Shown: piece after piece, positions 1 through 64,000 of the stretch | Layout: the number at the start of each line of letters is the position of its first letter | Position numbering within the stretch: position 1 is the stretch's first letter | Origin: Qipengyuania marincola | Lineage (GTDB): Bacteria; Pseudomonadota; Alphaproteobacteria; Sphingomonadales; Sphingomonadaceae | Length of the DNA stretch: 64,000 bases | Assembly: GCF_029688625.1 (NCBI RefSeq) | Contig: NZ_JARULC010000003.1 | Coordinates: forward strand, 620,001-684,000 | Direction of reading: 5' to 3' | Notes under the pieces: model-generated | The model's input: the letters and a program-made list of their open reading frames with translations, nothing else | Told to the model about the DNA's origin: nothing | Databases searched by the model: none | Translations under genes and position numbers: made by a program

Positions 1-384
1 CAGGAGGCCGCTCGATCCCATGACAGCGAGCGTTACGACACTTTCGGCCAGAGCCGAACCTTCATATCCCTCGCCGGCCATCGGCAGCGCCTGACTGGCC
101 CCGCTCACTGCGGCAAGCGTAATCCCGACCCACAGGCCGACCATGCCGATCGCAAGCGTCCTCCGCGCAATCTGTTCAGCATGTTGGCCGAGTTTGACCG
201 TGCTCCAGAGCGCGCCCGCAATCATCACCGCCATTCCGCTTTGTACGGCATCGAGGTGCGCGGACAGCGCCATCCGCGGATTGGCGTGAAAGTCCACTAC
301 AGCGCCCTGCAGGATGCCCGCCATGAACAGTGCCGCCCCCGTGATGACCAGCGAACGACCGGCCGGGGTCAGCGTAAGGTGCAT
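1..384 (-). CDS. Membrane protein, hydroxylaminobenzene-mutase-like (3' end cut by window)
   Basis: The first 128 codons are visible and the frame is open to the window edge, so the C-terminus is missing. The ATG at 384-382 overlaps the gatB stop by one base (TGATG), so the gene is coupled to gatB. Hydrophobic helices lie near residues 12-30, 45-60 and 73-92, with a fourth beginning at the edge. The loop after helix 1 carries NPRMALSAHLDAVQSG, which recalls the conserved NPRM-x-L-SAHLEG region of hydroxylaminobenzene mutase (HabA-type) membrane proteins. The family call rests on recall of that motif. A generic small integral membrane protein is the alternative. Confidence 0.5.
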   Translation of the reverse strand, partial: MHLTLTPAGRSLVITGAALFMAGILQGAVVDFHANPRMALSAHLDAVQSGMAVMIAGALWSTVKLGQHAEQIARRTLAIGMVGLWVGITLAAVSGASQALPMAGEGYEGSALAESVVTLAVMGSSGLL

Positions 385-1886
385 CAACCCAGCTTGTCCT
401 TCAGGATCTGGTTGACCACCGCCGGATTGGCCTTGCCCTGCATCGCCTTCATCGTTTGGCCGACGAAGAAGCCGAACAGCTTGTCCTTGCCGCCCCGGTA
501 CTCTTCGACCTTGTCGGCATTGTTTGCGATGATGTCATCGATCGCGGCTTCGATCGCGCCGGTGTCGCTGACCTGCTTGAGGCCCTCGGTGTCGGCCACT
601 TCCTCGGGGTCGCGACCGGTCTTGAGGACGATCTCGTAGATTTCCTTGGCCTGCCCGCCCGAAATCTCGCCCTTGTCCTGCATGGCGAGGATACTGGCTT
701 GCGCTTCGGCGGTGGCGTTGGCCGGATCGGCCTCGTCGCCGAGCGACTTCATCACGCCGGGCGCGACCGAGAGCGCCCAGTTGGCGACCTGCGTCGCGAC
801 CTTGGCTTCAGGCTTGCCGATCTTCGCGGCAGTCGCGGCGAGCAGCGTTTCGAACCGACCGAAGGTCTCGACCTCGGCCGTCAGCTCGCGCGCATTGTAG
901 GGCGTGAGGCCGAGTTCGGTCTCGTAGCGTGCGCGCTTGGCGTCGGGCAGTTCGGGCAACGAGGCGCGGCATTCCTCGAGAAATTCGTCCTCCAGCTCCA
1001 GCGGCAGCAGGTCCGGATCGGGGAAGTAGCGATAATCATGCGCGTCTTCCTTGCTGCGCATGGTCCGAGTGGTGCCGGTATTGGGATCGAACAGGCGCGT
1101 TTCCTGATCAATCGTGCCGCCGTTCTCCAGCACATCGACCTGGCGGTTCGCCTCATATTCGATAACCTGCATGACGAAGCGCACGGAGTTCACATTCTTC
1201 GTCTCGGTCCTCGTTCCGAATTCCTCGCCCGGCTTGCGTACGCTGACATTGACGTCGGCGCGCATCGAGCCTTCTTCCATGTTCCCGTCGCACGAGCCGA
1301 CGTAACGCAGGATCGAGCGCAGCTTGCGAACATAGGCCCCGGCTTCCGCAGGCGAGCGCATGTCGGGCTTGGAGACGATCTCCATCAGCGCCACGCCGCT
1401 GCGGTTCAAGTCGACATAGGACATGGTCGGATGCTGGTCGTGCATCAGCTTGCCCGCGTCCTGCTCGACATGGATACGCTCGATACCGATGACCTTGTCT
1501 TCGGCGATACCGGCCTTCTCGTCCGCCTCGATCAGCAGCTGCCCCTCGCCCACGATCGGGTGATAGAGCTGGCTGATCTGGTAGCCCTGCGGCAGATCGG
1601 CGTAGAAGTAGTTCTTGCGATCGAACCGGCTGTATTTGTTGATCTGCGCCTCGATCGCCATGCCGGTGCGTACCGCCTGGCGGATGCACTCCGCATTGGG
1701 CACGGGCAGCATGCCGGGCATCGCCGCATCGACGAGGCTGACCTGCGTATTCGGCTCCGCCCCGAAGGCGGTCGAGGCGCCGGAGAACAGCTTGGCCTTG
1801 GAAGTGACCTGCGCATGGACCTCAAGGCCGATCACGACCTCCCACTCTCCCGTTGCGCCCTGGATACGGTAAGTGCTCACCACCAT
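384..1886 (-). CDS. gatB: Aspartyl/glutamyl-tRNA(Asn/Gln) amidotransferase subunit B
   Basis: GatB is the tRNA-binding kinase subunit of GatCAB. It phosphorylates Glu or Asp on mischarged tRNA-Gln or tRNA-Asn before transamidation in the cytosol. The 500-residue product matches the family length. It starts with the hallmark [13 protein letters not shown] segment, followed by the catalytic cradle, and ends in a YqeY-like helical domain. The ATG at 1886 overlaps the gatA end by 10 bases. A GTG at 1880 is an alternative giving the N-terminus MSTYRIQG. The order gatC-gatA-gatB on the minus strand is the standard operon. A longer open frame to 2156 only reads back through gatA and is rejected. Confidence 0.96.
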
Positions 1887-3370
1887 TTCTCCGGTTTCGC
1901 GGTGAAGTTCGCGCGCTGCTGGATCGCCAGCCCTGCGTTCAGCACGCCCTGTTCGTCGAAGGGCTTGCCGACGATCTGCAGGCCGAGCGGCAGGCCGTCT
2001 GCATTGACCGTCGCGGGCACGCTCATCGCCGGCAGGCCGGCGAGGCTTGCGGGCACGGCGAAGACGTCGTTCAGATACATCGTCAGCGGATCGTCGTTGA
2101 GCGAACCCAGCGGAAAGCTCGCCGTCGGCGTGGTCGGCGCGAGGATCGCGTCGCACTGGCCGAAGGCTTCCGCGAAGTCGCGGCTCACCAGCGTGCGGAC
2201 CTTCTGCGCCTGGTTGTAATAGGCGTCGTAGAAGCCGGCCGAGAGCACATAGGTGCCGATCAGGATACGGCGTTTGACTTCGTCGCCAAAGCCTTCGGCG
2301 CGGGTGGCGGCGTACATGTCCTGCAGGCCCGCCCCGTCGGGCAGGTCACGCAGGCCGTAACGCACGCCGTCATAGCGCGCGAGATTGCTCGAGGCTTCGG
2401 CGGGGGCGACGATGTAATAGGCGGGCAGCGCGTATTTCGTGTGCGGCAGCGAGACGTCGACGATCTCCGCGCCCGCGTCGCGCAGCCATTCCTTGCCCTG
2501 CTCCCACGACTTGAGGATTTCCTCGTCGGTTCCTTCCATGCGGTATTCGCGCGGAATACCGATGCGCTTGTCCTTGAGATCGGCCGAGAGGCCCGCTTCC
2601 CATGCGGGCACGTCCATCTTCAGGCTGGTCGCGTCCTTCGGATCGAAGCCGGCCATCGCCTCCAGCATGATCGCGCAATCTTCGACCGTGCGGGCCATCG
2701 GGCCGGCCTGGTCGAGGCTGCTGGCAAAGGCGACGACGCCCCAGCGGCTGCAGCGGCCATAGGTCGGCTTGATGCCCGTGATGCCGGCAAAGGCGGCGGG
2801 CTGGCGGATCGAGCCGCCGGTATCGGTGCCGGTGGCGGCCGGCGCAATGCGCGCGGCGACTGCGGCGGAGGAGCCGCCCGAAGAGCCACCCGGGCTCATC
2901 GCGGCATTGCTGCCTTCCTTGCGCCAGGGCGAATTGACGTTGCCGAAATAGCTGGTCTCGTTGGAGGAGCCCATCGCGAACTGGTCGAGATTGAGCTTGC
3001 CCAGCATGCCCGCACCCGCATCCCACAGGTTCTGCGACACGGTGCTTTCGTACTGCGGCGTAAAGCCTTCGAGGATGTGGCTTGCGGCCGTGGTCTGCAC
3101 GCCCCTGGTGGCGAACAAGTCCTTCATGCCGATGGGCACGCCGCCCATCTTGCCGAGGTCTTCGCCCTTGGCGCGCTTGGCATCGACCGCATCCGCGGCG
3201 GCGAGCGCATGGTCGGGCGTGGTGATGATGAAAGCATTGAGCGCAGCAGCTTCCGCAACGGCAGCGTTGAACGCCTCGGCCACTTCGCGCGCCGTGAAAT
3301 CGCCGCCGGCGACGCCGTCGCGGATGTCCTTGACGCCAAGATTTGTAAGCTTGTTAGCGGTCTTTGGCAT
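1877..3370 (-). CDS. gatA: Aspartyl/glutamyl-tRNA(Asn/Gln) amidotransferase subunit A
   Basis: GatA is the glutaminase subunit of GatCAB and releases ammonia from glutamine for the GatB site. The 497-residue protein has the amidase-signature catalytic triad: Lys in [10 protein letters not shown] near residue 79, the cis-Ser in [15 protein letters not shown], and the nucleophilic Ser in [15 protein letters not shown]. Its ATG overlaps the gatC stop by one base and its TGA lies inside the gatB start region, so all three subunits are translationally coupled. Length and motif spacing are normal. Confidence 0.97.
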
Positions 3371-3672
3371 TATTCGATCACCTTCGGCACGCCGAAGAAG
3401 CCATGTTCGGCCGCGGGAGCATTGGCGAGCACATCCTCGCGACGACCGCCGGCGGTCTCGGGAATGGCATCGACAACGTCATCGCGCAGGCGAAGGTGGT
3501 TCTCGATCACCGCGGTCATGGGCTCGACACCGGAGCAATCGACTTCTCCCAGCTGCTCGACCCAGTCGAGAATGCCGTTGAGCTCGGGCACCATGCGCTC
3601 GAGCTCTTCGTCACCCATCTTGATTCGCGCCAGCGAGGCGATCTTCGCCACTGTGGCCTTATCGACGGACAT
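3370..3672 (-). CDS. gatC: Aspartyl/glutamyl-tRNA(Asn/Gln) amidotransferase subunit C
   Basis: This 100-residue subunit wraps around the GatA/GatB interface and stabilises the complex. The product begins [17 protein letters not shown] and continues with the two-helix plus extended-belt layout of GatC, including the PMTAV segment and a C-terminal [10 protein letters not shown]. The ATG at 3672 is preceded by AAAGGA about 8 bases upstream. The open frame extends 21 codons further, but that part has no family match. It heads the gatCAB operon, so the promoter should lie in the roughly 90-base gap before the FKBP gene end. Confidence 0.95.
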
Positions 3673-3762
3673 GTCGGCCGTCCTTTCAAATCCTAGCGTT
3701 GGACAGTTCGCGAAGCGGGCTAGCAGCGCCGCCACGCGCCTTCAAGAATGCCGTAGCCCGCC

Positions 3763-4323
3763 CTATTCGACAGGGGGCGTGCCGTCCGGTTGCTGTTGCT
3801 GTTGCTGCTGCATCATCTGCTGCATCGCGGCTGCCCTGGCCTGAAAGTCCGCCTCGCTCATGAAATCGACCACTTCAACCTCGAAAGTAAGATCCGCATT
3901 CGGGGGGATCGGCGAGCCCGGCGGCGGCGTGGCGCCATAGGCCTGCTCGGCAGGAATGGTCAGGACATACTGCCCGCCCTTCTTCATCTGCGTGAGGCCG
4001 GTGATGAAGCCATCGATGATCGCCCCCTCCTGGAGCAGCAGCGGATTGCCGTCGGGGAACAGTCCCGGCGGGATCGGCAGCGGCTGCGACCGGTCGAACT
4101 CGGTGCCGTCGGCGAGTTTGCCGACATAGTTCACGAAGACGACATCGCCCATCTGCGGCGATGCGCCGGTGCCTTCGCTGATCGTCTCGACGCCCAGCCC
4201 CTTGGGCGTTGCCGCCCAGGCAAGCCCTGCCCCCAGCAGGATCGCAACGATCACGCCGATCCAGAGCTTGGTGAGCGAGCCCTTGGCGATGGGCTGGAGG
4301 GGAACGCGGGTAACTTCGGTCAT
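3763..4323 (-). CDS. FKBP-type peptidyl-prolyl cis-trans isomerase, membrane-anchored
   Basis: This isomerase catalyses proline cis-trans isomerisation to assist protein folding. The 186-residue protein has one N-terminal transmembrane segment near residues 20-37 (LWIGVIVAILLGAGLAWA). The FKBP fold follows from about residue 50, with VFVNYVGKLADGTEFDRS and the closing NADLTFEVEVVDF. It probably faces the periplasm from the inner membrane. The C-terminus is a methionine/glutamine-rich tail (MQQMMQQQQQQQ) encoded by a CTG/TTG-type trinucleotide tract near 3790-3826. It lies 77 bases downstream of rpsU, with a terminator between them. Confidence 0.9.
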   Translation of the reverse strand: MTEVTRVPLQPIAKGSLTKLWIGVIVAILLGAGLAWAATPKGLGVETISEGTGASPQMGDVVFVNYVGKLADGTEFDRSQPLPIPPGLFPDGNPLLLQEGAIIDGFITGLTQMKKGGQYVLTIPAEQAYGATPPPGSPIPPNADLTFEVEVVDFMSEADFQARAAAMQQMMQQQQQQQPDGTPPVE

Positions 4324-4345
4324 GAAAATAGGTCCTGATACGCAA

Positions 4346-4369
4346 AGGGCGCGGATTTCTCCGCGCCCT
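4346..4369 (-). terminator. Rho-independent terminator of rpsU
   Basis: A perfect 9-bp stem (AGGGCGCGG with CCGCGCCCT) closes a 6-base loop and is followed on the minus strand by a short TTT run. It sits between the rpsU stop and the FKBP start. The weak T-tract suggests partial read-through is possible. Confidence 0.6.
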
Positions 4370-4400
4370 CATGGCTTAGCTTGGAATTGGTGGCAACGGC

Positions 4401-4607
4401 TTACTTGACGCCGTCACGCTCCATGCGCTTGCGCTCGAGCTTGCGGGCGCGGCGAACGGCGGCGGCCTTTTCGCGGGCGCGCTTTTCGCTCGGCTTTTCA
4501 TAGTGGCGGCGCAGCTTCATTTCGCGATAGACGCCTTCCCGCTGCAGCTTCTTCTTGAGCGCGCGGAGGGCCTGGTCGACATTGTTATCGCGAACGATGA
4601 TCTGCAT
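4401..4607 (-). CDS. rpsU: 30S ribosomal protein S21
   Basis: S21 is a small basic protein of the 30S platform that assists initiation. The 68-residue product starts [20 protein letters not shown] and continues with the arginine/lysine-rich helices typical of alphaproteobacterial S21 ([20 protein letters not shown]). The open frame extends far upstream to 4880, but only this part matches the family, and GAGG lies about 11 bases before the ATG at 4607. A 254-base divergent region separates it from crcB and contains a TATAAG element near 4678 that may be its -10 box; no -35 is clear. Confidence 0.96.
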
Positions 4608-4861
4608 AAATTCAACAACCTCACTAAGCGGGACAGAGCCCGCCGCTGCGGGGGTGCCTCCTGTAAAACGGTTTCGCTTATAGAACGAAAAGCGCGCCGA
4701 ATCCGTTCCGGATCGGCTCGAATGTGGGCGCACATACGGATTCGGGCAGGAAAAGGCAAGCGCCCTTCGCCACAATCCGTCAGGGCTGATCGCCCACATC
4801 CGGTTTGTCGCGAAGCCGCTATTCCCGTTTCGCGCGCGAGGCGCTAGGGGCGCTTGCAGCA

Positions 4862-5272
4862 ATGTCGACCTATTCCCCAATCCTTGCCAGCCTCAACGTC
4901 GCTCTCGGCGGCGCGATCGGCGCCGTGCTGCGCTATCAGCTGGGTCGCGGCATGACCTGGTGGCTCGGCCCGCAGATGGTCTCGCTGTTCCCCTGGGCGA
5001 CGCTTGCCGCCAATGCGGTCGGCAGTCTCGCCATGGGGCTGCTGGCCGGATGGCTGGCAGTCCGCTCGAGCGGAGATGGCGAGCAACTGCGCCTGCTGCT
5101 GGGCGTCGGCCTGCTGGGCGGCTTCACCACCTTCAGCGCCTTCAGCCTGGAGATGGTGCTGATGATCGAGCGCGGACAGTATCTCTTTGCCGCGCTTTAT
5201 GCAGTACTCAGCTTCGCCCTCGCGATCAGCGGCCTGATCGTGGGCCTCACCCTGATGCGGAGCTTCGCATGA
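4862..5272 (+). CDS. crcB: Fluoride ion transporter CrcB
   Basis: CrcB (Fluc) exports fluoride as a dual-topology dimeric channel in the inner membrane. The 136-residue protein has four hydrophobic helices and the signatures [14 protein letters not shown] near the N-terminus, NAVGS in helix 2, and [12 protein letters not shown] in helix 3 (central Na+ site and phenylalanine box). The ATG at 4862 was chosen because the family begins just before the first helix; the 19 upstream codons have no match. I found no fluoride riboswitch upstream. The TGA overlaps the next gene's ATG (ATGA), starting a coupled series of genes. Confidence 0.93.
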
Positions 5273-6393
5273 AAACCGCCGACGAAGTCCGCACATTTAC
5301 CGTCGAACCTGACGATGACGGCGTCCGACTGGACCGCTGGTTCAAGCGGCACCTGCCGCAGGTCGGCTTTGGCACGGTCAGCAAATGGGCGCGCACCGGG
5401 CAGATTCGCGTCGATGGCAAGCGCGCCAAGCCCGACGACAGGATTGCGACAGGCCAGCAGATTCGGGTGCCCCCGGGCGGCGATACGCCCCATCGCAAAC
5501 CGAAAGCCAAGCGCCCTCTCACCGAGGCCGAGATCGCCAGCGCGCAGGATATGGTGATCGAGCAGACCAAAGGCGCGATCGTGCTCAACAAGCCGCCGGG
5601 CCTTGCCACACAGGGTGGCACCGGGACGACGCAGCATGTCGACGGCCTGCTCGACGCTTTCGCGCCGGGAGAGGACGAGCAGCGCCCGCGCCTCGTCCAC
5701 CGGCTCGACAAGGATACCTCCGGCGTGCTGCTGATCGCGCGGACGCCGGGCAGCGCGGCTTTCTTCTCCAAGCGCTTTTCCGGCCGCAGCGCCAAGAAGA
5801 TTTACTGGGCACTGGTGGTCGGCGTGCCGGACATCAAGGAAGGCGTGATCGAGGCGCCGCTGGCCAAGCAGCCGGGCTCTGGCGGCGAGAAAATGCATGT
5901 CGATCACGAGGGCGGCCAACCGGCCAAGACCAAATACCGCGTGGTCGATAGCGCCGGGAAGAAAGCCGCCTGGCTTGAGCTTCAGCCGCTGACGGGCCGG
6001 ACGCACCAGCTGCGCGTCCATTGCGCGGCGATGGGCAATCCGATTGTCGGCGACGGCAAATATGGCGGTAAGGACGCCTTCCTCACCGGCTCGATCAGTA
6101 GAAAGATGCATTTGCACGCGCGGCGCCTGATCATCGACAGCCCCGATGGTGGCAAACTCGACACAACCGCCGAATTGCCAGAGCATTTCTCTGCCAGCAT
6201 GGAACAGCTCGGCTTCGACCCGACCCTCAGCGACGCGACACCGATGCGCGACGATCCGCCGCCTAAGAGCCGCGAGGAAAAGAAGCAGCAGGCGCGCCAG
6301 CACGCGAAGAACTATCGCAAGTCGCAACGCGGTCCGCGGCGCGCGCGCGGCGGTGCCGGCGGCAAGCCATCCAAGCCCAGGGGCAAGCGCTGA
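5269..6393 (+). CDS. RluA-family 23S rRNA pseudouridine synthase (RluC-like)
   Basis: It isomerises uridines in 23S rRNA. The 374-residue protein has an N-terminal S4 RNA-binding domain (about residues 10-70, DGVRLDRWFKRHLPQ). The catalytic domain follows, with RLVHRLDKDTSGVLLIART, whose Asp is the nucleophile, and the later motif LQPLTGRTHQLRVHC. A basic Arg/Lys-rich tail follows residue 330. It overlaps crcB upstream and shares one base with the next gene. RluC is the likeliest type because of the S4 domain and motif context, but the exact target uridines cannot be read from sequence. A second paralogue lies near 31.8-32.7 kb. Confidence 0.88.
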   Translation: MKTADEVRTFTVEPDDDGVRLDRWFKRHLPQVGFGTVSKWARTGQIRVDGKRAKPDDRIATGQQIRVPPGGDTPHRKPKAKRPLTEAEIASAQDMVIEQTKGAIVLNKPPGLATQGGTGTTQHVDGLLDAFAPGEDEQRPRLVHRLDKDTSGVLLIARTPGSAAFFSKRFSGRSAKKIYWALVVGVPDIKEGVIEAPLAKQPGSGGEKMHVDHEGGQPAKTKYRVVDSAGKKAAWLELQPLTGRTHQLRVHCAAMGNPIVGDGKYGGKDAFLTGSISRKMHLHARRLIIDSPDGGKLDTTAELPEHFSASMEQLGFDPTLSDATPMRDDPPPKSREEKKQQARQHAKNYRKSQRGPRRARGGAGGKPSKPRGKR

Positions 6394-6992
6394 TGCATCC
6401 CAACCCGCTGTTCCGAAGCGAAGACCGCGCCTTGCTCGAACAGCTAATCGAGGAGGCGGGCTTCGGAATGGTGTTCCTTACGACGCCCGCGGGTCCCCGG
6501 ATCGCTCACGTGCCCCTGCTGCTGACGCAGGATGGGCGGCTGCGCTTCCACCTTGCTCGGTCGAACATGCTGACCGAGCATCTGGAGGGAGCATGCGCCC
6601 TGGTGGTGGTCAATGGACCCGACGGCTATGTCAGTCCGCGCTGGTATGCCGATCGCCGCGAAGTGCCGTCGTGGGACTATGTCGCGCTCGAACTCGAAGG
6701 GACAGTATCCCGGCTCGATGACGCTGGGCTCGAGACGCTGCTGCACCAATCGATCGAGCATTTCGAGGTACGGCTCGGCGGGTCACAGTGGCGCGCAAGC
6801 GAAACCCCCGACGAGCGCTGGGCGCGGTTGTTCGAGGCAATCGTCGGGTTCGAGCTCGAGATCGAACAGTGGCGGCCGACGCTGAAGCTTTCGCAGAAGA
6901 AGCCGGCGGAGGTGCGCACCCGCATTGCCAAGGCGCAGGAAGCCCTCGGGAACGCCGGGCTGGCCGAATGGATGCGAAGGGTCCCGGCATGA
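6393..6992 (+). CDS. FMN-binding negative transcriptional regulator, PaiB family
   Basis: The 199-residue product has the PaiB pattern: MHPNPLFR at the start, FLTTPAGPRIAHVPLLL, then GYVSPRWYADRREVPSWDY, which contributes to the flavin-binding split-barrel. In Bacillus, PaiB influences protease and sporulation genes; in proteobacteria the role is poorly defined, so only the FMN-binding fold is secure. The ATG shares a base with the preceding pseudouridine synthase stop, and the TGA overlaps the next ATG. That makes it part of the crcB-to-ATP12 transcription unit. No DNA-binding helix-turn-helix is visible. Confidence 0.85.
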   Translation: MHPNPLFRSEDRALLEQLIEEAGFGMVFLTTPAGPRIAHVPLLLTQDGRLRFHLARSNMLTEHLEGACALVVVNGPDGYVSPRWYADRREVPSWDYVALELEGTVSRLDDAGLETLLHQSIEHFEVRLGGSQWRASETPDERWARLFEAIVGFELEIEQWRPTLKLSQKKPAEVRTRIAKAQEALGNAGLAEWMRRVPA

Positions 6993-7648
6993 GCCGGCTT
7001 GCCATCTTCGACTGCGACGGGACGCTGGTAGACGGCCAGGCTGCGGTTTGCGAGACGATGGAACGCGCCTTCGCAGCGGTTGGCGCACCGGCACCGGACC
7101 GCCGGTCGATCCGTCGCACCGTCGGGCTGAGCCTGCCGTTCGCCGTGCGCCAGTTGACGAACGACAGCTCGGACTTCGACAGCGGCCGGATCGTCGAGGC
7201 TTACAAGGAGCTGTTCCGCGAAACGCGCATGAGCGGCGCGCTGCATGAGCCGCTGTATGAAGGGATGGCCGATCTGCTCGGTCGGCTCGACCGGAACGGC
7301 TGGCTCCTCGGCGTTGCCACCGGCAAGAGCGACCGCGGTTTGCATGCCTGTCTCGAAACGCACGGGATAAAGCACCTGTTCGTCACCCTGCATGGGGCGG
7401 ACCGCTATCCGTCCAAACCGCATCCCGCCATGCTCGAAGCCGCGCTTGCCGAAGCCGGCGTCGGCGCGGGCAATGCGGTCATGATTGGCGACACCAGCTT
7501 CGACATGGAAATGGCCCGCGCGGCAGGTGTTCGCGCAGTGGGTGTCGCCTGGGGTTATCACGATATTGAGGAACTGATGAATAGCGGTGCCAGCGCGGTC
7601 GCGCAGGATATGGGCGAATTGGAGGCGATGATCGATGGCGGACACTGA
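6989..7648 (+). CDS. HAD-superfamily hydrolase, phosphoglycolate-phosphatase-like
   Basis: A soluble phosphomonoesterase of HAD subfamily IA, 219 residues. Motif I is FDCDGTLVDG near residues 6-15, with both catalytic aspartates. Motif II is the GVATGKSDRG region, motif III is the lysine in YPSKPHP, and motif IV is IGDTSFDMEMARAAG. A helical cap domain lies between motifs I and II. The substrate is unknown; phosphoglycolate or another small phosphate ester is the usual guess for such paralogues. It overlaps PaiB by four bases and the following membrane protein gene by 14 bases. Confidence 0.88.
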   Translation: MSRLAIFDCDGTLVDGQAAVCETMERAFAAVGAPAPDRRSIRRTVGLSLPFAVRQLTNDSSDFDSGRIVEAYKELFRETRMSGALHEPLYEGMADLLGRLDRNGWLLGVATGKSDRGLHACLETHGIKHLFVTLHGADRYPSKPHPAMLEAALAEAGVGAGNAVMIGDTSFDMEMARAAGVRAVGVAWGYHDIEELMNSGASAVAQDMGELEAMIDGGH

Positions 7649-7847
7649 TCCCGCAGCTGCGCGCTTCTGGCTGATGCAACTGCTGCGCCTGTCAGGCGCG
7701 GTGCTGGTGATGATCGGCGCCGCCATCATGGCCGAGGCGATCGACCTGCCCTTCGCCATTGGGCTCTTGCTCGTACTGCTGGGCCTTGCCGAATTCTTCG
7801 TGGTCCCCCGCCTGCTCGCGCGTCGCTGGAGGACGCCCAAGGAATGA
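7635..7847 (+). CDS. Small two-helix membrane protein
   Basis: A 70-residue protein with two hydrophobic helices, about residues 18-36 (LSGAVLVMIGAAIMAEAID) and 40-57 (FAIGLLLVLLGLAEFFVV). It ends in a basic tail (RLLARRWRTPKE) expected to stay cytoplasmic. I do not recognise a named family. It starts inside the 3' end of the HAD gene and ends with an ATGA overlap onto the ATP12 gene. Its position immediately before an F1-ATPase assembly factor may be meaningful, but that is only context. Confidence 0.75.
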   Translation: MADTDPAAARFWLMQLLRLSGAVLVMIGAAIMAEAIDLPFAIGLLLVLLGLAEFFVVPRLLARRWRTPKE

Positions 7848-8542
7848 AGCGCTTCTACAAGCAGGCCAAGGTCGAACACAGCGATCCCGGCTATTTCGTC
7901 ACGCTGGACGGGCGGCCGATCAAGACCCAGGGCGGCCAGCCGCAAGTCGTGCCGACGCTGACGCTGGCTGAGCGTATGGCGGCCGAGTGGCAGAACCAAA
8001 GCGAGGAGCTTGACCCGCAAGCCTTCGTATTCCGCGACATGGTCGATTATGCGCTGGACGTGCTGCCTACCGAGCGCGAGGCGACGGTCGAAAAATTGCT
8101 TCGCTACGCCGAAACGGACACCTTGTGCTATCGCGCAGATCCGGACGAGCCGCTGTGGCACCGGCAGCGTGATGTGTGGGAGCCTATGCTCGGAGCGCTC
8201 GAAAACAGCGAGGGAATCCGCTTCGAAAGGGTCAGCGGCGTCGTACACCGGCCCCATCCGAAGCAGACGATGGACGCGCTGCGCATGCGGATTGAACGGC
8301 TCGACCCGTTCCAGCTCGCGGCGCTGGAACAGCTAACCTCGCTCTCGGCATCGCTGTGCGTCGGCCTCGCCGCGCTGGAGGATGGCGCGGACGGCGAAAA
8401 ACTGTGGGACGCGGCCAATCTCGAAGAAGACTGGCAGGTCGAACAATGGGGCGCCGACGAGGAAGCGAGCGCGCGGCGCGAGAAGTGCAAGCGCGATTTC
8501 CTCAATGCAATGGAGTTTGCGACCGCCGCGCGCGGCCGCTAG
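7844..8542 (+). CDS. ATP12-family F1F0-ATPase assembly chaperone
   Basis: ATP12 chaperones bind the F1 alpha subunit during assembly in mitochondria, and alphaproteobacteria carry homologues. The 232-residue protein begins MKRFYKQAKVE, contains the N-terminal beta domain (YFVTLDGRPIKTQGG), and has the helical core with RDMVDYALDVLPTERE, ETDTLCYRADPDEPL and LSASLCVGLAALE, all typical of ATP12. It closes the crcB-led run. A convergent lipoprotein gene ends three bases downstream, with no obvious terminator in between. Confidence 0.9.
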   Translation: MKRFYKQAKVEHSDPGYFVTLDGRPIKTQGGQPQVVPTLTLAERMAAEWQNQSEELDPQAFVFRDMVDYALDVLPTEREATVEKLLRYAETDTLCYRADPDEPLWHRQRDVWEPMLGALENSEGIRFERVSGVVHRPHPKQTMDALRMRIERLDPFQLAALEQLTSLSASLCVGLAALEDGADGEKLWDAANLEEDWQVEQWGADEEASARREKCKRDFLNAMEFATAARGR

Positions 8543-8545
8543 CCG

Positions 8546-9130
8546 TCAGGTCATCCAGTCCGCAATCTGGCCCGCGACATCGTTCGCCGCCTGGTTCAGG
8601 GCGGGTGCGACGAAGGCGGTCTCGGCCGGCACGCCGGACACGCGCGCTTCGAAGCGGCGGGTCACGACATCGGAGCCCGACGAGCTGCGTACTGCGTCGA
8701 ACACCACCACGACCGAACCACTGCGCGCGTCATAGCCGAAGGTGCGCAAGGTGCCGTGCAGGCGATCGTTGGCCCCGACGCCGGGATCGTCGCCATCGAT
8801 CACCACGCGGCCGGTTTGCGTGCGAATGGTTTCCGCGACCAGCCGACGGAACAGGCGCGAAGGGCGCTCGACCCAGAAAGCATCCTGGAGATAGGCGAGT
8901 TCCGTGTCGTTGATCTGCACCGGAACGCGCGTAACGTCGAGCGATTGCGGCACTTCGAATTCGCTGATCGCGAGCGCGCTCTGCTGCGAACCGCTGCCCC
9001 CGGTTCCAGCCGGGGCCGTCGCTGTCGGTGTCAGGGTCAGCAGCTTTTCGGGCGCCTCGCCGCCAAAGCTGATGCAGCCAGCCAGCAGGCCAATCGGGGC
9101 CAGGGCGGCCAGCCGGGTGAAGCGGTTCAT
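8546..9130 (-). CDS. ABC-type transport auxiliary lipoprotein (PqiC/DUF330-like)
   Basis: A 194-residue outer-membrane or periplasmic lipoprotein with a type II signal and lipobox LLAGC, Cys at residue 19. The mature part has the ABC_trans_aux layout: an N-terminal strand with a threonine-rich linker, LAISEFEVPQSLDVTRVPV, AYLQDAFWVERPSRLFRRLV, and a C-terminal helix FVAPALNQAANDVAGQIADWM. Such proteins pair with MCE proteins as the lipid-acceptor or docking component. It is the last gene of the Mla-like operon, 11 bases after mlaD. The ATG at 9130 has GAGGGGC upstream; the in-frame start 15 bases earlier is less likely. Confidence 0.87.
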   Translation of the reverse strand: MNRFTRLAALAPIGLLAGCISFGGEAPEKLLTLTPTATAPAGTGGSGSQQSALAISEFEVPQSLDVTRVPVQINDTELAYLQDAFWVERPSRLFRRLVAETIRTQTGRVVIDGDDPGVGANDRLHGTLRTFGYDARSGSVVVVFDAVRSSSGSDVVTRRFEARVSGVPAETAFVAPALNQAANDVAGQIADWMT

Positions 9131-9141
9131 CGTCTGCCCCC

Positions 9142-10092
9142 TCATGGTTCGTAATCAGGCAGCGGCTGCGAGCTGATCAGCGCACCGGCCCCTTTCTCGT
9201 CGAGCTTTTCGGTAACGTCGCGCAGCGCCTTGCTGGTCGCGCGCAGGTCGCGCAGCGTGGCTTCCGCAGCGGGCAAAGTGCTTTCCGTCAGCTGCCTGGT
9301 CGCCGGCCGCGCTTCGGCAAGGGTCTGCTCGAGCGCCTGTGCCGCGCCACTCGCAGAGTTGAGCGTCTGGCGCAGCTGGCCGGCAATCTGCTCGCCTTCC
9401 TCGTTGATCAGCCGGTCGGTCGACAAGGTCACCTTCTCGAACGCATCCAGCGCCTCGCTCGATTCGCGCAAGGTCACCTGCAATTCGGCCAGCGTGCGTT
9501 CGATCTGCGGCGTGGCTTGGGCCAGATCGGCGGTCATCCGTTCGCTATTGGCGAGAATGCCCTGAAGCGATTCCTGGTTCTCGTCCGACAGCAGCTGGGT
9601 CAGCCGCTCGGTCAGCGTGGCCAGGCGTTCCAGCAGCAGCGGCGCACTGGCCAGCACGGCGCCGAAACCGCCACCAGCGGTGGGCGGGATGATCGGCACG
9701 CCTTCGGTGCAGGCCGTCGTCTCGCAGGAGATCGGCGGAGCGCCAGTGCGAGCCCCGTCTAGCGTGATGGTGGAAACGCCGGTGAAGCTGCCCTGGATCG
9801 TGGCTGTCGTTCCGACGAGGATCGGCACTTCCTCGCGCACTTTGATCCGCACGCGCACGAATTCGGGGTCCTTGTCCCACAGGACGATCTGGCTCACCTG
9901 CCCTACGGGGACGCCGGCGAAGTCCACCGCGCTGCCATTGGCAAGGCCCGCGACCGACTGCTTGAAGAAGATGTCGTATTCGTTCTGATCCCCGCCGCCC
10001 AGCCGCGCGAGCCAGACGATGAACAGCGCCAGCGCGCCGAGGATCACGAGTGTCACTACCCCCACCCAGATGTGATTTGCCCGCGTTTCCAT
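9142..10092 (-). CDS. mlaD: MCE/MlaD-family substrate-binding protein
   Basis: MCE proteins form periplasmic hexameric rings or tubes that carry lipids between membranes. The 316-residue protein has an N-terminal transmembrane anchor (residues 8-28, WVGVVTLVILGALALFIVW). The MCE domain follows (about 38-115) with VDFAGVPVGQVSQIVLW and IQGSFTGVSTITLDG. From about residue 160 a long helical region of heptad-rich sequence could form the channel. Compared with E. coli MlaD (183 aa) the helical part is extended, as is common in alphaproteobacteria. It is flanked by the ATPase and the auxiliary lipoprotein. Confidence 0.9.
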   Translation of the reverse strand: METRANHIWVGVVTLVILGALALFIVWLARLGGGDQNEYDIFFKQSVAGLANGSAVDFAGVPVGQVSQIVLWDKDPEFVRVRIKVREEVPILVGTTATIQGSFTGVSTITLDGARTGAPPISCETTACTEGVPIIPPTAGGGFGAVLASAPLLLERLATLTERLTQLLSDENQESLQGILANSERMTADLAQATPQIERTLAELQVTLRESSEALDAFEKVTLSTDRLINEEGEQIAGQLRQTLNSASGAAQALEQTLAEARPATRQLTESTLPAAEATLRDLRATSKALRDVTEKLDEKGAGALISSQPLPDYEP

Positions 10093-10102
10093 GCGTTACG
10101 CC

Positions 10103-11005
10103 CTATGCCCCGTCCTTGTTGTCGTTGTCCAACGCTTTGACCGCATGCGCCGCGATAGGGACATCCATGTGCCGCCGCAATTCATCGAGCGCCTGCGCGG
10201 TAAGCGCCGCCCGCCCGCGCGGCCCATTGAAATATTCCTGTATCCACGGATGGTCGAGCTGCATCAGGTTCGGCACCGTATCGACGGCGATCACCTTCTT
10301 GTCCGCCAGCACCGCCACGCGATCGCAGATCTCGTGCAGCGTATCGAGGTCGTGGGTAATGAGGAATACCGTGAGCCCGAGCGTTTCCTTCAATTCGCGC
10401 GTCAGCCGGTCGAAAGCCGCGGCTCCGATCGGGTCGAGGCCGGCAGTCGGCTCGTCCAGGAACAGCAGTTCGGGATCGAGCGCCAGCGCCCGGGCAAGGC
10501 CGGCACGCTTCTTCATGCCACCCGAAAGCTCGCTGGGAAACTTGCCCGCCGCGGCCTCCGGGAGCCCCGAAAGGACTGTCTTGAAGCGGGCGATCTCGTC
10601 GAGCAGCGCAGGCGATATGTCGGGATAGAACTGCTTTAGCGGCACCTGGACGTTCTCGCCCACCGTCAGGGTCGAGAACAGCGCCCCGCCCTGGAACAGC
10701 ACGCCCCAGCGATTGCGGACGCCGATATTTTCGTCCGGGTCGCTGTCGGTCATCGACTTGCCGAACACCGTCACGCTGCCTTCGGTCGGTGGTTGCAGGC
10801 CGATGATCGAGCGCATCAGGACGCTCTTGCCCGTGCCCGAACCGCCCACCACGCCGAGGATTTCCCCGCGCCGGACCTTGAGGTCGAGATCCTGATGGAC
10901 CGTCTGTTCGCCAAACCGGTTGACCAGACCTTCGACGACGATCGGATATTCGCCGCGAAAGCGTTCGTGTCGTCCCAGTTCCCTGCCGTCGTCGTCGATC
11001 GCCAT
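10103..11005 (-). CDS. mlaF: Phospholipid ABC transporter ATP-binding protein MlaF
   Basis: The ATPase subunit powering MCE-dependent lipid transport at the inner membrane, 300 residues. It has Walker A GGSGTGKS near residues 54-61, the Q-loop in VLFQGGALFSTLTV, signature LSGGMKKRAGLARALAL near 160, Walker B LLFLDEPTAGLDP, and the switch histidine in LITHDLDTL. FQ-GALF with LSGGM-K-R is typical of the MlaF group. The ATG shares one base with the upstream mlaE stop (TGATG). The C-terminal extension past residue 255 probably contacts the STAS domain or permease, an inference by analogy with MlaF. Confidence 0.92.
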   Translation of the reverse strand: MAIDDDGRELGRHERFRGEYPIVVEGLVNRFGEQTVHQDLDLKVRRGEILGVVGGSGTGKSVLMRSIIGLQPPTEGSVTVFGKSMTDSDPDENIGVRNRWGVLFQGGALFSTLTVGENVQVPLKQFYPDISPALLDEIARFKTVLSGLPEAAAGKFPSELSGGMKKRAGLARALALDPELLFLDEPTAGLDPIGAAAFDRLTRELKETLGLTVFLITHDLDTLHEICDRVAVLADKKVIAVDTVPNLMQLDHPWIQEYFNGPRGRAALTAQALDELRRHMDVPIAAHAVKALDNDNKDGA

Positions 11006-12117
11006 CAGCCCCACCCGATTTCGGTGAAGAACACGGCGAAGAAGGCATCGATCACGATCACGGCGAAAATGCCCGTCACCACGGCCATGGTGGTGCGCAG
11101 GCCGACCTGCTCGGAATCGCCCTTGACCTGCATCCCGTGGTAACAACCCGCCAGCGCGACGATCAGGCCGAACACCGGCGCCTTGATGAGCCCCACCCAC
11201 AGGTCGTAGGTCGGCACGACCTCCTGGATACGCATGAGGAAGCTCCAGAAGGGAATTCCCAGCATCAGGTCGCCGATGACAGCGCCGCCGACGATCGCAA
11301 CCCCGGCGGCATAAAAGCCGAGCAGGGGCATCATCAGGATCGCCGCGAGGATGCGCGGGATGACCAGCGCCTCCATCGGCGAAATGCCGATCGTGCGCAT
11401 AGCATCGACCTCTTCGGTCAGCCGCATCGTGCCAAGCTGCGCCGCGAAGGCGGAGCCCGAACGGCCGGCGACCATGATGGCGGTCATCAGCACGCCCAAT
11501 TCACGCAAGGTGATCCGGCCGACGAGATTGACCGTCAGCGTCTCCGCCCCGAATTGCGCCAATTGCACCGCGCCCTGCTGGGCGATGACGATGCCGATCA
11601 AAAAACTCATCAGGCCGACGATCGGCAAAGCGCTGACTCCGACGAGTTCGAGCTGGCGCACCAGCGCAAGCCAGCGGAACCGGCGTGGATGGCGGATGAG
11701 GTTCCCGCTCGCCGCGACGATCGCGCCGAGGAAGCCGATGACGCCATAGACACCGCTGCGCGCATTGAAGACCTTGGTGCCCATGGCTGCGGGCACACGC
11801 TCCCACACGGGGAGCCTTTCCGCGGCGACCTTTTCCTCCCCGGCGGTGCCGTCGAGCGCGGCGATCAGTCGCTCGGCACGCTCGCTTGCCCCTGTAATCT
11901 CGGCCTCGTGGCGCGTGGCGAGATTGCAGGCGACCCACGCCCCGACCGTGTCGATTTCGCTCAACCCGCTGACATCGACCGTCGTGATCGGCCCATCGAG
12001 AGCGAACAGCTCCTCGTCGACCGCACCGATCGTGGAGACGAGATAGGGTCCGGACAGTGCCAGCACCGCCTCCCCCCCGTCGTCGTGTCGCAGGTCGTAT
12101 TGCGCGAAACCACTCAT
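11005..12117 (-). CDS. mlaE: STAS-domain/MlaE fusion permease
   Basis: The inner-membrane permease of the Mla-like transporter, 370 residues. Residues 1-100 look like a STAS (MlaB-type) domain with VDVSGLSEIDTVGAWVACNL. Residues 120-370 are the MlaE permease, with about five to six membrane helices and the conserved FAAQLGTMRLTEEVDAMRTIG coupling-helix region. The fusion explains why no separate mlaB is present. It is the first gene of the operon mlaE-mlaF-mlaD-lipoprotein, divergent from valS across a 102-base promoter region. Family assignment is secure; whether it imports or exports lipids is not readable. Confidence 0.92.
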   Translation of the reverse strand: MSGFAQYDLRHDDGGEAVLALSGPYLVSTIGAVDEELFALDGPITTVDVSGLSEIDTVGAWVACNLATRHEAEITGASERAERLIAALDGTAGEEKVAAERLPVWERVPAAMGTKVFNARSGVYGVIGFLGAIVAASGNLIRHPRRFRWLALVRQLELVGVSALPIVGLMSFLIGIVIAQQGAVQLAQFGAETLTVNLVGRITLRELGVLMTAIMVAGRSGSAFAAQLGTMRLTEEVDAMRTIGISPMEALVIPRILAAILMMPLLGFYAAGVAIVGGAVIGDLMLGIPFWSFLMRIQEVVPTYDLWVGLIKAPVFGLIVALAGCYHGMQVKGDSEQVGLRTTMAVVTGIFAVIVIDAFFAVFFTEIGWG

Positions 12118-12219
12118 CTGCCAGCGCCTATGCGGGGAAACGTCGTGTGAAACAAGGCTTTCGCGCCCCTGTTACCCCGTCATTGCATCGCACAATAGAC
12201 GCTGGCAAAGGCTGGCACC

Positions 12220-14940
12220 ATGAGCACCGAATTATCCAAGACATTCGATCCGGCCGAAATCGAGGCGCGCTTGTATGCGCATTGGGAGGAGAACGGTCTG
12301 TTCCGGCCAGATCGCCCCAAAGCCGAGCCCTATACCATCGTCAATCCGCCGCCGAACGTCACCGGGTCGCTGCACATCGGTCATGCGCTCGACAATACGC
12401 TGCAGGACCTGATGATCCGTTACGAACGGATGCGCGGCAAGGATGCGCTGTGGGTGGTCGGCATGGATCACGCCGGCATCGCCACGCAGATGGTGGTCGA
12501 ACGCCAGCTGGAGGCGCAGCAGGACAAGCGCACCAATTACTCGCGCGAGGATTTCGTCGACAAGGTCTGGCAGTGGAAAGAGGAAAGCGGCGGCGCGATC
12601 ACGCGCCAGCTGCGCCGCCTGGGCTGCTCGATGGACTGGAGCCGCGAGCAATTCACGATGGACGAGCATTTCAGCAATGCCGTGCTCAAGACCTTCGTGG
12701 ACCTTTACAATGACGGGCTGCTCTATCGCGACAAGCGGCTGGTGAATTGGGATCCGAAACTCAAGACCGCAATCAGCGATCTGGAGGTCGAGACCACCGA
12801 TGTGAAGGGCCATTTCTGGCACTTCAAATATCCGCTCGAGGATGGCGTGACGCTGGATGACGGGCGCGATTATATCGAGGTCGCGACCACGCGGCCCGAA
12901 ACCATGCTGGCCGACATGGCCGTGGCGGTGCATCCCGACGACGCGCGCTATGCGAGCGTAGTCGGCAAGCATGTCGTGCTGCCGATCACCGGTCGCCGCG
13001 TGCCGATCGTGGCGGACGAGCATGCCGATCCGGAGCTTGGCTCGGGTGCGGTGAAAATCACGCCGGGGCACGATTTCAACGATTTCGAAGTGGGCAAGCG
13101 CGCCGGATTCAAGCCGGCCGACATGCTGAACATGCTCGATGGCGAGGCCAACGTCTGCCAGACCGCCGACGGGCTGGTGCCGGAGGAGTTTCTCGGCCTG
13201 CACCGCTTCCGCCGCGAGAAGATCGTCGGCGAAAGCGACGGCGCGCGCGAACTCGTGATCAAGCGGCTGAAGGAAAGCGGCCACCTGATCCCGCATGTCG
13301 CCAAGACAAAGGACGGCGAGGAGGTCGAACTTGACGCCGAGCCGCGCACGATCGCCACGCCCTTTGGCGACCGCGGCGGCGTGGTGATCGAACCATGGCT
13401 GACCGACCAGTGGTATGTCGACGCCGCGACGCTCGCAAAGAAGCCCATCGCGGCGGTGAAAAGCGGCGCTGTCGAGATCGTCCCCAAGACCTGGGAAAAG
13501 ACCTTTTTCAACTGGATGGAGAATATCCAGCCGTGGTGCGTCAGCCGCCAGCTGTGGTGGGGTCACCGCATCCCCGCATGGTACGATGCCGATGGCAAGG
13601 CCTATGTCGCCATGACCGAGGAAGAAGCGCAGGCGCAGGCGGGCCCGGACGTCACGCTCACACGCGACGATGACGTGCTCGACACGTGGTTCTCTTCCGC
13701 GCTGTGGCCCTTTGCGACACTCGGCTGGCCCGAAAGCACCGACCTTGTCGAAAAGCATTACCCGAACGACCTGCTCATCAGCGGTTTCGACATCCTGTTC
13801 TTCTGGGACGCCCGCATGATGATGATGGGGCAGTACAATACCGGCCGGAACCCGTGGCCGAAGCTCTATCTGCACGGCCTCGTGCGCGCGGCCGATGGCG
13901 CGAAGATGTCCAAGTCCAAGGGCAATGTCGTCGATCCGCTGGGCCTCATCGACCAGTACGGCGCCGACGCGTTGCGCTTCTTCATGGCGGCGATGGAAAG
14001 CCAGGGCCGCGACATCAAGATGGATGACAAGCGCGTCGAGGGCTATCGCAATTTCGCGACGAAGCTGTGGAACGCGACGCGGTTCTGTCAGGCGAACGGG
14101 ATCGGTGCGAGCACATCGATCGAGGCTCCCGCGGCGAGCCATGCAGTCAACCGCTGGATCATCGGCGAGGTGGTGGAGACGCAAGCTGCGCTCGATGCGG
14201 CGCTGGCCGATTTGCGGTTCGATGCGGCGGCAAACACGATCTACCATTTCGTGTGGGATCGGTTCTGCGACTGGTACATCGAGCTGATCAAGGGCAATTT
14301 CGACCAGGAGACGAAGGCCGTCGCCGGCTGGGTGCTCGATCAAATCCTCGTGATGCTGCATCCCTTCATGCCCTTTATCACCGAAGAGCTGTGGTCCAAG
14401 CAGGGCGATCGCCCCGATTATCCGTTAATCACCGCCAAATGGCCTGAACCGAAAGCGACCGTGGATGCGGCAGCCAAGGCCGAGATCGACTGGCTGATCG
14501 CGCTCACCTCCGCCACGCGCACGGCAAAGAACGAGCTCGGCATCGCGCCCGGTGCCAAGCTCGAAGCCTATTGCGCTTCGCCGAGCGCTCTCGCCCGGTC
14601 GGCCGTGGAGGCCAATGCCGCCGCGATCGAACGGCTGGCCCGCCTTACCCCTGTCCGATTTGCCGAGGCGCCGGGCGGCGCCGCGATGCAGATCGCGGCG
14701 GGCGACGATGCCTTCGTAATCCCGCTGGAAGGCGTGATCGACATCGAAGCCGAGAAGGTCCGCCTGACCAAGGCTATGGAGGCCAGCCAGAAGGAATTCG
14801 GGAGTCTCAACGGGCGGTTGTCCAATCCCAACTTCGTCGAGCGTGCCAAGCCCGAGGCGGTGGACAAGGCGCGCACCGACGCCGCTTTCCACGCCGCCGA
14901 AATCGATCGTCTGCGCGCGGCCCTAGCACGTCTGGGATGA
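12220..14940 (+). CDS. valS: Valyl-tRNA synthetase
   Basis: Class I synthetase charging tRNA-Val, 906 residues. The HIGH motif is in [17 protein letters not shown] near residue 45. The editing (CP1) domain contains [17 protein letters not shown] and the KMSKS motif is [14 protein letters not shown] near residue 560. The anticodon-binding helical bundle follows, and a C-terminal coiled-coil ([19 protein letters not shown]) is typical of ValRS. Start [11 protein letters not shown] is preceded by AAAGGCTGG. queE begins one base after its stop, so the two are probably co-transcribed. Confidence 0.98.
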
Positions 14941-14941
14941 C

Positions 14942-15676
14942 ATGCCGCTAGTCCTCGCCACAGATGACGATGGCGGACCGGAGATTTTCGCTTCGGTCCA
15001 GGGCGAAGGACCGAGCGCGGGTATGCCGGTCGCCTTCATGCGGCTGTCGCGCTGCAATCTTGCCTGCGTCTGGTGCGACACGGCCTACACCTGGCATTTC
15101 GAAGGCGACAATCGCCCGCACCGTGAGAGCACGACTTTCGAGCGCAAGGCCAATCAGGTGACGCTTGACGAGGAAGAAGTGGCTGCGCGCCTCACCACGC
15201 TCGGCCAGAAGCGCCTGGTCATCACCGGCGGCGAGCCGCTGTTGCAAGCCCCGGCGCTGGCAAGACTGCTCGACCTGCTGCCGGACATTTCGGTCGAGAT
15301 CGAGACTAATGGCACGACCAAGGCTCCACCGGCGCTCGACATCCGGATCGACCAGTTCAACGTCAGCCCGAAACTGGCGCATAGCGGCAATCCTGCGGAT
15401 CTCGCGCTGCTTCCCGAGCGGCTCGACGCCTATGCGACCGATCCGCGGGCATGGTTCAAATTCGTGATCGCCGAACCCACCGATGTGGAAGAGGTGTTGG
15501 TCCTGCGCGACCGGTATCGCTTCAAGCCGGATCACGTGTTCCTGATGCCCGAAGGCACCGACAGCGCCACTTTGCGCGAGCGTGAAAAATGGCTCGCGCC
15601 CCTATGCGTGGAACACGGCTTCCGCCTGAGCGACCGCCTGCATATCCATCTGTTCGGCGATACGCGGGGAACGTGA
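14942..15676 (+). CDS. queE: 7-carboxy-7-deazaguanine synthase QueE
   Basis: A radical-SAM enzyme converting 6-carboxytetrahydropterin to 7-carboxy-7-deazaguanine in queuosine biosynthesis, 244 residues. The cluster-binding cysteines are in RCNLACVWCDTAYTW (C-x3-C-x2-C) near residue 38. They are preceded by EIFASVQGEGPSAGMP and followed by the SAM-binding ITGGEPLLQ and the substrate-side IETNGT. Other queuosine genes are not in the window. It starts one base after valS. Downstream to 15785 is a 109-base convergent gap with a GC-rich hairpin-like GCCCGCTGCGGGC. Confidence 0.95.
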   Translation: MPLVLATDDDGGPEIFASVQGEGPSAGMPVAFMRLSRCNLACVWCDTAYTWHFEGDNRPHRESTTFERKANQVTLDEEEVAARLTTLGQKRLVITGGEPLLQAPALARLLDLLPDISVEIETNGTTKAPPALDIRIDQFNVSPKLAHSGNPADLALLPERLDAYATDPRAWFKFVIAEPTDVEEVLVLRDRYRFKPDHVFLMPEGTDSATLREREKWLAPLCVEHGFRLSDRLHIHLFGDTRGT

Positions 15677-15785
15677 CTTGCGTTGCGCTGCCACGTCCGT
15701 GGCCGCGTCCTCGCTAGACGCGCAGGAAGCTGCGCCCGCTGCGGGCGGGCAGTCGCCCTTGCCTCACCTCCGGCTCGGTTGCCAC

Positions 15786-17780
15786 TTAACCCTGCGAACG
15801 CCAGCGCTGAACGGTGCGCTCGACGATTTCTTCCTCGCCGCCGGTCTTGTTCCACAGTTCGACAAAGCTCGGGTCTTCGGAAGCGGGGCGTTTGGCTTCC
15901 TCAAGATTGTCGAAACTCACGCGGATCGGGATGGCGACACCCTCGCCGCAGATGATGCATTCGCGATTGCGGAGCGCCGGGATGGCATCGAGAAAACCGC
16001 GCGCCCCTTCGGGCATGGCGGCGCGCACGAAATCCTGGTCGCGGTCGTTGTTGAGACGCATGGAAATGATCGTGCCGCACTGCGACAGCACGCCTTCGGC
16101 AAGGTCCGACGGGCGCTGCGTGATGAGGCCCAGCGAAATGCCGTATTTGCGGCCTTCCTTCGCGATCCGGCTGAGGATCTTGCCCACCGAATTGCCGTCG
16201 GCATTGCGTTCGCTCGGCACGTAGCGGTGCGCTTCCTCGCACACCAGCAGGATCGGCGAGGTCCGCTCTTCGCGACCCCAGATGGCGAAGTCGAACACCA
16301 GTCGGCTGAGCACGGCGACCACCGTGGCGGTGATGTCCGACGGCACGCCCGAGACATCGATAATGCTAATCGGCTTGCCGTTCGAGGGCATGCGGAAAAT
16401 CTTGCAGATGAAGTCCGACATGGTGTCGGCCACCAGCATGCCGGAAAACATGAACTGGTAGCGCGGATCGGATTTCAGCTCCTCGAGCTTGTTCTTGATC
16501 CGCATGTAGGGCGCGGAATTGGTCGCCTTGTCGAGCTTGCCCATTGCGTCCTGCAACTCGTTCGACAGGTCGGACAGCAGGTACGGGATCGGCGAATCCA
16601 CCGTGATCTTGCCCATGGTCGCAGCCAGGCGGCTCTTGCTGCGTGCCTTTAGCAGGCACTTGGCAAGAATGTCCTCGTCCACCTGCCGGTCGTTGCCGGT
16701 CGAGGTCAGCAGGACTTCGCAATGCTCTTCGAAGTTCATGATCCAGTACGGCATCTGGAGGTTCGATACGTCCAGAATGACGCCCGTCTGGCGAAAGGCC
16801 GCCGAATACTCGCCATGCGGGTCGATCATGACGATATGACCTTCCGGTGCGGCTTCGCAGATGCGGTGCAGGATCAGCGCCGCGCTGGTCGACTTGCCGG
16901 TACCGGTCGATCCCAGAAGGGCGAAGTGCTTGCCCAGCATGGCATCGATATAAACGCCTGCGCGAATTTCCTTCGTCGGATAGACCCGGCCGATGGTCAC
17001 TGCGCTGCGCCCGTCGCTGGCATAGACCTGTTTCAGGTCGAGCGTCGTCGCAGGATACACCAGCGCACCGGGCACCGGATAGCGCGTGACGCCGCGGCGG
17101 AAGCCATGGAGGCGGCCAGTCAGCTTTTCTTCGACGCCCTCGCCGAGGAAGTCGATATTGGCGAGGATACTGCCAGCCTTGCGGTCCTGGCGCTGGTTGC
17201 GCACGCTGGCCAGCAGCCAGCTGTTGCCGACGCGAATCTTGATCTGGCTACCGACCTGGCCTGCCATGGCGACCGACGGATCGCTGCTCTCACCACATTC
17301 GTTGAGACGCTGCAGATCGATGGCGATCATCGATCCCGACCCGGCGATTTCCAGCACTACGCCGATGGGCTGCAGGGCCGTCTCGGTATCGCGGTCGTCC
17401 GCCTCGGAGTTCTCGGGCGCGTCGGCTCTGTCCGCGGGCTTTTCCACGGCTGCCGCTGCGGCCTGCCGCTGCGATGGGGGTGCCGGAATTGGCGGCGGCG
17501 CGGCGCCGGGTTCGCGAGCCGGTGCTTGGGCGCCTCGTTCCACGCTCGGCTCCGCTGCGCGGTCGACCGGCGAAGCGGCCTCGCTCATGCCCGCTTCGCC
17601 TTCGGCCTCAGGCGGAGTGTGGACATAGCCCGATCGCGAAATGGGCGATGGCGCAGAAGAGCTCTGCTCGCTGCGACGGATCCGGTCACGCAAAGAGGAT
17701 CCGCGGGGTTCGGGCGGGCGAGCGCCGGCCTCCTTGGCGGGATCGAAGGTACGGTGATTCGGATCGCCCATATCGGTCAT
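15786..17780 (-). CDS. HerA-like ATPase with disordered N-terminal extension
   Basis: A DUF87/HerA-type hexameric DNA translocase, 664 residues. Residues 1-135 are Pro/Ala/Glu-rich and probably disordered. A HAS-barrel-like domain (about 140-260) precedes the ATPase core with Walker A GSTGTGKSTS near 288-297 and the DPHGEYSAAF segment. Walker B is LLVCEEAHRYVP near 510, and a Q/R-containing GLITQRPSDL follows. HerA usually works with the NurA nuclease in archaea; no nurA is nearby, and bacterial relatives act in DNA processing or defence. ATG at 17780 or the second ATG three codons on are both possible. Confidence 0.85.
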   Translation of the reverse strand: MTDMGDPNHRTFDPAKEAGARPPEPRGSSLRDRIRRSEQSSSAPSPISRSGYVHTPPEAEGEAGMSEAASPVDRAAEPSVERGAQAPAREPGAAPPPIPAPPSQRQAAAAAVEKPADRADAPENSEADDRDTETALQPIGVVLEIAGSGSMIAIDLQRLNECGESSDPSVAMAGQVGSQIKIRVGNSWLLASVRNQRQDRKAGSILANIDFLGEGVEEKLTGRLHGFRRGVTRYPVPGALVYPATTLDLKQVYASDGRSAVTIGRVYPTKEIRAGVYIDAMLGKHFALLGSTGTGKSTSAALILHRICEAAPEGHIVMIDPHGEYSAAFRQTGVILDVSNLQMPYWIMNFEEHCEVLLTSTGNDRQVDEDILAKCLLKARSKSRLAATMGKITVDSPIPYLLSDLSNELQDAMGKLDKATNSAPYMRIKNKLEELKSDPRYQFMFSGMLVADTMSDFICKIFRMPSNGKPISIIDVSGVPSDITATVVAVLSRLVFDFAIWGREERTSPILLVCEEAHRYVPSERNADGNSVGKILSRIAKEGRKYGISLGLITQRPSDLAEGVLSQCGTIISMRLNNDRDQDFVRAAMPEGARGFLDAIPALRNRECIICGEGVAIPIRVSFDNLEEAKRPASEDPSFVELWNKTGGEEEIVERTVQRWRSQG

Positions 17781-17880
17781 TGTCTGGCTCGGCCCCCAAG
17801 TTTGCGCGTTGCGCGCAGGTCCGCTCCCTATGCCGTCAGACGGTTAAGATCCCATCAACGCTGTAAGAGTGGGGCCAAAC

Positions 17881-18633
17881 TCAGATCATCGCGAAGAGGC
17901 GGCCGGCTATCCAGCCCATACCGACCGAAAGCAGCACGGCCAGCAGCCCGTAGATGAGCGATCGGTCCTGCGCATACTCCTCGACCTTGCGCTCGAAGCC
18001 GACCTTTTGCACCTCGACCTCGGTCTGCGCCGAAGCGATCACCCGCCCGTTGCTGACCGCAAAGGTTTCGGCGGTGTAAGTACCGGTCGTGACGTTGGAG
18101 GGCAGGGTGATGCGCGCCTGGTAAAGCACCTGCTCGCTGATCCTGACCCCCTCGAAATCCTGCTTGTAGAGCTGCTGCCGCGTCTTCAGATCGACCAGTC
18201 CGGCAGAAAAACGCGCCTGCTCTTCAGTGTCGATCACGCCGCTCGGGCTCAGCTGGATGTAATCGGTGCCGAACTCGTAGATCGCGGCGGTCTTTTCATC
18301 GACGATCTCGCTTATCGGCCGCGACGAAGCCACCGCGAAGAAGGAGGGTACGGAGCGAAAGTCTGTGCTCTGGGCATTGACCCACACACCGAGAAATCTC
18401 TCCTTTTCGCGCAAGCGCGCAGGTTCGGCCGGGCCCTTGAGCACCACGACGATATCGTATTGCCCGCCCGACGAAGGCCCGCGAGGGTCGAGCACTGCGC
18501 CGAACAGCAGAAGTTCCGTCCCGGTAAAGCCCTGCCTTACCTCGACTTCGTGCTGGCTGACCTCCGGCACGAGAATGGGATCGCGCTGTCCCATCAATGC
18601 AAACGCGCACAGGATAATCAGCAGCACCCTCAT
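17881..18633 (-). CDS. TIGR02186 family protein, partner of TauE/SafE permease
   Basis: A 250-residue protein with an N-terminal signal-like helix (MRVLLIILCAFALMG), a periplasmic beta-rich domain (VEVRQGFTGTELLLFGAV, YDIVVVLKGP), and a C-terminal transmembrane helix near 228-246 (LIYGLLAVLLSVGMGWIAG). This layout and its adjacency to a TauE/SafE permease match the TIGR02186 group of alphaproteobacteria, whose function is not established. Its start overlaps the permease stop by four bases. A role in sulfur-compound export is suggested only by the neighbour. Confidence 0.85.
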   Translation of the reverse strand: MRVLLIILCAFALMGQRDPILVPEVSQHEVEVRQGFTGTELLLFGAVLDPRGPSSGGQYDIVVVLKGPAEPARLREKERFLGVWVNAQSTDFRSVPSFFAVASSRPISEIVDEKTAAIYEFGTDYIQLSPSGVIDTEEQARFSAGLVDLKTRQQLYKQDFEGVRISEQVLYQARITLPSNVTTGTYTAETFAVSNGRVIASAQTEVEVQKVGFERKVEEYAQDRSLIYGLLAVLLSVGMGWIAGRLFAMI

Positions 18634-19538
18634 AGCGGCATGACCGTGTAGATTTCGTCAGGCTGGTAGAACAGGCCAAGGAACATGCGGAAGGCAATCA
18701 CCAGCACGATGCTTGCGAGGATCAGGCGGAGGATTTCGGGCTTGGCCTTGACCGCGATCTGTGAACCGATCTGCGCGCCCGATACCGATCCCAGCAGCAG
18801 GAGGAAGACCAGTACGATATCGACCGCCTTCGTGGTCAGGGAATGCATCATCGTGGTCGCCATGGTGACGAACAGGATGTTGAACAGGCTCGTCCCGACC
18901 ACGACATTCGCGCTCATTCCGAGGACGTAGAGCATCGCCGGCACGAGGATGAATCCGCCGCCCACGCCCATCAGCATGGTCAATATGCCCACCACTACTC
19001 CGACGAGCAGCGGGGCGAGCGGAGATATGTAGAGTCCCGAGCGATAGAAACGCCAGCGCATCGGAAGGCTGGCGACCAGCGGGTGATGGCGCCTGCGAGG
19101 CGCCTGCTTGCTTGCGCCTGTGCCGCGCAGCACCTCCACCGATTCCTTGGCCATCAACAGTCCGATAGACCCCAGCAGGATCACGTAGAGCGCATTGATG
19201 ACCACGTCGATCTGGCCGATCGAACGGAAGAAACGAAACAAGAGCGCGCCAAAACCCGATCCGATTACGCCGCCGGCCACCAGTACAAGACCCATTCGGT
19301 AGTCGACGCCCTTGCGTCCGCTATGCGCGATGACCCCCGTGACACTGGCGCCGGTAACCTGGGTCGAAGCAGATGCCGCAGCGACGGTCGGCGGCACACC
19401 GTAAAAGATCAGCAGAGGCGTGGTCAGGAAGCCCCCGCCCACGCCGAACAGGCCGGAAAGTAGGCCGGTCAGCCCGCCCAGCGCGACGATCCACAGTCCA
19501 TTGACGGACAGGTTCGCGATGGGAAGGTAGACGTCCAT
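18630..19538 (-). CDS. Sulfite exporter TauE/SafE family permease
   Basis: An integral membrane transporter of 302 residues with about eight helices. The duplicated glycine-rich signatures GGLTGLLSGLFGVGGGFLTTPLL (near 20-42) and GVVVGILTMLMGVGGGFILVPAM (near 180-202) mark the family. Members move sulfite, sulfoacetate, taurine-derived anions or other organic anions; the substrate is unknown here. The Arg/His-rich loop near residues 143-160 is cytoplasmic. It is coupled to the TIGR02186 gene downstream by an ATGA overlap, and the two form a conserved pair. Confidence 0.9.
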   Translation of the reverse strand: MDVYLPIANLSVNGLWIVALGGLTGLLSGLFGVGGGFLTTPLLIFYGVPPTVAAASASTQVTGASVTGVIAHSGRKGVDYRMGLVLVAGGVIGSGFGALLFRFFRSIGQIDVVINALYVILLGSIGLLMAKESVEVLRGTGASKQAPRRRHHPLVASLPMRWRFYRSGLYISPLAPLLVGVVVGILTMLMGVGGGFILVPAMLYVLGMSANVVVGTSLFNILFVTMATTMMHSLTTKAVDIVLVFLLLLGSVSGAQIGSQIAVKAKPEILRLILASIVLVIAFRMFLGLFYQPDEIYTVMPL

Positions 19539-19584
19539 GAACGCGCCCTATCGCAGCGCCCGCCCGGATAAAAGCTGAACCGTG

Positions 19585-20703
19585 TCAGAAGCCCGCCGAA
19601 AGCGTGATTGCGGCGCCTGAGGCCGGCTCCGCGTCTCCTGCCACACGCACACGATAGTCCGCCGCGATGCGAGCCGATCCTGTCCCGATGCCGAGGTCGA
19701 GCTTGAGCGTCGGTCCGATATCGAGCCGCGCCGCGCCGCGCTGGGCACCGCCCCATGCTCCGGCCCCGGCGGCAAGGACTGCGTTGTCCGACAATGTATC
19801 GGCGCGGGTTACGTCAATCCTGCCGTCCGCGAACGCGGTTGCGAAATCGCCGCCGACATAGCCTGCCTGGCCATATCCCGATGCGGTCAATCCGGCCGGC
19901 AACGCCTTGTTATCCACGCCTCCGGTGACGAAGATTGCAGGGCGGACCTGCGTCACCTCGGTTCCTTCCACGACGCGCAATTCGCCATGGAGGTTCAACG
20001 GCACCATATCCAGCGGTCGTGCGCGCAGGCCAACGGCAGCTTCGGTGTAGCCCGGGCCTGCCAGTGCTTTGCTGGCCCGAAGGTAGGCTGCCGGATCCCG
20101 CTTGCTTTCAGGGGCAAGGCGATAGGCAATAACCGCGCCTGCCTGGCTTGCGCCATAGGTCGCCGGCATTAAACCGCCCGCAGTCGCTGCGGTGTCCCCC
20201 TCGCGCAAGAACAGCCATGCGTCGATGCGCAATGGGTTGTTGCGCCATCGGGGGCTGGCCGCCTTTCTGCCCGGAGCATCGAGCCACTGTGCCGCGGCTT
20301 GCGGTAACGGCAGCTGCGACATGCCGGCCATCCAGAGCAAACTATGGCCCAGCGACCGGCGATCGGCTGCGAACACCTTGTCCGTCGCCGCACGGTTTGG
20401 CGCACGCACATTGGCAATGTTTGCCGCTGGCGCGAGGTTCGAAGGCTGAAGCTTCGGGACCGGACCGGCATAGACCGGCAGCGTGACATTGGGGTGTGCG
20501 GGCTGCGTCACTGCATCCGAAGCGGGCGTATGTTCGCTGGCCACGCTCTGCGAAAGCAGCCGTTGCACGGCGGGAGGAGCGTTTAGGGTTGGCCAGGGAT
20601 TCTCCCAAGAAACCAGGCGCAGCAAAAGCCACCCTGCGAGCAACAAGCCGAGAAACAGAACCGGCTGCCCGCGGCGCGCTTCCACCATCGAGACTGCCGT
20701 CAT
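19585..20703 (-). CDS. Envelope protein resembling the C-terminal region of NfrA
   Basis: A 372-residue protein with an N-terminal transmembrane or signal segment (residues 16-32, LFLGLLLAGWLLLRLVS), a Pro/Ala-rich linker, and a beta-rich C-terminal half ending in an aromatic residue. The second half carries YRLAPESKRDPAAYLRASKA and AAVGLRARPLDMVPLNLHGE, then repeated strand-like stretches, resembling the outer-membrane C-terminal part of phage N4 adsorption protein NfrA. The TPR repeats of full NfrA are absent. Its ATG overlaps the stop of the glycosyltransferase gene, as nfrA/nfrB partners would. Identification is by pattern and neighbour, so moderate. Confidence 0.5.
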   Translation of the reverse strand: MTAVSMVEARRGQPVLFLGLLLAGWLLLRLVSWENPWPTLNAPPAVQRLLSQSVASEHTPASDAVTQPAHPNVTLPVYAGPVPKLQPSNLAPAANIANVRAPNRAATDKVFAADRRSLGHSLLWMAGMSQLPLPQAAAQWLDAPGRKAASPRWRNNPLRIDAWLFLREGDTAATAGGLMPATYGASQAGAVIAYRLAPESKRDPAAYLRASKALAGPGYTEAAVGLRARPLDMVPLNLHGELRVVEGTEVTQVRPAIFVTGGVDNKALPAGLTASGYGQAGYVGGDFATAFADGRIDVTRADTLSDNAVLAAGAGAWGGAQRGAARLDIGPTLKLDLGIGTGSARIAADYRVRVAGDAEPASGAAITLSAGF

Positions 20704-22088
20704 GCCGCGATCTCGCGCGGCTGCGCCAGAACGGGATGGTCGCGATGTTCGGTCTTGTCCCAGATAACGGGTGCGCCGCGCAGGGTCCCGAGATAGGCCG
20801 CGAGCGCGCGGCGGGCGGCCATAATCGCAATGATGTTCGATACAAGCAGCCGCGGGACCGACCGCAAGCCCTCGCGCCAGCCGAACTCACGGAATGTGAA
20901 TGCGGCGCGCATCGCGAAGCGCCAGAGAAGCCCGGCGAAATTGAGCCACAGGATGACCTGCAGAGTATTTGAATAGGCGGGTGGCGCCACCAGGCCGCTT
21001 TGAACCATGAAAAAGAGGGCGATGCCCAGGCCAATCAGCAGGTAGGCGATCGACAACAGGATGGCGGCCAGGGGCCCTCGCCGATCGCGCAATTGCATCC
21101 AGATATCAGCGGCCTTTCCCTGCCAGCCGAGACGATCCCATCCCTGCAAGGCGATGCCGTGCATCCAGCGCGTTTTCTGGCGCACCGCCTGGTCGATCCG
21201 CGCCGGGAAAAAGGCACGCGTGGCGACCAAGCGGCCGTCATCGGTGCGACAGCGCAGGAAGCGTCCCTTTCCGCCCGCCTCCGCCACGCGCAAACCCAAC
21301 TCGTAGTCCTCGGTCAGCGACTGGTGCGCGAAAGGTTCCGCGCCGAAACGCGTCAGCATGGCGCGTGAAATGGCCAGCCCGACTCCGGCGCCAGGGATAG
21401 CCGCGCCAATGGCGTCCCGAACGACGAGGCCTTTGGCGTGCGATTCGGCAAATTCGTCCGAATAATGCCCTGCGACCATCGCCGAGCCGGATTGCGGAAG
21501 CGCCACGACCGGAAGCTGCACGAAATCCGCATCCTCGAGCGCGTCGTCTAGCAGGGAAAGGGCGGCAGGATCGACCATGTCCTCCGCGTCGTGCAAGACG
21601 ACCATGCGGGTTTGCGGATCGCCCCGCGCCTCATCCTCGCACAGCGCCTCGTAAAGGCGGTTGAGGCAATCGGCCTTGCTGGTGGGACCTTCGAGGCCAT
21701 GCACCACGATCCGCACACGCGGATCGCCGCGCGCGGCCGCCATCGCGGAAGCGAGCGTGGCTGGATCGTTGAGATAGCACCCGACATAGATGCGCAAGTC
21801 CTTGAAGCGCCACACTTCGAGCATGTGGTGGATCGTCGGCCCGATGACCGCGGCTTCCAGCCAGGCCGGCACAAATACGGCTGCGCGTCCGCGCAAGGGA
21901 CGGGCAAGCAGTGCCTGTTCGTTCACCCGTAGCGTCGCGATCCGGCCAAGCGCACGCATCCAGAAATAGGAGATATCGACGGCAAATTCGTCGATTACGC
22001 CCACGGCGAAGAACGCCGCGCAGAACAACAGCAATTCATGATGCACGAGCAGAAACCACTGCCCGAGTGTAAATCCGGCTAGGAGCAC
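20700..22088 (-). CDS. Inner-membrane family 2 glycosyltransferase, NfrB-like, shortened
   Basis: A 462-residue processive-type glycosyltransferase: N-terminal membrane helices, then a cytosolic GT-A domain with VFVPAWLEAAVIG, HDAED (D-x-D), TEDYELGLR and QKTRWMHGIALQGWDRLGW (the Q-x-x-R-W motif). C-terminal helices lie near 330-400. The layout and QKTRW-HGIALQGW segment match the GT part of NfrB, which makes a ManNAc-type glycan exported through NfrA. Full NfrB is about 745 residues with a C-terminal c-di-GMP-binding MshEN domain; that region is absent here. The downstream gene is NfrA-like. Confidence 0.72.
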   Translation of the reverse strand: MLLAGFTLGQWFLLVHHELLLFCAAFFAVGVIDEFAVDISYFWMRALGRIATLRVNEQALLARPLRGRAAVFVPAWLEAAVIGPTIHHMLEVWRFKDLRIYVGCYLNDPATLASAMAAARGDPRVRIVVHGLEGPTSKADCLNRLYEALCEDEARGDPQTRMVVLHDAEDMVDPAALSLLDDALEDADFVQLPVVALPQSGSAMVAGHYSDEFAESHAKGLVVRDAIGAAIPGAGVGLAISRAMLTRFGAEPFAHQSLTEDYELGLRVAEAGGKGRFLRCRTDDGRLVATRAFFPARIDQAVRQKTRWMHGIALQGWDRLGWQGKAADIWMQLRDRRGPLAAILLSIAYLLIGLGIALFFMVQSGLVAPPAYSNTLQVILWLNFAGLLWRFAMRAAFTFREFGWREGLRSVPRLLVSNIIAIMAARRALAAYLGTLRGAPVIWDKTEHRDHPVLAQPREIAA

Positions 22089-22171
22089 GACCCTTTCCCC
22101 CCGGGCGGAGCGTTAGCGAAACGATAGCCCCCTTGCAACGTGGGACGGTTTGTTCAAAGGACCGTCGCGAC

Positions 22172-23392
22172 ATGACCGAACGTCCCTCAGCTTTCCGCCT
22201 CGTTTTTGCTCCCGTTCGCGCGCTGTTCGTCAGCGATGCATCGGCCGGCATCCTCCTGATCTTCGTCGCCGCCGCGGCGATGCTGGCCGCCAATTCGGCC
22301 TTCGCCGACGAATACCAGCAGCTGTTCTACGGCAAGCTGGCCTGGACCCCCATCCCGAAACTCTACGACCTGCATCTGTGGATCAATGACGGGCTGATGG
22401 CGATCTTCTTCTTCGTCGTCGGGCTGGAAGTGAAGCGCGAGTGGATCGAAGGCCAGTTGTCGGACGCGCAGCAGCGCCGTTTGCCGGTGCTTGCCGCAGC
22501 AGCGGGCATGATCGTCCCGGCCCTGTTCTACGTAGGTGTGGTCGGAGGTGACAGCACGCTGCTGCGCGGTTGGGCGATCCCCGCGGCCACCGACATCGCC
22601 TTTGCGATGGGCGTACTTGGCCTGCTCGGCAATCGCTGCCCGGCTTCGTTGCGGCTGTTCCTCCTGACCGTCGCCATCGTCGACGATATCGGTGCGGTCC
22701 TCGTCATTGCGGCATTCTATACAGAGAATATCAAGCTCGAGTGGCTTGCCGCGTCGGCGGTCGTGGTCGGCGCGATGCTGGCCATGAACCGCGCGCGGGT
22801 CTCGGCTTTCTGGCCGTTTATCCTTCTCGCGCTAGTTCTGTGGTACTTCGTTCTTAACTCCGGCATCCATGCGACCATCGCCGGCGTGGTTGGCGCGCTT
22901 TGCATCCCGATGCGCGGCAAGGACGACGAGACCATGGTCGAGCGGATGGAACACGCCCTCGCCCCGTGGAGCGCCTATCTCGTGGTTCCCGTCTTCGGCT
23001 TTGCCAATGCCGGCGTGCCGCTCGCAGGCCTGGGGATGGATCAGCTGCTGGCGCCGCTGCCGGTCGCGATCATCGCCGGGCTTTTCCTCGGCAAGCAGAT
23101 CGGCATCTTCTCGGCGATCTGGCTGGCCGACAGGCTCGGCTTCGCACCTCGGCCGGATCAGGCGAGCTGGCAGGAAATCTGGGGCATCACCCTGCTCTGC
23201 GGGATCGGCTTCACCATGTCGCTATTCATCAGTGGCCTGGCCTTCGCCGGGCAGCAGCTCCTGATCAACGAAGCCAAGATCGGCATCCTGCTGGGTTCGC
23301 TGTTGTCGGCGATCGTAGGCTACACCGTCATCCGCCTGTCGGCCGCCCATCCCGACGATGCCAAGTCGCCCTATCTCGAAAAGAAGGGCTGA
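22172..23392 (+). CDS. nhaA: Na+/H+ antiporter NhaA
   Basis: Electrogenic exchange of two H+ for one Na+ in the inner membrane. The 406-residue protein has about 12 helices with the conserved FFVVGLEVKREWIEGQLSD, AATDIAFAMGVLGLLG, and the paired aspartates in TVAIVDDIGAVLVI that bind Na+. The C-terminal FTMSLFISGLAF contains the conserved helix XI region. I took the ATG at 22172 (MTERPSAFRLVF); the frame extends 13 codons upstream without family support. It is divergent from the glycosyltransferase gene. Confidence 0.95.
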   Translation: MTERPSAFRLVFAPVRALFVSDASAGILLIFVAAAAMLAANSAFADEYQQLFYGKLAWTPIPKLYDLHLWINDGLMAIFFFVVGLEVKREWIEGQLSDAQQRRLPVLAAAAGMIVPALFYVGVVGGDSTLLRGWAIPAATDIAFAMGVLGLLGNRCPASLRLFLLTVAIVDDIGAVLVIAAFYTENIKLEWLAASAVVVGAMLAMNRARVSAFWPFILLALVLWYFVLNSGIHATIAGVVGALCIPMRGKDDETMVERMEHALAPWSAYLVVPVFGFANAGVPLAGLGMDQLLAPLPVAIIAGLFLGKQIGIFSAIWLADRLGFAPRPDQASWQEIWGITLLCGIGFTMSLFISGLAFAGQQLLINEAKIGILLGSLLSAIVGYTVIRLSAAHPDDAKSPYLEKKG

Positions 23393-23830
23393 CTACCAGC
23401 TGCCGGTATTGGGCATGCTCGCCCAGGGCTCTTGCGGATCGAGATAGCCTTCCTGCAACAGCTCGATGGAAATCCCGTCGGGCGTGCGGACGAAAGCCAT
23501 GTGCCCATCGCGCGGCGGCCGGTTGATGGTGTGCCCGGCATCCATCAGTCGCTGGCAGGTCACGTAGATATCATCGACCCGGAAGGCGAGATGCCCGAAA
23601 TTGCGGCCGCCCTGATAGTGCTCGGGAGCGCTGCCGTCCTCAGGCGGCCAGTTGTAGGTCAGCTCGATCTCGGCCACGCCTTCCTGTCCCGGCGCTGCGA
23701 GGAAAGCCAGAGTGTAGCGGCCCTTTTCATTGTCGGACCGGCGCACTTCCTCGAGCCCTATCAATTCGAAGAAATCGACCGTCGCATCAATGTCGGTCAC
23801 CCGGATCATGGTATGGAGATATCTGGTCAT
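23393..23830 (-). CDS. gloA: Lactoylglutathione lyase (glyoxalase I)
   Basis: It isomerises the methylglyoxal-glutathione hemithioacetal to lactoylglutathione. The 145-residue vicinal-oxygen-chelate protein has the four metal ligands of the class: His in RYLHTMIRV, Glu in GVAEIELTYNW, His in NFGHLAFRVDDIY, and Glu in PDGISIELLQ. Its short length matches the Ni/Co-type bacterial enzymes such as E. coli GloA. The glutathione-binding YNWPPEDGS and GGRNFGH segments are present. Its stop abuts the nhaA stop (convergent) with no gap. Confidence 0.93.
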   Translation of the reverse strand: MTRYLHTMIRVTDIDATVDFFELIGLEEVRRSDNEKGRYTLAFLAAPGQEGVAEIELTYNWPPEDGSAPEHYQGGRNFGHLAFRVDDIYVTCQRLMDAGHTINRPPRDGHMAFVRTPDGISIELLQEGYLDPQEPWASMPNTGSW

Positions 23831-23924
23831 GACCGTCAGATGGGATCGACAGGATCGCGTGCCAACAGAAAAAGCGAAAGGGGACAGACACCGCCTGCCC
23901 CCTCACCGCCAACTATCCTGGCTT

Positions 23925-24683
23925 TCAGAAGCTGGCCGAGATTGTTCCGACGATTGCATCATCCGTGAATCCGTCGACCGACGTACCTTCGACCCCGACG
24001 TAGGACACGCCGATCTCGAAGGCGCCCTGCGAGACGCTGGCGCCGAGCGACCAGTCGAGGCCGGTATCGTCGAGATCGCCGGCCAGTAAGGGCGGGGCAA
24101 GCACACCATCGGTATAACCGAGGTGGCCACTTAGCGTGAACGGAGTGTTCGGAATGCCGATGCCGACATCGGTATAGAGGTAGAGATTGTCCTCGCCCCC
24201 CAGCGAATCCTGCTTCCATGCATAGGCGACGCCAACGGTCGTTTCGGCGGGGCCGAGATTGAAACCGACCGATGCATAGGGCTCCCAATAGTCGGTATCG
24301 AGGCCAAGATCCTCTGTCGGATAGATGTAGTAGAGCAGGCCGATATCGAAGCTCACCGCATCGGTGATCTGTGTGCTGTATCCCCCATAGACGTCGAGCT
24401 CGAGGTCGCCATATGCGGCACCGCCATCGATCGACGATGCCCAGGTGCCGACGTAGAAGCCGCTGTCATGCGTGACATCGAAACCGCCCTGCAACGCGGG
24501 ATCGCCGCCCGACAGGGAAACGCCGCGGAACCGGTAATCGGTCGTCAGCGCGACGTTGGCGGAGATCGAAACGCCCTCGATACCCTCGTCGGCGGTATCG
24601 TCCTGCGCGAGAACAGGGGCGGCGGAAATTACGCTCGCAGTAGCGAGCGATGCGGCCAAAAGACCGCGAAAGGGCGTCAGCAT
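23925..24683 (-). CDS. TorF-family putative porin
   Basis: A 252-residue outer-membrane beta-barrel protein. A signal peptide (MLTPFRGLLAASLATASVIS, cleavage after VLAQ near residue 27) precedes repeated amphipathic strands. VSISANVALTTDYRFRGVSLSG and YGDLELDVYGGYSTQI are the TIGR02001/TorF hallmarks, and a terminal aromatic residue (TISASF) fits BAM recognition. TorF proteins are proposed porins; the cargo is unknown. A 278-base region up to the metallophosphoesterase separates divergent starts; it has AT-rich runs near 24807-24818 but no promoter I can call with confidence. Confidence 0.85.
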   Translation of the reverse strand: MLTPFRGLLAASLATASVISAAPVLAQDDTADEGIEGVSISANVALTTDYRFRGVSLSGGDPALQGGFDVTHDSGFYVGTWASSIDGGAAYGDLELDVYGGYSTQITDAVSFDIGLLYYIYPTEDLGLDTDYWEPYASVGFNLGPAETTVGVAYAWKQDSLGGEDNLYLYTDVGIGIPNTPFTLSGHLGYTDGVLAPPLLAGDLDDTGLDWSLGASVSQGAFEIGVSYVGVEGTSVDGFTDDAIVGTISASF

Positions 24684-24961
24684 ACCAAACTCCTGAAAAG
24701 GGTGTCGCTTCGTCCCACCTGCGAATCCGTCGGGGCCGGTTTACGTGGCTCCTCGTCCGGATACGGCAACTTTTGTGCACACTGCCGGCCTTGCGCGCAA
24801 GATATGTTGAAAAATTTTTTTGCAGGTGCAGCAAAAGCTGTGATGTTTTCGCAACTGCGAGATGCAGCGTTCAGCCACGGTTGTCGCCAGCGCGCCTAGC
24901 GACTATCTGGGCGCGCAGCGTCAGGTAACGCATCCCCGCAGTTTCACGAGACCGATCCCGA

Positions 24962-25765
24962 ATGCTTCGATCCCTCCGCCAGCTTTTCAAGGAACGCCCT
25001 GCGGCACGCCGTGTCGCGCGCGTGCCCGAAGGCGAGCGGTATTACGTCATCGGCGATGTTCACGGTCGCCTTGACCTGTTCGAAAGCCTGATCGAGGCGA
25101 TCGAGGCAGACGACGCGGCGAGCGGTACCGCACGATCGACGGTCATCCTGCTGGGCGATCTGATCGATCGCGGGCCGGACAGCCGAGGCGTAATCGAACG
25201 CGCGCGGGATTGGGGCAAGACGCGCAGTGTCCGCTATATCGCCGGCAATCACGAGGAAATGTTCCTCGATAGTTTCGACGACAAGGAAATGCTGCGCCAC
25301 TTCGTGAAGCACGGCGGACGCGAGACGATCCTGAGCTACGGCATCAAGCGCAAACGCTACAACGAACTGACGATCAAGGAACTGCAGGAGCATCTGGCCG
25401 AGCTGATCCCTGCCGAAGACCGCGAATTCCTGGCCGGTTTCGAGGATATGATTGTCGCCGGCGACTACGTTTTCGTTCATGCCGGGCTCAATCCCAAGCG
25501 CTCGCTGGAAGAGCAGAGGCAGACCGACCTGCGCTGGATCCGCGAGCGTTTCCTCAAGCACTCCGAGCCGTTCAGCCATGTCGTCGTGCACGGCCACACG
25601 ATTTTCGAGGATATCGAGCGGACCGACCACCGGATCGGTATCGATACCGGCGCCTTTAGAACCGGGCGGCTGACCGCGCTGGTCCTGGAAGGCGAGGAAC
25701 GGCGGACGATCCAGGCGATCGAGGTCGACGGTTCGCTGGCCATTGCGCATGGCGCGATGGACTGA
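24962..25765 (+). CDS. Calcineurin-like metallophosphoesterase (PrpE/ApaH-like phosphatase)
   Basis: A 267-residue phosphoprotein- or dinucleotide-phosphatase. It has the metallophosphoesterase blocks in order: YYVIGDVHGRLDLF, ILLGDLIDRGPDS, IAGNHEEMFLD, YVFVHAGLNP and VVHGHTIF. These supply the two-metal ligand set of the bacterial serine/threonine phosphatase family (related to lambda phosphatase, PrpA/B). The N-terminus (MLRSLRQLFKERPAARR) is basic without a signal peptide, so the protein is cytosolic. Substrate specificity cannot be read. It converges on the S46 peptidase gene, with a hairpin between them. Confidence 0.87.
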   Translation: MLRSLRQLFKERPAARRVARVPEGERYYVIGDVHGRLDLFESLIEAIEADDAASGTARSTVILLGDLIDRGPDSRGVIERARDWGKTRSVRYIAGNHEEMFLDSFDDKEMLRHFVKHGGRETILSYGIKRKRYNELTIKELQEHLAELIPAEDREFLAGFEDMIVAGDYVFVHAGLNPKRSLEEQRQTDLRWIRERFLKHSEPFSHVVVHGHTIFEDIERTDHRIGIDTGAFRTGRLTALVLEGEERRTIQAIEVDGSLAIAHGAMD

Positions 25766-25799
25766 GCCAAAAGGCGGGTTTGCAATCGCAAAACCCGCC
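25766..25799 (-). terminator. Terminator of the S46 peptidase gene
   Basis: A hairpin (GGCGGGTTTGC with GCAAAACCCGCC, one bulged base, 4-base loop) lies between two converging genes. On the minus strand it is followed by TTTT, so it best serves the peptidase gene. On the plus strand the following bases are not T-rich. Confidence 0.65.
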
Positions 25800-25813
25800 C
25801 TCTGCCCAAAGCC

Positions 25814-27856
25814 CTATTTTCCGCCCAGTTCGGCCACCAGTGCGGGTGCCGGATAGATCGTCTCAAGCGCTTCCTGCACCGCATCGGTCGACACCGCGAC
25901 CGTACGGTTCAGAGTGCCGTCATAGCCATAATTGCCGCCCAGCGAATGGATGTTGCCATCGAAGGCCGCTCCAATCACCGTGCCCGCGCGGTCGATGACA
26001 GGCGAGCCCGAATTACCGCCGATGATGTCGTTTGTGGTGACAAAATCGAAGGTAGTTTCGGGATCGATCTCGGCCTGGTTTGCGGCAAAAGCCGGGGCCA
26101 CATCGAACGGCGGCGCGCCCGTCGCCCGCTCGAAAGTGCCGCCCATGGTCGTCAGGATCGGGACCTGCTGGCCGCGCTCCTCCCAACCCTTCACCTGGCC
26201 ATAGCTGATGCGCAGGGTGAAAGTCGCATCGGGATAGAGGCTGTCGCCATAGGCGGCGAAGCGCGCATCGGCGAGCTTGCCCCCCGCGATCGCGAGCGGG
26301 CCGGAATAGCTTTCGTTCACCGCATCGCGCAGCGCCCGCTGGCGATCGGCGAGGCGCAGGGCGTACTGGATCATCGGATCGTCCGACGCTTCGATGGCAG
26401 CCAGCCCGCCATCCCAGAGCGCCTTGCGCACTGCCGGATCGGCCAGCTGTGTGCCCTCGACCAGCCTTTCGGCCAGTGCCTCGGGACTTTCCTTGCCCAG
26501 CAGGAGACGACTATCGGCATCGTCCACGCCGAGATATTCGCGTGCCTTCGACAGGCTCCACTCCATCATCAATTCATCGAGCCAGGGATAGACCGGGCGC
26601 TCGTCGAGCAGGCGCTTCTCGGTCAGCGGCAACGCGCTGTCGGTATAGCCGGGCAGCCGCTCGCCATTCGGCTTGGTGCGCTCCTGCGCGGCATAGACCA
26701 GCGTCTGCGCGTAGCCGTAGAGATCGCCCGAGGGGCTGAGGAAGCGCGACGGCAGATAGAGCGCGCGATAGGCTTCGACTGCGTTGTCCACGGCGGTCCA
26801 GGGATCGCCGATCTCGGCATTGTCGGCGCTCCGCTGGCGCAATTCAGCCTCGGCCTGTGCGAGGCTGGCGGTAAAGGCCGGGTCGTTCAGCGCCTTTGTG
26901 CGGCCTATGTAGACCTTGAGACCGTTTTCGACACCGCTGAGCAGATCGAGGCCCTGGCGTTCCTTCTCCGGGCTTTCGTCCATCGCGCTGATCAGGCGAC
27001 CGCGCAGTTCGGACAGCGTCGTCAGCGTTACCGGCAGGCGCACCTCGCGCTCGAAAGCCAGCTGGCTCTGGGTGTAGAGGCGGCTGGTCGAGCCGGGGTT
27101 GCCGACCACGAAGGTGACCTCGCCCTCCTGCGGCGCGCGCGGGTTCCACTGCAGATGCTGCGGCGTGGCGACCGGCTGGCCGTTTTCGTAGGCACGCAGG
27201 AAGCTCGCATCGAGCGAGTAGCGCGGGAAATTGAAATTGTCGGGATCGCCGCCGAAGGTCGAGGCGCGGTCTTCCGGCGCCCAGGCGAGGCGGATATCGG
27301 AGTACTTGCGATAGGTGTAAAGCTTGTACTGACCCCCGCCAAACAGCGTCACGACCTGGCAGCGGGTCGTGTCGGTATCGGGACAGCCTGTCTTCTCGAG
27401 CTCGGCAATCTTGCCGTCGCGCGCCTTGGTCAGCGCCTCGCCGGCGAGGCCGGAGAATGAAGCTTTAACTTCGTCGGTCACGTCCGCGATTGACGTCACG
27501 ACCTCCGCCTGCTGGCCGGGGCACTTGAGCTCCTCTTCGCGGTTCTGCGCGACGAAACCTGCGTCGAGATAGTCCATCGCATCGCTCGAATTGTCGTAGA
27601 GGCAGCTGGCAATACAGTGGTGGTTGGTCAGGATCAGGCCGGACGGCGAGACGAAGCTTGCAGAACAGCCGCCGGTCAGCCGCACGGCCGCCGCCTGCAC
27701 GCGGTCGAGCCACGCCTGGTCCGGCGCCCAGCCGTAAGCCTGCTCCATTCGCTCGGTCGGGAAGCCGTCGAAGGTCCACATGCCTTCGTCGGCCTGCGCC
27801 GAGGTGGAGGTGAAGGCGATAGCGGCACAGGCCGCGTAAAGCGCGAAACGTTTCAT
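25814..27856 (-). CDS. S46-family dipeptidyl-peptidase (DPP7/DPP11-like)
   Basis: A secreted serine exopeptidase, 680 residues, removing N-terminal dipeptides from peptides. A signal peptide (MKRFALYAACAAIAFTSTSAQA) precedes the chymotrypsin-like domain, with catalytic His in TNHHCIAS near residue 77 and catalytic Ser in GGNSGSPVI near 615. A helical regulatory insert lies between. The segment AAFDGN after the serine has Gly at the position that separates hydrophobic-specific DPP7 (Gly) from acid-specific DPP11 (Arg). The ATG at 27856 has AGAGGG 8 bases upstream; the in-frame upstream start is a TTG that includes that ribosome site. Confidence 0.9.
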   Translation of the reverse strand: MKRFALYAACAAIAFTSTSAQADEGMWTFDGFPTERMEQAYGWAPDQAWLDRVQAAAVRLTGGCSASFVSPSGLILTNHHCIASCLYDNSSDAMDYLDAGFVAQNREEELKCPGQQAEVVTSIADVTDEVKASFSGLAGEALTKARDGKIAELEKTGCPDTDTTRCQVVTLFGGGQYKLYTYRKYSDIRLAWAPEDRASTFGGDPDNFNFPRYSLDASFLRAYENGQPVATPQHLQWNPRAPQEGEVTFVVGNPGSTSRLYTQSQLAFEREVRLPVTLTTLSELRGRLISAMDESPEKERQGLDLLSGVENGLKVYIGRTKALNDPAFTASLAQAEAELRQRSADNAEIGDPWTAVDNAVEAYRALYLPSRFLSPSGDLYGYAQTLVYAAQERTKPNGERLPGYTDSALPLTEKRLLDERPVYPWLDELMMEWSLSKAREYLGVDDADSRLLLGKESPEALAERLVEGTQLADPAVRKALWDGGLAAIEASDDPMIQYALRLADRQRALRDAVNESYSGPLAIAGGKLADARFAAYGDSLYPDATFTLRISYGQVKGWEERGQQVPILTTMGGTFERATGAPPFDVAPAFAANQAEIDPETTFDFVTTNDIIGGNSGSPVIDRAGTVIGAAFDGNIHSLGGNYGYDGTLNRTVAVSTDAVQEALETIYPAPALVAELGGK

Positions 27857-27929
27857 CGGAAAGACCCTCTTCAAAACTGTCGTTGCGCGCCGTTTTCGCG
27901 TTTCGGCAGCGATTGTCCAGAGTGAAGGT

Positions 27930-28718
27930 TCAGCCTAGCCACCGCTTCCTGTTCGCGGGATCGCGCAGCCCCGATGCGGCGGCAGTCACGACGAGAAGCG
28001 CCGAGATGGCGCAAGCGATGGCGATCGCACCGCTTTCCTGCCCGCCGCGATTGTAGATGCCCCATAAGGCCCAGAGAAAAACGACTGCGTACCAGGGGTT
28101 GCCCGCACTGCGCAGCACGGCAAACGCGGCGATCACGCCCCCGGTCGCGACGATGGCGGCGGCAAGCAGCGGCCAGGTCTCTCCTGCCCCAACACCGTGA
28201 AAGCGGAGCGCGGCCGTGATGTTCACGATGGTTGCCGCCGTGAGCCATGCCGCGAGTGCGCCGAACGTGACGCCGACAAGGAAGCGCTCCCAGCCGGTCA
28301 TCAGCCGGTACCATTTCGTCAGGATGCGCAGGATCGCCAGCAGACTGATCAGCGAGACCGCGATGATGAGCACCGAAATCCAGGTGAGGTCGGCGAACTG
28401 CGTGTAGATTGCCCAGATTCCCTGTGTGCCCAGAGCAATGACGGCATACCAACCGATCCGGTCGAGGAGGTCATTGTCCGCCTGCTTCGGCAGCAGCTGC
28501 CAGAGCGCGAAGCCCGCCGAGAGCAGGAACAGGGGGCCCCAGATTGCAAAGGCCCAGCCGATGGGCGTCACCAGCGTGCGAACGCTGTCCGACTGGTCGC
28601 CGATGGGTTCGCCATAGCCGAACTGGGGAAGGAAGGTCGATCCGATCTGGAGGACAATCGCAAGGACGATTGCCAGCCGCTGGGCGATGCTGCGACGAAT
28701 GGTGGTGTGTAGCGTCAT
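27930..28718 (-). CDS. TspO/MBR-related tryptophan-rich membrane protein
   Basis: A 262-residue polytopic protein with about seven helices. The segment TPIGWAFAIWGPLFLLSAGF resembles the TPP-W-FAPVWT-LY block of TspO/MBR tryptophan-rich sensory proteins, and ATIVNITAAL resembles its third helix. Classical TspO is about 160 residues with five helices, so this is a longer relative. Role unknown; TspO proteins bind porphyrins. It starts 56 bases downstream of the rnpB 3' end on the same strand, with GAGG close to the ATG. Confidence 0.65.
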   Translation of the reverse strand: MTLHTTIRRSIAQRLAIVLAIVLQIGSTFLPQFGYGEPIGDQSDSVRTLVTPIGWAFAIWGPLFLLSAGFALWQLLPKQADNDLLDRIGWYAVIALGTQGIWAIYTQFADLTWISVLIIAVSLISLLAILRILTKWYRLMTGWERFLVGVTFGALAAWLTAATIVNITAALRFHGVGAGETWPLLAAAIVATGGVIAAFAVLRSAGNPWYAVVFLWALWGIYNRGGQESGAIAIACAISALLVVTAAASGLRDPANRKRWLG

Positions 28719-28774
28719 GCCGCCTCAACCCGCGGGTCCGCGCGGCGTTCCGCGGTTGCCGGCGAGGTCGAGTA

Positions 28775-29188
<414 letters not shown>

Positions 29189-29196
29189 CGCTGGCG

Positions 29197-29225
29197 GAGA
29201 TAGGAGCAAAGCATGCGTTCGCCAA
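29197..29225 (-). promoter_or_regulatory. Promoter of rnpB (-35 TTGGCG, -10 TATCTC)
   Basis: On the minus strand TTGGCG is separated by exactly 17 bases from TATCTC. The RNA 5' end predicted from helix P1 lies 8 bases after the -10 box. Spacing to the independently placed 5' end supports the call. Confidence 0.6.
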
Positions 29226-29345
29226 GCACTGCAAAGCAGAAGGTCATCGCGCGCCCATCCCATTCATGTGGGGTAAGGCTTGACGTGGTTAGTCTGCTCA
29301 CCGCGCCGCCGGGGATCGAGGCGCATCAGGGAAGGGTTCGCAATC

Positions 29346-29660
29346 ATGAAACTGCATATTCTGATCAGTGCACTGGCGCTCGGCGCCGTGACAGCCACGC
29401 CGACGGCCGCCCTTGCCGACGATCCCAACGATCCGGCCATGAAATCGCGTGCGGCTCGCGAACGCGACGCGGCCGAAATCCGGCGTCTCAATCTGGAGCA
29501 GCTCCGCCACGTGCAGGAGCGCGATGCGCGGTATGCCGAGGGCTGGAAAGCTACGCGCGAATACCCTGCCGCACGGCGCGAATACGAAGCGGCGATGGCC
29601 GAATGGAGGCGCGCAGTGCGCCTTTGTCGCGAAGGTCGCTACGAGTATTGCGCGCGCTGA
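29346..29660 (+). CDS. Small exported charged protein
   Basis: A 104-residue protein with a signal peptide (MKLHILISALALGAVTATPT, cleavage after AALA near 26). The short helical mature part is rich in Arg, Glu and Ala, and two cysteines near the C-terminus (RLCREGRYEYCAR) could pair. The start ATG at 29346 follows GGGAAGGG. I do not recognise the family. It lies between rnpB and ampD, facing ampD convergently with a 15-base gap. Confidence 0.7.
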   Translation: MKLHILISALALGAVTATPTAALADDPNDPAMKSRAARERDAAEIRRLNLEQLRHVQERDARYAEGWKATREYPAARREYEAAMAEWRRAVRLCREGRYEYCAR

Positions 29661-29675
29661 GGGTGCCTGGCGCGC

Positions 29676-30383
29676 CTATCTGTGCGCACCTCGGTCCCGG
29701 TCCAGCAGCAGTTGGAACAGGATCGCCCGGACTTCGCCGTCGACTTCGCCATCGATCTTGTGCGGGCGCCAGCGGCGCTGAAACGCTTCCACCGCCTTAC
29801 GGCCGTCGGTAATGTCGTAGCCGAAGCGTTCGAGCGCGAGGTAGAAGGCGCCGTCATTGTCGAACGGATCGCCGAGTTCAATTTTCGGAGTCGGCAGGCA
29901 AAGTCCGTATTCGGCGAGACGCTCCCAGGGGAACAATTCGCCCGGGTCGATCTTGCGCTGCGGGGCGACATCCGAATGACCGAGCACGTTTGCGCGCGGA
30001 ATGTCATGCGTTTTCATGATCCGCGAGAGCAGCGGGACAAGCGCTTCGAACTGCGCTTCGCTGAAGTCGCGATAGCCGTGCAGATGGCCGGGGTGGTCCA
30101 GTTCGATCCCGATGCTGACGGAATTGATGTCCTTGTGCCCGCGCCAGTAGGAAACGCCCGCGTGCCAGGCACGTTTTTCTTCCGGGACGAGGCGCGTCAC
30201 CGTGCCATCCTCGGCAATCAGGTAATGCGCGCTGACCTTGGCCTCGGGGTCGCACATGCGCGCGATCGCGTTCTCGGGGCCGAGCATCTCGGTATAATGG
30301 AGCACGACGATCTCAATCGGCACGGTGCGCTCGTCGAAATTTGGCGACAGGCGCTCGGCGTGGACCAGTTCGTCCCTGCTCAC
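29676..30383 (-). CDS. N-acetylmuramoyl-L-alanine amidase, AmpD-like with peptidoglycan-binding domain
   Basis: It cleaves the muramoyl-alanine bond in recycled peptidoglycan fragments. The 235-residue protein has an Amidase_2 domain with zinc ligands in VVLHYTEM and VLGHSDVAPQRKIDPG, and the GIELDHPGH block. A C-terminal PGB_1-like domain (about 170-228, FGYDITDGRKAVEAFQRRW) follows. No signal peptide is visible, so it is probably cytosolic like AmpD, although the PGB domain is more usual in envelope amidases such as AmiD. It overlaps chpT by four bases and is co-transcribed with it. Confidence 0.88.
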   Translation of the reverse strand: MSRDELVHAERLSPNFDERTVPIEIVVLHYTEMLGPENAIARMCDPEAKVSAHYLIAEDGTVTRLVPEEKRAWHAGVSYWRGHKDINSVSIGIELDHPGHLHGYRDFSEAQFEALVPLLSRIMKTHDIPRANVLGHSDVAPQRKIDPGELFPWERLAEYGLCLPTPKIELGDPFDNDGAFYLALERFGYDITDGRKAVEAFQRRWRPHKIDGEVDGEVRAILFQLLLDRDRGAHR

Positions 30384-31039
30384 CCGATCAGGCCCTCGCC
30401 CTGGGGAAGGACCGCGCCCAGCACTAGCGCTTCGTCGGAGCGGTGATACTGTAGGCCGCCACCGCTCTGCTCGGCGAGCAGCGCGATCATGTGCGCCGCC
30501 GCGGTGCGGCTAGACAACTCCGACCGGTCGAGACTGCCGTCGAGCGCCTTGCCGATGGTTTCGTCGAAAGCGATCTTCGGTCCCGCAGCGCGAACCACGA
30601 TCTCGCTTGCCCCGTCGCGCACTTCGGCGCCGATGTCCAGCGTGCCGCCGCGCACCAGCGCGTCGATCGCGATCTGCGCAAAGTTGAGCAGGACCTTGAC
30701 CGCCGGTTTGCCCAGCGATGGATCGGCCAGGGCCCAATTGATGGTGATGTTCGGCTTGTCCGCCACCAGCGCCTGGATCAGTGCTTTGGGCTCTTCCACA
30801 TCGACCCGGTCGCCGAACCCGCCCGCTGCGCCGAAGGCCAGGCGGAAAAATTTGAGCTTGGTGGTCGAAATCGTCGCGCTCTGTTCCAGCAGTTGCATGA
30901 CGTTGGCACGCATTTCCGGATCGGTCTCAAGCGCGAGCAATTCAAGGCCGTTGGAAAGCGCGCCGACTGGGCTGAGCATGTCATGGCACAGCCGCGAGCA
31001 CAGCATGGCGGCGAGGTCGATCGATTGGCGGTCGTCCAT
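30380..31039 (-). CDS. chpT: Histidine phosphotransferase ChpT-like
   Basis: ChpT relays phosphate from CckA to CtrA and CpdR in the alphaproteobacterial cell-cycle pathway. The 219-residue protein has the dimerisation and phospho-histidine helix LCSRLCHDMLSPVGALSNGL near residues 13-32, with His in the HD motif. A degenerate HATPase-like domain lacks ATP-binding boxes, as in Caulobacter ChpT. The ATG at 31039 (MDDRQSIDLAAMLC) was chosen because the upstream extension has low-complexity shadow sequence. It is coupled to the amidase gene downstream. Confidence 0.85.
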   Translation of the reverse strand: MDDRQSIDLAAMLCSRLCHDMLSPVGALSNGLELLALETDPEMRANVMQLLEQSATISTTKLKFFRLAFGAAGGFGDRVDVEEPKALIQALVADKPNITINWALADPSLGKPAVKVLLNFAQIAIDALVRGGTLDIGAEVRDGASEIVVRAAGPKIAFDETIGKALDGSLDRSELSSRTAAAHMIALLAEQSGGGLQYHRSDEALVLGAVLPQGEGLIG

Positions 31040-31073
31040 TGGGATCCCGGTAACTAAAAATTGAGGATGTCTC

Positions 31074-31502
31074 TTAGCGAGGCGTCGCCACATAGGGAAG
31101 CGCGTCGAACCCTGCATCCCCCGAACGCCAGAAGGTGACTCGGCCCGCCGCGACGATGGCCCAGACCATCCCGTCGCCGGCTGCCATTGCGGTATCGGTG
31201 GCGGACGGCTCGGCCCGGCCATTGGGGTGGGAGTGGTAATAGCCGATGACCTGCGGCCCGCCCTCGCGTGCTTCGCGGTGCGCATCGATCAAAGCTTGCG
31301 GGTCGATCTCGAAATGGACTGCAGGGTCGGGATGGACGTTGGGGGCGGGGAGGATGGCACCGATGCGCTCGCTTTCGCCGAGGAGGATGCCGCAGCATTC
31401 GATCGGATGCGCTGCCTCAGCCTCGGCGAGCAACTGGTCCGCGACATCTTGCAATACTACCAAGTCCGTTCGCCCTGAGCTTGTCGAAGGGCCGCACTTC
31501 AC
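31074..31502 (-). CDS. JAB/JAMM-domain metalloprotein (Mov34/MPN/PAD-1 family)
   Basis: A zinc metallo-isopeptidase-like protein. The JAMM signature is complete: Glu in HPIECCGILLGE, the HSHPNG histidines in GYYHSHPNGRAEPSATD and the Ser/Asp that follow. Bacterial stand-alone members act on small sulfur-carrier tails or unknown isopeptides. The GTG at 31502 gives 142 residues, but its first dozen codons (KCGPSTSSGRTD) come from a REP-like repeat. A TTG at 31463 just after the repeat gives 129 residues and is probably the original start. The GIY-YIG gene starts only 13 bases away on the other strand, leaving little room for promoters. Confidence 0.85.
   Translation of the reverse strand: MKCGPSTSSGRTDLVVLQDVADQLLAEAEAAHPIECCGILLGESERIGAILPAPNVHPDPAVHFEIDPQALIDAHREAREGGPQVIGYYHSHPNGRAEPSATDTAMAAGDGMVWAIVAAGRVTFWRSGDAGFDALPYVATPR
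31465..31494 (-). repeat. REP-like repeat, left inverted copy
   Basis: A 30-base unit with core CCCTTCGACAAGCTCAGGGC, reading on the minus strand away from the GIY-YIG gene. It matches the copy at 31794-31823 at 29 of 30 positions. The core can fold (GCCCT with AGGGC). I recall this core as a dispersed repeat of sphingomonads and erythrobacters. Confidence 0.85.
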
Positions 31503-31515
31503 TTAGGCGCAACCG

Positions 31516-32754
31516 ATGCCGTTCTGGGCCTACATGCTACATTGTCGTGGCGGCGCTTTCTACACCGGACACACGGAAGATTTGGAGTATCGGCTCGCGC
31601 AGCACCAAGTTGGAGCGCTCAGGGGCTTTACCAGTCAGCGATTGCCCGTCGAGCTGGTCTGGTCCGAGGAATTTCCAACCCGTGACGAGGCATTGGAGGC
31701 GGAACGCAGATTGAAAGGCTGGTCGCGAGCCAAGAAGATGGCGCTTATCCGCGGCGATTGGGAGAGGATATCGCGCTTGGCAAAAAAGAAGGACGGCCCT
31801 TCGACAAGCTCAGGGCAAACGGATATTCTGGATGGAAGCGTCCTTTCCACCGGCCGCCTGGACAAGGCGCTGGCCGAGGCGAGCGGATTGTCGCGCGAGC
31901 GGGTGAAAGGGCTGGTCGCCGACGGCGCTGTGGAACTGGACGGAAAGCCGGCAACCAGCGGGTCCGCCAAGGTCGAGCCCGGTGCGCGTTTCACCATCGC
32001 CCTCCCACCGCCGGAGCCGCTGGCCGCAGAGGCTCAGGACATCCCGCTCGACATCGTGTTTGAGGACGATGACCTTCTGGTCGTGAACAAGCCGGCCGGG
32101 ATGGTCGTCCACCCCGCGGCGGGCAATCCGGACGGGACGCTGGTCAATGCCCTACTCCACCACTGCGCGGGGCGGCTGTCCGGCATCAACGGCGTCGCGC
32201 GGCCCGGGATCGTCCACCGGATCGACAAGGATACGTCGGGCCTGCTGGTCGTCGCCAAGTCCGATGCCGCGCATGAGGGGTTGGCGAAGCAGTTCGCCGA
32301 CCATTCGATTTCGCGGCGCTATCTTGCCGTCTGCGCGGGCCATCCGAACCCTGCGGAGGGCTCCATAAGGGGCCGCATCGGCCGTTCCGACAAGGATCGC
32401 AAGAAGATGGCCGTGCTCCCCGATGATGCCACGCGCGGCAAGCATGCCGTCACGCATTACCAGACGAAGCAGCGCCTCGACCACGCCGCGCTGATCGAAT
32501 GTCGCCTCGAAACCGGTAGAACCCACCAGGTTCGCGTTCACTGTGCGTCAATCGGTCATCCGCTATTGGGAGACCCTGTCTACGGTCGCACTCCCAAGCC
32601 GCTCCGCGCGACGCTTCAGCAGCTGCAATTCGCCCGCCAGGCGCTCCACGCAGCCAGCCTCGGATTCATTCATCCTATCAGCGGCGAAAGCTTGGATTTC
32701 TGCGCCGAATTGCCGCGCGACATGCGGGAACTCATCGACGAAACCGCACGTTGA
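31516..32754 (+). CDS. rluD: RluD-type pseudouridine synthase, in-frame with an N-terminal GIY-YIG nuclease domain
   Basis: A continuous 412-residue frame. Residues 1-85 are a complete GIY-YIG domain of the small URI-type: FWAYMLHC, AFYTGHTEDLEYRLAQH, and the catalytic Glu in EAERRLKGW. Residues 93-101 (GPSTSSGQT) are encoded by the REP-like repeat. The rest is a full RluA-family enzyme: an S4 domain (LDKALAEASGLSRERVKGLV), catalytic Asp in GIVHRIDKDTSGLLVV, and LETGRTHQVRVHC. It should modify the 23S rRNA helix 69 uridines, as RluD does. Whether the nuclease is really fused is open: a TTG at 31777 with GGAGAGGA upstream can start a normal-length RluD alone. Confidence 0.85.
   Translation: MPFWAYMLHCRGGAFYTGHTEDLEYRLAQHQVGALRGFTSQRLPVELVWSEEFPTRDEALEAERRLKGWSRAKKMALIRGDWERISRLAKKKDGPSTSSGQTDILDGSVLSTGRLDKALAEASGLSRERVKGLVADGAVELDGKPATSGSAKVEPGARFTIALPPPEPLAAEAQDIPLDIVFEDDDLLVVNKPAGMVVHPAAGNPDGTLVNALLHHCAGRLSGINGVARPGIVHRIDKDTSGLLVVAKSDAAHEGLAKQFADHSISRRYLAVCAGHPNPAEGSIRGRIGRSDKDRKKMAVLPDDATRGKHAVTHYQTKQRLDHAALIECRLETGRTHQVRVHCASIGHPLLGDPVYGRTPKPLRATLQQLQFARQALHAASLGFIHPISGESLDFCAELPRDMRELIDETAR
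31761..31779 (+). other. Candidate internal start for rluD (GGAGAGGA ... TTG)
   Basis: A strong Shine-Dalgarno match (GGAGAGGA, 31761-31768) lies 8 bases before an in-frame TTG at 31777-31779. Starting there gives a 325-residue RluD, the usual family length, and would leave the GIY-YIG part as a separate overlapping product without its own stop codon. Confidence 0.45.
31794..31823 (+). repeat. REP-like repeat, right copy
   Basis: The second 30-base copy of the repeat, in inverted orientation to the copy at 31465-31494 and 299 bases from it. The only difference is G versus A after the core. It is translated in frame inside the GIY-YIG/RluD reading frame. Confidence 0.85.
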
Positions 32755-32876
32755 AATCGATGAAAAGCAACACCGCTGCGGGCAATATCTGCTATAAGTA
32801 ACTTCAGTGGCCCGAGAGCCGAATGCCCATCAGGGGTTCGGCGCGCGAGGTCGACGCAAGAAAGGTCAGGGTTTAA

Positions 32877-33782
32877 GTGAGCAATACCAAAGCATTGAGC
32901 GTCCCGGCGCTCGGCGGTGAGCAGAGCCTCAACCGCTATCTCTCCGAAATCAAGAAATTCCCCGTGCTGACGCAAGAGCAGGAATACATGCTCGCGAAGC
33001 GCTACGAGGAACACGAAGACAGCGAAGCTGCGGCGCAGCTCGTCACGTCGCACCTGCGGCTCGTGGCAAAGATCGCCATGGGCTATCGCGGCTACGGCCT
33101 GCCTGTCTCGGATCTCATTTCCGAGGGCAACGTCGGCCTGATGCAGGGCGTGAAGAAATTCGAGGCCGATCGCGGTTTCCGCCTTGCGACCTATGCCATG
33201 TGGTGGATCAAGGCGAGCATTCAGGAATATATCCTGCGCTCGTGGAGCCTCGTGAAAATGGGCACCACCGCCGCGCAGAAGAAGCTGTTCTTCAACCTGC
33301 GCCGGATGAAGAAGAACCTCGACGCCTACGAGGACACGGATCTGCATCCGGACGATGTGGCGAAGATCGCGACCGACCTCGGCGTGCCCGAGCAGGAGGT
33401 GGTCAACATGAACCGCCGCATGCTGATGGGCGGTGACGGATCGCTCAACGTGCCGATGCGCAATGGCGAGGACGGCAGCGGCGAGTGGATGGACTGGCTG
33501 AAGGATGACGGCCCGCTCCAGGACGAGCTCGTTGCCGACGCACAGGAAAGCGAAGTGCGCCACGACATGCTGGTCGAGGCGATGGACAGCCTCAACGAGC
33601 GCGAGAAGCACATCCTTACCGAGCGTCGCCTGACGGAAAACCCGCAGACGCTGGAAGAACTGAGCCAGGTCTACAGCGTCAGCCGCGAACGCATCCGCCA
33701 GATCGAAGTACGCGCGTTCGAAAAGCTGCAGAAGGCAATGAAGGCGATCGCGGGCGAAAGGCTGCTGCCCGGCGTGGCCTGA
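32877..33782 (+). CDS. rpoH: RNA polymerase sigma factor RpoH (sigma-32)
   Basis: The heat-shock sigma factor, 301 residues. It has region 2 (HLRLVAKIAMGYRGYGLP, DLISEGNVGLMQGVKKF, the -10-binding TYAMWWIKASIQEYILRSWS), the RpoH box QKKLFFNLRR near residue 137, and region 4 with the helix-turn-helix TLEELSQVYSVSRERIRQIE. The start is a GTG at 32877 (MSNTKALSVPALGGEQSLNR), preceded by AAAGGTCAGG. A TATAAG element lies near 32793 without a convincing -35. A long terminator follows the gene. Confidence 0.97.
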   Translation: MSNTKALSVPALGGEQSLNRYLSEIKKFPVLTQEQEYMLAKRYEEHEDSEAAAQLVTSHLRLVAKIAMGYRGYGLPVSDLISEGNVGLMQGVKKFEADRGFRLATYAMWWIKASIQEYILRSWSLVKMGTTAAQKKLFFNLRRMKKNLDAYEDTDLHPDDVAKIATDLGVPEQEVVNMNRRMLMGGDGSLNVPMRNGEDGSGEWMDWLKDDGPLQDELVADAQESEVRHDMLVEAMDSLNEREKHILTERRLTENPQTLEELSQVYSVSRERIRQIEVRAFEKLQKAMKAIAGERLLPGVA

Positions 33783-33805
33783 TCAGTACCTGCACGGACG
33801 CAAAA

Positions 33806-33845
33806 AGGGCCGCCCTTCCCTCGGGAAGTGGCGGCCCTCTTTTTT
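33806..33845 (+). terminator. Strong rho-independent terminator of rpoH
   Basis: AGGGCCGCC pairs with GGCGGCCCT (9 bp), enclosing CTTCCC/GGGAAG, and is followed by CTCTTTTTT. It ends the rpoH transcript before the converging M20 hydrolase gene. Confidence 0.9.
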
Positions 33846-33860
33846 CCGATGGTGCTTTGG

Positions 33861-35180
33861 TCAGCTCCCCGCCAGATCCAGCACCGCAGCCACCATCGCC
33901 CGAGTACCCAGCGTCACGCTTTCGCGCGGCGCGATCTTGAACAGGGGGGAATGGTGCGACGGAACGGCGGGGCCGCCATTGGCCTCGGCCTCGAACGCCT
34001 CGGGCGGCGTGCCGCCGACGGCGAAGTAATAGCCCGGCACGCCGAGGTCCTCGGCCACGAAATAGGAGAAGTCCTCCGCCCCCATGCCGCGCTGCTCGAA
34101 GGGCTCGAAACCCTCCTCGCCGAAAGTCGTGCGCATCACACCGTTCAGGCGGCGGGCGAGTGCGGGGTCGTTATACGTGACCGGGGTGCCTTCGCTCACC
34201 GTGACCTTCACCGGCAGCTCGTCCGGCAGGCCGTGGGCCTTGCCTATGCCGACCGCCACCCGCTCGATCGCGGCGAGCAATTGCGCGCGCGTCTCCTCGT
34301 CGTTCGCGCGCACGGTCAGTTGCAGGTCGGCGCGTTCGGAGATGATGTTGTGCTTCGTACCCGCCTGGAATGCGCCGACCGTGATGACGGCCGGGGACAG
34401 CGGCTCGATCTCGCGGCTGACGATCGACTGCAGCGCGGTGACGATCTGCGAGGCGATATAGACCGGGTCACGGCCCATATGCGGACTCGCACCATGCGCG
34501 CCGACGCCGGGGACCATGATGTCGACCGAATCGGCGCTCGAATACTGGATGCCCTCGGCCGCCGACACCTTGCCCGTCGGCAGGATCGAAGCGACGTGGA
34601 AAGCCAGCGCATAATCGGGCTGGCCGAACCGGTCGTAAAGCCCGTCCTCGAGCATCGCCTTGGCCCCGCCGACGCGTTCTTCGGCTGGCTGAACCACGAA
34701 CATCAGTGTGCCTGACCAGTCGTCCTTCATTGCCACAAGCCGTCGCGCAGTGCCGACCATCGACGTGATGTGCACGTCGTGGCCGCAGGCATGCATCACC
34801 GGATAGGTTTCGCCATCGGGCGCAACCTGCGTAGCGGTGGAGGCGTAGTCGAGGCCGGAGCGCTCCTTCACCGGCAAGCCATCCATGTCGGCACGCAGCA
34901 TGATCAGCGGGCCATCTCCATTCTTCAGCATGCCGACTACGCCCGTGCCGCCTACATTTTCGGTGACCTCCAGCCCGGCGTTGCGCAATTCGGCAGCCAT
35001 ACGCTTTGCCGTTTCGGTTTCGAGGAAGGACAATTCGGGATTGCGGTGGAAATGCACGAAGAGGTCTTCGAGGTGGCTGTCGTAATCCGTTGCCACGGCT
35101 GCCTCGATTTGCGCCGGATCAGCCAGCGCCGGCGTACTCCCCATGGCGGCCAATGCGGCGGCAAGTGCAAGATTTCGCAT
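33861..35180 (-). CDS. Exported M20-family amidohydrolase/peptidase
   Basis: A zinc amidohydrolase of the M20D (hippurate hydrolase / amino-acylase-like) group, 439 residues, with a signal peptide (MRNLALAAALAAMGSTPALA). Metal and catalytic residues lie in MHACGHDVHITSMVG (Cys and His ligands near 132-138), the following VVQPAEERVGGAKAM (catalytic Glu pair), AFHVASILPTG, and the late GAEDFSYF. The dimerisation domain is between residues 210 and 320. It probably hydrolyses N-acyl amino acids or dipeptides in the periplasm. It is divergent from mtgA. Confidence 0.9.
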   Translation of the reverse strand: MRNLALAAALAAMGSTPALADPAQIEAAVATDYDSHLEDLFVHFHRNPELSFLETETAKRMAAELRNAGLEVTENVGGTGVVGMLKNGDGPLIMLRADMDGLPVKERSGLDYASTATQVAPDGETYPVMHACGHDVHITSMVGTARRLVAMKDDWSGTLMFVVQPAEERVGGAKAMLEDGLYDRFGQPDYALAFHVASILPTGKVSAAEGIQYSSADSVDIMVPGVGAHGASPHMGRDPVYIASQIVTALQSIVSREIEPLSPAVITVGAFQAGTKHNIISERADLQLTVRANDEETRAQLLAAIERVAVGIGKAHGLPDELPVKVTVSEGTPVTYNDPALARRLNGVMRTTFGEEGFEPFEQRGMGAEDFSYFVAEDLGVPGYYFAVGGTPPEAFEAEANGGPAVPSHHSPLFKIAPRESVTLGTRAMVAAVLDLAGS

Positions 35181-35288
35181 CTGTAGTCCCCTTCACCCTT
35201 CGTTGTGCAGGACAAAAAGCACGCGCCGGTGCCCGCCGCAAGCGCGTTGCGATTGCCAGCCTCGGTCCCGCCCGTTAGCAGGGGCCGG

Positions 35289-35957
35289 ATGCGCTGGTTC
35301 GTCCGCTTTATTTTCAAGGCCCTCCTTGGCTTTTTCGTGCTCAGCCTGGGCCTTGTGCTGCTGTTCAAATTCGTACCGGTTCCCCTCACCGCGACGATGG
35401 CCATGGATGCCAATGGCATCACCAAGGACTGGACCAGCCTGTCGAATGTGGATCGCAACATGGTCCGCGCCGTGATCGCTGCGGAAGACGGCAAGTTCTG
35501 CCAGCATGATGGTTTCGACCGCGAGGCAATCGAAGAAGCGATCGAACAGAATGCGCGCGGGGGCCGGATCAGGGGCGGTTCCACCATCAGCCAGCAGACT
35601 GCGAAGAACGTTTTCCTGTGGCAGGATGGCGGCTATTTCCGCAAGGGGCTGGAGGCCTATTTCACCCTGCTTATCGAGCAGATCTGGGGCAAGCGGCGGA
35701 TCATGGAGGTTTATCTGAACGTCGCGGAAACCGGTATCGGGACATATGGCGTCGAAGCCGGCGCGCGGCGCTATTTCGGCAAGTCTGCCGCCTCGCTTAC
35801 CCCGCTGGAGGCTGCGCGCATGGCCGCTGCCCTGCCGCTGCCCAAGGAACGCTCGGTCACGAACCCACGCGGCTGGCTCGCCCGGCACGGCAATACGCTG
35901 GCCGCACGGATCGGCGTCGTAAGGCGTGACGGGCTCGATAGCTGCGTCTATCCGTAG
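35289..35957 (+). CDS. mtgA: Monofunctional biosynthetic peptidoglycan transglycosylase
   Basis: It polymerises lipid II glycan strands (GT51 family) at the periplasmic face. The 222-residue protein has a single N-terminal membrane anchor (FIFKALLGFFVLSLGLVLLF). The GT51 motifs follow: IAAEDGKFCQHDGFD with the catalytic Glu, GGSTISQQTAKNVFLW, KRRIMEVYLNVAETG and GARRYFGKSA. No transpeptidase domain follows, which sets it apart from class A PBPs. The ATG at 35289 fits the family; the 28 upstream codons do not. The CDF transporter gene starts six bases downstream. Confidence 0.94.
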   Translation: MRWFVRFIFKALLGFFVLSLGLVLLFKFVPVPLTATMAMDANGITKDWTSLSNVDRNMVRAVIAAEDGKFCQHDGFDREAIEEAIEQNARGGRIRGGSTISQQTAKNVFLWQDGGYFRKGLEAYFTLLIEQIWGKRRIMEVYLNVAETGIGTYGVEAGARRYFGKSAASLTPLEAARMAAALPLPKERSVTNPRGWLARHGNTLAARIGVVRRDGLDSCVYP

Positions 35958-35963
35958 ACTGTC

Positions 35964-36878
35964 ATGGGCGTCGGCCATTCCCATACCCACGATCACGCCC
36001 ACACCGGGGAGCATGGGCATGCTCCGGCCGATTTCGGTCGCGCCTTCCTGATCGGGATTGTCCTCAATACCGGCTTCGTCATCGTGGAAGCCGTTTATGG
36101 CTGGCTGTCCGGTTCGATGGCGCTGATCGCAGATGCGGGGCACAATCTGTCGGACGTGCTGGCGCTCATGCTCGCCTGGGGGGCGAGTGTGGCAGCGAAG
36201 AAGGCGCCGACCGACCGCTTCACCTATGGGTACAAGAGCTCGACCATCCTCGCCGCCCTCGCTAATGCGGCCTTGCTGCTGGTGGCGATCGGCGCGATCC
36301 TGTTCGAGACCATCCACAGGATCGCAGAGCCGGCGCCCGTGGCCGGCAAGACGATGGCGATTGTCGCTGGTATCGGGATCGTCATCAATGCGGGCACGGC
36401 TGCGCTGTTCCTGCGCGGCCAGAACGATATCAATATCCGCGGCGCCTTCCTGCACATGGCGGCAGATGCGCTGGTCAGCCTCGGCGTGGTGATCGCGGGC
36501 CTCGCCATTCTGTGGACCGGACAGGTGTGGATCGATCCGGCGGTCAGCCTGCTGATTGTCCTGGTAATCGCCTGGGGCACTTGGGGACTGCTGAAGGACA
36601 GTGTTGCAATGAGCCTGCTTGCCGTGCCCAAGGGAATTTCCGAACGCGACGTGCGTGAGTACCTGGCCGGGCTGGAGGGCGTGGCGGGGGTCCATGATCT
36701 TCACATCTGGCCGATGAGCACGACCGAGACTGCCCTTACGGCTCATCTGGTCATGCCGAATGGCCATCCGGGCGACGGCTTTTTGGGCGACATCGCCCAT
36801 GAGCTGGAGCACCATCACCGGATCGGCCATGCGACGATCCAGATCGAACGCTCCCCCCACTGCTACGGCGGCTGCTGA
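35964..36878 (+). CDS. Cation diffusion facilitator (CzcD/ZitB-like zinc transporter)
   Basis: An H+-coupled exporter of Zn2+ or related divalent metals. The 304-residue protein has a His-rich N-terminus (HSHTHDHAHTGEHGHA), six membrane helices with transport-site residues in ALIADAGHNLSDVLALML and LHMAADALVSLGVVI, and a cytosolic C-terminal metal-binding domain (VAGVHDLHIWPMSTTE) ending HCYGGC. It shares one base with the start of the ECF sigma gene (TGATG), so the sigma factor may be co-transcribed with it. Confidence 0.93.
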   Translation: MGVGHSHTHDHAHTGEHGHAPADFGRAFLIGIVLNTGFVIVEAVYGWLSGSMALIADAGHNLSDVLALMLAWGASVAAKKAPTDRFTYGYKSSTILAALANAALLLVAIGAILFETIHRIAEPAPVAGKTMAIVAGIGIVINAGTAALFLRGQNDINIRGAFLHMAADALVSLGVVIAGLAILWTGQVWIDPAVSLLIVLVIAWGTWGLLKDSVAMSLLAVPKGISERDVREYLAGLEGVAGVHDLHIWPMSTTETALTAHLVMPNGHPGDGFLGDIAHELEHHHRIGHATIQIERSPHCYGGC

Positions 36879-37447
36879 TGCGCCGGGCGAGCCAGGCCTC
36901 CCGCGACCGGCTGAAAGCCGCCATGCGACGGCTTGCCGGCGGCGACCGCGCGGCCCTGGAAGAGGTTTACCGGGCAACCTCGGCGAAACTATTCGGCATC
37001 TGCCTCCGTATCTTGAAAGACGAAAAGGAAGCAGAGGACGCTTTGCAGGACGTGTACCTGACCTTGTGGCGACGGGCCGGCCGCTACGATCCAGACCGCG
37101 CGAGCCCGATCTCTTGGCTCGCCACCTTCGCGCGCAACCGCGCGGTCGACCGCTTGCGCACGGGGAAAGTCCGCCGCGGTGCAGTACCCGAAAGCGAGGC
37201 CGCGCCGCTTCCGGATTCCGATCCTCTGGCAGAAGACTTGCTGATCGACGCAGAGCGTGACGCACGCGTGCACGGCTGCCTCGAAAGCCTGGATGATACG
37301 CCGCGCGAAGCGATCCGCAGCGCCTTTTTCGAAGGGCTCACCTATGCGGAACTGGCAAAGCGGGACGAGGTGCCGCTGGGAACGATGAAGAGCTGGATCA
37401 GGCGCGGGCTCGCCCGCCTGAAGGCTTGCATGGAGGCTGGCGTATGA
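36878..37447 (+). CDS. ECF RNA polymerase sigma factor, SigK-like
   Basis: A group 4 sigma factor, 189 residues. It has region 2 with LEEVYRATSAKLFGICLRIL, EAEDALQDVYLTLWRRAG and the promoter-melting ASPISWLATFARNRAVDRLR, a linker near 95-125, and region 4 with the helix-turn-helix YAELAKRDEVPLGTMKSWIRRG. The W-R-R-A and SPISWL pattern with an adjacent RskA-type anti-sigma is typical of the SigK/RpoE-like ECF19 group. The stop overlaps the anti-sigma start by four bases. The fasciclin gene next door is the obvious target candidate. Confidence 0.9.
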   Translation: MRRASQASRDRLKAAMRRLAGGDRAALEEVYRATSAKLFGICLRILKDEKEAEDALQDVYLTLWRRAGRYDPDRASPISWLATFARNRAVDRLRTGKVRRGAVPESEAAPLPDSDPLAEDLLIDAERDARVHGCLESLDDTPREAIRSAFFEGLTYAELAKRDEVPLGTMKSWIRRGLARLKACMEAGV

Positions 37448-38175
37448 GCGACGACAAGCGCCCCGACGCCGTGCTGGCTGCAGAATACGCTCTCGGCCTG
37501 CTCGAAGGCGAGGACCTGCTGGCCGCCCGTGCCCGCGAGGGCCATGACCCCGCTTTCGCAGCCGAGGTTGCGCAATGGCAGGACCGCCTTGCCCCGCTCG
37601 CCGACGAGATCAATCCGCGCATGCCGCGCGCAGAGGTCTGGCAAAGGATCGAGGCCGCGCTGGCGGAGGATGGCGGTGACGGAGAGGTCGTCGCGCTGCG
37701 CCGCAAGCTGCACCGCTGGCAATGGATTGGCGGTGCAAGCGCCGCTGCCGCCGTGGCGCTGGCGGTCTTCGCTTTCATGCCCGGAGCACCGCCAACCGCG
37801 CCGGATGGCAACATCGCGAATTTGCCTGCCACGACGCAGTCGCCACTCGCGGCCAATATGCCGATAGAAGGGACGCCCCTGCGGCTAGACCTCACCTATC
37901 TGCCCGATACGCATGATTTGCTCGTCACCGCCGTCGGATTGAGTGCCGATGGAGTGCATGATCACGAAATCTGGCTGGTGCCGGATCAGGGCGAACTGAT
38001 CTCGTTGGGCGTCGTCACGCCGGGCGTAGTGCGCTCCCACGAGGTGCCGGAGCCTGCTGCGCAAGCAATCGCGAGCGGATCGCGCCTTTTGCTCACTCGC
38101 GAGCCGCTGGGTGGGAAACCGGCCGATGCGGATGCTGGTCCCGTCGTGGCGGAGGCACGCTTCAACGCTATCTGA
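37444..38175 (+). CDS. RskA-type anti-sigma factor
   Basis: A membrane-anchored anti-sigma factor, 243 residues. The cytosolic sigma-binding part (1-90, AAEYALGLLEGEDLLAARAREG) lacks the zinc His-x3-Cys-x2-Cys motif, as RskA proteins do. One transmembrane helix follows near 97-116 (GGASAAAAVALAVFAFM), then a periplasmic RskA domain with TYLPDTHDLLVTAVGLSADG and EIWLVPDQGELISLGVV. It should hold the upstream ECF sigma inactive until proteolysis. The ATG at 37444 overlaps the sigma gene. Confidence 0.9.
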   Translation: MSDDKRPDAVLAAEYALGLLEGEDLLAARAREGHDPAFAAEVAQWQDRLAPLADEINPRMPRAEVWQRIEAALAEDGGDGEVVALRRKLHRWQWIGGASAAAAVALAVFAFMPGAPPTAPDGNIANLPATTQSPLAANMPIEGTPLRLDLTYLPDTHDLLVTAVGLSADGVHDHEIWLVPDQGELISLGVVTPGVVRSHEVPEPAAQAIASGSRLLLTREPLGGKPADADAGPVVAEARFNAI

Positions 38176-38264
38176 GGCGTTTTTCTTCGCTAGCCGCATC
38201 CGCACGCCGGATGGGTCCGTAACTCCTATGCAAGCTGGACGGGGCTTGGGAATAGGAGAAAACG

Positions 38265-38834
38265 ATGACCATTTCGAAGAAACTCAAGGCCGCCGCCCTC
38301 GCATCGATTGCCGCGACCGGGGCATTCGCGCTCACCGCGACCAGCCCGGCGTTGGCCGACCATCACGGGATGAAGGCGGAGAAGGCCCAGCCCAACATCG
38401 TCGAGGCCGCACAGGGCACCGGCGTCCACACCACGCTGGTCGCAGCCGTCCAGGCCGCCGATCTGGTCGATACGTTGACGAGCCCGGGACCCTTTACTGT
38501 CTTCGCACCGACCGACGATGCCTTCGCGGCTTTGCCCGCCGGCACGGTCGAAACCTTGCTCCAGCCGGAGAACAAGGGCCAGCTGACGAATGTCCTCACT
38601 TATCACGTGGTGTCCGGTCGCATACCGGCGGCGCGGTTGACTCAGGCCATCCGCCAGGCGGGCGGGACCTATGAATTCGAAACCGTGGCGGGCGAAACCC
38701 TGAGCGCGAGCTTCGACGGACATACGATCGTGGTCACCGACGGTGCGGGCCGGACCAGCAAGGTCACGCAGGCCGACGTGAAGACGACGAATGGCGTGAT
38801 CCACGTGACCGACGGGGTATTTCTCCCCGGATAA
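38265..38834 (+). CDS. Exported fasciclin-domain protein
   Basis: A 189-residue secreted protein: a signal peptide (MTISKKLKAAALASIAATGA, cleavage after ALAD) and one FAS1 domain from about residue 50. H1 box-like GPFTVFAPTDDAFAALPAGT, then LTNVLTYHVVSGRI, and the H2-like NGVIHVTDGVFLPG define it. FAS1 domains mediate adhesion to matrix or carbohydrates. The ATG follows AATAGGAG. Position directly after a SigK/RskA-type pair parallels the Mycobacterium sigK-rskA regulon, which includes fasciclin proteins MPT70/MPT83. Confidence 0.92.
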   Translation: MTISKKLKAAALASIAATGAFALTATSPALADHHGMKAEKAQPNIVEAAQGTGVHTTLVAAVQAADLVDTLTSPGPFTVFAPTDDAFAALPAGTVETLLQPENKGQLTNVLTYHVVSGRIPAARLTQAIRQAGGTYEFETVAGETLSASFDGHTIVVTDGAGRTSKVTQADVKTTNGVIHVTDGVFLPG

Positions 38835-38889
38835 GGAGCTTCCCCCGGCGTCGTGGCTGCCACCCCATCGCGGCACGACGCCACAACGA

Positions 38890-38928
38890 CCCCGCCCGGC
38901 GCTCTCGACAGGCCGGGCGGGGCTTTTT
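38890..38928 (+). terminator. Rho-independent terminator after the fasciclin gene
   Basis: A perfect 11-bp stem (CCCCGCCCGGC with GCCGGGCGGGG) with an 11-base loop is followed by CTTTTTG. It ends the sigma/anti-sigma/fasciclin unit before the convergent phosphatase gene. Confidence 0.9.
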
Positions 38929-38934
38929 GTTTCT

Positions 38935-39267
38935 TCAATGGCTGAACCACGGCCGCAACCTGGTTCTCAGCACCCGTACGAGTTCTGGATCCATGAAACG
39001 GAATTTGTCGAGGATGCCCAACACAACGATCTGCGTCGTTTTCAGCGCGGAACGGTGATCCCTCTCAATCTTTCGCCGATGCACCACTTCCATCGCGAAA
39101 ATCAGGTCTGCCCACTCGACGAGTCCGTTGGTCACTTGCTGCTCGGCATCCTTCTGTGTCCCGGCCGACATGACCGAGATACCCGGGTATTCCGAGAATA
39201 GATGCTCCGCCGTCGGACTGCGCAGCCGGTTTCGGCTGCAGACGAGCAGGAATTTTCGCTGCCTCAG
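38935..39267 (-). CDS. Low-molecular-weight protein-tyrosine-phosphatase family protein, CTG start
   Basis: Read from the only ATG (39171) the protein would be 78 residues and miss its active site. Reading upstream in frame gives [20 protein letters not shown], a C-x5-R phosphatase loop that matches the small LMW-PTP-like family of about 105-110 residues. No ATG, GTG or TTG precedes it in frame. A CTG at 39267 overlaps the clpX stop (CTGA), giving 110 residues and translational coupling. The rest ([17 protein letters not shown]) holds the family's helix. The substrate is unknown. Confidence 0.7.
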
Positions 39268-40535
39268 GCAGCCTCTTCCTTGTCGCTGCCCTTCTTGCCG
39301 CCGTGGACCTGCACCGGTTCCTTGCGACCATCGACGACGTCCTTGTCGATCACGATCTCCGTGACACCTTCCATGTCCGGAAGGTCGAACATCGTGTCGA
39401 GCAGAATGCCTTCGACGATCGAGCGCAGACCGCGCGCACCCGTCTTGCGCTTGATCGCCTTTTCGGCGATTTCGCGCAGCGCCTCGTCCTTGAAGGTCAG
39501 CTCGACATCCTCGAGCTCGAACAGCTTGCTGTACTGCTTGACGATGGCGTTCTTCGGCTCGGTCAGGATCGTGACCAGCGCATCGACATCAAGGTCGTTA
39601 AGCGTGGCGATCACCGGCAGGCGGCCGACGAATTCGGGGATCAGGCCGAACTTGAGCAGGTCTTCCGGCTCGCTCTTCTCGAGCAGCTCGCCAACGCGAC
39701 GCTTGTCCGGATCGGCGACATGCGCGCCAAAGCCGATGCTGCGCTTCTGCAGGCGGTCGGCGATGATCTTGTCGAGGCCGGCAAAGGCACCGCCGCAGAT
39801 GAACAGGATGTTCGTCGTGTCGACCTGCAGGAATTCCTGCTGCGGATGCTTGCGGCCACCCTGCGGCGGGACGGAGGCGGTGGTGCCTTCCATCAGCTTG
39901 AGCAGCGCCTGCTGCACGCCCTCGCCCGACACGTCGCGGGTGATGGAGGGGTTTTCCGCCTTGCGCGTGATCTTGTCGATCTCGTCGATATAGACGATGC
40001 CGTGCTGCGCCTTCTCGACATTGTAGTCGCTGGCCTGGAGCAGCTTGAGGATGATGTTCTCCACATCCTCGCCCACGTAACCGGCTTCGGTCAGCGTGGT
40101 GGCGTCGGCCATGGTGAAAGGCACGTCGAAGGTGCGCGCCAGCGTCTGGGCAAGCAGCGTCTTGCCGGTACCGGTCGGACCGACCAGCAGGATGTTCGAC
40201 TTCGCGAGCTCGACATCGCCGGACTTGCCGCTGTGCTTCAACCGCTTGTAGTGGTTGTGCACCGCGACCGAAAGTACGCGCTTGGCGCGGTCCTGGCCGA
40301 TCACGTAATCGTTCAGCGTCTGGAAGATTTCGGACGGCGTCGGAACGTCGCCTTCCTTCTTGCCGGTGAGGCCGGCCTTGGTTTCCTCGCGAATGATGTC
40401 GTTGCACAGCTCGACACATTCGTCGCAGATGAACACGGTCGGACCTGCGATGAGCTTCCTCACCTCGTGCTGCGACTTGCCGCAGAAGCTGCAGTACAGC
40501 GTGCTCTTGCTATCGGTTCCGCTCAACTTGGTCAT
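39264..40535 (-). CDS. clpX: ATP-dependent Clp protease ATP-binding subunit ClpX
   Basis: AAA+ unfoldase that delivers substrates to ClpP, 423 residues. An N-terminal zinc-binding domain has cysteines in [12 protein letters not shown] and [10 protein letters not shown]. Walker A is [18 protein letters not shown] near residue 115. The pore loop GYVGEDVE, Walker [10 protein letters not shown] and sensor-2 GARGLRSI are present, and an IGF loop for ClpP docking is visible as [10 protein letters not shown]. In Caulobacter ClpXP degrades CtrA. It is 188 bases downstream of clpP on the same strand. Its stop overlaps the putative CTG start of the phosphatase gene. Confidence 0.97.
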
Positions 40536-40723
40536 ATCCTAATCGTCTTCCCCGGCCCCAGTCGGAAGACTCGCGACTGTAGGGGACATGGGGGCTGGGT
40601 CAATATCGTTACGTAGGATCTCCCCCTTGCCACAAGCTGAAGCGGCAGGGTTGCTCAAATCCTACAATGCCATACGCCCGATCCCGCGCAGGCTGCTCCT
40701 GCCCGCGAGATCGGTCGCAAGGC

Positions 40724-41419
40724 TTATTCCGGCGCGCCGCCCGAACCTTCGGCTTCGGCCTCGCCGTTTTCAGGACGGGTTTCGAAGACCTTGTCGACAA
40801 TGCCGAATTTCATCGCTTCCTCGGCTTCGAGGAAGGTGTCGCGATCCATAGCCTTCTCGATGTCCGAGAGGCTCTGGCCGGTGTATTTCACGTAAAGATC
40901 GTTCATCCGCTTGCGGATGCGCAGGATTTCGCGTGCCTGGATCTCGATATCCGATGCCATGCCGCGCGCGCCGCCCGAAGGCTGGTGAACCATGATCCGA
41001 GCATTCGGCAAGGCGATTCGCATGCCCGGCTCGCCTGCGGCCAGCAGGAAACTGCCCATCGAGGCCGCCTGGCCGACGCATACGGTGCTGACGCGCGGCT
41101 TGATGTACTGCATGGTGTCATGGATGCCCATGCCGGCCGTCACCACGCCGCCGGGCGAGTTGATGTACATGCTGATCGGCTTCGACGGATTTTCGCTTTC
41201 GAGGAACAGCAGCTGCGCAATGATGAGCGATGCCATGCCGTCTTCTACCTGCCCGGTCACGAACACGATGCGTTCGCGCAGCAGGCGGCTGAAAATGTCG
41301 AAACTGCGTTCGCCGCGGCTGGTCTGCTCGACCACCACCGGCACCAGCGCGCCGGTCGCCGGCTCGCGCGTGAACTGGCCTTGGGTGGAGTAGGCGTCGC
41401 CGCCGAACAGGTCGATCAT
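40724..41419 (-). CDS. clpP: ATP-dependent Clp protease proteolytic subunit ClpP
   Basis: Serine protease of the barrel-shaped Clp complex, 231 residues. The catalytic Ser is in [17 protein letters not shown], His in [15 protein letters not shown] and Asp in the following [11 protein letters not shown] region. The N-terminal [19 protein letters not shown] segment is typical. The C-terminal acidic tail ([20 protein letters not shown]) is longer than in E. coli. A heat-shock-type promoter candidate lies upstream. The 188-base gap to clpX holds no gene I can see and may carry a separate clpX promoter. Confidence 0.97.
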
Positions 41420-41449
41420 GAATGTTCCTCTTTATCGATCAATCGGGCG

Positions 41450-41483
41450 CCTATGTCGCGATAGAGCTGCGAATGTTCAAGGG
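41450..41483 (-). promoter_or_regulatory. Possible RpoH-type promoter of clpP
   Basis: On the minus strand CCCTTGAA (41476-41483) is followed 16 bases after CTTGAA by GCGACATAG, similar to the sigma-32 pattern CTTGAA ... CCCCATnT. It lies about 35-60 bases before the clpP start. The -10 match is imperfect. Confidence 0.35.
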
Positions 41484-41666
41484 CTTTAACCTTGCTCCGG
41501 CAGCAGCGCGGAGAAACCGTTCGCGGACCAATGGGTTGCGAAGTGAAATCCATGTTGCTCGTCGGGCCGCAAATGCCGTTAGGCGGATGCGCGACCCGAT
41601 TTGTCGGTCCGCGTGTTGTCATTATCGAGACTGCCTGTTCTTGTCGGTTACATTCGTAGACGTCAG

Positions 41667-41682
41667 CCCTCGAAACCGAGGG
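41667..41682 (+). promoter_or_regulatory. Hairpin overlapping the ribosome site of the TonB receptor gene
   Basis: CCCTCG and CGAGGG form a perfect 6-bp stem with an AAAC loop directly before the start. The right arm overlaps the purine-rich GAGGGGAA that should serve as the Shine-Dalgarno site, so pairing could limit translation. Confidence 0.4.
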
Positions 41683-41695
41683 GAACCAAACCTTT

Positions 41696-43786
41696 ATGCG
41701 CATCAGTGCCACATCCACCGCCGCGCTTGCTGCCGCCCTGGCGATGACCGCTGCACCTGCTCTGGCCGCCAATCCCGACGACGCATCGACGCCGGCCGGC
41801 GAAACCGATGCGCCGACCGAGGGTGCGCAAGTCTTCGAGCCCGCCTATTTCGAGCGCTACGCGCCCCGGAATGCGCTCGACATGGTGGTCCAGATCCCCG
41901 GCTTCACGATCGACAGCGGAGACAACCAGTCGCGCGGACTGGGCCAGGCAACCGCCAACGTGCTGGTCAACGGACAGCGATTTTCGAGCAAGTCCGACAG
42001 TGTGCGCGACCAGCTCAGCCGCATCCCGTCGAGCGATGTGGTGCGGATCGAAATCGTCGAGGGGGCCACGCTCGACATACCCGGCCTGAGCGGACAGGTC
42101 GCCAACATCATTGTCGCGACGACCGGTGCCTCAGGTCAGTTTCGCTGGACTACGGGGTTCAGGCCCTACAACACCGAGGCGCAGCTGTACGGCGGCGAGG
42201 CTTCGCTGACCGGCTCGAGCGGCAAGCTGGATTACACGGTTTCCATCAGCAACGAAAACAACCGGTTCGGTTCTGACGGTCCGATCGTCATCACCGATGG
42301 GGCCGGGGCGTTGATCGAAACGCAGGATACGAAATTCTCCGGCAAGTTCGACAATCCGACGCTGGCGACGAATTTCACGTACAAGCCGTCCGACGACACC
42401 ATTGCCAAGCTCAATCTGCGCTATGGCGAGGACTTCTTTGCCCGCGACGAATTCGAGTTCGCTACGGTCGTGGCGGGCCCTGATCGGGACCGCAGGATCG
42501 TCACCCGCGAGGATGGCCCCGAATACGAGATCGGCGGCGACATCGAATTCCCGTTCGGCCCCGGCAAGCTCAAGCTCATCGGCCTGGAACGCTTCGAGCG
42601 CGACAATTTCTCCACCACCCTGGTCGACACCCTGTCAGACGGCTCTCCCGACCAGGGTTCGCGCTTCGAGCAGATCAATGGCGAAGGCGAGCGCATCGGC
42701 CGCTTCGAATACAATTGGAACATGTGGAAGGCGGACTGGCAGCTTTCCGGTGAAGCGGCATTCAACCGGCTGGATCGCAAGTCATCGATCGCGGTGCTTG
42801 ACGATGACGGCATATTCGTGCCGATCCCCTTCCCCGCCGGCAATGGTGGCGTCACCGAGGATCGCTATGAAGGGATTCTCAGCATCACCAAGCAGCTGAC
42901 GCCGAAACTGTCGCTTCAGGCATCGGCTGGCGGCGAATATTCCAAGATCCAGCAGACCGGTTCGGCGGCGAATTCGCGCAGCTTCCAGCGGCCCAAGGGA
43001 GCGATCTCGCTGGCCTGGAAACCGGCCAGCGACTTCGACATGTCGATCGAGATACGCCGCCGCGTGGGCCAGCTCAGCTTCGGCAATTTCCTGGCAAGCG
43101 TGAACCTCGACAACGACAACGAGAATGGCGGAAACAACGAGCTTGTCCCCGACCAGAGCTGGAACATAGATGCGGAGCTCAACAAGAGTTTCGGCCCATG
43201 GGGGTCGGCCAAGCTGCAGGTTCGCCAGGCCTGGTTCGAGGATTTCGTCGATTTCTTCCCACTTGCCAACGGCGGCGAAGCGCGCGGCAATATCGGCGAT
43301 GCGAAGCGCCTGCATATCGAGCTTTCGGGACAGGTGAAATTCGACCCGATCGGCTGGAATGGCGCGCAGCTCAATTTTGCGGCGGTTCAGCGCTGGATGG
43401 ATATCACCGACCCGTTCACGGGCGAAAACCGGGCTTTTTCCTTCGATCTCAACAACCGCCTCGAAGCGGATTTCCGTCATGACATCCCCAACACCAGCTG
43501 GGCTTACGGCGCGGGCCTGTTCACCTTCGATCCGGTCGAATACTCCCGTCGGTTCGAGATCGGCCGCTACTGGGAAGGGCCGAGCTTCCTCGACCTTTTC
43601 GTCGAGCACAAGGATATCCTGGGCATGACGGGCACGCTGCGCGTTGCGAATGTTCTCGGCGCCCGTGATCGCGGGTTCCGCACGGTCTTCGACGGATCGC
43701 GCCCCGATGGCGAGGTACTTTTCACCGAGGTCCAGGACAGGCGTATCGGGCCCATCGTGCGATTTACCCTCAGCGGAAATTTCTGA
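41696..43786 (+). CDS. TonB-dependent receptor with plug domain
   Basis: An outer-membrane active transporter, 696 residues. It has a signal peptide (MRISATSTAALAAALAMTAA), then a plug domain (about 50-150) with FERYAPRNALDMVVQIPGF, NVLVNGQRFSSKSD and IEIVEGATLDIPGLSGQVANI. The barrel has alternating strands and a terminal Phe (FTLSGNF). No clear TonB box is seen in the short N-terminal linker. No substrate-binding or uptake genes are adjacent, so the ligand is unknown. The 276-base upstream gap holds a hairpin at the ribosome site and no gene. Confidence 0.88.
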   Translation: MRISATSTAALAAALAMTAAPALAANPDDASTPAGETDAPTEGAQVFEPAYFERYAPRNALDMVVQIPGFTIDSGDNQSRGLGQATANVLVNGQRFSSKSDSVRDQLSRIPSSDVVRIEIVEGATLDIPGLSGQVANIIVATTGASGQFRWTTGFRPYNTEAQLYGGEASLTGSSGKLDYTVSISNENNRFGSDGPIVITDGAGALIETQDTKFSGKFDNPTLATNFTYKPSDDTIAKLNLRYGEDFFARDEFEFATVVAGPDRDRRIVTREDGPEYEIGGDIEFPFGPGKLKLIGLERFERDNFSTTLVDTLSDGSPDQGSRFEQINGEGERIGRFEYNWNMWKADWQLSGEAAFNRLDRKSSIAVLDDDGIFVPIPFPAGNGGVTEDRYEGILSITKQLTPKLSLQASAGGEYSKIQQTGSAANSRSFQRPKGAISLAWKPASDFDMSIEIRRRVGQLSFGNFLASVNLDNDNENGGNNELVPDQSWNIDAELNKSFGPWGSAKLQVRQAWFEDFVDFFPLANGGEARGNIGDAKRLHIELSGQVKFDPIGWNGAQLNFAAVQRWMDITDPFTGENRAFSFDLNNRLEADFRHDIPNTSWAYGAGLFTFDPVEYSRRFEIGRYWEGPSFLDLFVEHKDILGMTGTLRVANVLGARDRGFRTVFDGSRPDGEVLFTEVQDRRIGPIVRFTLSGNF

Positions 43787-43827
43787 GCACGCTTGCATAA
43801 GCCGCGCGCGCTGGCAGTGTGCGCGGC

Positions 43828-45396
43828 ATGAAGCACATTCTCGCAGGTTTCGCCCTCCTCGCCACGACCACCCCGCTCGCTGCGCAGGACGATCCTAGCA
43901 GCTCCCTTCCGGTGGTGACCATCACGCCGCCTGCCCCGCTTCCCGGCATCGAACCTCCGCAAGACGAGGCCGAGCGACGCACGCTCATCTATGCCATGCG
44001 CGCGCAGAACCTCGATCGCGGGCCTAACGGCCTCAACTCCATCATCGCCTTTGCCCCTGATATCACAGCCCAGACACGGGCCGCACGGGCCGGCGAAACG
44101 CTCCTCGCCGGCCGTCCGGTGCTGGTGAAGGACAATATCGAAACACGCGAATTGCCGACCACTGCCGGCAGCCTCGCCCTTGCCGACCGGATGACCGGAC
44201 GCGACGCGCCGCTGATCGCGCGGCTGCGCGCGGCGGGCGGGGTGATGATGGGCAAGACGAACCTGTCCGAATGGGCCAATATCCGCGACGACAATTCGAC
44301 CAGCGGATGGAGCGCGGTGGGCGGCCTGACTCGCAACCCGCACGCTATCGATCGCAACACCTGCGGTTCCTCCTCGGGCAGCGGCGCTGCGGTCGCGGCA
44401 GGATTTGCCTGGGCCGCTATCGGCACGGAAACCGATGGCTCGATCACCTGCCCTGCCAGCATCAACGGCATCGTCGGCTTCAAGCCCACGGTCGGCATGG
44501 TCAGCCGCACGCATGTCGTGCCGATCAGCGCGTCGCAAGACACTGCCGGGCCGATGGCGCGCAGCGTCCCTGACGCCGCCCTCCTGCTGGAAGCGATCGC
44601 GGGAAGCGACCCGGCCGACCCGGCAACGGCCGAAGCCGACGCGCGCAAGACGCGCTTTACGCAAGGCCTGCGCGAGGCCTCGCTGCAAGGCGTGCGCATA
44701 GGCGTTCTGGTCAACCAGATCGGCAGTCGTGAGGACGTGCGCAGCCTGTTCGAAGCGGCGCTCGACGACATGCGCGTGGCCGGGGCCGAATTGGTCGAGA
44801 TCGAGTACGAACCGCAAGGCGCGATGTACGATGCCGAGCTGACCGTGCTGCTCTACGAATTGCGCGAAGGGATGGATGCCTACCTCGCATCGCGTCCGGA
44901 TACGGGCGGCCCGCGCAGTCTCGCCGATGTGGTCGCGTTCAACGAGGCGAATACCGAGGCCGAGATGCGCTGGTTCGGCCAGTCCCTGTTCCGGCAGGCG
45001 CTGGAGACCACCGATACGGCCGCCTATGAAGAAGCGCGCGCCACCTCGCTGCGGCTGGCGGGCGAAGAAGGCATCGACCGCCTCCTGCGAGAGAACGACG
45101 TGAGCCTGCTGGTCGTCCCGACGCGCGGACCAGCTTGGGTCAGCGACCTGGTCAATGGAGACAATTTCAACGGTAGTATCGGCGCGGGCTCACTGGCGGC
45201 CATTGCCGGCTACCCGCATCTCACCGTGCCGATGGGCGCAGTCGAGCGGCTGCCGGTGGGGATCAGCTTCATGGGCGCCAAATGGCAGGACCACGCGGTG
45301 CTCCGCGCAGGAGCAGCCTACGAGCGCGTGCGGAGTGCCGAGGTTCCCCAGCCTTCCTTCCAGCCATGGGAACCATTGACCGCGCAGAACGACTGA
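43828..45396 (+). CDS. Exported amidase-signature hydrolase
   Basis: A 522-residue amidase with a signal peptide (MKHILAGFALLATTTPLAAQ). The catalytic triad is complete: Lys in PVLVKDNIETRELP near residue 100, cis-Ser in CGSSSGSGAAVAAG near 180, and nucleophile Ser in GTETDGSITCPAS near 203. It is secreted, unlike GatA, which it resembles in domain only, so it probably cleaves amides or peptide amides in the periplasm. A GTG or ATG just upstream (MRGMKHIL) is possible; ATG 43828 fits the signal peptide best. It is close to the antiporter gene. Confidence 0.88.
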   Translation: MKHILAGFALLATTTPLAAQDDPSSSLPVVTITPPAPLPGIEPPQDEAERRTLIYAMRAQNLDRGPNGLNSIIAFAPDITAQTRAARAGETLLAGRPVLVKDNIETRELPTTAGSLALADRMTGRDAPLIARLRAAGGVMMGKTNLSEWANIRDDNSTSGWSAVGGLTRNPHAIDRNTCGSSSGSGAAVAAGFAWAAIGTETDGSITCPASINGIVGFKPTVGMVSRTHVVPISASQDTAGPMARSVPDAALLLEAIAGSDPADPATAEADARKTRFTQGLREASLQGVRIGVLVNQIGSREDVRSLFEAALDDMRVAGAELVEIEYEPQGAMYDAELTVLLYELREGMDAYLASRPDTGGPRSLADVVAFNEANTEAEMRWFGQSLFRQALETTDTAAYEEARATSLRLAGEEGIDRLLRENDVSLLVVPTRGPAWVSDLVNGDNFNGSIGAGSLAAIAGYPHLTVPMGAVERLPVGISFMGAKWQDHAVLRAGAAYERVRSAEVPQPSFQPWEPLTAQND

Positions 45397-45402
45397 TAGG
45401 CC

Positions 45403-46779
45403 ATGGAGCTCGACCCGCGCATCGTGATGTTCGTCATCTTCGGCGTCGGGTTGACGCTCGCGGTCTCGCTGGAGCGCTGGCTTGCCAAATTCTGGCTGTC
45501 GCTGCCCATCGTTTACGTCGCGGCCGGATTTCTCTTCTGGTCGCTTCCGCTCGACTTGCCGAACATCAATCCCACCTATGACGGGTTCGACGCTCTCGCC
45601 CTGGAGTATGTCACCGAGTTCATCGTGATCGTTTCGCTCATGGCCGCCGGGATCGCGATCGATCGGCCGGTCAGCTGGATCAACTGGCGACAGATCTGGC
45701 CGCTGCTGGTGGTCGCCATGCCACTGACCATCGCCGCCGTCGCCTTTCTTGGCTGGTGGGCACTTGGTCTTGCGCCGGCGTCCGCTGTTCTGCTGGGCGC
45801 CGCGCTGGCACCGACCGATCCCGTCCTCGCCCGCAGCGTGCAGGTGGGGCCGCCCGGCGAAAACAAGCGACACGATGTCCGCTTCAGCCTGACCGTGGAG
45901 GCGGGTCTCAACGATGGCCTGGCCTTCCCCTTCACCTACCTCGCGATTGCGGCGGTCGGCATGACGGCGCTCGGCACATGGACGCTCGAATGGTTCGCGC
46001 TCGACCTCGTCTGGCGCATCCTTGCCGGCTGCGTGGTCGGATGGGCCGTTGGCCGCGCGGGTGCCTGGTATGTGTTCGAGCGCGAGGCGGATGCACCCAT
46101 GGATGAGGTCGAGAAGGGCGACGAGGAAACCGAAAGCGCCGATGCGCCGAAATATTCGACCAGCGAAGGGCTTATCGTGCTCGGCACGCTCCTGCTCGCC
46201 TATGGTTGCGCGGAGCTTATCGAAGGCTATGGCTTCATCGCGGTCTTCGTGGGTGCAGTGACGGCACGGCAACGCGAGAATCGCAGCCGCTATCACAAAA
46301 TCAGCCACCACTTCATCGACCAGATCGAGCAGATCGTGCTGGTCGGCGTGCTCTTCGGCTTCGGCGCGATGCTGGCGAGCGGCGTTCTCGACGCCTTGAC
46401 CTGGCCTGCCGCGCTGATCTGCCTGGCGCTCGTGTTCGTGATCCGCCCGCTATCCGGGCTGCTCGCGGAATCGCGCTCTCATCTGCCGCTCGTAGGGAAG
46501 TTCGCCATCGCTTTTCTCGGCGTGAGAGGCATGGGGTCGATCTACTACCTCGCCTATGGCCAGAACAGTGCGACCTTCCTGCAGATCGACCTGCTTTGGG
46601 CCTGCGTGAGCTTTGCCATCCTCGTCAGCATTTTGGTGCACGGCATAGTTTCGGGTCCTCTCATCCGCCATGTCGAGCACCGGCGCGCTCATATCCATTC
46701 CGGGCAGGATGAAGAGATGCTGGCGCACACACCAGACGGGCGGCCGATCGCCATCGAGGTGCCCGACAAGCCATGTTGA
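45403..46779 (+). CDS. CPA1-type sodium:proton antiporter
   Basis: A 458-residue transporter with about 12 helices: VMFVIFGVGLTLAVSLERWL, VSLMAAGIAIDRPVSWINWR, and the core ALAPTDPVLARSVQVGPPGE and SLTVEAGLNDGLAFPFTYLA, in which TDP and the ND pair correspond to the CPA1/NhaP ion-binding motif. A hydrophilic Glu-rich loop sits near 225-245 and a C-terminal cytosolic tail ends the protein. The cation is probably Na+. It follows the amidase by 6 bases and ends before a shared terminator region with tig. Confidence 0.9.
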   Translation: MELDPRIVMFVIFGVGLTLAVSLERWLAKFWLSLPIVYVAAGFLFWSLPLDLPNINPTYDGFDALALEYVTEFIVIVSLMAAGIAIDRPVSWINWRQIWPLLVVAMPLTIAAVAFLGWWALGLAPASAVLLGAALAPTDPVLARSVQVGPPGENKRHDVRFSLTVEAGLNDGLAFPFTYLAIAAVGMTALGTWTLEWFALDLVWRILAGCVVGWAVGRAGAWYVFEREADAPMDEVEKGDEETESADAPKYSTSEGLIVLGTLLLAYGCAELIEGYGFIAVFVGAVTARQRENRSRYHKISHHFIDQIEQIVLVGVLFGFGAMLASGVLDALTWPAALICLALVFVIRPLSGLLAESRSHLPLVGKFAIAFLGVRGMGSIYYLAYGQNSATFLQIDLLWACVSFAILVSILVHGIVSGPLIRHVEHRRAHIHSGQDEEMLAHTPDGRPIAIEVPDKPC

Positions 46780-46805
46780 CCTCTGTCACCGGCCTTTGAT
46801 TGCCC

Positions 46806-46842
46806 AGCAAAAAGGGCGGCCGGACCGAAATCCGCCGCCCTT
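46806..46842 (-). terminator. Terminator of tig
   Basis: AAGGGCGGC and GCCGCCCTT form a 9-bp stem with a 13-base loop. On the minus strand it is followed by TTT and further Ts, matching tig transcription. On the plus strand it follows the antiporter gene and may act in both directions. Confidence 0.75.
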
Positions 46843-46862
46843 CCTGATTCGATGCCGGACGC

Positions 46863-48443
46863 CTACTTCTTGGCGGCGGTCTTCTTTGCCGGTGTCTTCT
46901 TGGCAGCGGGCTTCTTTGCGTCAGCCTTCTTTGCAGGCGCCTTTTTTGCGGCCGGCTTCTTGTCGTCCGCTTTCTTGGCTGCCGGCTTTTTCGCTGCCGT
47001 CTTCTTGTCCGAAGCCTTCTTGTCGGACTTCGCGTCGTCATTCTTGGCAGCGGCCTTTTTGGCCGGCGCCTTCTTCGTTGCCGGGGCCTTCTTCTTCGGC
47101 TTTTCCTCGGCAGTTTCATCGGCCTCGATCGCGGCTTCGAGTTCCTCGCGCGTCACTTCGCGGTCGGTGATCTCGGCCTTGTCGAACAGAAAGTCGACGA
47201 CCTTGTCCTCATAGAGCGGGGCACGCAGCTGGGCGGCGGCCATCGGCTCGGTGCGGACGTACTCGATGAACCGCTCGCGGTCTTCGGCGCGGTACTGCTG
47301 GGCAGCCTGCTGGATCAGCATCTGCATCTCGTTGGCATTGACCTCGACGCCGTTGGCCTGGCCGATTTCCGACAGCAGCAGGCCGAGGCGCACACGGCGC
47401 TCTGCGATGTTGCGATAATCGTCCTTTTCGTCCTCGATTTCCTTCAGCATCGCTTCGGGATCTTCCGAACGGGCCGCTTCCTGCTGCAGCTGGGTCCAGA
47501 TCTGGTCGAATTCCGCATCGACCATGCCCTGCGGCACGGCGAAGTCGTGGCCTGCGGCGAGCTTGTCGAGCAACTGGCGCTTCATCTGCGTGCGCGTGAG
47601 GCCGGCAGTTTCCTGCTCCAGCTGGCCGCGGACCAGTTCCTTCAGCTTGTCGACGCTGTCGAGACCGAGGTTCTTGGCGAACTCGTCGTCGACCTTGGTG
47701 TCGGCCGGGACCTTTACCTGCTGCACGGTGACGTCGAATTCCGCGTCCTTGCCCGCGAGATGGTCGGCGGGATAGTCCGCCGGGAAGGTCACCGTGATGG
47801 TCTTCTTGTCGCCCGTCTTCACGCCGGCAAGCTGCTCTTCGAAGCCGGAAATGAACTGACCCGATCCGATCACCAGCGGCGTGTTTTCCGCCTTGCCGCC
47901 TTCGAATTCGGTTCCGTCGACGCGACCGACGAAATCGATGATCAGCTGGTCGCCCTCGCCAGCCTTCTTGGTCTTGGCAGCGTCCTTGTAGCTCTTGTTC
48001 TGGTCCGCGATGCGTTGGACGGCTTCGTCCACCGCCTCGTCCTTCACCGGGACCGTCAGGCGCTCCAGCTTGAGGTCCTTGATTTCGGGCGCCTCGATTT
48101 CCGGCAGGATTTCGAGTTCGACGGTCAGGGTCGCGTCCTTGCCCTCTTCATAGCCCTCGCCGATCTCGACCTTGGGCTGCATCGCCGGGCGCAGCTTGTT
48201 GTCCGCCATCACTTTGTCGACCGATTCGCGGATCATGTCGTTCACCGCCTGCGCGTGAAGCTGTTCGCCGTGCATCTTGCGCACGAGGTTCGCCGGCACC
48301 TTGCCCGGGCGGAAGCCCGGCATGCGCACCTGGGGGGCGATCTTCTTCACTTCGCTGCCGACGCGCGCGTCGATGTCCTTTGCCGGGATGGTGACGGCAT
48401 AGGCGCGCTTCAGGCCTTCATTGGCGGTTTCTTTGATCTGCAT
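46863..48443 (-). CDS. tig: Trigger factor with lysine/alanine-rich C-terminal tail
   Basis: Ribosome-associated chaperone and prolyl isomerase. The 526-residue protein has the ribosome-binding N domain (IAPQVRMPGFRPGKVP, near 40-55), a PPIase domain (GEGDQLIIDFVGRVDG, EFEGG, GFEEQLAGVKTGD), and the helical C domain. After about residue 445 the sequence becomes repeats of Lys, Ala, Asp and Pro (units such as PAKKAAAK and KPAAKKADDK), like histone H1 or phasin tails. Typical trigger factors are about 430 residues. The ATG at 48443 (MQIKETANEGLKRAYAV) is the family start. tRNA-Leu lies 60 bases upstream on the same strand. Confidence 0.95.
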   Translation of the reverse strand: MQIKETANEGLKRAYAVTIPAKDIDARVGSEVKKIAPQVRMPGFRPGKVPANLVRKMHGEQLHAQAVNDMIRESVDKVMADNKLRPAMQPKVEIGEGYEEGKDATLTVELEILPEIEAPEIKDLKLERLTVPVKDEAVDEAVQRIADQNKSYKDAAKTKKAGEGDQLIIDFVGRVDGTEFEGGKAENTPLVIGSGQFISGFEEQLAGVKTGDKKTITVTFPADYPADHLAGKDAEFDVTVQQVKVPADTKVDDEFAKNLGLDSVDKLKELVRGQLEQETAGLTRTQMKRQLLDKLAAGHDFAVPQGMVDAEFDQIWTQLQQEAARSEDPEAMLKEIEDEKDDYRNIAERRVRLGLLLSEIGQANGVEVNANEMQMLIQQAAQQYRAEDRERFIEYVRTEPMAAAQLRAPLYEDKVVDFLFDKAEITDREVTREELEAAIEADETAEEKPKKKAPATKKAPAKKAAAKNDDAKSDKKASDKKTAAKKPAAKKADDKKPAAKKAPAKKADAKKPAAKKTPAKKTAAKK

Positions 48444-48503
48444 GGTTGAAACTCGTGACTTTCGAATGCGATGTGGTGCGAGGATCTCCGCGCGCGGCGT
48501 CAC

Positions 48504-48588
48504 TGGTGCGGGCGAAGGGACTCGAACCCCCACATCTTTCGATACTGGTACCTAAAACCAGCGCGTCTACCAGTTCCGCCACGCCCGC
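48504..48588 (-). tRNA. tRNA-Leu (anticodon TAG)
   Basis: On the minus strand GCGGGCG pairs with CGCCCGC, the anticodon stem CTGGT/ACCAG closes loop TTTAGGT (anticodon TAG), and a long variable arm marks class II. The T arm contains GTTCGAGTC. CCA is encoded. Length is 85 bases including CCA. Confidence 0.95.
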
Positions 48589-48737
48589 TGACCCGAACGA
48601 AGCTGCGCGAAAGGGCGAACCCTTCACGTGTAGGCGCGTGCCTCTAGAGGGATGCGGCGACAAGCGCAAGCGCGGCGACGGGCGGGGGAACACGCGGGTG
48701 CGACAAGCCGTTGCTAGTGGTGAAAGGAGCCATCTGC

Positions 48738-48995
48738 ATGGCCGACTACGAAACCCCGCGCGTTCCGCCCACCACGCCGCCGACGATCAATCCCGACGTG
48801 ACTCCCAAACCCGCTGCCGAGATGGAAGCCGATGGAGAGGCGGAAGGCGAAACGCTGGATCATCGCGACACGCCGGACGAAATCGACGTCGAAACCGAGA
48901 AGGCTCTCCAGCCTGCGATGGATGGCGGGCGCGACGGCAAGGGCGAACAGGCGCTGGACGCGGGATCTGCCGCGACAATGCTTCCGCCCGATTGA
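48738..48995 (+). CDS. Small acidic, probably disordered protein
   Basis: An 85-residue protein starting MADYETPRVPPTTPPTINPD with AAAGGAG before the ATG. It is rich in Pro, Glu, Asp and Thr (EMEADGEAEGETLDHRDTPDEIDVETEKAL), without a signal peptide or membrane segment. No family is recognised. A second small proline-rich gene follows 12 bases downstream with its own AAGGAG, so the two look like an operon. Confidence 0.65.
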   Translation: MADYETPRVPPTTPPTINPDVTPKPAAEMEADGEAEGETLDHRDTPDEIDVETEKALQPAMDGGRDGKGEQALDAGSAATMLPPD

Positions 48996-49007
48996 AGGAG
49001 AATTGCG

Positions 49008-49187
49008 ATGGCCACCCAGCCCGACCCCCAGCCCGACCGGATTGATCCGGGCGCACCTCCCGAAATGCCACCCGGCAGCCCGCCAAACGAGGCGCCGATG
49101 GAAGAACCGCCGGGCGTCGATCCGGCCCAGCCCGATTACGACGAGCCATCGCCCAGCCCGCTCGAAACGCCGCCCCCTCCCGATTGA
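49008..49187 (+). CDS. Small proline-rich acidic protein
   Basis: A 59-residue product starting MATQPDPQPDRIDPGAPPEM and ending ETPPPPPD-like. About a third of its residues are proline and most others are Asp/Glu/Gly, so it should be disordered. It has a clear AAGGAG ribosome site 7 bases before the ATG and an ordinary TGA stop. No family is known to me. It follows the other small disordered-protein gene and precedes a DUF3297 gene. Confidence 0.6.
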   Translation: MATQPDPQPDRIDPGAPPEMPPGSPPNEAPMEEPPGVDPAQPDYDEPSPSPLETPPPPD

Positions 49188-49243
49188 TTATCGCGCCGGA
49201 TTGATCTTGCGGCACGGGCCGCGGCGCATTATCGGCCCGCGTC

Positions 49244-49528
49244 ATGAGCGAAGATACCAAATCCGACACCCCGCCCGACCGCCTCTCGGTCAATCCCAAG
49301 AGCGATCACTTCCAGATGGAAGCCTTGCAGCGCGGCGTCGGCATTCGGTTCAAGGGCAAGCAGCGCACCGATATCGAGGAATATTCGATTTCCGAAGGCT
49401 GGGTGCGCGTTCAGGCCGGAAAGACGGTCGATCGCAAGGGCAACCCGCTTACCCTCAAGCTCAATGGCCCGGTCGAGGCATGGTACGAGGATCTGGGCGA
49501 AAACCCGCCCATCGCCAAGGCCGGCTGA
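49244..49528 (+). CDS. DUF3297 family protein
   Basis: A 94-residue soluble protein matching the small DUF3297 family in length and in the pattern DRLSVNPKSDHFQMEALQRG, GVGIRFKGKQRTDIEEYS, WVRVQAGKTVDRKGNPLTLK and GPVEAWYEDLG. Function unknown. The stop shares its last base region with the downstream CHAP-protein stop on the opposite strand (gap of none), so the two genes converge end to end. Confidence 0.85.
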   Translation: MSEDTKSDTPPDRLSVNPKSDHFQMEALQRGVGIRFKGKQRTDIEEYSISEGWVRVQAGKTVDRKGNPLTLKLNGPVEAWYEDLGENPPIAKAG

Positions 49529-50128
49529 TCAGCGAAGATCGGCAAAGGCGCTGAGGAAGCGCTTCGACGTGGTCTTGCGGACCGGGTCTTCGGCCCGCGC
49601 AACATGCGTCGGCGTTTCGGTGGCGCGATCGGCATAAATGAAGCCGTCCACCGGCCATGCTGTCTTCCCCAGCCCGCCGAGCGGCGTGTACCACACCTGC
49701 ACCTCGCTCCAGTCGTTCGATGCCGACACATCGACCGCAAGGACGTCCTTTTCGACCTGGCCGCGCCGGCCGTTGATCGGCGACCAGTTCGCGTGGTCGA
49801 GCAAAACGCGGCGCCCGTCGATCACCTTGCTGACTGCGGCGACATGGCCGAGGCGCATGTTGCGGTGCGGCCGGAATGCCATCACCGCACCGACGCGCGG
49901 GGCCTTGCCGATGGCGTACCGCCCCTGCGCCTGCTCCCACCAGGTGTGCGCATCGCCATAGATCTGGATGCCGCTGACCTTGCGGGCATAGGGCACGCAC
50001 TGAAGATAGGGCGACAATTCGCCTCGCGCCGCTTCGGGGGAGCTGTCGACCCGGAAGTCCCGCGTCTCGTCGGCCGCTGCCGGAGCGGCAATGGCAACCA
50101 AGGCGATGGCAAGAAGAGCATGTCTCAT
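49529..50128 (-). CDS. Exported CHAP-domain amidohydrolase
   Basis: A 199-residue secreted protein with a signal peptide (MRHALLAIALVAIAAPAAAD). The CHAP catalytic Cys is in YLQCVPYARKVSGI near residue 44, and the His is in RLGHVAAVSKV near 95, followed by a polar residue in LLDHANW. CHAP domains cleave peptidoglycan peptide or amide bonds, so a cell-wall role in the periplasm is likely. The ATG at 50128 is preferred; the open frame extends far upstream over the intergenic region without signal-peptide logic. It is divergent from der. Confidence 0.85.
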   Translation of the reverse strand: MRHALLAIALVAIAAPAAADETRDFRVDSSPEAARGELSPYLQCVPYARKVSGIQIYGDAHTWWEQAQGRYAIGKAPRVGAVMAFRPHRNMRLGHVAAVSKVIDGRRVLLDHANWSPINGRRGQVEKDVLAVDVSASNDWSEVQVWYTPLGGLGKTAWPVDGFIYADRATETPTHVARAEDPVRKTTSKRFLSAFADLR

Positions 50129-50249
50129 GGCGGCATGGGCTATGCCGTTAACCTTACGGCGCGCCTGCCCGACATGGTTAATGCGAATTAACCGGCCGAT
50201 GCAGAGCCGCTTGCAATAGGACCGGCGAAGGGCCACTTGGCGCGCCATC

Positions 50250-51698
50250 ATGCGCGTTTCCCCATCCAAGCCCACGGTGATCATCATCGGCCGTCCGAAT
50301 GTCGGCAAGTCGACGCTATTCAACCGGCTCGTCGGCAAGCGGCTCGCGCTGGTCGACGACCAGCCCGGCGTCACGCGCGACCGGCGGTTCGGCGATGCGG
50401 TGATCGCGGGCCTCGAATTCCAGGTGGTCGATACCGCCGGCTGGGAAGACGAGGATGCCGAAAGCCTGCCCGGGCGCATGCGCAAGCAGACCGAGGTGAG
50501 CCTCGAGGGGGCGGACGCCGCGATGTTCGTATTCGATTCGCGCGCCGGCCTGACCCCGCTGGACGAGGAAATTGCCCGCTGGCTGCGCAGCCAGGAGGTC
50601 CCCGTGGTGCTCGTCGCCAACAAGGCGGAGGGGAGCCAGGGCGACGCCGGCATCTATGAAAGTTTCGCGCTCGGCTTCGGCGAACCGGCTGCGGTCAGCG
50701 CCGAGCATGGCGAAGGCATTGCGGACCTGTTCGATCACCTGTGGCCGATCATCGGTGCCAAGGCCGAAGCCGCGGAGATCGAGGCGGAAATCGACGAGGA
50801 GGACGAGGAAGCGCTGCTCGCAGGGCCACTCAAGCTCGCCATCGTCGGGCGGCCCAATGCCGGCAAGTCGACGCTCATCAACCGCCTGCTGGGCGAGGAT
50901 CGTCTGCTGACCGGCCCCGAAGCGGGGATCACGCGCGATTCGATCGCAGTCGATTGGGAATGGACCCATCCCAAGACCGGCGAGACGCGCGAGATTCGCC
51001 TGATCGATACTGCCGGCATGCGCAAGAAGGCGCAGGTGATCGACAAGCTGGAAAAGCTCTCGGTCGCCGATGCCCGCCGCGCAGTCGATTTTGCCGAAGT
51101 CGTGGTGCTGCTGCTCGATGCGACTCGCGGGCTCGAATCGCAGGATCTCAAGATCGCCAATCTCGTGCTCGAGGAAGGCCGCGCGCTGATGATCGCGATC
51201 AACAAGTGGGACGTTGCCGGGCAAGGCGGGTCGGAAGACGCCAGTAGCCTGTTCAACGGCATTCGCGGCGCGCTCGACGAAGGGCTGGCGCAGGTGCGCG
51301 GCGTGCCGCTGTTCGCGGTCAGCGCGAAGACCGGCAAGGGTCTCGACCAGATGCTCGGCGCGGCTTTCGAGCTGCGCGAGGCATGGAGCCGCCGGGTGCC
51401 GACTGCGGCGCTCAACCGCTGGTTCGACGATGCGCTGGAAGCAAATCCCCCGCCCGCCCCCGGCGGCAGGCGGATCAAGCTTCGCTACATTACGCAGGCC
51501 AGCATCCGACCGCCGCGCTTCGTGGTGTTCGGCACGCGGCTCGACGATCTGCCGAAGAGCTACGAGCGCTATCTGATCAACGGCATCCGCAACAAGCTGG
51601 GCTTCGAAGCGGTGCCGGTGCGCGTGGTGCTGAAGAGCCCGAAGAACCCATACAACGCCAACAAGGGCGGGGGCGGCAATTACAGCGGAGAGCGCTGA
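50250..51698 (+). CDS. der: Ribosome biogenesis GTPase Der (EngA)
   Basis: Double-GTPase that matures the 50S subunit, 482 residues. The first G domain has GRPNVGKSTLFNRL near residues 14-27 and DTAGWEDEDAE. The second G domain has GRPNAGKSTLINRLLGED near 200 and DTAGMRKKAQV, with specificity motif NKWD. A C-terminal KH-like domain (RRIKLRYITQASIRPPRFVVF) follows. It starts with MRVSPSKPTVIIIG. The stop overlaps the next ATG (TGATG), coupling the DUF2721 gene. Confidence 0.97.
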   Translation: MRVSPSKPTVIIIGRPNVGKSTLFNRLVGKRLALVDDQPGVTRDRRFGDAVIAGLEFQVVDTAGWEDEDAESLPGRMRKQTEVSLEGADAAMFVFDSRAGLTPLDEEIARWLRSQEVPVVLVANKAEGSQGDAGIYESFALGFGEPAAVSAEHGEGIADLFDHLWPIIGAKAEAAEIEAEIDEEDEEALLAGPLKLAIVGRPNAGKSTLINRLLGEDRLLTGPEAGITRDSIAVDWEWTHPKTGETREIRLIDTAGMRKKAQVIDKLEKLSVADARRAVDFAEVVVLLLDATRGLESQDLKIANLVLEEGRALMIAINKWDVAGQGGSEDASSLFNGIRGALDEGLAQVRGVPLFAVSAKTGKGLDQMLGAAFELREAWSRRVPTAALNRWFDDALEANPPPAPGGRRIKLRYITQASIRPPRFVVFGTRLDDLPKSYERYLINGIRNKLGFEAVPVRVVLKSPKNPYNANKGGGGNYSGER

Positions 51699-52189
51699 TG
51701 CTGCTCGATATGCTAGCCAGCCTGCCCGGCCTCGAATTGCTTGAACGGACCAGTTCGACTCTGCGCGTGCAGAACGTCGTACAGCTCAGCCTTGCGCCTG
51801 CCTTCCTGCTCGCCGGGATCGGCGCGATCATGAACGTGATGACCAACCGGCTCATCTGGGTGGCCAACAAGATCGAGAAAATCATGGCGGCGGATGAGGA
51901 CGGCCGGGCCGGTGTGCTGGTCGATGAATTGCCGGCGCTGGAGAAGCGCCGTCAGTATGCGCAACGCGCGGTGATGCTCAGCACGGCCTCGGCCCTCACG
52001 ATCAGCATCGTGATCGTCCTGCTGTTCGTCAGCGCCTTCGTCACTGCGCCGATGGGCACGCTGGTCGCCTTTGCCTGGATCGTCACCATGGGCTTCCTGG
52101 TCGCAGGGCTCGGCGCGTTCCTCATGGAAACGCGCACCGCCGCCCGGCGCAATCGCGAGCGGATGAAACGGCACATTCGCGGCGATTGA
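51698..52189 (+). CDS. DUF2721 family membrane protein
   Basis: A 163-residue protein with three hydrophobic helices: near 34-52 (LSLAPAFLLAGIGAIMNVM), 95-118 (STASALTISIVIVLLFVSAFV) and 122-144 (GTLVAFAWIVTMGFLVAGLGA). The pattern QLSLAPAFLLAGIGAIMNV and MLSTASALTISIVIVLLF matches DUF2721. Function is unknown. Its ATG shares a base with the der stop; a convergent bacterioferritin gene ends 31 bases downstream. Confidence 0.82.
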   Translation: MLLDMLASLPGLELLERTSSTLRVQNVVQLSLAPAFLLAGIGAIMNVMTNRLIWVANKIEKIMAADEDGRAGVLVDELPALEKRRQYAQRAVMLSTASALTISIVIVLLFVSAFVTAPMGTLVAFAWIVTMGFLVAGLGAFLMETRTAARRNRERMKRHIRGD

Positions 52190-52220
52190 GGGCTAACGCA
52201 CGCCCCGCAAGGATGCAGCC

Positions 52221-52712
52221 TCAGCCAGCCTCGCCGTCGCCCGCCGGTTTGCTCTGCAACTGGACGTAGGTTTCCAGCCCCATGCGGGCGATCATGTCGA
52301 ATTGCGTTTCGAGGAAATCGACATGCTCCTCCTCGCTCGCGAGGATGTCCTCGAAGATCTGGCCAGAGGTAAAATCGCGCACGCTCTGGCAGTGCTCGGC
52401 CGCTTCCTTCAGCAGCGGGATGGCTTCCATCTCCATCGCAAGGTCGGCCTTGAGGATTTCCTCGACAGTCTCGCCGACCTTGAGCTTGTGGATTGCCTGG
52501 AAGTTCGGGAGGCCGTTCAGGAACAGGATCCGCTCGGCGAGGATGTCGGCGTGCTTCATCTCGTCGATCGACTCGTGGCGCTCGTATTCGGCCAGCTTGT
52601 AAACGCCCCAATCGGCCAGCACGCGATAGTGCAGCCAGTACTGGTTGATCGCCGTCAGCTCGTTGGTCAGCGCCTTGTTGAGGAACTCGATGACCTTGGG
52701 ATCGCCTTGCAC
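52221..52712 (-). CDS. bfr: Bacterioferritin
   Basis: 24-mer iron-storage haemoferritin, 163 residues. It starts with a GTG at 52712 (QGDPKVIEFLNKALTNEL), with AGGAG 7 bases upstream. Ferroxidase ligands appear as Glu18 in ALTNELTAINQYW, Glu51 and His54 in IDEMKHAD, with Met52 as the haem ligand. Later ligands are in LAMEMEAIPLL and ASEEEHVDFL. It lies 123 bases after bfd on the same strand, with a terminator in between. An in-frame upstream ATG at 52739 would add nine non-family residues. Confidence 0.95.
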   Translation of the reverse strand: MQGDPKVIEFLNKALTNELTAINQYWLHYRVLADWGVYKLAEYERHESIDEMKHADILAERILFLNGLPNFQAIHKLKVGETVEEILKADLAMEMEAIPLLKEAAEHCQSVRDFTSGQIFEDILASEEEHVDFLETQFDMIARMGLETYVQLQSKPAGDGEAG

Positions 52713-52784
52713 GTGCCTGCTCCTGTTGCGGTAATGCACGATCCTATGCTCCCCTCAGCCTGCAATTGGCAAGGGGTGGCAGCA

Positions 52785-52810
52785 GAAAAACTGGCGGAAT
52801 TCCGCCAGTT
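52785..52810 (-). terminator. Rho-independent terminator of bfd
   Basis: A perfect palindrome (AACTGGCGGAA with TTCCGCCAGTT, 52789-52810) is followed on the minus strand by TTTTTC. It ends the bfd transcript before the bfr start. Confidence 0.9.
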
Positions 52811-52835
52811 GCAAGCGATTTTCAGTAGCGGGAAA

Positions 52836-53024
52836 TCAGGCGGCCGCGGAGACGAAGCCGAGCTCGCGCTCTTCCTCGATAATGGCATCCGCCTCGACCA
52901 GGCACTGCCCGCAATTGGGCTGCTTGCCCAGCGCCGCATAACACGCTTCCGCATCGCCCGAGACGTGCCGCGCCTTGCGGCGCAAATCGCTCTCCCGAAT
53001 GGCGTTGCAGATGCAGATGTACAT
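52836..53024 (-). CDS. bfd: Bacterioferritin-associated ferredoxin
   Basis: [2Fe-2S] protein that reduces bacterioferritin haem to release iron, 62 residues. The four cysteines follow the Bfd pattern: Cys4 and Cys6 in MYICICNAIRESDL, then NCGQC later at C-x2-C. The ATG at 53024 fits family length; a start ten codons upstream is in frame but not conserved. A Fur-type operator lies upstream at 53067-53086, so the gene is probably iron-repressed. Confidence 0.93.
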   Translation of the reverse strand: MYICICNAIRESDLRRKARHVSGDAEACYAALGKQPNCGQCLVEADAIIEEERELGFVSAAA

Positions 53025-53066
53025 GGTCGCGGATCCCTTGCGATTGATTCGCAAGAGCAGATGTAG

Positions 53067-53086
53067 TGCGAGTCATTCTCAATAGC
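53067..53086 (-). promoter_or_regulatory. Probable Fur box upstream of bfd
   Basis: The plus-strand segment TGCGAGTCATTCTCAATAGC resembles the alphaproteobacterial iron-box pattern TGCGAATCATTCTCATT. It lies about 43 bases upstream of the bfd ATG, where repression would block transcription. Confidence 0.5.
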
Positions 53087-53101
53087 AAGGATTGCGAGAG
53101 A

Positions 53102-54388
53102 TCACCTGCGAAGCGGGAAGATCCGCCAATACGTCAGGCAGCGCCAGAGCCATTCCAGCGGCCCGAAACGATAGCGCTCCAGCCACGGCTTCGACCACAG
53201 CAGCATGAGTACCCAGGTGGCAGCGGCAACGAGGTAGAGCTCCGTCCGGCCCAGCTGGCCGAACAAGCCGCCAGCCCAGCCGTGGAACACCAGCATCATC
53301 AGCACCGATGTGCCGAGGTAGTTCGTGAAAGCGGCGCGACCGGCGGCGGAAACCCGCTCTGCCAGCGATCCGGTAACGCGATTGCCCCAGAGCGCCAGAA
53401 GCGTCACAAGGCCCAAAATCGCAAACAGTCGCGGCACCATCGACCATCCGGCCATCGCGGCGAGCGTTCCGTAGTACGTCAGCCCGCCATCCTTCGCCCA
53501 CAGCGCGACCGGGATGGTAAGCGCCGTACCGACGAGCCATAGCGTCAAGCCCCAGAAGCGCTGACGCCCCGGATCAAGGCCGCCATCGAACAGGCCGTAG
53601 CGATAGGCGGCCATGCCGACGAGCATCAGCGGCAGCGTCTCGAACCAGAACATCAGGAGGTAGAAACCCAGTTCCGGGCCATGCTCGACGATGTTGTGGT
53701 TGACCCAGTCCGCATAATCGCCCTCCGCGATCATCCGGGTTTCAAGGCGCCCGTCGGCCAGATCCGCCTGCTTTTCGCTCTCGAGCTCTTCTGCCAACTC
53801 GACGAAGGCAGGCTCCTGCGAATTCTCCATCATCGGAAGAAAGCCGACAAAGCCGGTATAGAGCAGCGCGCCGCCGAAATAGCCGACCAGGCCGAGGACC
53901 AGCAGCTTGCGGCGCGAAAGGCCGACGAACAGCAGCGCGGCGAGGCCCGAACAAGCATAGAGGAAGAGGATGTCGCCGCGCCAGATGAAGAAATAGTGGA
54001 TTAGGCCGATTACACCCAGCCATAACAAGCGCCTGACCTGCAGCCACCTGCCCTGCCCGCGCGCCGCCGCGCGCTCGAGGAACAGCACCATGCCAGCCCC
54101 GAACAGCAGGGTGAACAGGCCACGCATCTTGCTGTCGATCAGCACGAATTGGGCGACCCACATCCAGTCTTCCGCAAGGCTGTGCGGGACGGTGAAGGCA
54201 TCGGGGTACATATAGGCCGTCATCGGCTGGCCGAAGGCGACGATATTGGCCGCAAGAATTCCCATCACCGCGATGCCGCGGATGAAGTCGAGGCTCGCAA
54301 TGCGATGGCCGCCCGGGCCGGTGGGCTGGATCTGGTCCGGCGGTGTGGCGGTCTTCGGCACGTCCAATGCAGGTCTCCCGTTCGCCAT
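53102..54388 (-). CDS. DUF418 family membrane protein
   Basis: A 428-residue polytopic membrane protein with about nine to ten helices. Diagnostic segments are RIASLDFIRGIAVMGILAANI near the N-terminus, LFTLLFGAGMVLFLERAAAR, and the C-terminal DUF418 block (LAERVSAAGRAAFTNYLGTS, GPLEWLWRCLTYW). Members include YeiB-like proteins with no settled function. The ATG at 54388 (MANGRPALDVP) was chosen. It is divergent from the iron genes' Fur region only 13 bases away from the operator's far end. Confidence 0.88.
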   Translation of the reverse strand: MANGRPALDVPKTATPPDQIQPTGPGGHRIASLDFIRGIAVMGILAANIVAFGQPMTAYMYPDAFTVPHSLAEDWMWVAQFVLIDSKMRGLFTLLFGAGMVLFLERAAARGQGRWLQVRRLLWLGVIGLIHYFFIWRGDILFLYACSGLAALLFVGLSRRKLLVLGLVGYFGGALLYTGFVGFLPMMENSQEPAFVELAEELESEKQADLADGRLETRMIAEGDYADWVNHNIVEHGPELGFYLLMFWFETLPLMLVGMAAYRYGLFDGGLDPGRQRFWGLTLWLVGTALTIPVALWAKDGGLTYYGTLAAMAGWSMVPRLFAILGLVTLLALWGNRVTGSLAERVSAAGRAAFTNYLGTSVLMMLVFHGWAGGLFGQLGRTELYLVAAATWVLMLLWSKPWLERYRFGPLEWLWRCLTYWRIFPLRR

Positions 54389-54444
54389 GTGATCTAGCGC
54401 GAATAACGCGCCGTGATAGCCCCTGCCCGTACCCTTCCACTGCC

Positions 54445-55509
54445 TTATCTGGTGACGAGGCAGTCGTTCCCGGCACGCTTCAGCGCCGCGCATGCGGCAT
54501 TCGCGTCGGCGCGCGATGCGTAGCCCGCGGCATAGAGGACGGTCAGCCGCCCGGCCGGCTCGGTCACCTTCGTGTAGCCAGCGACCGGTGCGCTCTTGGA
54601 GACCTTTGCCCACATGCGCTCGACATTGCTCGGCACGCCGAAGACGCCGAGCTGGACCTTCCAGGGGCCGGTCCGCGGGCTTGCGTCGAATGCGGCGCGG
54701 CGAACCGGCGCCTTCTCCGGCGTGCGCACCTCAGCGGCGACCGGATCGGTGCGGGCTGCCACAGCCGCGGGCGGCGCGGCCGCGGGTTGCGTGGCGGGCA
54801 GACGCGCCACGACGACGGGAGAGGACCGGGCCGCAGGAGCGCGCGGCGACGGTTCCTCCGCAAGGGGCACCACCGGATCGTTTTCGGAGCCGATCGCCAG
54901 GTCAATCGCCGCGAGCTCGCTTGCGCGGGCCGCCTCGGCGTCGGCTTTCAACTGCGCGGCAAGCGCCTGCGCCGCCTGTCGTTCGGCCAGGGGCACGTAT
55001 TCGTCCATTTGCGCCAGCGCCCTTCGCGCCTGCGGCAGGCCGGTCGCATTCGCCAATGTCAGCAGCGCGTAGGCACGCGGCCAGTCTTTCGCGGCGAGAT
55101 CGCCGTTGAAATGCGCCAGCCCGAGCAGGTATTGCGCACGCGGATCGCCGCGCCGCGCGGCTGCCTCGATATAGGGCATGGCCTGTTCGCGCTTGTCGTT
55201 CTGGAACAGCAGGAGGCCGTAATTGTCGGCTGCCCTGAGATGGCCCTGGGCCGCAGCCCGGGCATAGAGCGTTTCGGCCATGGCAAGATCGGTGTCCACT
55301 CCCCGGCCGAGGCGATAGGCCTGTGCCAGGTTGAACAGCGCATCGGCATCGCCCGCCCCGGCAGGCCCGATCCATTCGCGCACGGCGGCTTCGTAGTCCC
55401 CGCGCCCCCAGGCATCCACGCCGTCCTTCACATCCGCCAGCAGTGGCCCCGCCGGAAGCAGTGCGATTGCCGCTGCGCCGAACAAGCGGATCCTGTTGCC
55501 TGCACCCAT
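54445..55509 (-). CDS. Sel1-repeat and SPOR-domain envelope protein
   Basis: A 354-residue protein with a signal-like helix (GNRIRLFGAAAIALLPAGP), Sel1/TPR-type helical repeats (AQAYRLGRGVDTDLAMAETL, AAARRGDPRAQYLLGLAHF), a Pro/Ala-rich linker (about 235-275), and a C-terminal SPOR domain (GPWKVQLGVFGVPSNVERMW). SPOR domains bind denuded septal glycan, so it probably acts at the division site. It is divergent from a ParA gene with a shared 229-base region that holds an inverted repeat. The ATG at 55509 (MGAGNRIRL) is preferred; an upstream in-frame start adds 23 residues. Confidence 0.82.
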   Translation of the reverse strand: MGAGNRIRLFGAAAIALLPAGPLLADVKDGVDAWGRGDYEAAVREWIGPAGAGDADALFNLAQAYRLGRGVDTDLAMAETLYARAAAQGHLRAADNYGLLLFQNDKREQAMPYIEAAARRGDPRAQYLLGLAHFNGDLAAKDWPRAYALLTLANATGLPQARRALAQMDEYVPLAERQAAQALAAQLKADAEAARASELAAIDLAIGSENDPVVPLAEEPSPRAPAARSSPVVVARLPATQPAAAPPAAVAARTDPVAAEVRTPEKAPVRRAAFDASPRTGPWKVQLGVFGVPSNVERMWAKVSKSAPVAGYTKVTEPAGRLTVLYAAGYASRADANAACAALKRAGNDCLVTR

Positions 55510-55642
55510 CACGTCGCCCGTCCTTCGCTTTCGCCCGCCAGACCACGCAGGCGCCTGCGCAATCCTATAGTAAATCACCGATTAGCAAAGTGTTGCCAGC
55601 CGCCGGGCCATCCCTGCCGCGACCTTATCGGCGCGATGTTAA

Positions 55643-55655
55643 CCCTAAATTAGGG
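55643..55655. promoter_or_regulatory. Inverted repeat, possible RHH operator
   Basis: CCCTAA-A-TTAGGG is a perfect palindrome with a one-base centre, in the divergent region between the Sel1/SPOR gene and the ParA gene. It is 83 bases before the ParA start. RHH partners of class Ib ParA proteins often autorepress from such sites. Confidence 0.35.
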
Positions 55656-55737
55656 GTAGTCTGCGATTTCCGTCTTCGAACAGCCGCAACTGTCGTGGCA
55701 ATTGACTGACTAGAGGCTCAAACCAGGGGGATAAGCC

Positions 55738-56454
55738 TTGCGTGTACTGGCATTGGCATCGCAGAAGGGCGGATCGGGTAAGACCACGCTCTCCGGACAT
55801 CTCGCCGTACAGGCCCAGCGCGCAGGCGCCGGGCCCGTCGTTCTGATCGATATCGACCCGCAGGGCTCGCTCGCCGACTGGTGGAACGAGCGCGAGGACG
55901 AATATCCCGCGTTTGCCCAGACCACGGTCGCCCGCCTGGCGAACGACCTGGCAATCCTGCGCCAGCAGGGCTTCAAGCTGGCCGTGCTCGACACGCCGCC
56001 AGCCATCACCATGGCCATCCAGTCGGTAATCTCGGTCGCCGAGCTGATCGTCGTCCCGACCCGCCCCAGCCCGCACGATCTGCGCGCCGTGGGCGCAACG
56101 GTCGACCTGTGCGAACGCGCCGGCAAGCCGCTGGTCTTCGTGGTCAATGCCGCGACGCCGAAAGCCAAGATCACGTCGGAAGCCGCCGTCGCGCTGTCGC
56201 AGCACGGCACGGTCGCCCCGATCACCCTGCACCACCGCACCGATTTCGCCGCCTCGATGATCGATGGCCGCACGGTGATGGAAGTCGATCCCGAAAGCCG
56301 CTCGGCTGCCGAGGTCACCGCGCTGTGGAAATACATCGCCGACCGGCTGGAGAAGAACTTCCGCCGCACGGTCTTCGCCGCACCGAACACGCAGGCCGCT
56401 GTTCCCGGTGCCCATCGCCCCGCTGGCGGCTTCGGCCGCCGGGTGGCACAGTAA
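55738..56454 (+). CDS. ParA-family ATPase, short form
   Basis: A 238-residue deviant-Walker ATPase starting with TTG at 55738 (GGGGA 6 bases upstream). Motifs: Walker A SQKGGSGKTTLSGHLAV with the signature lysine near residue 10, switch I IDIDPQGSLADWW, Walker B VLDTPPAITMAI and VVPTRPSPHDLRA. No N-terminal helix-turn-helix is present, as in class Ib plasmid ParA (ParF type). The chromosome's main ParA would normally pair with ParB; here the partner is an RHH-like protein. Such ATPases position DNA or protein cargo. Confidence 0.92.
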   Translation: MRVLALASQKGGSGKTTLSGHLAVQAQRAGAGPVVLIDIDPQGSLADWWNEREDEYPAFAQTTVARLANDLAILRQQGFKLAVLDTPPAITMAIQSVISVAELIVVPTRPSPHDLRAVGATVDLCERAGKPLVFVVNAATPKAKITSEAAVALSQHGTVAPITLHHRTDFAASMIDGRTVMEVDPESRSAAEVTALWKYIADRLEKNFRRTVFAAPNTQAAVPGAHRPAGGFGRRVAQ

Positions 56455-56478
56455 GAGCACTAGGGCGGAGACTGCCGG

Positions 56479-57000
56479 ATGTCTGACGCCAATTTCGCCT
56501 CGCTCACCCCGACGCTCCTCGCGCGCAAGGGCGGTGCCAAGCCCGCCATGCGCCCGCAGTCCGGGATCCCCGGTCCTGTCGACGGCAAGGAAGCCGCCGC
56601 CAACCTGGAAGATCTCGGCTGGAACGACATGGGTGACGAACCGACCGCACCTGTCGACACCGACAAGGTCGTGGCCATCTCCACCAAGCAGGCCGCAAAC
56701 GAGGTCAGCGAAGCCGCACCCAACCAGGTGCGCGAATCGCTGAACAAGATCGCTGCACAGCTGGACAAGCCGGCCGATAAGGCGAGCAAGCCTGTCGTCC
56801 GCAAGTCCGCCGCATCGCGCGGCAAGCGCGCGGCCTTCACTCTGCGGCTCGACCACGAGCGGCATCTGATGCTGCGCCTTGCCTGCACCGTTCGCGGCCG
56901 CAGCGCCCAGCAGCTGGTAACCGACGCGCTGGACGATCTGCTCGCAGAAATGCCGGAGATCGCCAGCCTGGCTGCACAGGTCCAGAAATCCGAGAAATAA
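56479..57000 (+). CDS. Probable ribbon-helix-helix partner of ParA
   Basis: A 173-residue protein. Residues 1-110 are mostly disordered (Pro, Lys, Ala, Asp). The C-terminal 50 residues look like a ribbon-helix-helix fold: a strand RAAFTLRLDHE, helix RHLMLRLACTVRG, turn and helix SAQQLVTDALDDLLAEM. This is the architecture of ParG/ParR-like centromere binders. It starts 24 bases after the ParA stop and precedes a SPOR lipoprotein by 38 bases. No named family is claimed; the RHH reading is by pattern. Confidence 0.6.
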   Translation: MSDANFASLTPTLLARKGGAKPAMRPQSGIPGPVDGKEAAANLEDLGWNDMGDEPTAPVDTDKVVAISTKQAANEVSEAAPNQVRESLNKIAAQLDKPADKASKPVVRKSAASRGKRAAFTLRLDHERHLMLRLACTVRGRSAQQLVTDALDDLLAEMPEIASLAAQVQKSEK

Positions 57001-57038
57001 CGAGACGAAGACGTGGGATCGCCTTCAGGGGAAAGAGT

Positions 57039-58445
57039 ATGAGCAACGACAGCAAAGCCAAGACCATCCCGGCCCGCAACGCCCGGTTCGTCCGGCTCGC
57101 CGTGACCACGGCTCTGGCAACCACGGCACTTGCCGGTTGTACAGGAAAGGTTGCGCCGTCGCACAATTACTCGGTCGCCAAGGCCGAAACCGCGCTTGCG
57201 AAGGGTAAGGAAAGCCGGGCAATCCAGCATGCCGAAGCGGCAGTGCTGGCTGCGCCGCGCGATGCGCAGACGCGCACCCTGCTCGGCAACGCCTATCTCG
57301 AGGCAGGCCGGTTCGCTTCGGCCGCCGAGACCTTCGGCGAAGCGGTGGAGCTTGGCGACACCGCCACGCGCACCATCATCAGCTACACGCTGTCGCTCAC
57401 CGCGCTCGGCGATTTCGGCGGTGCGCAGGATGTGCTGCGCCAGTACCAGAACGCGATCGATCCGGCCGATTTCGGCCTTGCGCTGTCGCTGGCAGGTCAG
57501 CCGCAGCAGGGCGTGCATATCCTCAACAATGCGCTGCGCAGCGGACAGAACACCGCGAAGGTGCGCCAGAACCTCGCCTATGCCCTTGCCCTGTCGGGTG
57601 ACTGGCGCAATGCACGTCTGGTTGCATCGCAGGATGTCGCAGGTGACCAGCTCGACGCGCGTTTGCACGAATGGGCGCAAATGGCGCAGGCCGGCCATCC
57701 GACCGTGCGCGTTGCCAATCTGCTCGGCATCGAGCCGGTCGAGGATCCGGGCCAGCCCGCAATGCTCGCACTGGCGAACCACCCGGCGCATGACGAGCTG
57801 GCTGCCGAAGCGGCGGCACAGGTCGATGCTACGGCACAGGTCGAACCGGCTGGCGAAAGCGCGCGCAGCGACTTCGCGCTTGCGACAGAACTGCCCGCAA
57901 TCAAACCGGCCCCGAAGATGGATGCGGCTCCCGCGGCTCGCTTCGAGGATCCCGAGGCGGTTGCCGACCAGGGCGAGGCTGCGCTGGCCGATGCCGGCAT
58001 GGTCGTGAACGGGACCCGGTTCGTGTCGCGCGACGTCGTCCAGAAGGTCCCCGCAAAGGCTGCAACCAAGACTGCGGTTGCACCGCGTGTCGCAAAGGCT
58101 GCCAAGCCCGCGCCGCAAAGCTCCGCCATCGCGACGCTGATGTCGGGCGATTACAATATCCAGCTCGGCTCGTATTTCTCGATGTCCGACGCGCAGGCCG
58201 CGTGGAAGCTGTTCCAGCGCCGCCATCCCGAACTCTCCGATGCGGAACGCGTCATCACCAAGGCGCGCGTGAACGGCAAGATCTACTACCGCGTCGCTGC
58301 GGCTGGCTTTGCCAAGGCCTCGGCCCAGTCGATGTGCCGCTCCGTCAAGCGCTCGGGCGGCGGCTGCATCGCCTATGCTGCATCGAATCCGCTTCCCGGC
58401 GCCCTGAACGTGGTGCGCAACGAGGTACGGGTCGCTTCGCGGTAA
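57039..58445 (+). CDS. TPR and SPOR-domain lipoprotein
   Basis: A 468-residue protein with a lipobox (TALAGC, Cys34) after a basic N-terminal segment. TPR-like helices follow near 45-230 (AKAETALAKGKESRAIQHAE, LGNAYLEAGRFASAAETF), then a low-complexity Ala/Lys/Pro region (about 260-365), and a C-terminal SPOR domain (YNIQLGSYFSMSDAQAAWKL). Lipid anchoring with septal-glycan binding suggests an envelope role at the division site. It follows ParA and the RHH protein on the same strand and ends at a strong terminator. The cysteines near residue 430 (MCRSVKRSGGGC) may pair. Confidence 0.85.
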   Translation: MSNDSKAKTIPARNARFVRLAVTTALATTALAGCTGKVAPSHNYSVAKAETALAKGKESRAIQHAEAAVLAAPRDAQTRTLLGNAYLEAGRFASAAETFGEAVELGDTATRTIISYTLSLTALGDFGGAQDVLRQYQNAIDPADFGLALSLAGQPQQGVHILNNALRSGQNTAKVRQNLAYALALSGDWRNARLVASQDVAGDQLDARLHEWAQMAQAGHPTVRVANLLGIEPVEDPGQPAMLALANHPAHDELAAEAAAQVDATAQVEPAGESARSDFALATELPAIKPAPKMDAAPAARFEDPEAVADQGEAALADAGMVVNGTRFVSRDVVQKVPAKAATKTAVAPRVAKAAKPAPQSSAIATLMSGDYNIQLGSYFSMSDAQAAWKLFQRRHPELSDAERVITKARVNGKIYYRVAAAGFAKASAQSMCRSVKRSGGGCIAYAASNPLPGALNVVRNEVRVASR

Positions 58446-58470
58446 CAGCCGCACTCCATCAGACTTCGCC

Positions 58471-58504
58471 AGCCCCGTCCGGAGCGATCCGGGCGGGGCT
58501 TTTT
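58471..58504 (+). terminator. Terminator after the ParA/RHH/SPOR unit
   Basis: A 13-bp stem (AGCCCCGTCCGGA with TCCGGGCGGGGCT, one G-T pair) with a 4-base loop is followed by TTTTT. It stands between the SPOR lipoprotein gene and the converging dihydroorotase-like gene. Confidence 0.9.
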
Positions 58505-58508
58505 CGTA

Positions 58509-59741
58509 TCAGAGGTCGATCGGGACCCCACCCTTGTAGAGCGCGGTGACGCGCCCCTGTGTCGGCTGTCCGTCGAATGGTGTGTTGCCGGCCGTCGCCG
58601 CCATCTTGGCGCTCTGGATGATCCATGGCTTCGCCGGATCGATGATCGCGATATCGGCCTCTTTCCCGACTTGCAGGATTCCCGCCTCCACCCCAAGGAT
58701 GCGGGCAGGCGCGCTGCATAGCAGGTCGAAGGCGCGGGCAAGGTCGATCATCTCGTCACGCACCAGCGACAGCACCATGACGAGAAGCGTTTCTGCCCCC
58801 GCCATCCCGGGTTCGGCATCGGCGAAGGGCAGGCGTTTGTCTTCCGGGCCGCGCGGATCGTGCCCGCTGGCGACAACGTCGATCGTGCCGTCGGCAATCG
58901 CTTCGCGCACGGCCTGCCGGTCGCTTTCGGCGCGCAGCGGCGGCGAGAGGCGCGCGAAAGTGCGGAAGTCCACCGTGGCAAGATCGGACAACATGAAATG
59001 GGCCGGAGTGACACCACAGGTCACCGGAGCCCCGCGCGCCTTCGCCGCCCGCACCAGTTCCAGGCCCGCATGGGTTGTAACCTGCCGGAAATGCAGGCGC
59101 GCACCGGCCAATTCGGCGAGCGCGATGTCTCTGGCGATGGCGATGGCTTCGGCCTCGGCCGGAGCGCTGGGCAGGCCGCGGCGCGTCGCGTATTCACCCG
59201 CCGTGGCCACCGCCTCGCCGGTCAGCGCCGCATCCTCGGCATGGGTGATGACGACCATGTCGAGCATGGCGGCATATTGGAGCAGCCGCAGCATCGTGCC
59301 GGAATCGGCGATCCAGCCCCGTCCCGTCGCCACGGCCCGGGCCCCGGCATCGCGCATCAGGGCGATCTCGGCAATCTCGCGCCCCGCCAGCCCGCGCGTC
59401 GCCGCGGCCAGGGGATGAACCCACAGGTCCGGCTTGCCGCTCTTGGCAATGTAGGAAACGCGGCTCGGCAGGTCGAGCGGCGGGGACTGGTCGGGCATCA
59501 GCGCAGCGCGGGTGATGCCGCCGAAATGGAAGGCCGGCTTGTCGATCGCGAACACGCCAAGATCGACCAGCCCGGGGGCAACCAGCTTGCCGCCCGCATC
59601 GACAGTGTCGTCGCCGTCTTGCGCGGTAGCATCGCCAACGGTCTCGATCGTGCCATCGACGAGCCGGATCGCGCCATCGGCAATGCCGCCGTGAGTCACC
59701 AGCCTGCCATTGAGGATGGTCAGGGGCCGCACCTGCTTCAT
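58509..59741 (-). CDS. pyrX: Dihydroorotase-like protein lacking the metal-binding HxH motif (PyrX/PyrC' type)
   Basis: A 410-residue amidohydrolase-fold protein next to pyrB. In active dihydroorotase the strand after GLVD reads DxHxHLR-like; here it reads [14 protein letters not shown], without both histidines. The late metal block is [21 protein letters not shown]. The protein keeps the fold ([29 protein letters not shown]). Inactive DHOase-like subunits (PyrC' or PyrX) form a structural complex with aspartate transcarbamoylase in some bacteria, and the ATGA overlap with pyrB supports that. An active pyrC must be elsewhere. Confidence 0.8.
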
Positions 59742-60763
59742 GCCGTCGCCCCCCAGCCTTCGGCCCCGCGTCCGCGGCGGGTCAGCACGTCGAGCGCGGC
59801 CATGCGGATCGCGACGCCCATCTCGACCTGACGCGTGATGATCGAACGGTCGATCATGTCGGCCACCTCGCTGTCGATCTCCACCCCGCGATTCATCGGG
59901 CCGGGATGCATGACCAGCGCATCGGGCTTTGCATTGGCAAGCCGCTGTTTCGTGAGCCCGTAGAGATGGTGGTATTCGCGCGCGGAGGGGATGAACTGCC
60001 CGCTCATCCGCTCGGTCTGCAGGCGCAGCATCATCGCCACGTCCGCACCCGCGAGCGCAGCGTCGAAATCATGGAAGACCTCAGCCCCCATCGCCTCGAT
60101 CCCGACCGGCATAAGGGCGGGCGGCGCGCAGAGGCGAACCGTCGCCCCCAGCGCCTGGAGGCACAGCAGGTTGGACCGCGCGACCCGGCTGTGCAGGATA
60201 TCGCCACAGATCACGATGACCAGGCCGGTGAAGTCCTCCGCCGCCTCGCCGCGCTCGCGCAGGGCGTGGCGCAGTGCTAGCGCATCGAGCAAGGCCTGTG
60301 TGGGGTGTTCGTGTTGCCCGTCGCCGGCGTTGAGCACCGGGCAATCGACCTTGTCCGCGATCAGCTGCGTTGCCCCGCTCGACCCGTGGCGGATCACGAT
60401 CGCATCCGCGCGCATCGCGTTCAGCGTGATAGCCGTATCGATCAGGGTCTCGCCCTTTTTCACGCTCGAGGTCGCGGCGTGCATGTTGACGACGTCCGCC
60501 CCCAGCCGCTTGCCCGCAATCTCGAAGCTCAGCAGCGTACGTGTACTGTTTTCGAAGAAGGCATTGATGACCGTGAGACCGCCGAGCAGGTCGTTATGCT
60601 TAGTCGGCTGGCGGTTGAGCGCCACCCACTGTTCCGCTTCGTCGAGCAGGAACAGGATTTCGTGCCGCTCCAGATGGCCGATGCCGATAAGGTCGCGGTG
60701 CGGGAATGCCTGCGCACCCGCAGGATAGCGGGCCGCGTGGGGCGAAGTTTCCGTCGATGCCAT
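59738..60763 (-). CDS. pyrB: Aspartate carbamoyltransferase catalytic subunit
   Basis: It condenses carbamoyl phosphate with aspartate in pyrimidine synthesis. The 341-residue protein has the carbamoyl-phosphate site [13 protein letters not shown] near residue 65, the [12 protein letters not shown] lid, [18 protein letters not shown], and aspartate-side [12 protein letters not shown]. The ATG at 60763 ([10 protein letters not shown]) is preferred over an in-frame start 39 bases upstream. It has AAGGGCG before it. It overlaps the dihydroorotase-like gene by four bases. No regulatory pyrI is present. Confidence 0.95.
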
Positions 60764-60866
60764 TGAAGCCACGCCCTTAGTCGAGGCTTTTCGCCCGCTC
60801 AAGCGCTTATCGCTGGCGAAGTGGCCGGTGCGCGCCTAGCTAGGACGCAACAGGAGATTTTGGCAT

Positions 60867-62744
60867 ATGCGGTTCGCAGGCAAGGTTTGGCGGTTACTGG
60901 TCGGAGTGAAGGATGGGCTCGTGCTCATCTTCATGCTGCTCTTCTTCGCCGCGCTGTTTGCAATCCTCACTGCGCGACCCAGCCCGGCAGAGGTGCGCGA
61001 AGGCGCGCTGGTGCTCGACCTCAACGGCGTGATCGTGGAGGAACGGTCCCAGGTCGATCCGATAGCCGCCCTGTTGTCGCAGACCGCGCCGGTCGGCGAG
61101 TATCAGGCGCGCGACCTCGTCCGCGCGCTCGATACCGCGGCGCAGGACGACCGGATGACGGCCGTCGTGCTCGATCTCGACCGTTTCATTGGCGCAGGCC
61201 AGGTCCATCTCCAGGAAGTCGGCGCGGCGCTCGACCGGGTGCGCGCGGCAGGCAAGCCGGTCCTCGCTTATGCGACGGCCTATACTGACGACTCCATGAT
61301 GCTCGCCGCCCATGCCAGCGAGGTGTGGGTCGATCCTCTCGGCGGTGCAGTCGTCGCCGGACCCGGCGGCGAAAGGCTTTATTACGCCGGCCTGCTCGAC
61401 CGGCTGGAGATCAACGCACGCGTCTACAAGGTCGGCGAATACAAGAGCGCTGTCGAACCCTACGCAAACTCCGGCATGTCCGACGCAGCGCGCGAGAATT
61501 ACAGCGCGCTCTACGGTGCCTTGTGGGAGGAATATCTCGCCAATGTGAAGAAGGCGCGCCCGGCGGTCGACATCGAGCGGATTACCCGCAATCCGGTCGC
61601 CTGGATCGAAGCCGCGCAGGGCGACCTGGCGACCGCCGCGAAGCAGGCTGGTCTTGTCGACCGGCTGGGGACTCGCGAGCAGTTCGAGGAACGCGTGGTC
61701 GAGCTGGTCGGCGCGGACGACTGGAGCGACGAGCCCGGCGCCTATCCCGCGACCGAACTGGCTGCATGGCTCGAAGATAACCCGCTCCGCCAGGCCGGCA
61801 AGCCGATCGGCGTCGTGACGATTGCCGGAGAGATCGTCGATGGCGAAGCTGGCCCCGGAACCGCGGGCGGCGACCGGATTGCCGACCTTCTCGACGAGGC
61901 GCTTGCCTATGATCTTGCAGGGCTTGTCGTGCGGGTCGATTCGCCGGGCGGTTCGGTGCTCGCCTCGGAACGTATTCGCAATGCGATCCTGCGCCACAAG
62001 GCGCGCGACATTCCCATCGCCGTGTCCATGGCCAATGTGGCGGCAAGCGGTGGCTATTGGGTGGCAACGCCTGCGGACCGCATCTTTGCCGAACCCGAAA
62101 GCATCACCGGCTCCATTGGCATCTTCGCGGTCATCCCGACCTTCGAGAACGCAGCTGCCAGCCTCGGCGTGACGAGCGATGGCGTACGCACCAGCCCTCT
62201 TTCGGGCCAGCCGGATCTGATCGGCGGGTTCACGCCCGAGGTCGATGCCATGATCCAGGCGAGCGTTGCCAATGGGTACGAGGACTTCATCGACCGTGTT
62301 GCCGCCTCGCGCAATCTGTCGCGCGCTCAGGTCGACCGCATCGGCCAGGGGCGCGTGTGGGATGGCGGAGCTGCGCGCCAGGTCGGGCTGGTCGACCAGT
62401 ATGGCGGCCTAACCGAAGCGCTGGGTTGGGTCGCCGGCGAAGCTGATCTGGGCGATGACTGGCATCCGCGCTATCTCGGCAGCCAGCCCAATCGCTATGA
62501 CACGCTCTTGCGCAGCTTCATGCGCGACGACGCCGAGAGCGGCGGCGGGAACGACACGGTCGCGATTTTCGCATTGCGCCGGCAGGCCGTGCTCGGTCGC
62601 ATCGAAAGCGACCTGACGCGCCTGCTCGGCACCAAGGGCATGCAGGCCTATTGCCTTGAATGCCCCACCCCGGTCGCCGCCGTGCGCGAGGGAGATCAAA
62701 CCGGAGGCTGGCTCACCCGGCTGCTAACACTGCTGGCTCGATAG
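60867..62744 (+). CDS. sppA: Signal peptide peptidase SppA, 67K type
   Basis: A membrane-bound serine/lysine protease that degrades released signal peptides, 625 residues. One N-terminal helix (near 15-33, LVGVKDGLVLIFMLLFFAAL) anchors it to the periplasmic face. It has tandem alpha/beta domains: the N-terminal one with the catalytic Lys in VGEYKSAVEPYANSGMSD near residue 192, and the C-terminal one with nucleophile Ser in MANVAASGGYWVAT near 393, as in E. coli SppA (Lys209, Ser409). The tRNA-Val gene follows 69 bases downstream. Confidence 0.95.
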   Translation: MRFAGKVWRLLVGVKDGLVLIFMLLFFAALFAILTARPSPAEVREGALVLDLNGVIVEERSQVDPIAALLSQTAPVGEYQARDLVRALDTAAQDDRMTAVVLDLDRFIGAGQVHLQEVGAALDRVRAAGKPVLAYATAYTDDSMMLAAHASEVWVDPLGGAVVAGPGGERLYYAGLLDRLEINARVYKVGEYKSAVEPYANSGMSDAARENYSALYGALWEEYLANVKKARPAVDIERITRNPVAWIEAAQGDLATAAKQAGLVDRLGTREQFEERVVELVGADDWSDEPGAYPATELAAWLEDNPLRQAGKPIGVVTIAGEIVDGEAGPGTAGGDRIADLLDEALAYDLAGLVVRVDSPGGSVLASERIRNAILRHKARDIPIAVSMANVAASGGYWVATPADRIFAEPESITGSIGIFAVIPTFENAAASLGVTSDGVRTSPLSGQPDLIGGFTPEVDAMIQASVANGYEDFIDRVAASRNLSRAQVDRIGQGRVWDGGAARQVGLVDQYGGLTEALGWVAGEADLGDDWHPRYLGSQPNRYDTLLRSFMRDDAESGGGNDTVAIFALRRQAVLGRIESDLTRLLGTKGMQAYCLECPTPVAAVREGDQTGGWLTRLLTLLAR

Positions 62745-62813
62745 CGCGTGCTTGCCACGCAGCGATTCGCCACGTAAAGGCGCGCCCCTGTCCTGATGTG
62801 CGATGCACCGGGC

Positions 62814-62888
62814 GGGCGCGTAGCTCAGTGGTAGAGCACACCCTTCACACGGGTGGGGTCGCAAGTTCAATCCTTGCCGCGCCCACCA
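62814..62888 (+). tRNA. tRNA-Val (anticodon CAC)
   Basis: GGGCGCG pairs with CGCGCCC as the acceptor stem, anticodon stem CACCC/GGGTG closes loop TTCACAC (anticodon CAC), D arm TAGCTCAGTGGTAGAGCA, and CCA is encoded at the end. Length is 75 bases including CCA. It is the probable attachment site for the integrase-bearing element downstream. Confidence 0.97.
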
Positions 62889-63010
62889 TAAATGTCCTTG
62901 AAATATAGGGAATTTTTGGAGCCGATTTTTCGTCCGCGACCCATTCTCGCGGAACATTGCGGGAAAATGCGGCTCGTTGCGACCTGGCTTCGTACAAATG
63001 TCGTACACAA
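62889..63010. other. tRNA-Val to integrase junction
   Basis: A 122-base AT-richer segment between tRNA-Val and the integrase stop. It should contain the left attachment site (tRNA 3' end) of the element. No gene is visible. The other end lies outside the window. Confidence 0.5.
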
Positions 63011-64000
63011 TCAGCCTTCCTTTTTCAGCTTGAGTTTGGTCCGCCGTTCAGCCTTCCGTTGGCCGCGACGGAGCGCGCGATTGATCTTGTCTTCAGCCTC
63101 TTCCACGTGGGTGTACGCCTTTCGCATCAGGTTGATGTCTTCCCAGCCGCCGTGATGAGCGGCCGCATTGGCATCTACACCTTCTCGAACATTCATCTCC
63201 TGGCCAAATGCATGCCGACCCGCAGTATGAAATGGGATGAAGCGAATTCCCGCATCAGCGCAGGCCTTTCTCCATAATTTCAAGGGGCCTGACCGGCCCG
63301 CGTATCCGAACAGGCGAAGATTTTCTGGTACCCTTGGCCAACCGCGAGGATACTCTGGAGTTAGCGCCAGCAGCTCTTCCATCAATTCGGGCGGAACGGC
63401 AATCCATCGATCTTCGGTCCCTTTCGCTGCTGGGATGCAAACTTTTCCTTCAGCAGCATCCACATGCTTGTGTGGATGCATTGAAATTGTTTGTGAAATC
63501 CGCCCGGCGGTCGCGAACATCATCAACGCAAGAGTTGCGATTTTTTGTGGGGCATGTTCTCGGAATTGAAGCAGCCAATCCCAATCTGCCGGAGGGTATT
63601 TCTTTCGGCCCGTGCTACCCCGCTTTTTATCCTGGGCAACCTTCTCAGCCTTAGTGTAACCGCGAATCCGATACACTGTTCCGTCGCTGTCATCATATAA
63701 GTTATTAACGACAGCGCGCACGGGCGTGATTATCTGGCGCGTCCATGTCGCTGTCGACGCCATTGGATAGATTTTCTCGCCCAACTTACGAACTAGCGAT
63801 GGCTTTAGGTTCTTTATTTGAATCGCGCCAATTTCTGTAAGGATAGGAATGAGGTAAGTCGCTTCCTTTGGCTTCGCATTGTATTTTAAGACTGCATCTG
63901 CGAACGTCAGATCGGGCGCCTTCGGACCAAGCTCCTCTTCCCCAGCGGTTTCGCCATTCAGATGGCGGTTCAGGACTCGTTTTTCTTCCTCACGACACCA
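63011..64000 (-). CDS. Tyrosine-family site-specific integrase (N-terminus beyond window)
   Basis: A phage/element-type recombinase; at least 329 codons are visible and the frame is open to the window edge. A start at the TTG at 63784 would give only 257 residues, but the frame runs on with an N-terminal SAM-like/core-binding region (DLTFADAVLKYNAKPKEATY). Catalytic residues: Arg in FATAGRISQT, His-x-x-Arg in FHTAGRHAFGQ, His in HHGGWED, and Tyr in MRKAYTHVEE. It points at tRNA-Val 122 bases away, the usual layout of an integrated element. Its base composition is more AT-rich than its neighbours. Confidence 0.9.
   Translation of the reverse strand, partial: WCREEEKRVLNRHLNGETAGEEELGPKAPDLTFADAVLKYNAKPKEATYLIPILTEIGAIQIKNLKPSLVRKLGEKIYPMASTATWTRQIITPVRAVVNNLYDDSDGTVYRIRGYTKAEKVAQDKKRGSTGRKKYPPADWDWLLQFREHAPQKIATLALMMFATAGRISQTISMHPHKHVDAAEGKVCIPAAKGTEDRWIAVPPELMEELLALTPEYPRGWPRVPENLRLFGYAGRSGPLKLWRKACADAGIRFIPFHTAGRHAFGQEMNVREGVDANAAAHHGGWEDINLMRKAYTHVEEAEDKINRALRRGQRKAERRTKLKLKKEG

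Follow-up and report, generated by a model that had tools for sequence, protein, structure and literature searches.

Many bacteria harbour short palindromic repeats, at copy numbers that range from tens to thousands. In Qipengyuania marincola, two such repeats stand in inverted orientation on either side of a small GIY-YIG nuclease gene, between a JAMM/Prok-JAB gene and rluD. The locus lies in a window of 64,000 nucleotides (the whole stretch of DNA that was analysed) and raises the question of whether the nuclease and the repeats form a single mobile unit. An initial annotation of the window proposed that the repeat may be the substrate and the GIY-YIG gene its mobiliser, by analogy with REP/RAYT pairs.

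The feature is best explained as one copy of a REP/REPIN-type mobile element, the only protein of which is a Slx1-like GIY-YIG nuclease that acts on its own repeats; we give this reading a probability of about 0.7. The architectural side of the proposed analogy holds. Bounding and its orientation, pairing by lineage, the correlation with copy number, polymorphism between congeners and the sharing of ends are shown below; that the nuclease recognises and cuts the repeats and drives their movement is a step that we infer.

The element in the window

The repeat core CCCTTCGACAAGCTCAGGGC, searched with up to three mismatches, has two matches in the window, both exact, at 31472-31491 (minus strand) and 31797-31816 (plus strand), against a mean of 0.02 in shuffled sequences. 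The full arms are 30 nt long and agree at 29 of the 30 positions (score 27). Relative to the GIY-YIG domain, the upstream arm is placed at -60 and the downstream arm at +56. The inverted 30-base repeats around a complete GIY-YIG domain that had been annotated are confirmed, in coordinates as well as in identity. In each repeat the foot CCGTTCG is joined to a predicted stem of 5 bp, closed by an 11-nt loop. The parts of the element and its host flanks are given in Table 1; the orthologous element of a congener (G148) is also 357 bp long. The genome from which the window comes holds 13 matches to the core at up to three mismatches, and the reversed pattern, used as a control, gives one.

Table 1. 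Parts of the repeat-bounded element and the flanking host genes (window coordinates)
Feature	Position	Strand	Remarks
Whole element, foot to foot	31466..31822	+	357 bp; CCGTTCG ... CAAACGG
Left terminal repeat, type A	31465..31494	-	Foot CCGTTCG and palindrome CCCTGAGCTTGTCGAAGGG; predicted stem weak; stems of related copies covary
Left inner arm CCGCACTTCACTTAGGCGC	31492..31510	+	Similar to inner ends of dispersed doublets
GIY-YIG nuclease, subfamily I	31516..31806	+	Domain 31525-31737; frame open into RluD
Right inner arm GCAAAAAAGAAGGACGG	31780..31796	+	Similar to inner ends of dispersed doublets
Right terminal repeat	31794..31823	+	Inverted copy of left repeat, 29/30
JAMM/Prok-JAB gene, host left flank	31074..31502	-	First codons inside element
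rluD (S4 and pseudouridine synthase), host right flank	31824..32754	+	Fused in frame to GIY-YIG; without the start box of empty alleles

The repeats had also been described as translated at the edges of both neighbouring genes. On the JAMM side this is correct, the frame starting with MKCGPSTSSGRTD. On the other side GPSTSSGQTD does read towards RluD, but more than the repeat is added there, since a single open frame of 412 aa (31516-32754, from the ATG at 31516) spans the GIY-YIG domain, the right repeat and RluD.

The nuclease

The domain between the arms matches PF01541 at 2.8e-15, and no Pfam domain beyond GIY-YIG is found in the 97-aa protein. The GIY and YIG motifs, the central Arg and the C-terminal Glu place it in the GIY-YIG superfamily, and the catalytic positions are conserved: Y6, Y16-x-G18, R26, H30 and E63 are invariant in 17 aligned sequences. 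Its predicted fold (pLDDT 94.7) and sequence are best matched by UPF0213 proteins (1zg2 and 1ywl, E < 0.001) and more weakly by Slx1 (6seh and 7cq2). Slx1 is a branched-DNA enzyme and, in eukaryotes, the partner of Slx4. The genome contains one further GIY-YIG match, in a 735-aa frame presumed to be UvrC.

Inverted repeats bound GIY-YIG genes in the family and beyond

In the family, inverted palindromes bound 48 of 70 GIY-YIG genes (inverted-repeat score of at least 18). The same loci provided two controls, in which 5 of 3141 windows and, in 40 longer loci, 2 of 533 ORFs were bounded. The 70 loci are composed of 30 from a scan of 99 genomes and 40 further matches in listed order, out of at least 150 matches; the window's own locus and one short-contig match (in G082) were excluded. 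Flanks of 300 and 350 were used for the count, and 19 of the first 30 loci were scored on the opposite strand, which has little effect on an inverted-repeat test. In most bounded loci, read in the correct orientation, the arms start about 45-75 bases upstream of the domain and about 50-95 downstream of it, with some outliers. When laxer patterns were applied, in a step that carried no control, a repeat of known type appeared near 15 of the 17 loci scoring below 15. Repeats of types A, B, C or D occur within 400 bp of 58 of the 70 loci, on both sides in 46 of them.

The arrangement extends to several phyla. Among loci from named genomes, 48 of 74 are bounded versus 1 of 1182 control windows; these are the best 80 of 582 loci, about half of them from sphingomonads, less six dropped for a short flank, and the scan used a narrow nuclease alignment. 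The bounded ones include loci of Bacteroidetes, Chloroflexi, Nitrospira, Uhrbacteria, LCP-89, Deltaproteobacteria, Endozoicomonas and Bradyrhizobium. Loci of Planctomycetota, Myxococcota, Omnitrophota, Ignavibacteriales, Anaerolineae and Acetothermia, among others, fall below the bounding threshold. In a sample taken from the phylum (28 loci, two of which had misplaced coordinates and yielded no domain), only four of seven genes of nuclease subfamilies I and II are bounded (control, 3/420), and so is none of 15 GIY-YIG genes that were assigned to the UPF0213/YhbQ-like group by visual inspection of the motif. A GIY-YIG gene of Neisseria gonorrhoeae stands amid repeats of the form ATTCCCGC..GCGGGAAT.

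The comparison of GIY-YIG genes with random genes, which the initial annotation had put forward as a check, shows a large enrichment both in the family and in the named genomes. REPs abound in intergenic DNA and the repeats are dispersed in many of these genomes, so that a pair might flank a gene by coincidence or through ascertainment. The same-locus controls reject chance flanking and the UPF0213/YhbQ-like genes speak against it too, which leaves this explanation a negligible probability.

Two nuclease subfamilies and two repeat superfamilies

The type of repeat follows the lineage of the nuclease. Subfamily I nucleases (YxGHTD..., IKGWSRAKK) are accompanied by repeats with the foot CCGTTCG and the core GAGC..GTCGA, and subfamily II nucleases (YIGVTSNL..., REKQLKxW) by GTCAT-stem-ATCCA repeats. 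A tree of 71 nuclease domains requires a single change of repeat superfamily (51 labelled rows, 27 A/B and 24 C/D). With six labels, including 'none', 20 changes are needed versus 43.4 after shuffling, and none of 200 shuffles is as low. The tree was built without the repeats, from a short domain that leaves many forks unresolved, and the patterns behind the labels were composed once the arms and data were known.

Stem positions of type I repeats covary: 191 of 200 cells are paired, compared with a shuffled mean of 142.6 and maximum of 157. Their folding is no better than that of shuffles (z from -0.74 to +0.37), so the hairpin reading of type I repeats rests on covariation. Superfamily II repeats fold strongly (z from -4.5 to -5.5). 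They have a CGTC or TGTC foot, a stem base that is mostly A-T and then T-A, a CCA tail, and doublets of uniform orientation; the foot and tail are partly due to selection in the stem-pairing search, which required GTC and CCA and at least six of eight pairs.

Palindromes at both ends of the gene, strongly folding in superfamily II, are what would be expected if the gene required the repeats around it as regulatory hairpins, whether as terminators or as RNA stabilisers, with no movement involved. The folding of type I repeats argues against this, as do the tens of copies or more that lie away from any GIY-YIG gene in many genomes. Cassettes and doublets are, moreover, present or absent between congeners, and eroded cassettes exist. 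Regulatory hairpins are therefore a very improbable account of the feature.

Dispersed doublets share the ends of the element

Most repeats away from GIY-YIG genes are arranged as doublets, predominantly of one orientation. Among the pairs listed for five genomes, type-A neighbours within 500 bp comprise 22 '-+', no '+-' and four '--'. The doublets of G102 have one orientation in 27 cases and the other in one. For type D, all 55 of the listed neighbour pairs share one orientation, 51 being spaced at 50-118 bp (mode 62) and four at 369-374 bp. Three of these four longer pairs (G006, G026 and G087) bracket a GIY-YIG match; the fourth is in G033.

In the genome of the window, 8 of 10 aligned other repeat copies are doublets of about 90 bp; besides the two copies of the window there are 11, and one (L012) was left out of the alignment as unlike the others. 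In G148, 17 of the 19 copies retrieved resolve into doublets of 90-94 bp, and the left and right ends of these doublets, inner arms included, align to the two ends of the GIY-YIG element of that genome.

The window's genome carries, upstream of a presumed lpdA, a doublet that seven relatives lack. It replaces sequence at that place and is no simple addition. Another point of the same spacer carries a separate doublet in G148. A search for target-site duplications in one genome found that only 2 of 17 doublets share at least three bases, with 1.0 expected.

Copy number correlates with additional GIY-YIG genes

Copy numbers were compared in 80 of the 99 family genomes; the 19 others, with 0-3 matches each, were a hand-picked and non-random set. 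'Extra GIY-YIG' stands for PF01541 matches minus one, that one being presumed to be UvrC. Sixteen genomes have one GIY-YIG match, and their median number of type-A copies is 0.5 (maximum 4); in the 64 genomes with more matches it is 13 (maximum 168; p=3e-7). For type D the medians are 0 (maximum 10) in single-match genomes and 4.5 (maximum 241) in those with extra GIY-YIG (p=2e-4). All 26 genomes with at least 20 type-A copies have an extra GIY-YIG match and six of them a Y1_Tnp match; for at least 20 type-D copies the figures are 13 of 13 and 3 of 13. The correlation is also found within the genus, where, after two genomes less than 80% complete were dropped, 20 single-match genomes have a median of 0 copies and 38 others a median of 9 (p=1e-5). 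There are exceptions on both sides: five of the 20 (G123, G140, G150, G151 and G153) hold 2-17 copies, and four of the 38 hold none.

Y1_Tnp (PF01797) is present in 14 of the 80 family genomes and has no match in the genome of the window. Type-A copies are more numerous in Y1-bearing than in other genomes (15.5 vs 4.5, p=0.22), and so are type-D copies (9.0 vs 1.5, p=0.063); neither excess is significant. No repeat of type A, B, C or D lies within 400 bp of any of 15 Y1_Tnp loci (taken from 18 matches). Since this genome lacks a Y1_Tnp match and the Y1 loci lack the repeats, RAYT is rejected as the mobiliser of the window repeat, the non-significant excess of copies in Y1-bearing genomes notwithstanding.

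The GIY-YIG gene could be a passenger, with the repeats moved in trans by another host or transposon enzyme and the caught gene spreading along with them. No GIY-YIG domain is known to carry out strand transfer by itself, and there is no obvious chemistry by which a lone nuclease of about 100 aa could do so. Some genomes hold copies without an extra GIY-YIG gene, Y1-bearing genomes have their non-significant excess of copies, and GTAG-type REPs are tied to the HUH enzyme RAYT (PMC3733652). Against this, other genes are rarely bounded in this way, and the lineage of the nuclease predicts the type of repeat. In addition, 20 of the 26 copy-rich type-A genomes are without Y1_Tnp, the sole transposase family searched, and the Y1 loci are without repeats. 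We regard the passenger explanation as unlikely.

The JAMM-rluD junction across the genus

The junction was read in 58 congeneric genomes (of 60, 59 had rluD). Both repeats and the gene are present in six and eroded remains in two, and neither was detected in 50. Repeats standing at this junction in relatives that lack the gene would, according to the initial annotation, have spoken against a cassette. A type-A scan with up to three or four mismatches found none at the 50 empty junctions, and the eroded repeats of G113 and G147 still have remains of a decayed gene between them.

Most empty junctions have in common a divergent-start box with the start codons, which is missing from the filled ones. 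The insertion of a cassette between two divergent genes, as first proposed, is supported by the contrast of filled and empty junctions, but it was not a clean one, this box having been replaced; the cassette may have come to the junction by transposition or by allele exchange. A host gene is affected as well, since the start of rluD is replaced by the element, with an in-frame fusion in all six filled congeners found. Neither target-site duplications nor simple insertions were found, and at the rluD and presumed lpdA sites sequence is replaced.

The rluD sequences of 30 congeners give a tree on which the filled state requires six changes, all forced by supported branches (for instance, G148 is filled and G142 empty). 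The same junction is also filled in a member of another genus (G009), one of two such cases among 71 loci, the window included. Between the window's genome and G148, identity is 86.8% for the element, 90.0% for rluD and 84.4% for JAMM. These identities do not support a recent horizontal transfer of the element. The element has diverged about as far as its flanks have, so no recent transposition has been caught here, and both gains and losses by exchange with empty alleles are compatible with the similar divergence.

Homing enzymes are described as cutting the uninterrupted target allele (PMC1564403). Judged from the sequences, the patchy filled state at rluD would fit such behaviour. If only homing were at work, the nuclease would cut the empty rluD allele and the filled allele would be introduced through interspecies recombination, with the repeats as incidental ends. 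The scattered filled state, the filled junction in another genus and the conserved box of most empty alleles are all in line with it. Homing alone, however, leaves unexplained the many copies at unrelated sites and the pairing of nuclease and repeat, and the divergence of the element tracks that of its flanks. As a full explanation we hold it to be quite improbable.

A possible mechanism

If the element is mobilised by its own nuclease, this enzyme would recognise and cleave the repeats and so drive movement. The ends of the element are outward-facing palindromes with an unpaired foot, CCGTTCG here and CGTC in the sister superfamily, and a minimal Slx1-like nuclease is encoded by its sole gene. 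Palindromic ends with an unpaired foot, together with a nuclease nearest to UPF0213 and Slx1, make nicking of its own ends the simplest reading. The nuclease would most likely recognise the foot and hairpin of the repeat of its own lineage, as single-stranded or cruciform DNA, and nick at the recognised repeat, guided by both sequence and structure. Host replication or repair might then copy or move the bounded segment. Short doublets made up of ends only (mostly with about 50-120 bp between cores, or about 92 bp overall), which account for most of the dispersed copies, could be mobilised in trans.

Comparison with known systems

No paper linking GIY-YIG genes with these repeats was found in a search that left preprints and most subscription journals outside, so that an earlier report may exist. 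The available passages of PMC9465073 and PMC10928387 make no such link, and those of three papers carrying the title of PMC3733652 do not mention 'GIY'.

REP/RAYT REPtrons and REPINs (in part described in PMC3733652) resemble the present elements in having a small nuclease gene between inverted palindromes with an unpaired foot, inverted doublets elsewhere, and repeat-specific pairing. The differences are that the enzyme is a GIY-YIG and not an HUH Y1 nuclease, that the feet are CCGTTCG or CGTC and not GTAG, and that most copy-rich genomes lack Y1_Tnp. The present elements have the inverted-REP-bounded nuclease gene and the dispersed doublets of a REPtron but neither its Y1 HUH gene nor its GTAG foot. 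The architecture is that of a REP-plus-nuclease system; should the nuclease turn out to mobilise the repeats, the element would form a class of its own.

UPF0213 (YhbQ-like) proteins and Slx1 are the best fold and sequence matches of the nuclease, but UPF0213-like genes are not repeat-bounded in the phylum sample. Free-standing GIY-YIG homing endonucleases belong to the same catalytic superfamily and also show presence and absence at a conserved site, although here the gene is bounded by palindromes, has no further Pfam domain, and has related repeats at many sites. Like MITEs, the dispersed doublets share their ends with a longer gene-bearing element; unlike IS elements and MITEs, they show no target-site duplication, and no known transposase family goes with them.

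CGTC-tagged REPs have been equated with dRS3 of Neisseria (as CGTC-1) and with RPE-4/6 of Rickettsia (PMC3733652). Di Nocera et al. (2013) reported that they found no link between these REPs and transposase genes, without settling the question (PMC3733652). The repeat of the window, in which the foot is CCGTTCG and the predicted stem 5 bp, falls outside the CGTC REPs, which have a CGTC foot, a stem of 8-9 bp and a CCA tail. The flanks of subfamily II genes do agree with that description in foot, stem base, CCA tail and head-to-head doublets (PMC3733652), but in contrast to the lack of a transposase association, they bound GIY-YIG genes. The GIY-YIG nuclease is thus the leading candidate for the agent that spreads this large class of repeats reported without a mobiliser.

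Taken together, it is rather probable that these are members of a class of palindrome-ended transposable elements, not described in the papers searched, in which autonomous copies carry a single Slx1-like GIY-YIG nuclease of about 100 aa and are accompanied by abundant end-only satellites. Such a class would occur in several phyla, include the CGTC REPs (dRS3 of Neisseria among them) and be independent of HUH REP/RAYT. A small, expressible candidate enzyme can now be named for each type of repeat and nuclease-repeat pairs can be predicted, which makes the question of the mobiliser directly testable. If the proposal is true, a second REP-plus-nuclease system has evolved independently of REP/RAYT, offering a simple model for selfish DNA within genomes and possibly a new structure-guided nickase.

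The JAMM-rluD junction

The GIY-YIG-RluD frame is uninterrupted in all six congeners whose JAMM-rluD junction carries the element, and it is likewise open in a genome of another genus (G009). Within this frame, the TTG at window positions 31777-31779 is the last common start codon upstream of the S4 domain. Most junctions without the element (L087-L115, L144-L172) share a box resembling CATCGCGCATGGCCCTAGCATG, within which the start of rluD and the putative, divergent start of JAMM nearly adjoin.

Coordinates of the fused frame, of a tandem repeat array and of a GIY-YIG gene flanked by repeats
Feature	Location	Remark
GIY-YIG and RluD in a single open frame	window 31516-32754	repeat forms the linker
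Five tandem type-A-like repeats, same strand, 65-66 bp spacing	G026:C1:1181226-1181505 (in L053)	adjoins GIY-YIG gene
GIY-YIG gene, Neisseria gonorrhoeae record	L253 2501-2704	dRS3-type repeats on flanks

Repeats at other loci

The stems usually differ between the two arms of a type-A doublet (L262-L280, L001-L011); for instance, one arm has CCC/GGG and the other GGG/CCC or GTG/CAC, as if arm-to-arm annealing were being prevented. In the flanks of L262-L280, the base adjoining the foot is A at 22 of 34 doublet ends and G at nine, a bias that possibly reflects a weak target preference.

Five congeners (G123, G140, G150, G151 and G153) have a single GIY-YIG match each, yet contain 2-17 repeat copies, which may have been left behind after gene loss or be mobilised by other means.

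The N. gonorrhoeae GIY-YIG gene has no feature in the collection's gene table, which is itself incomplete. The tandem, same-strand G026 array differs from the usual doublets.
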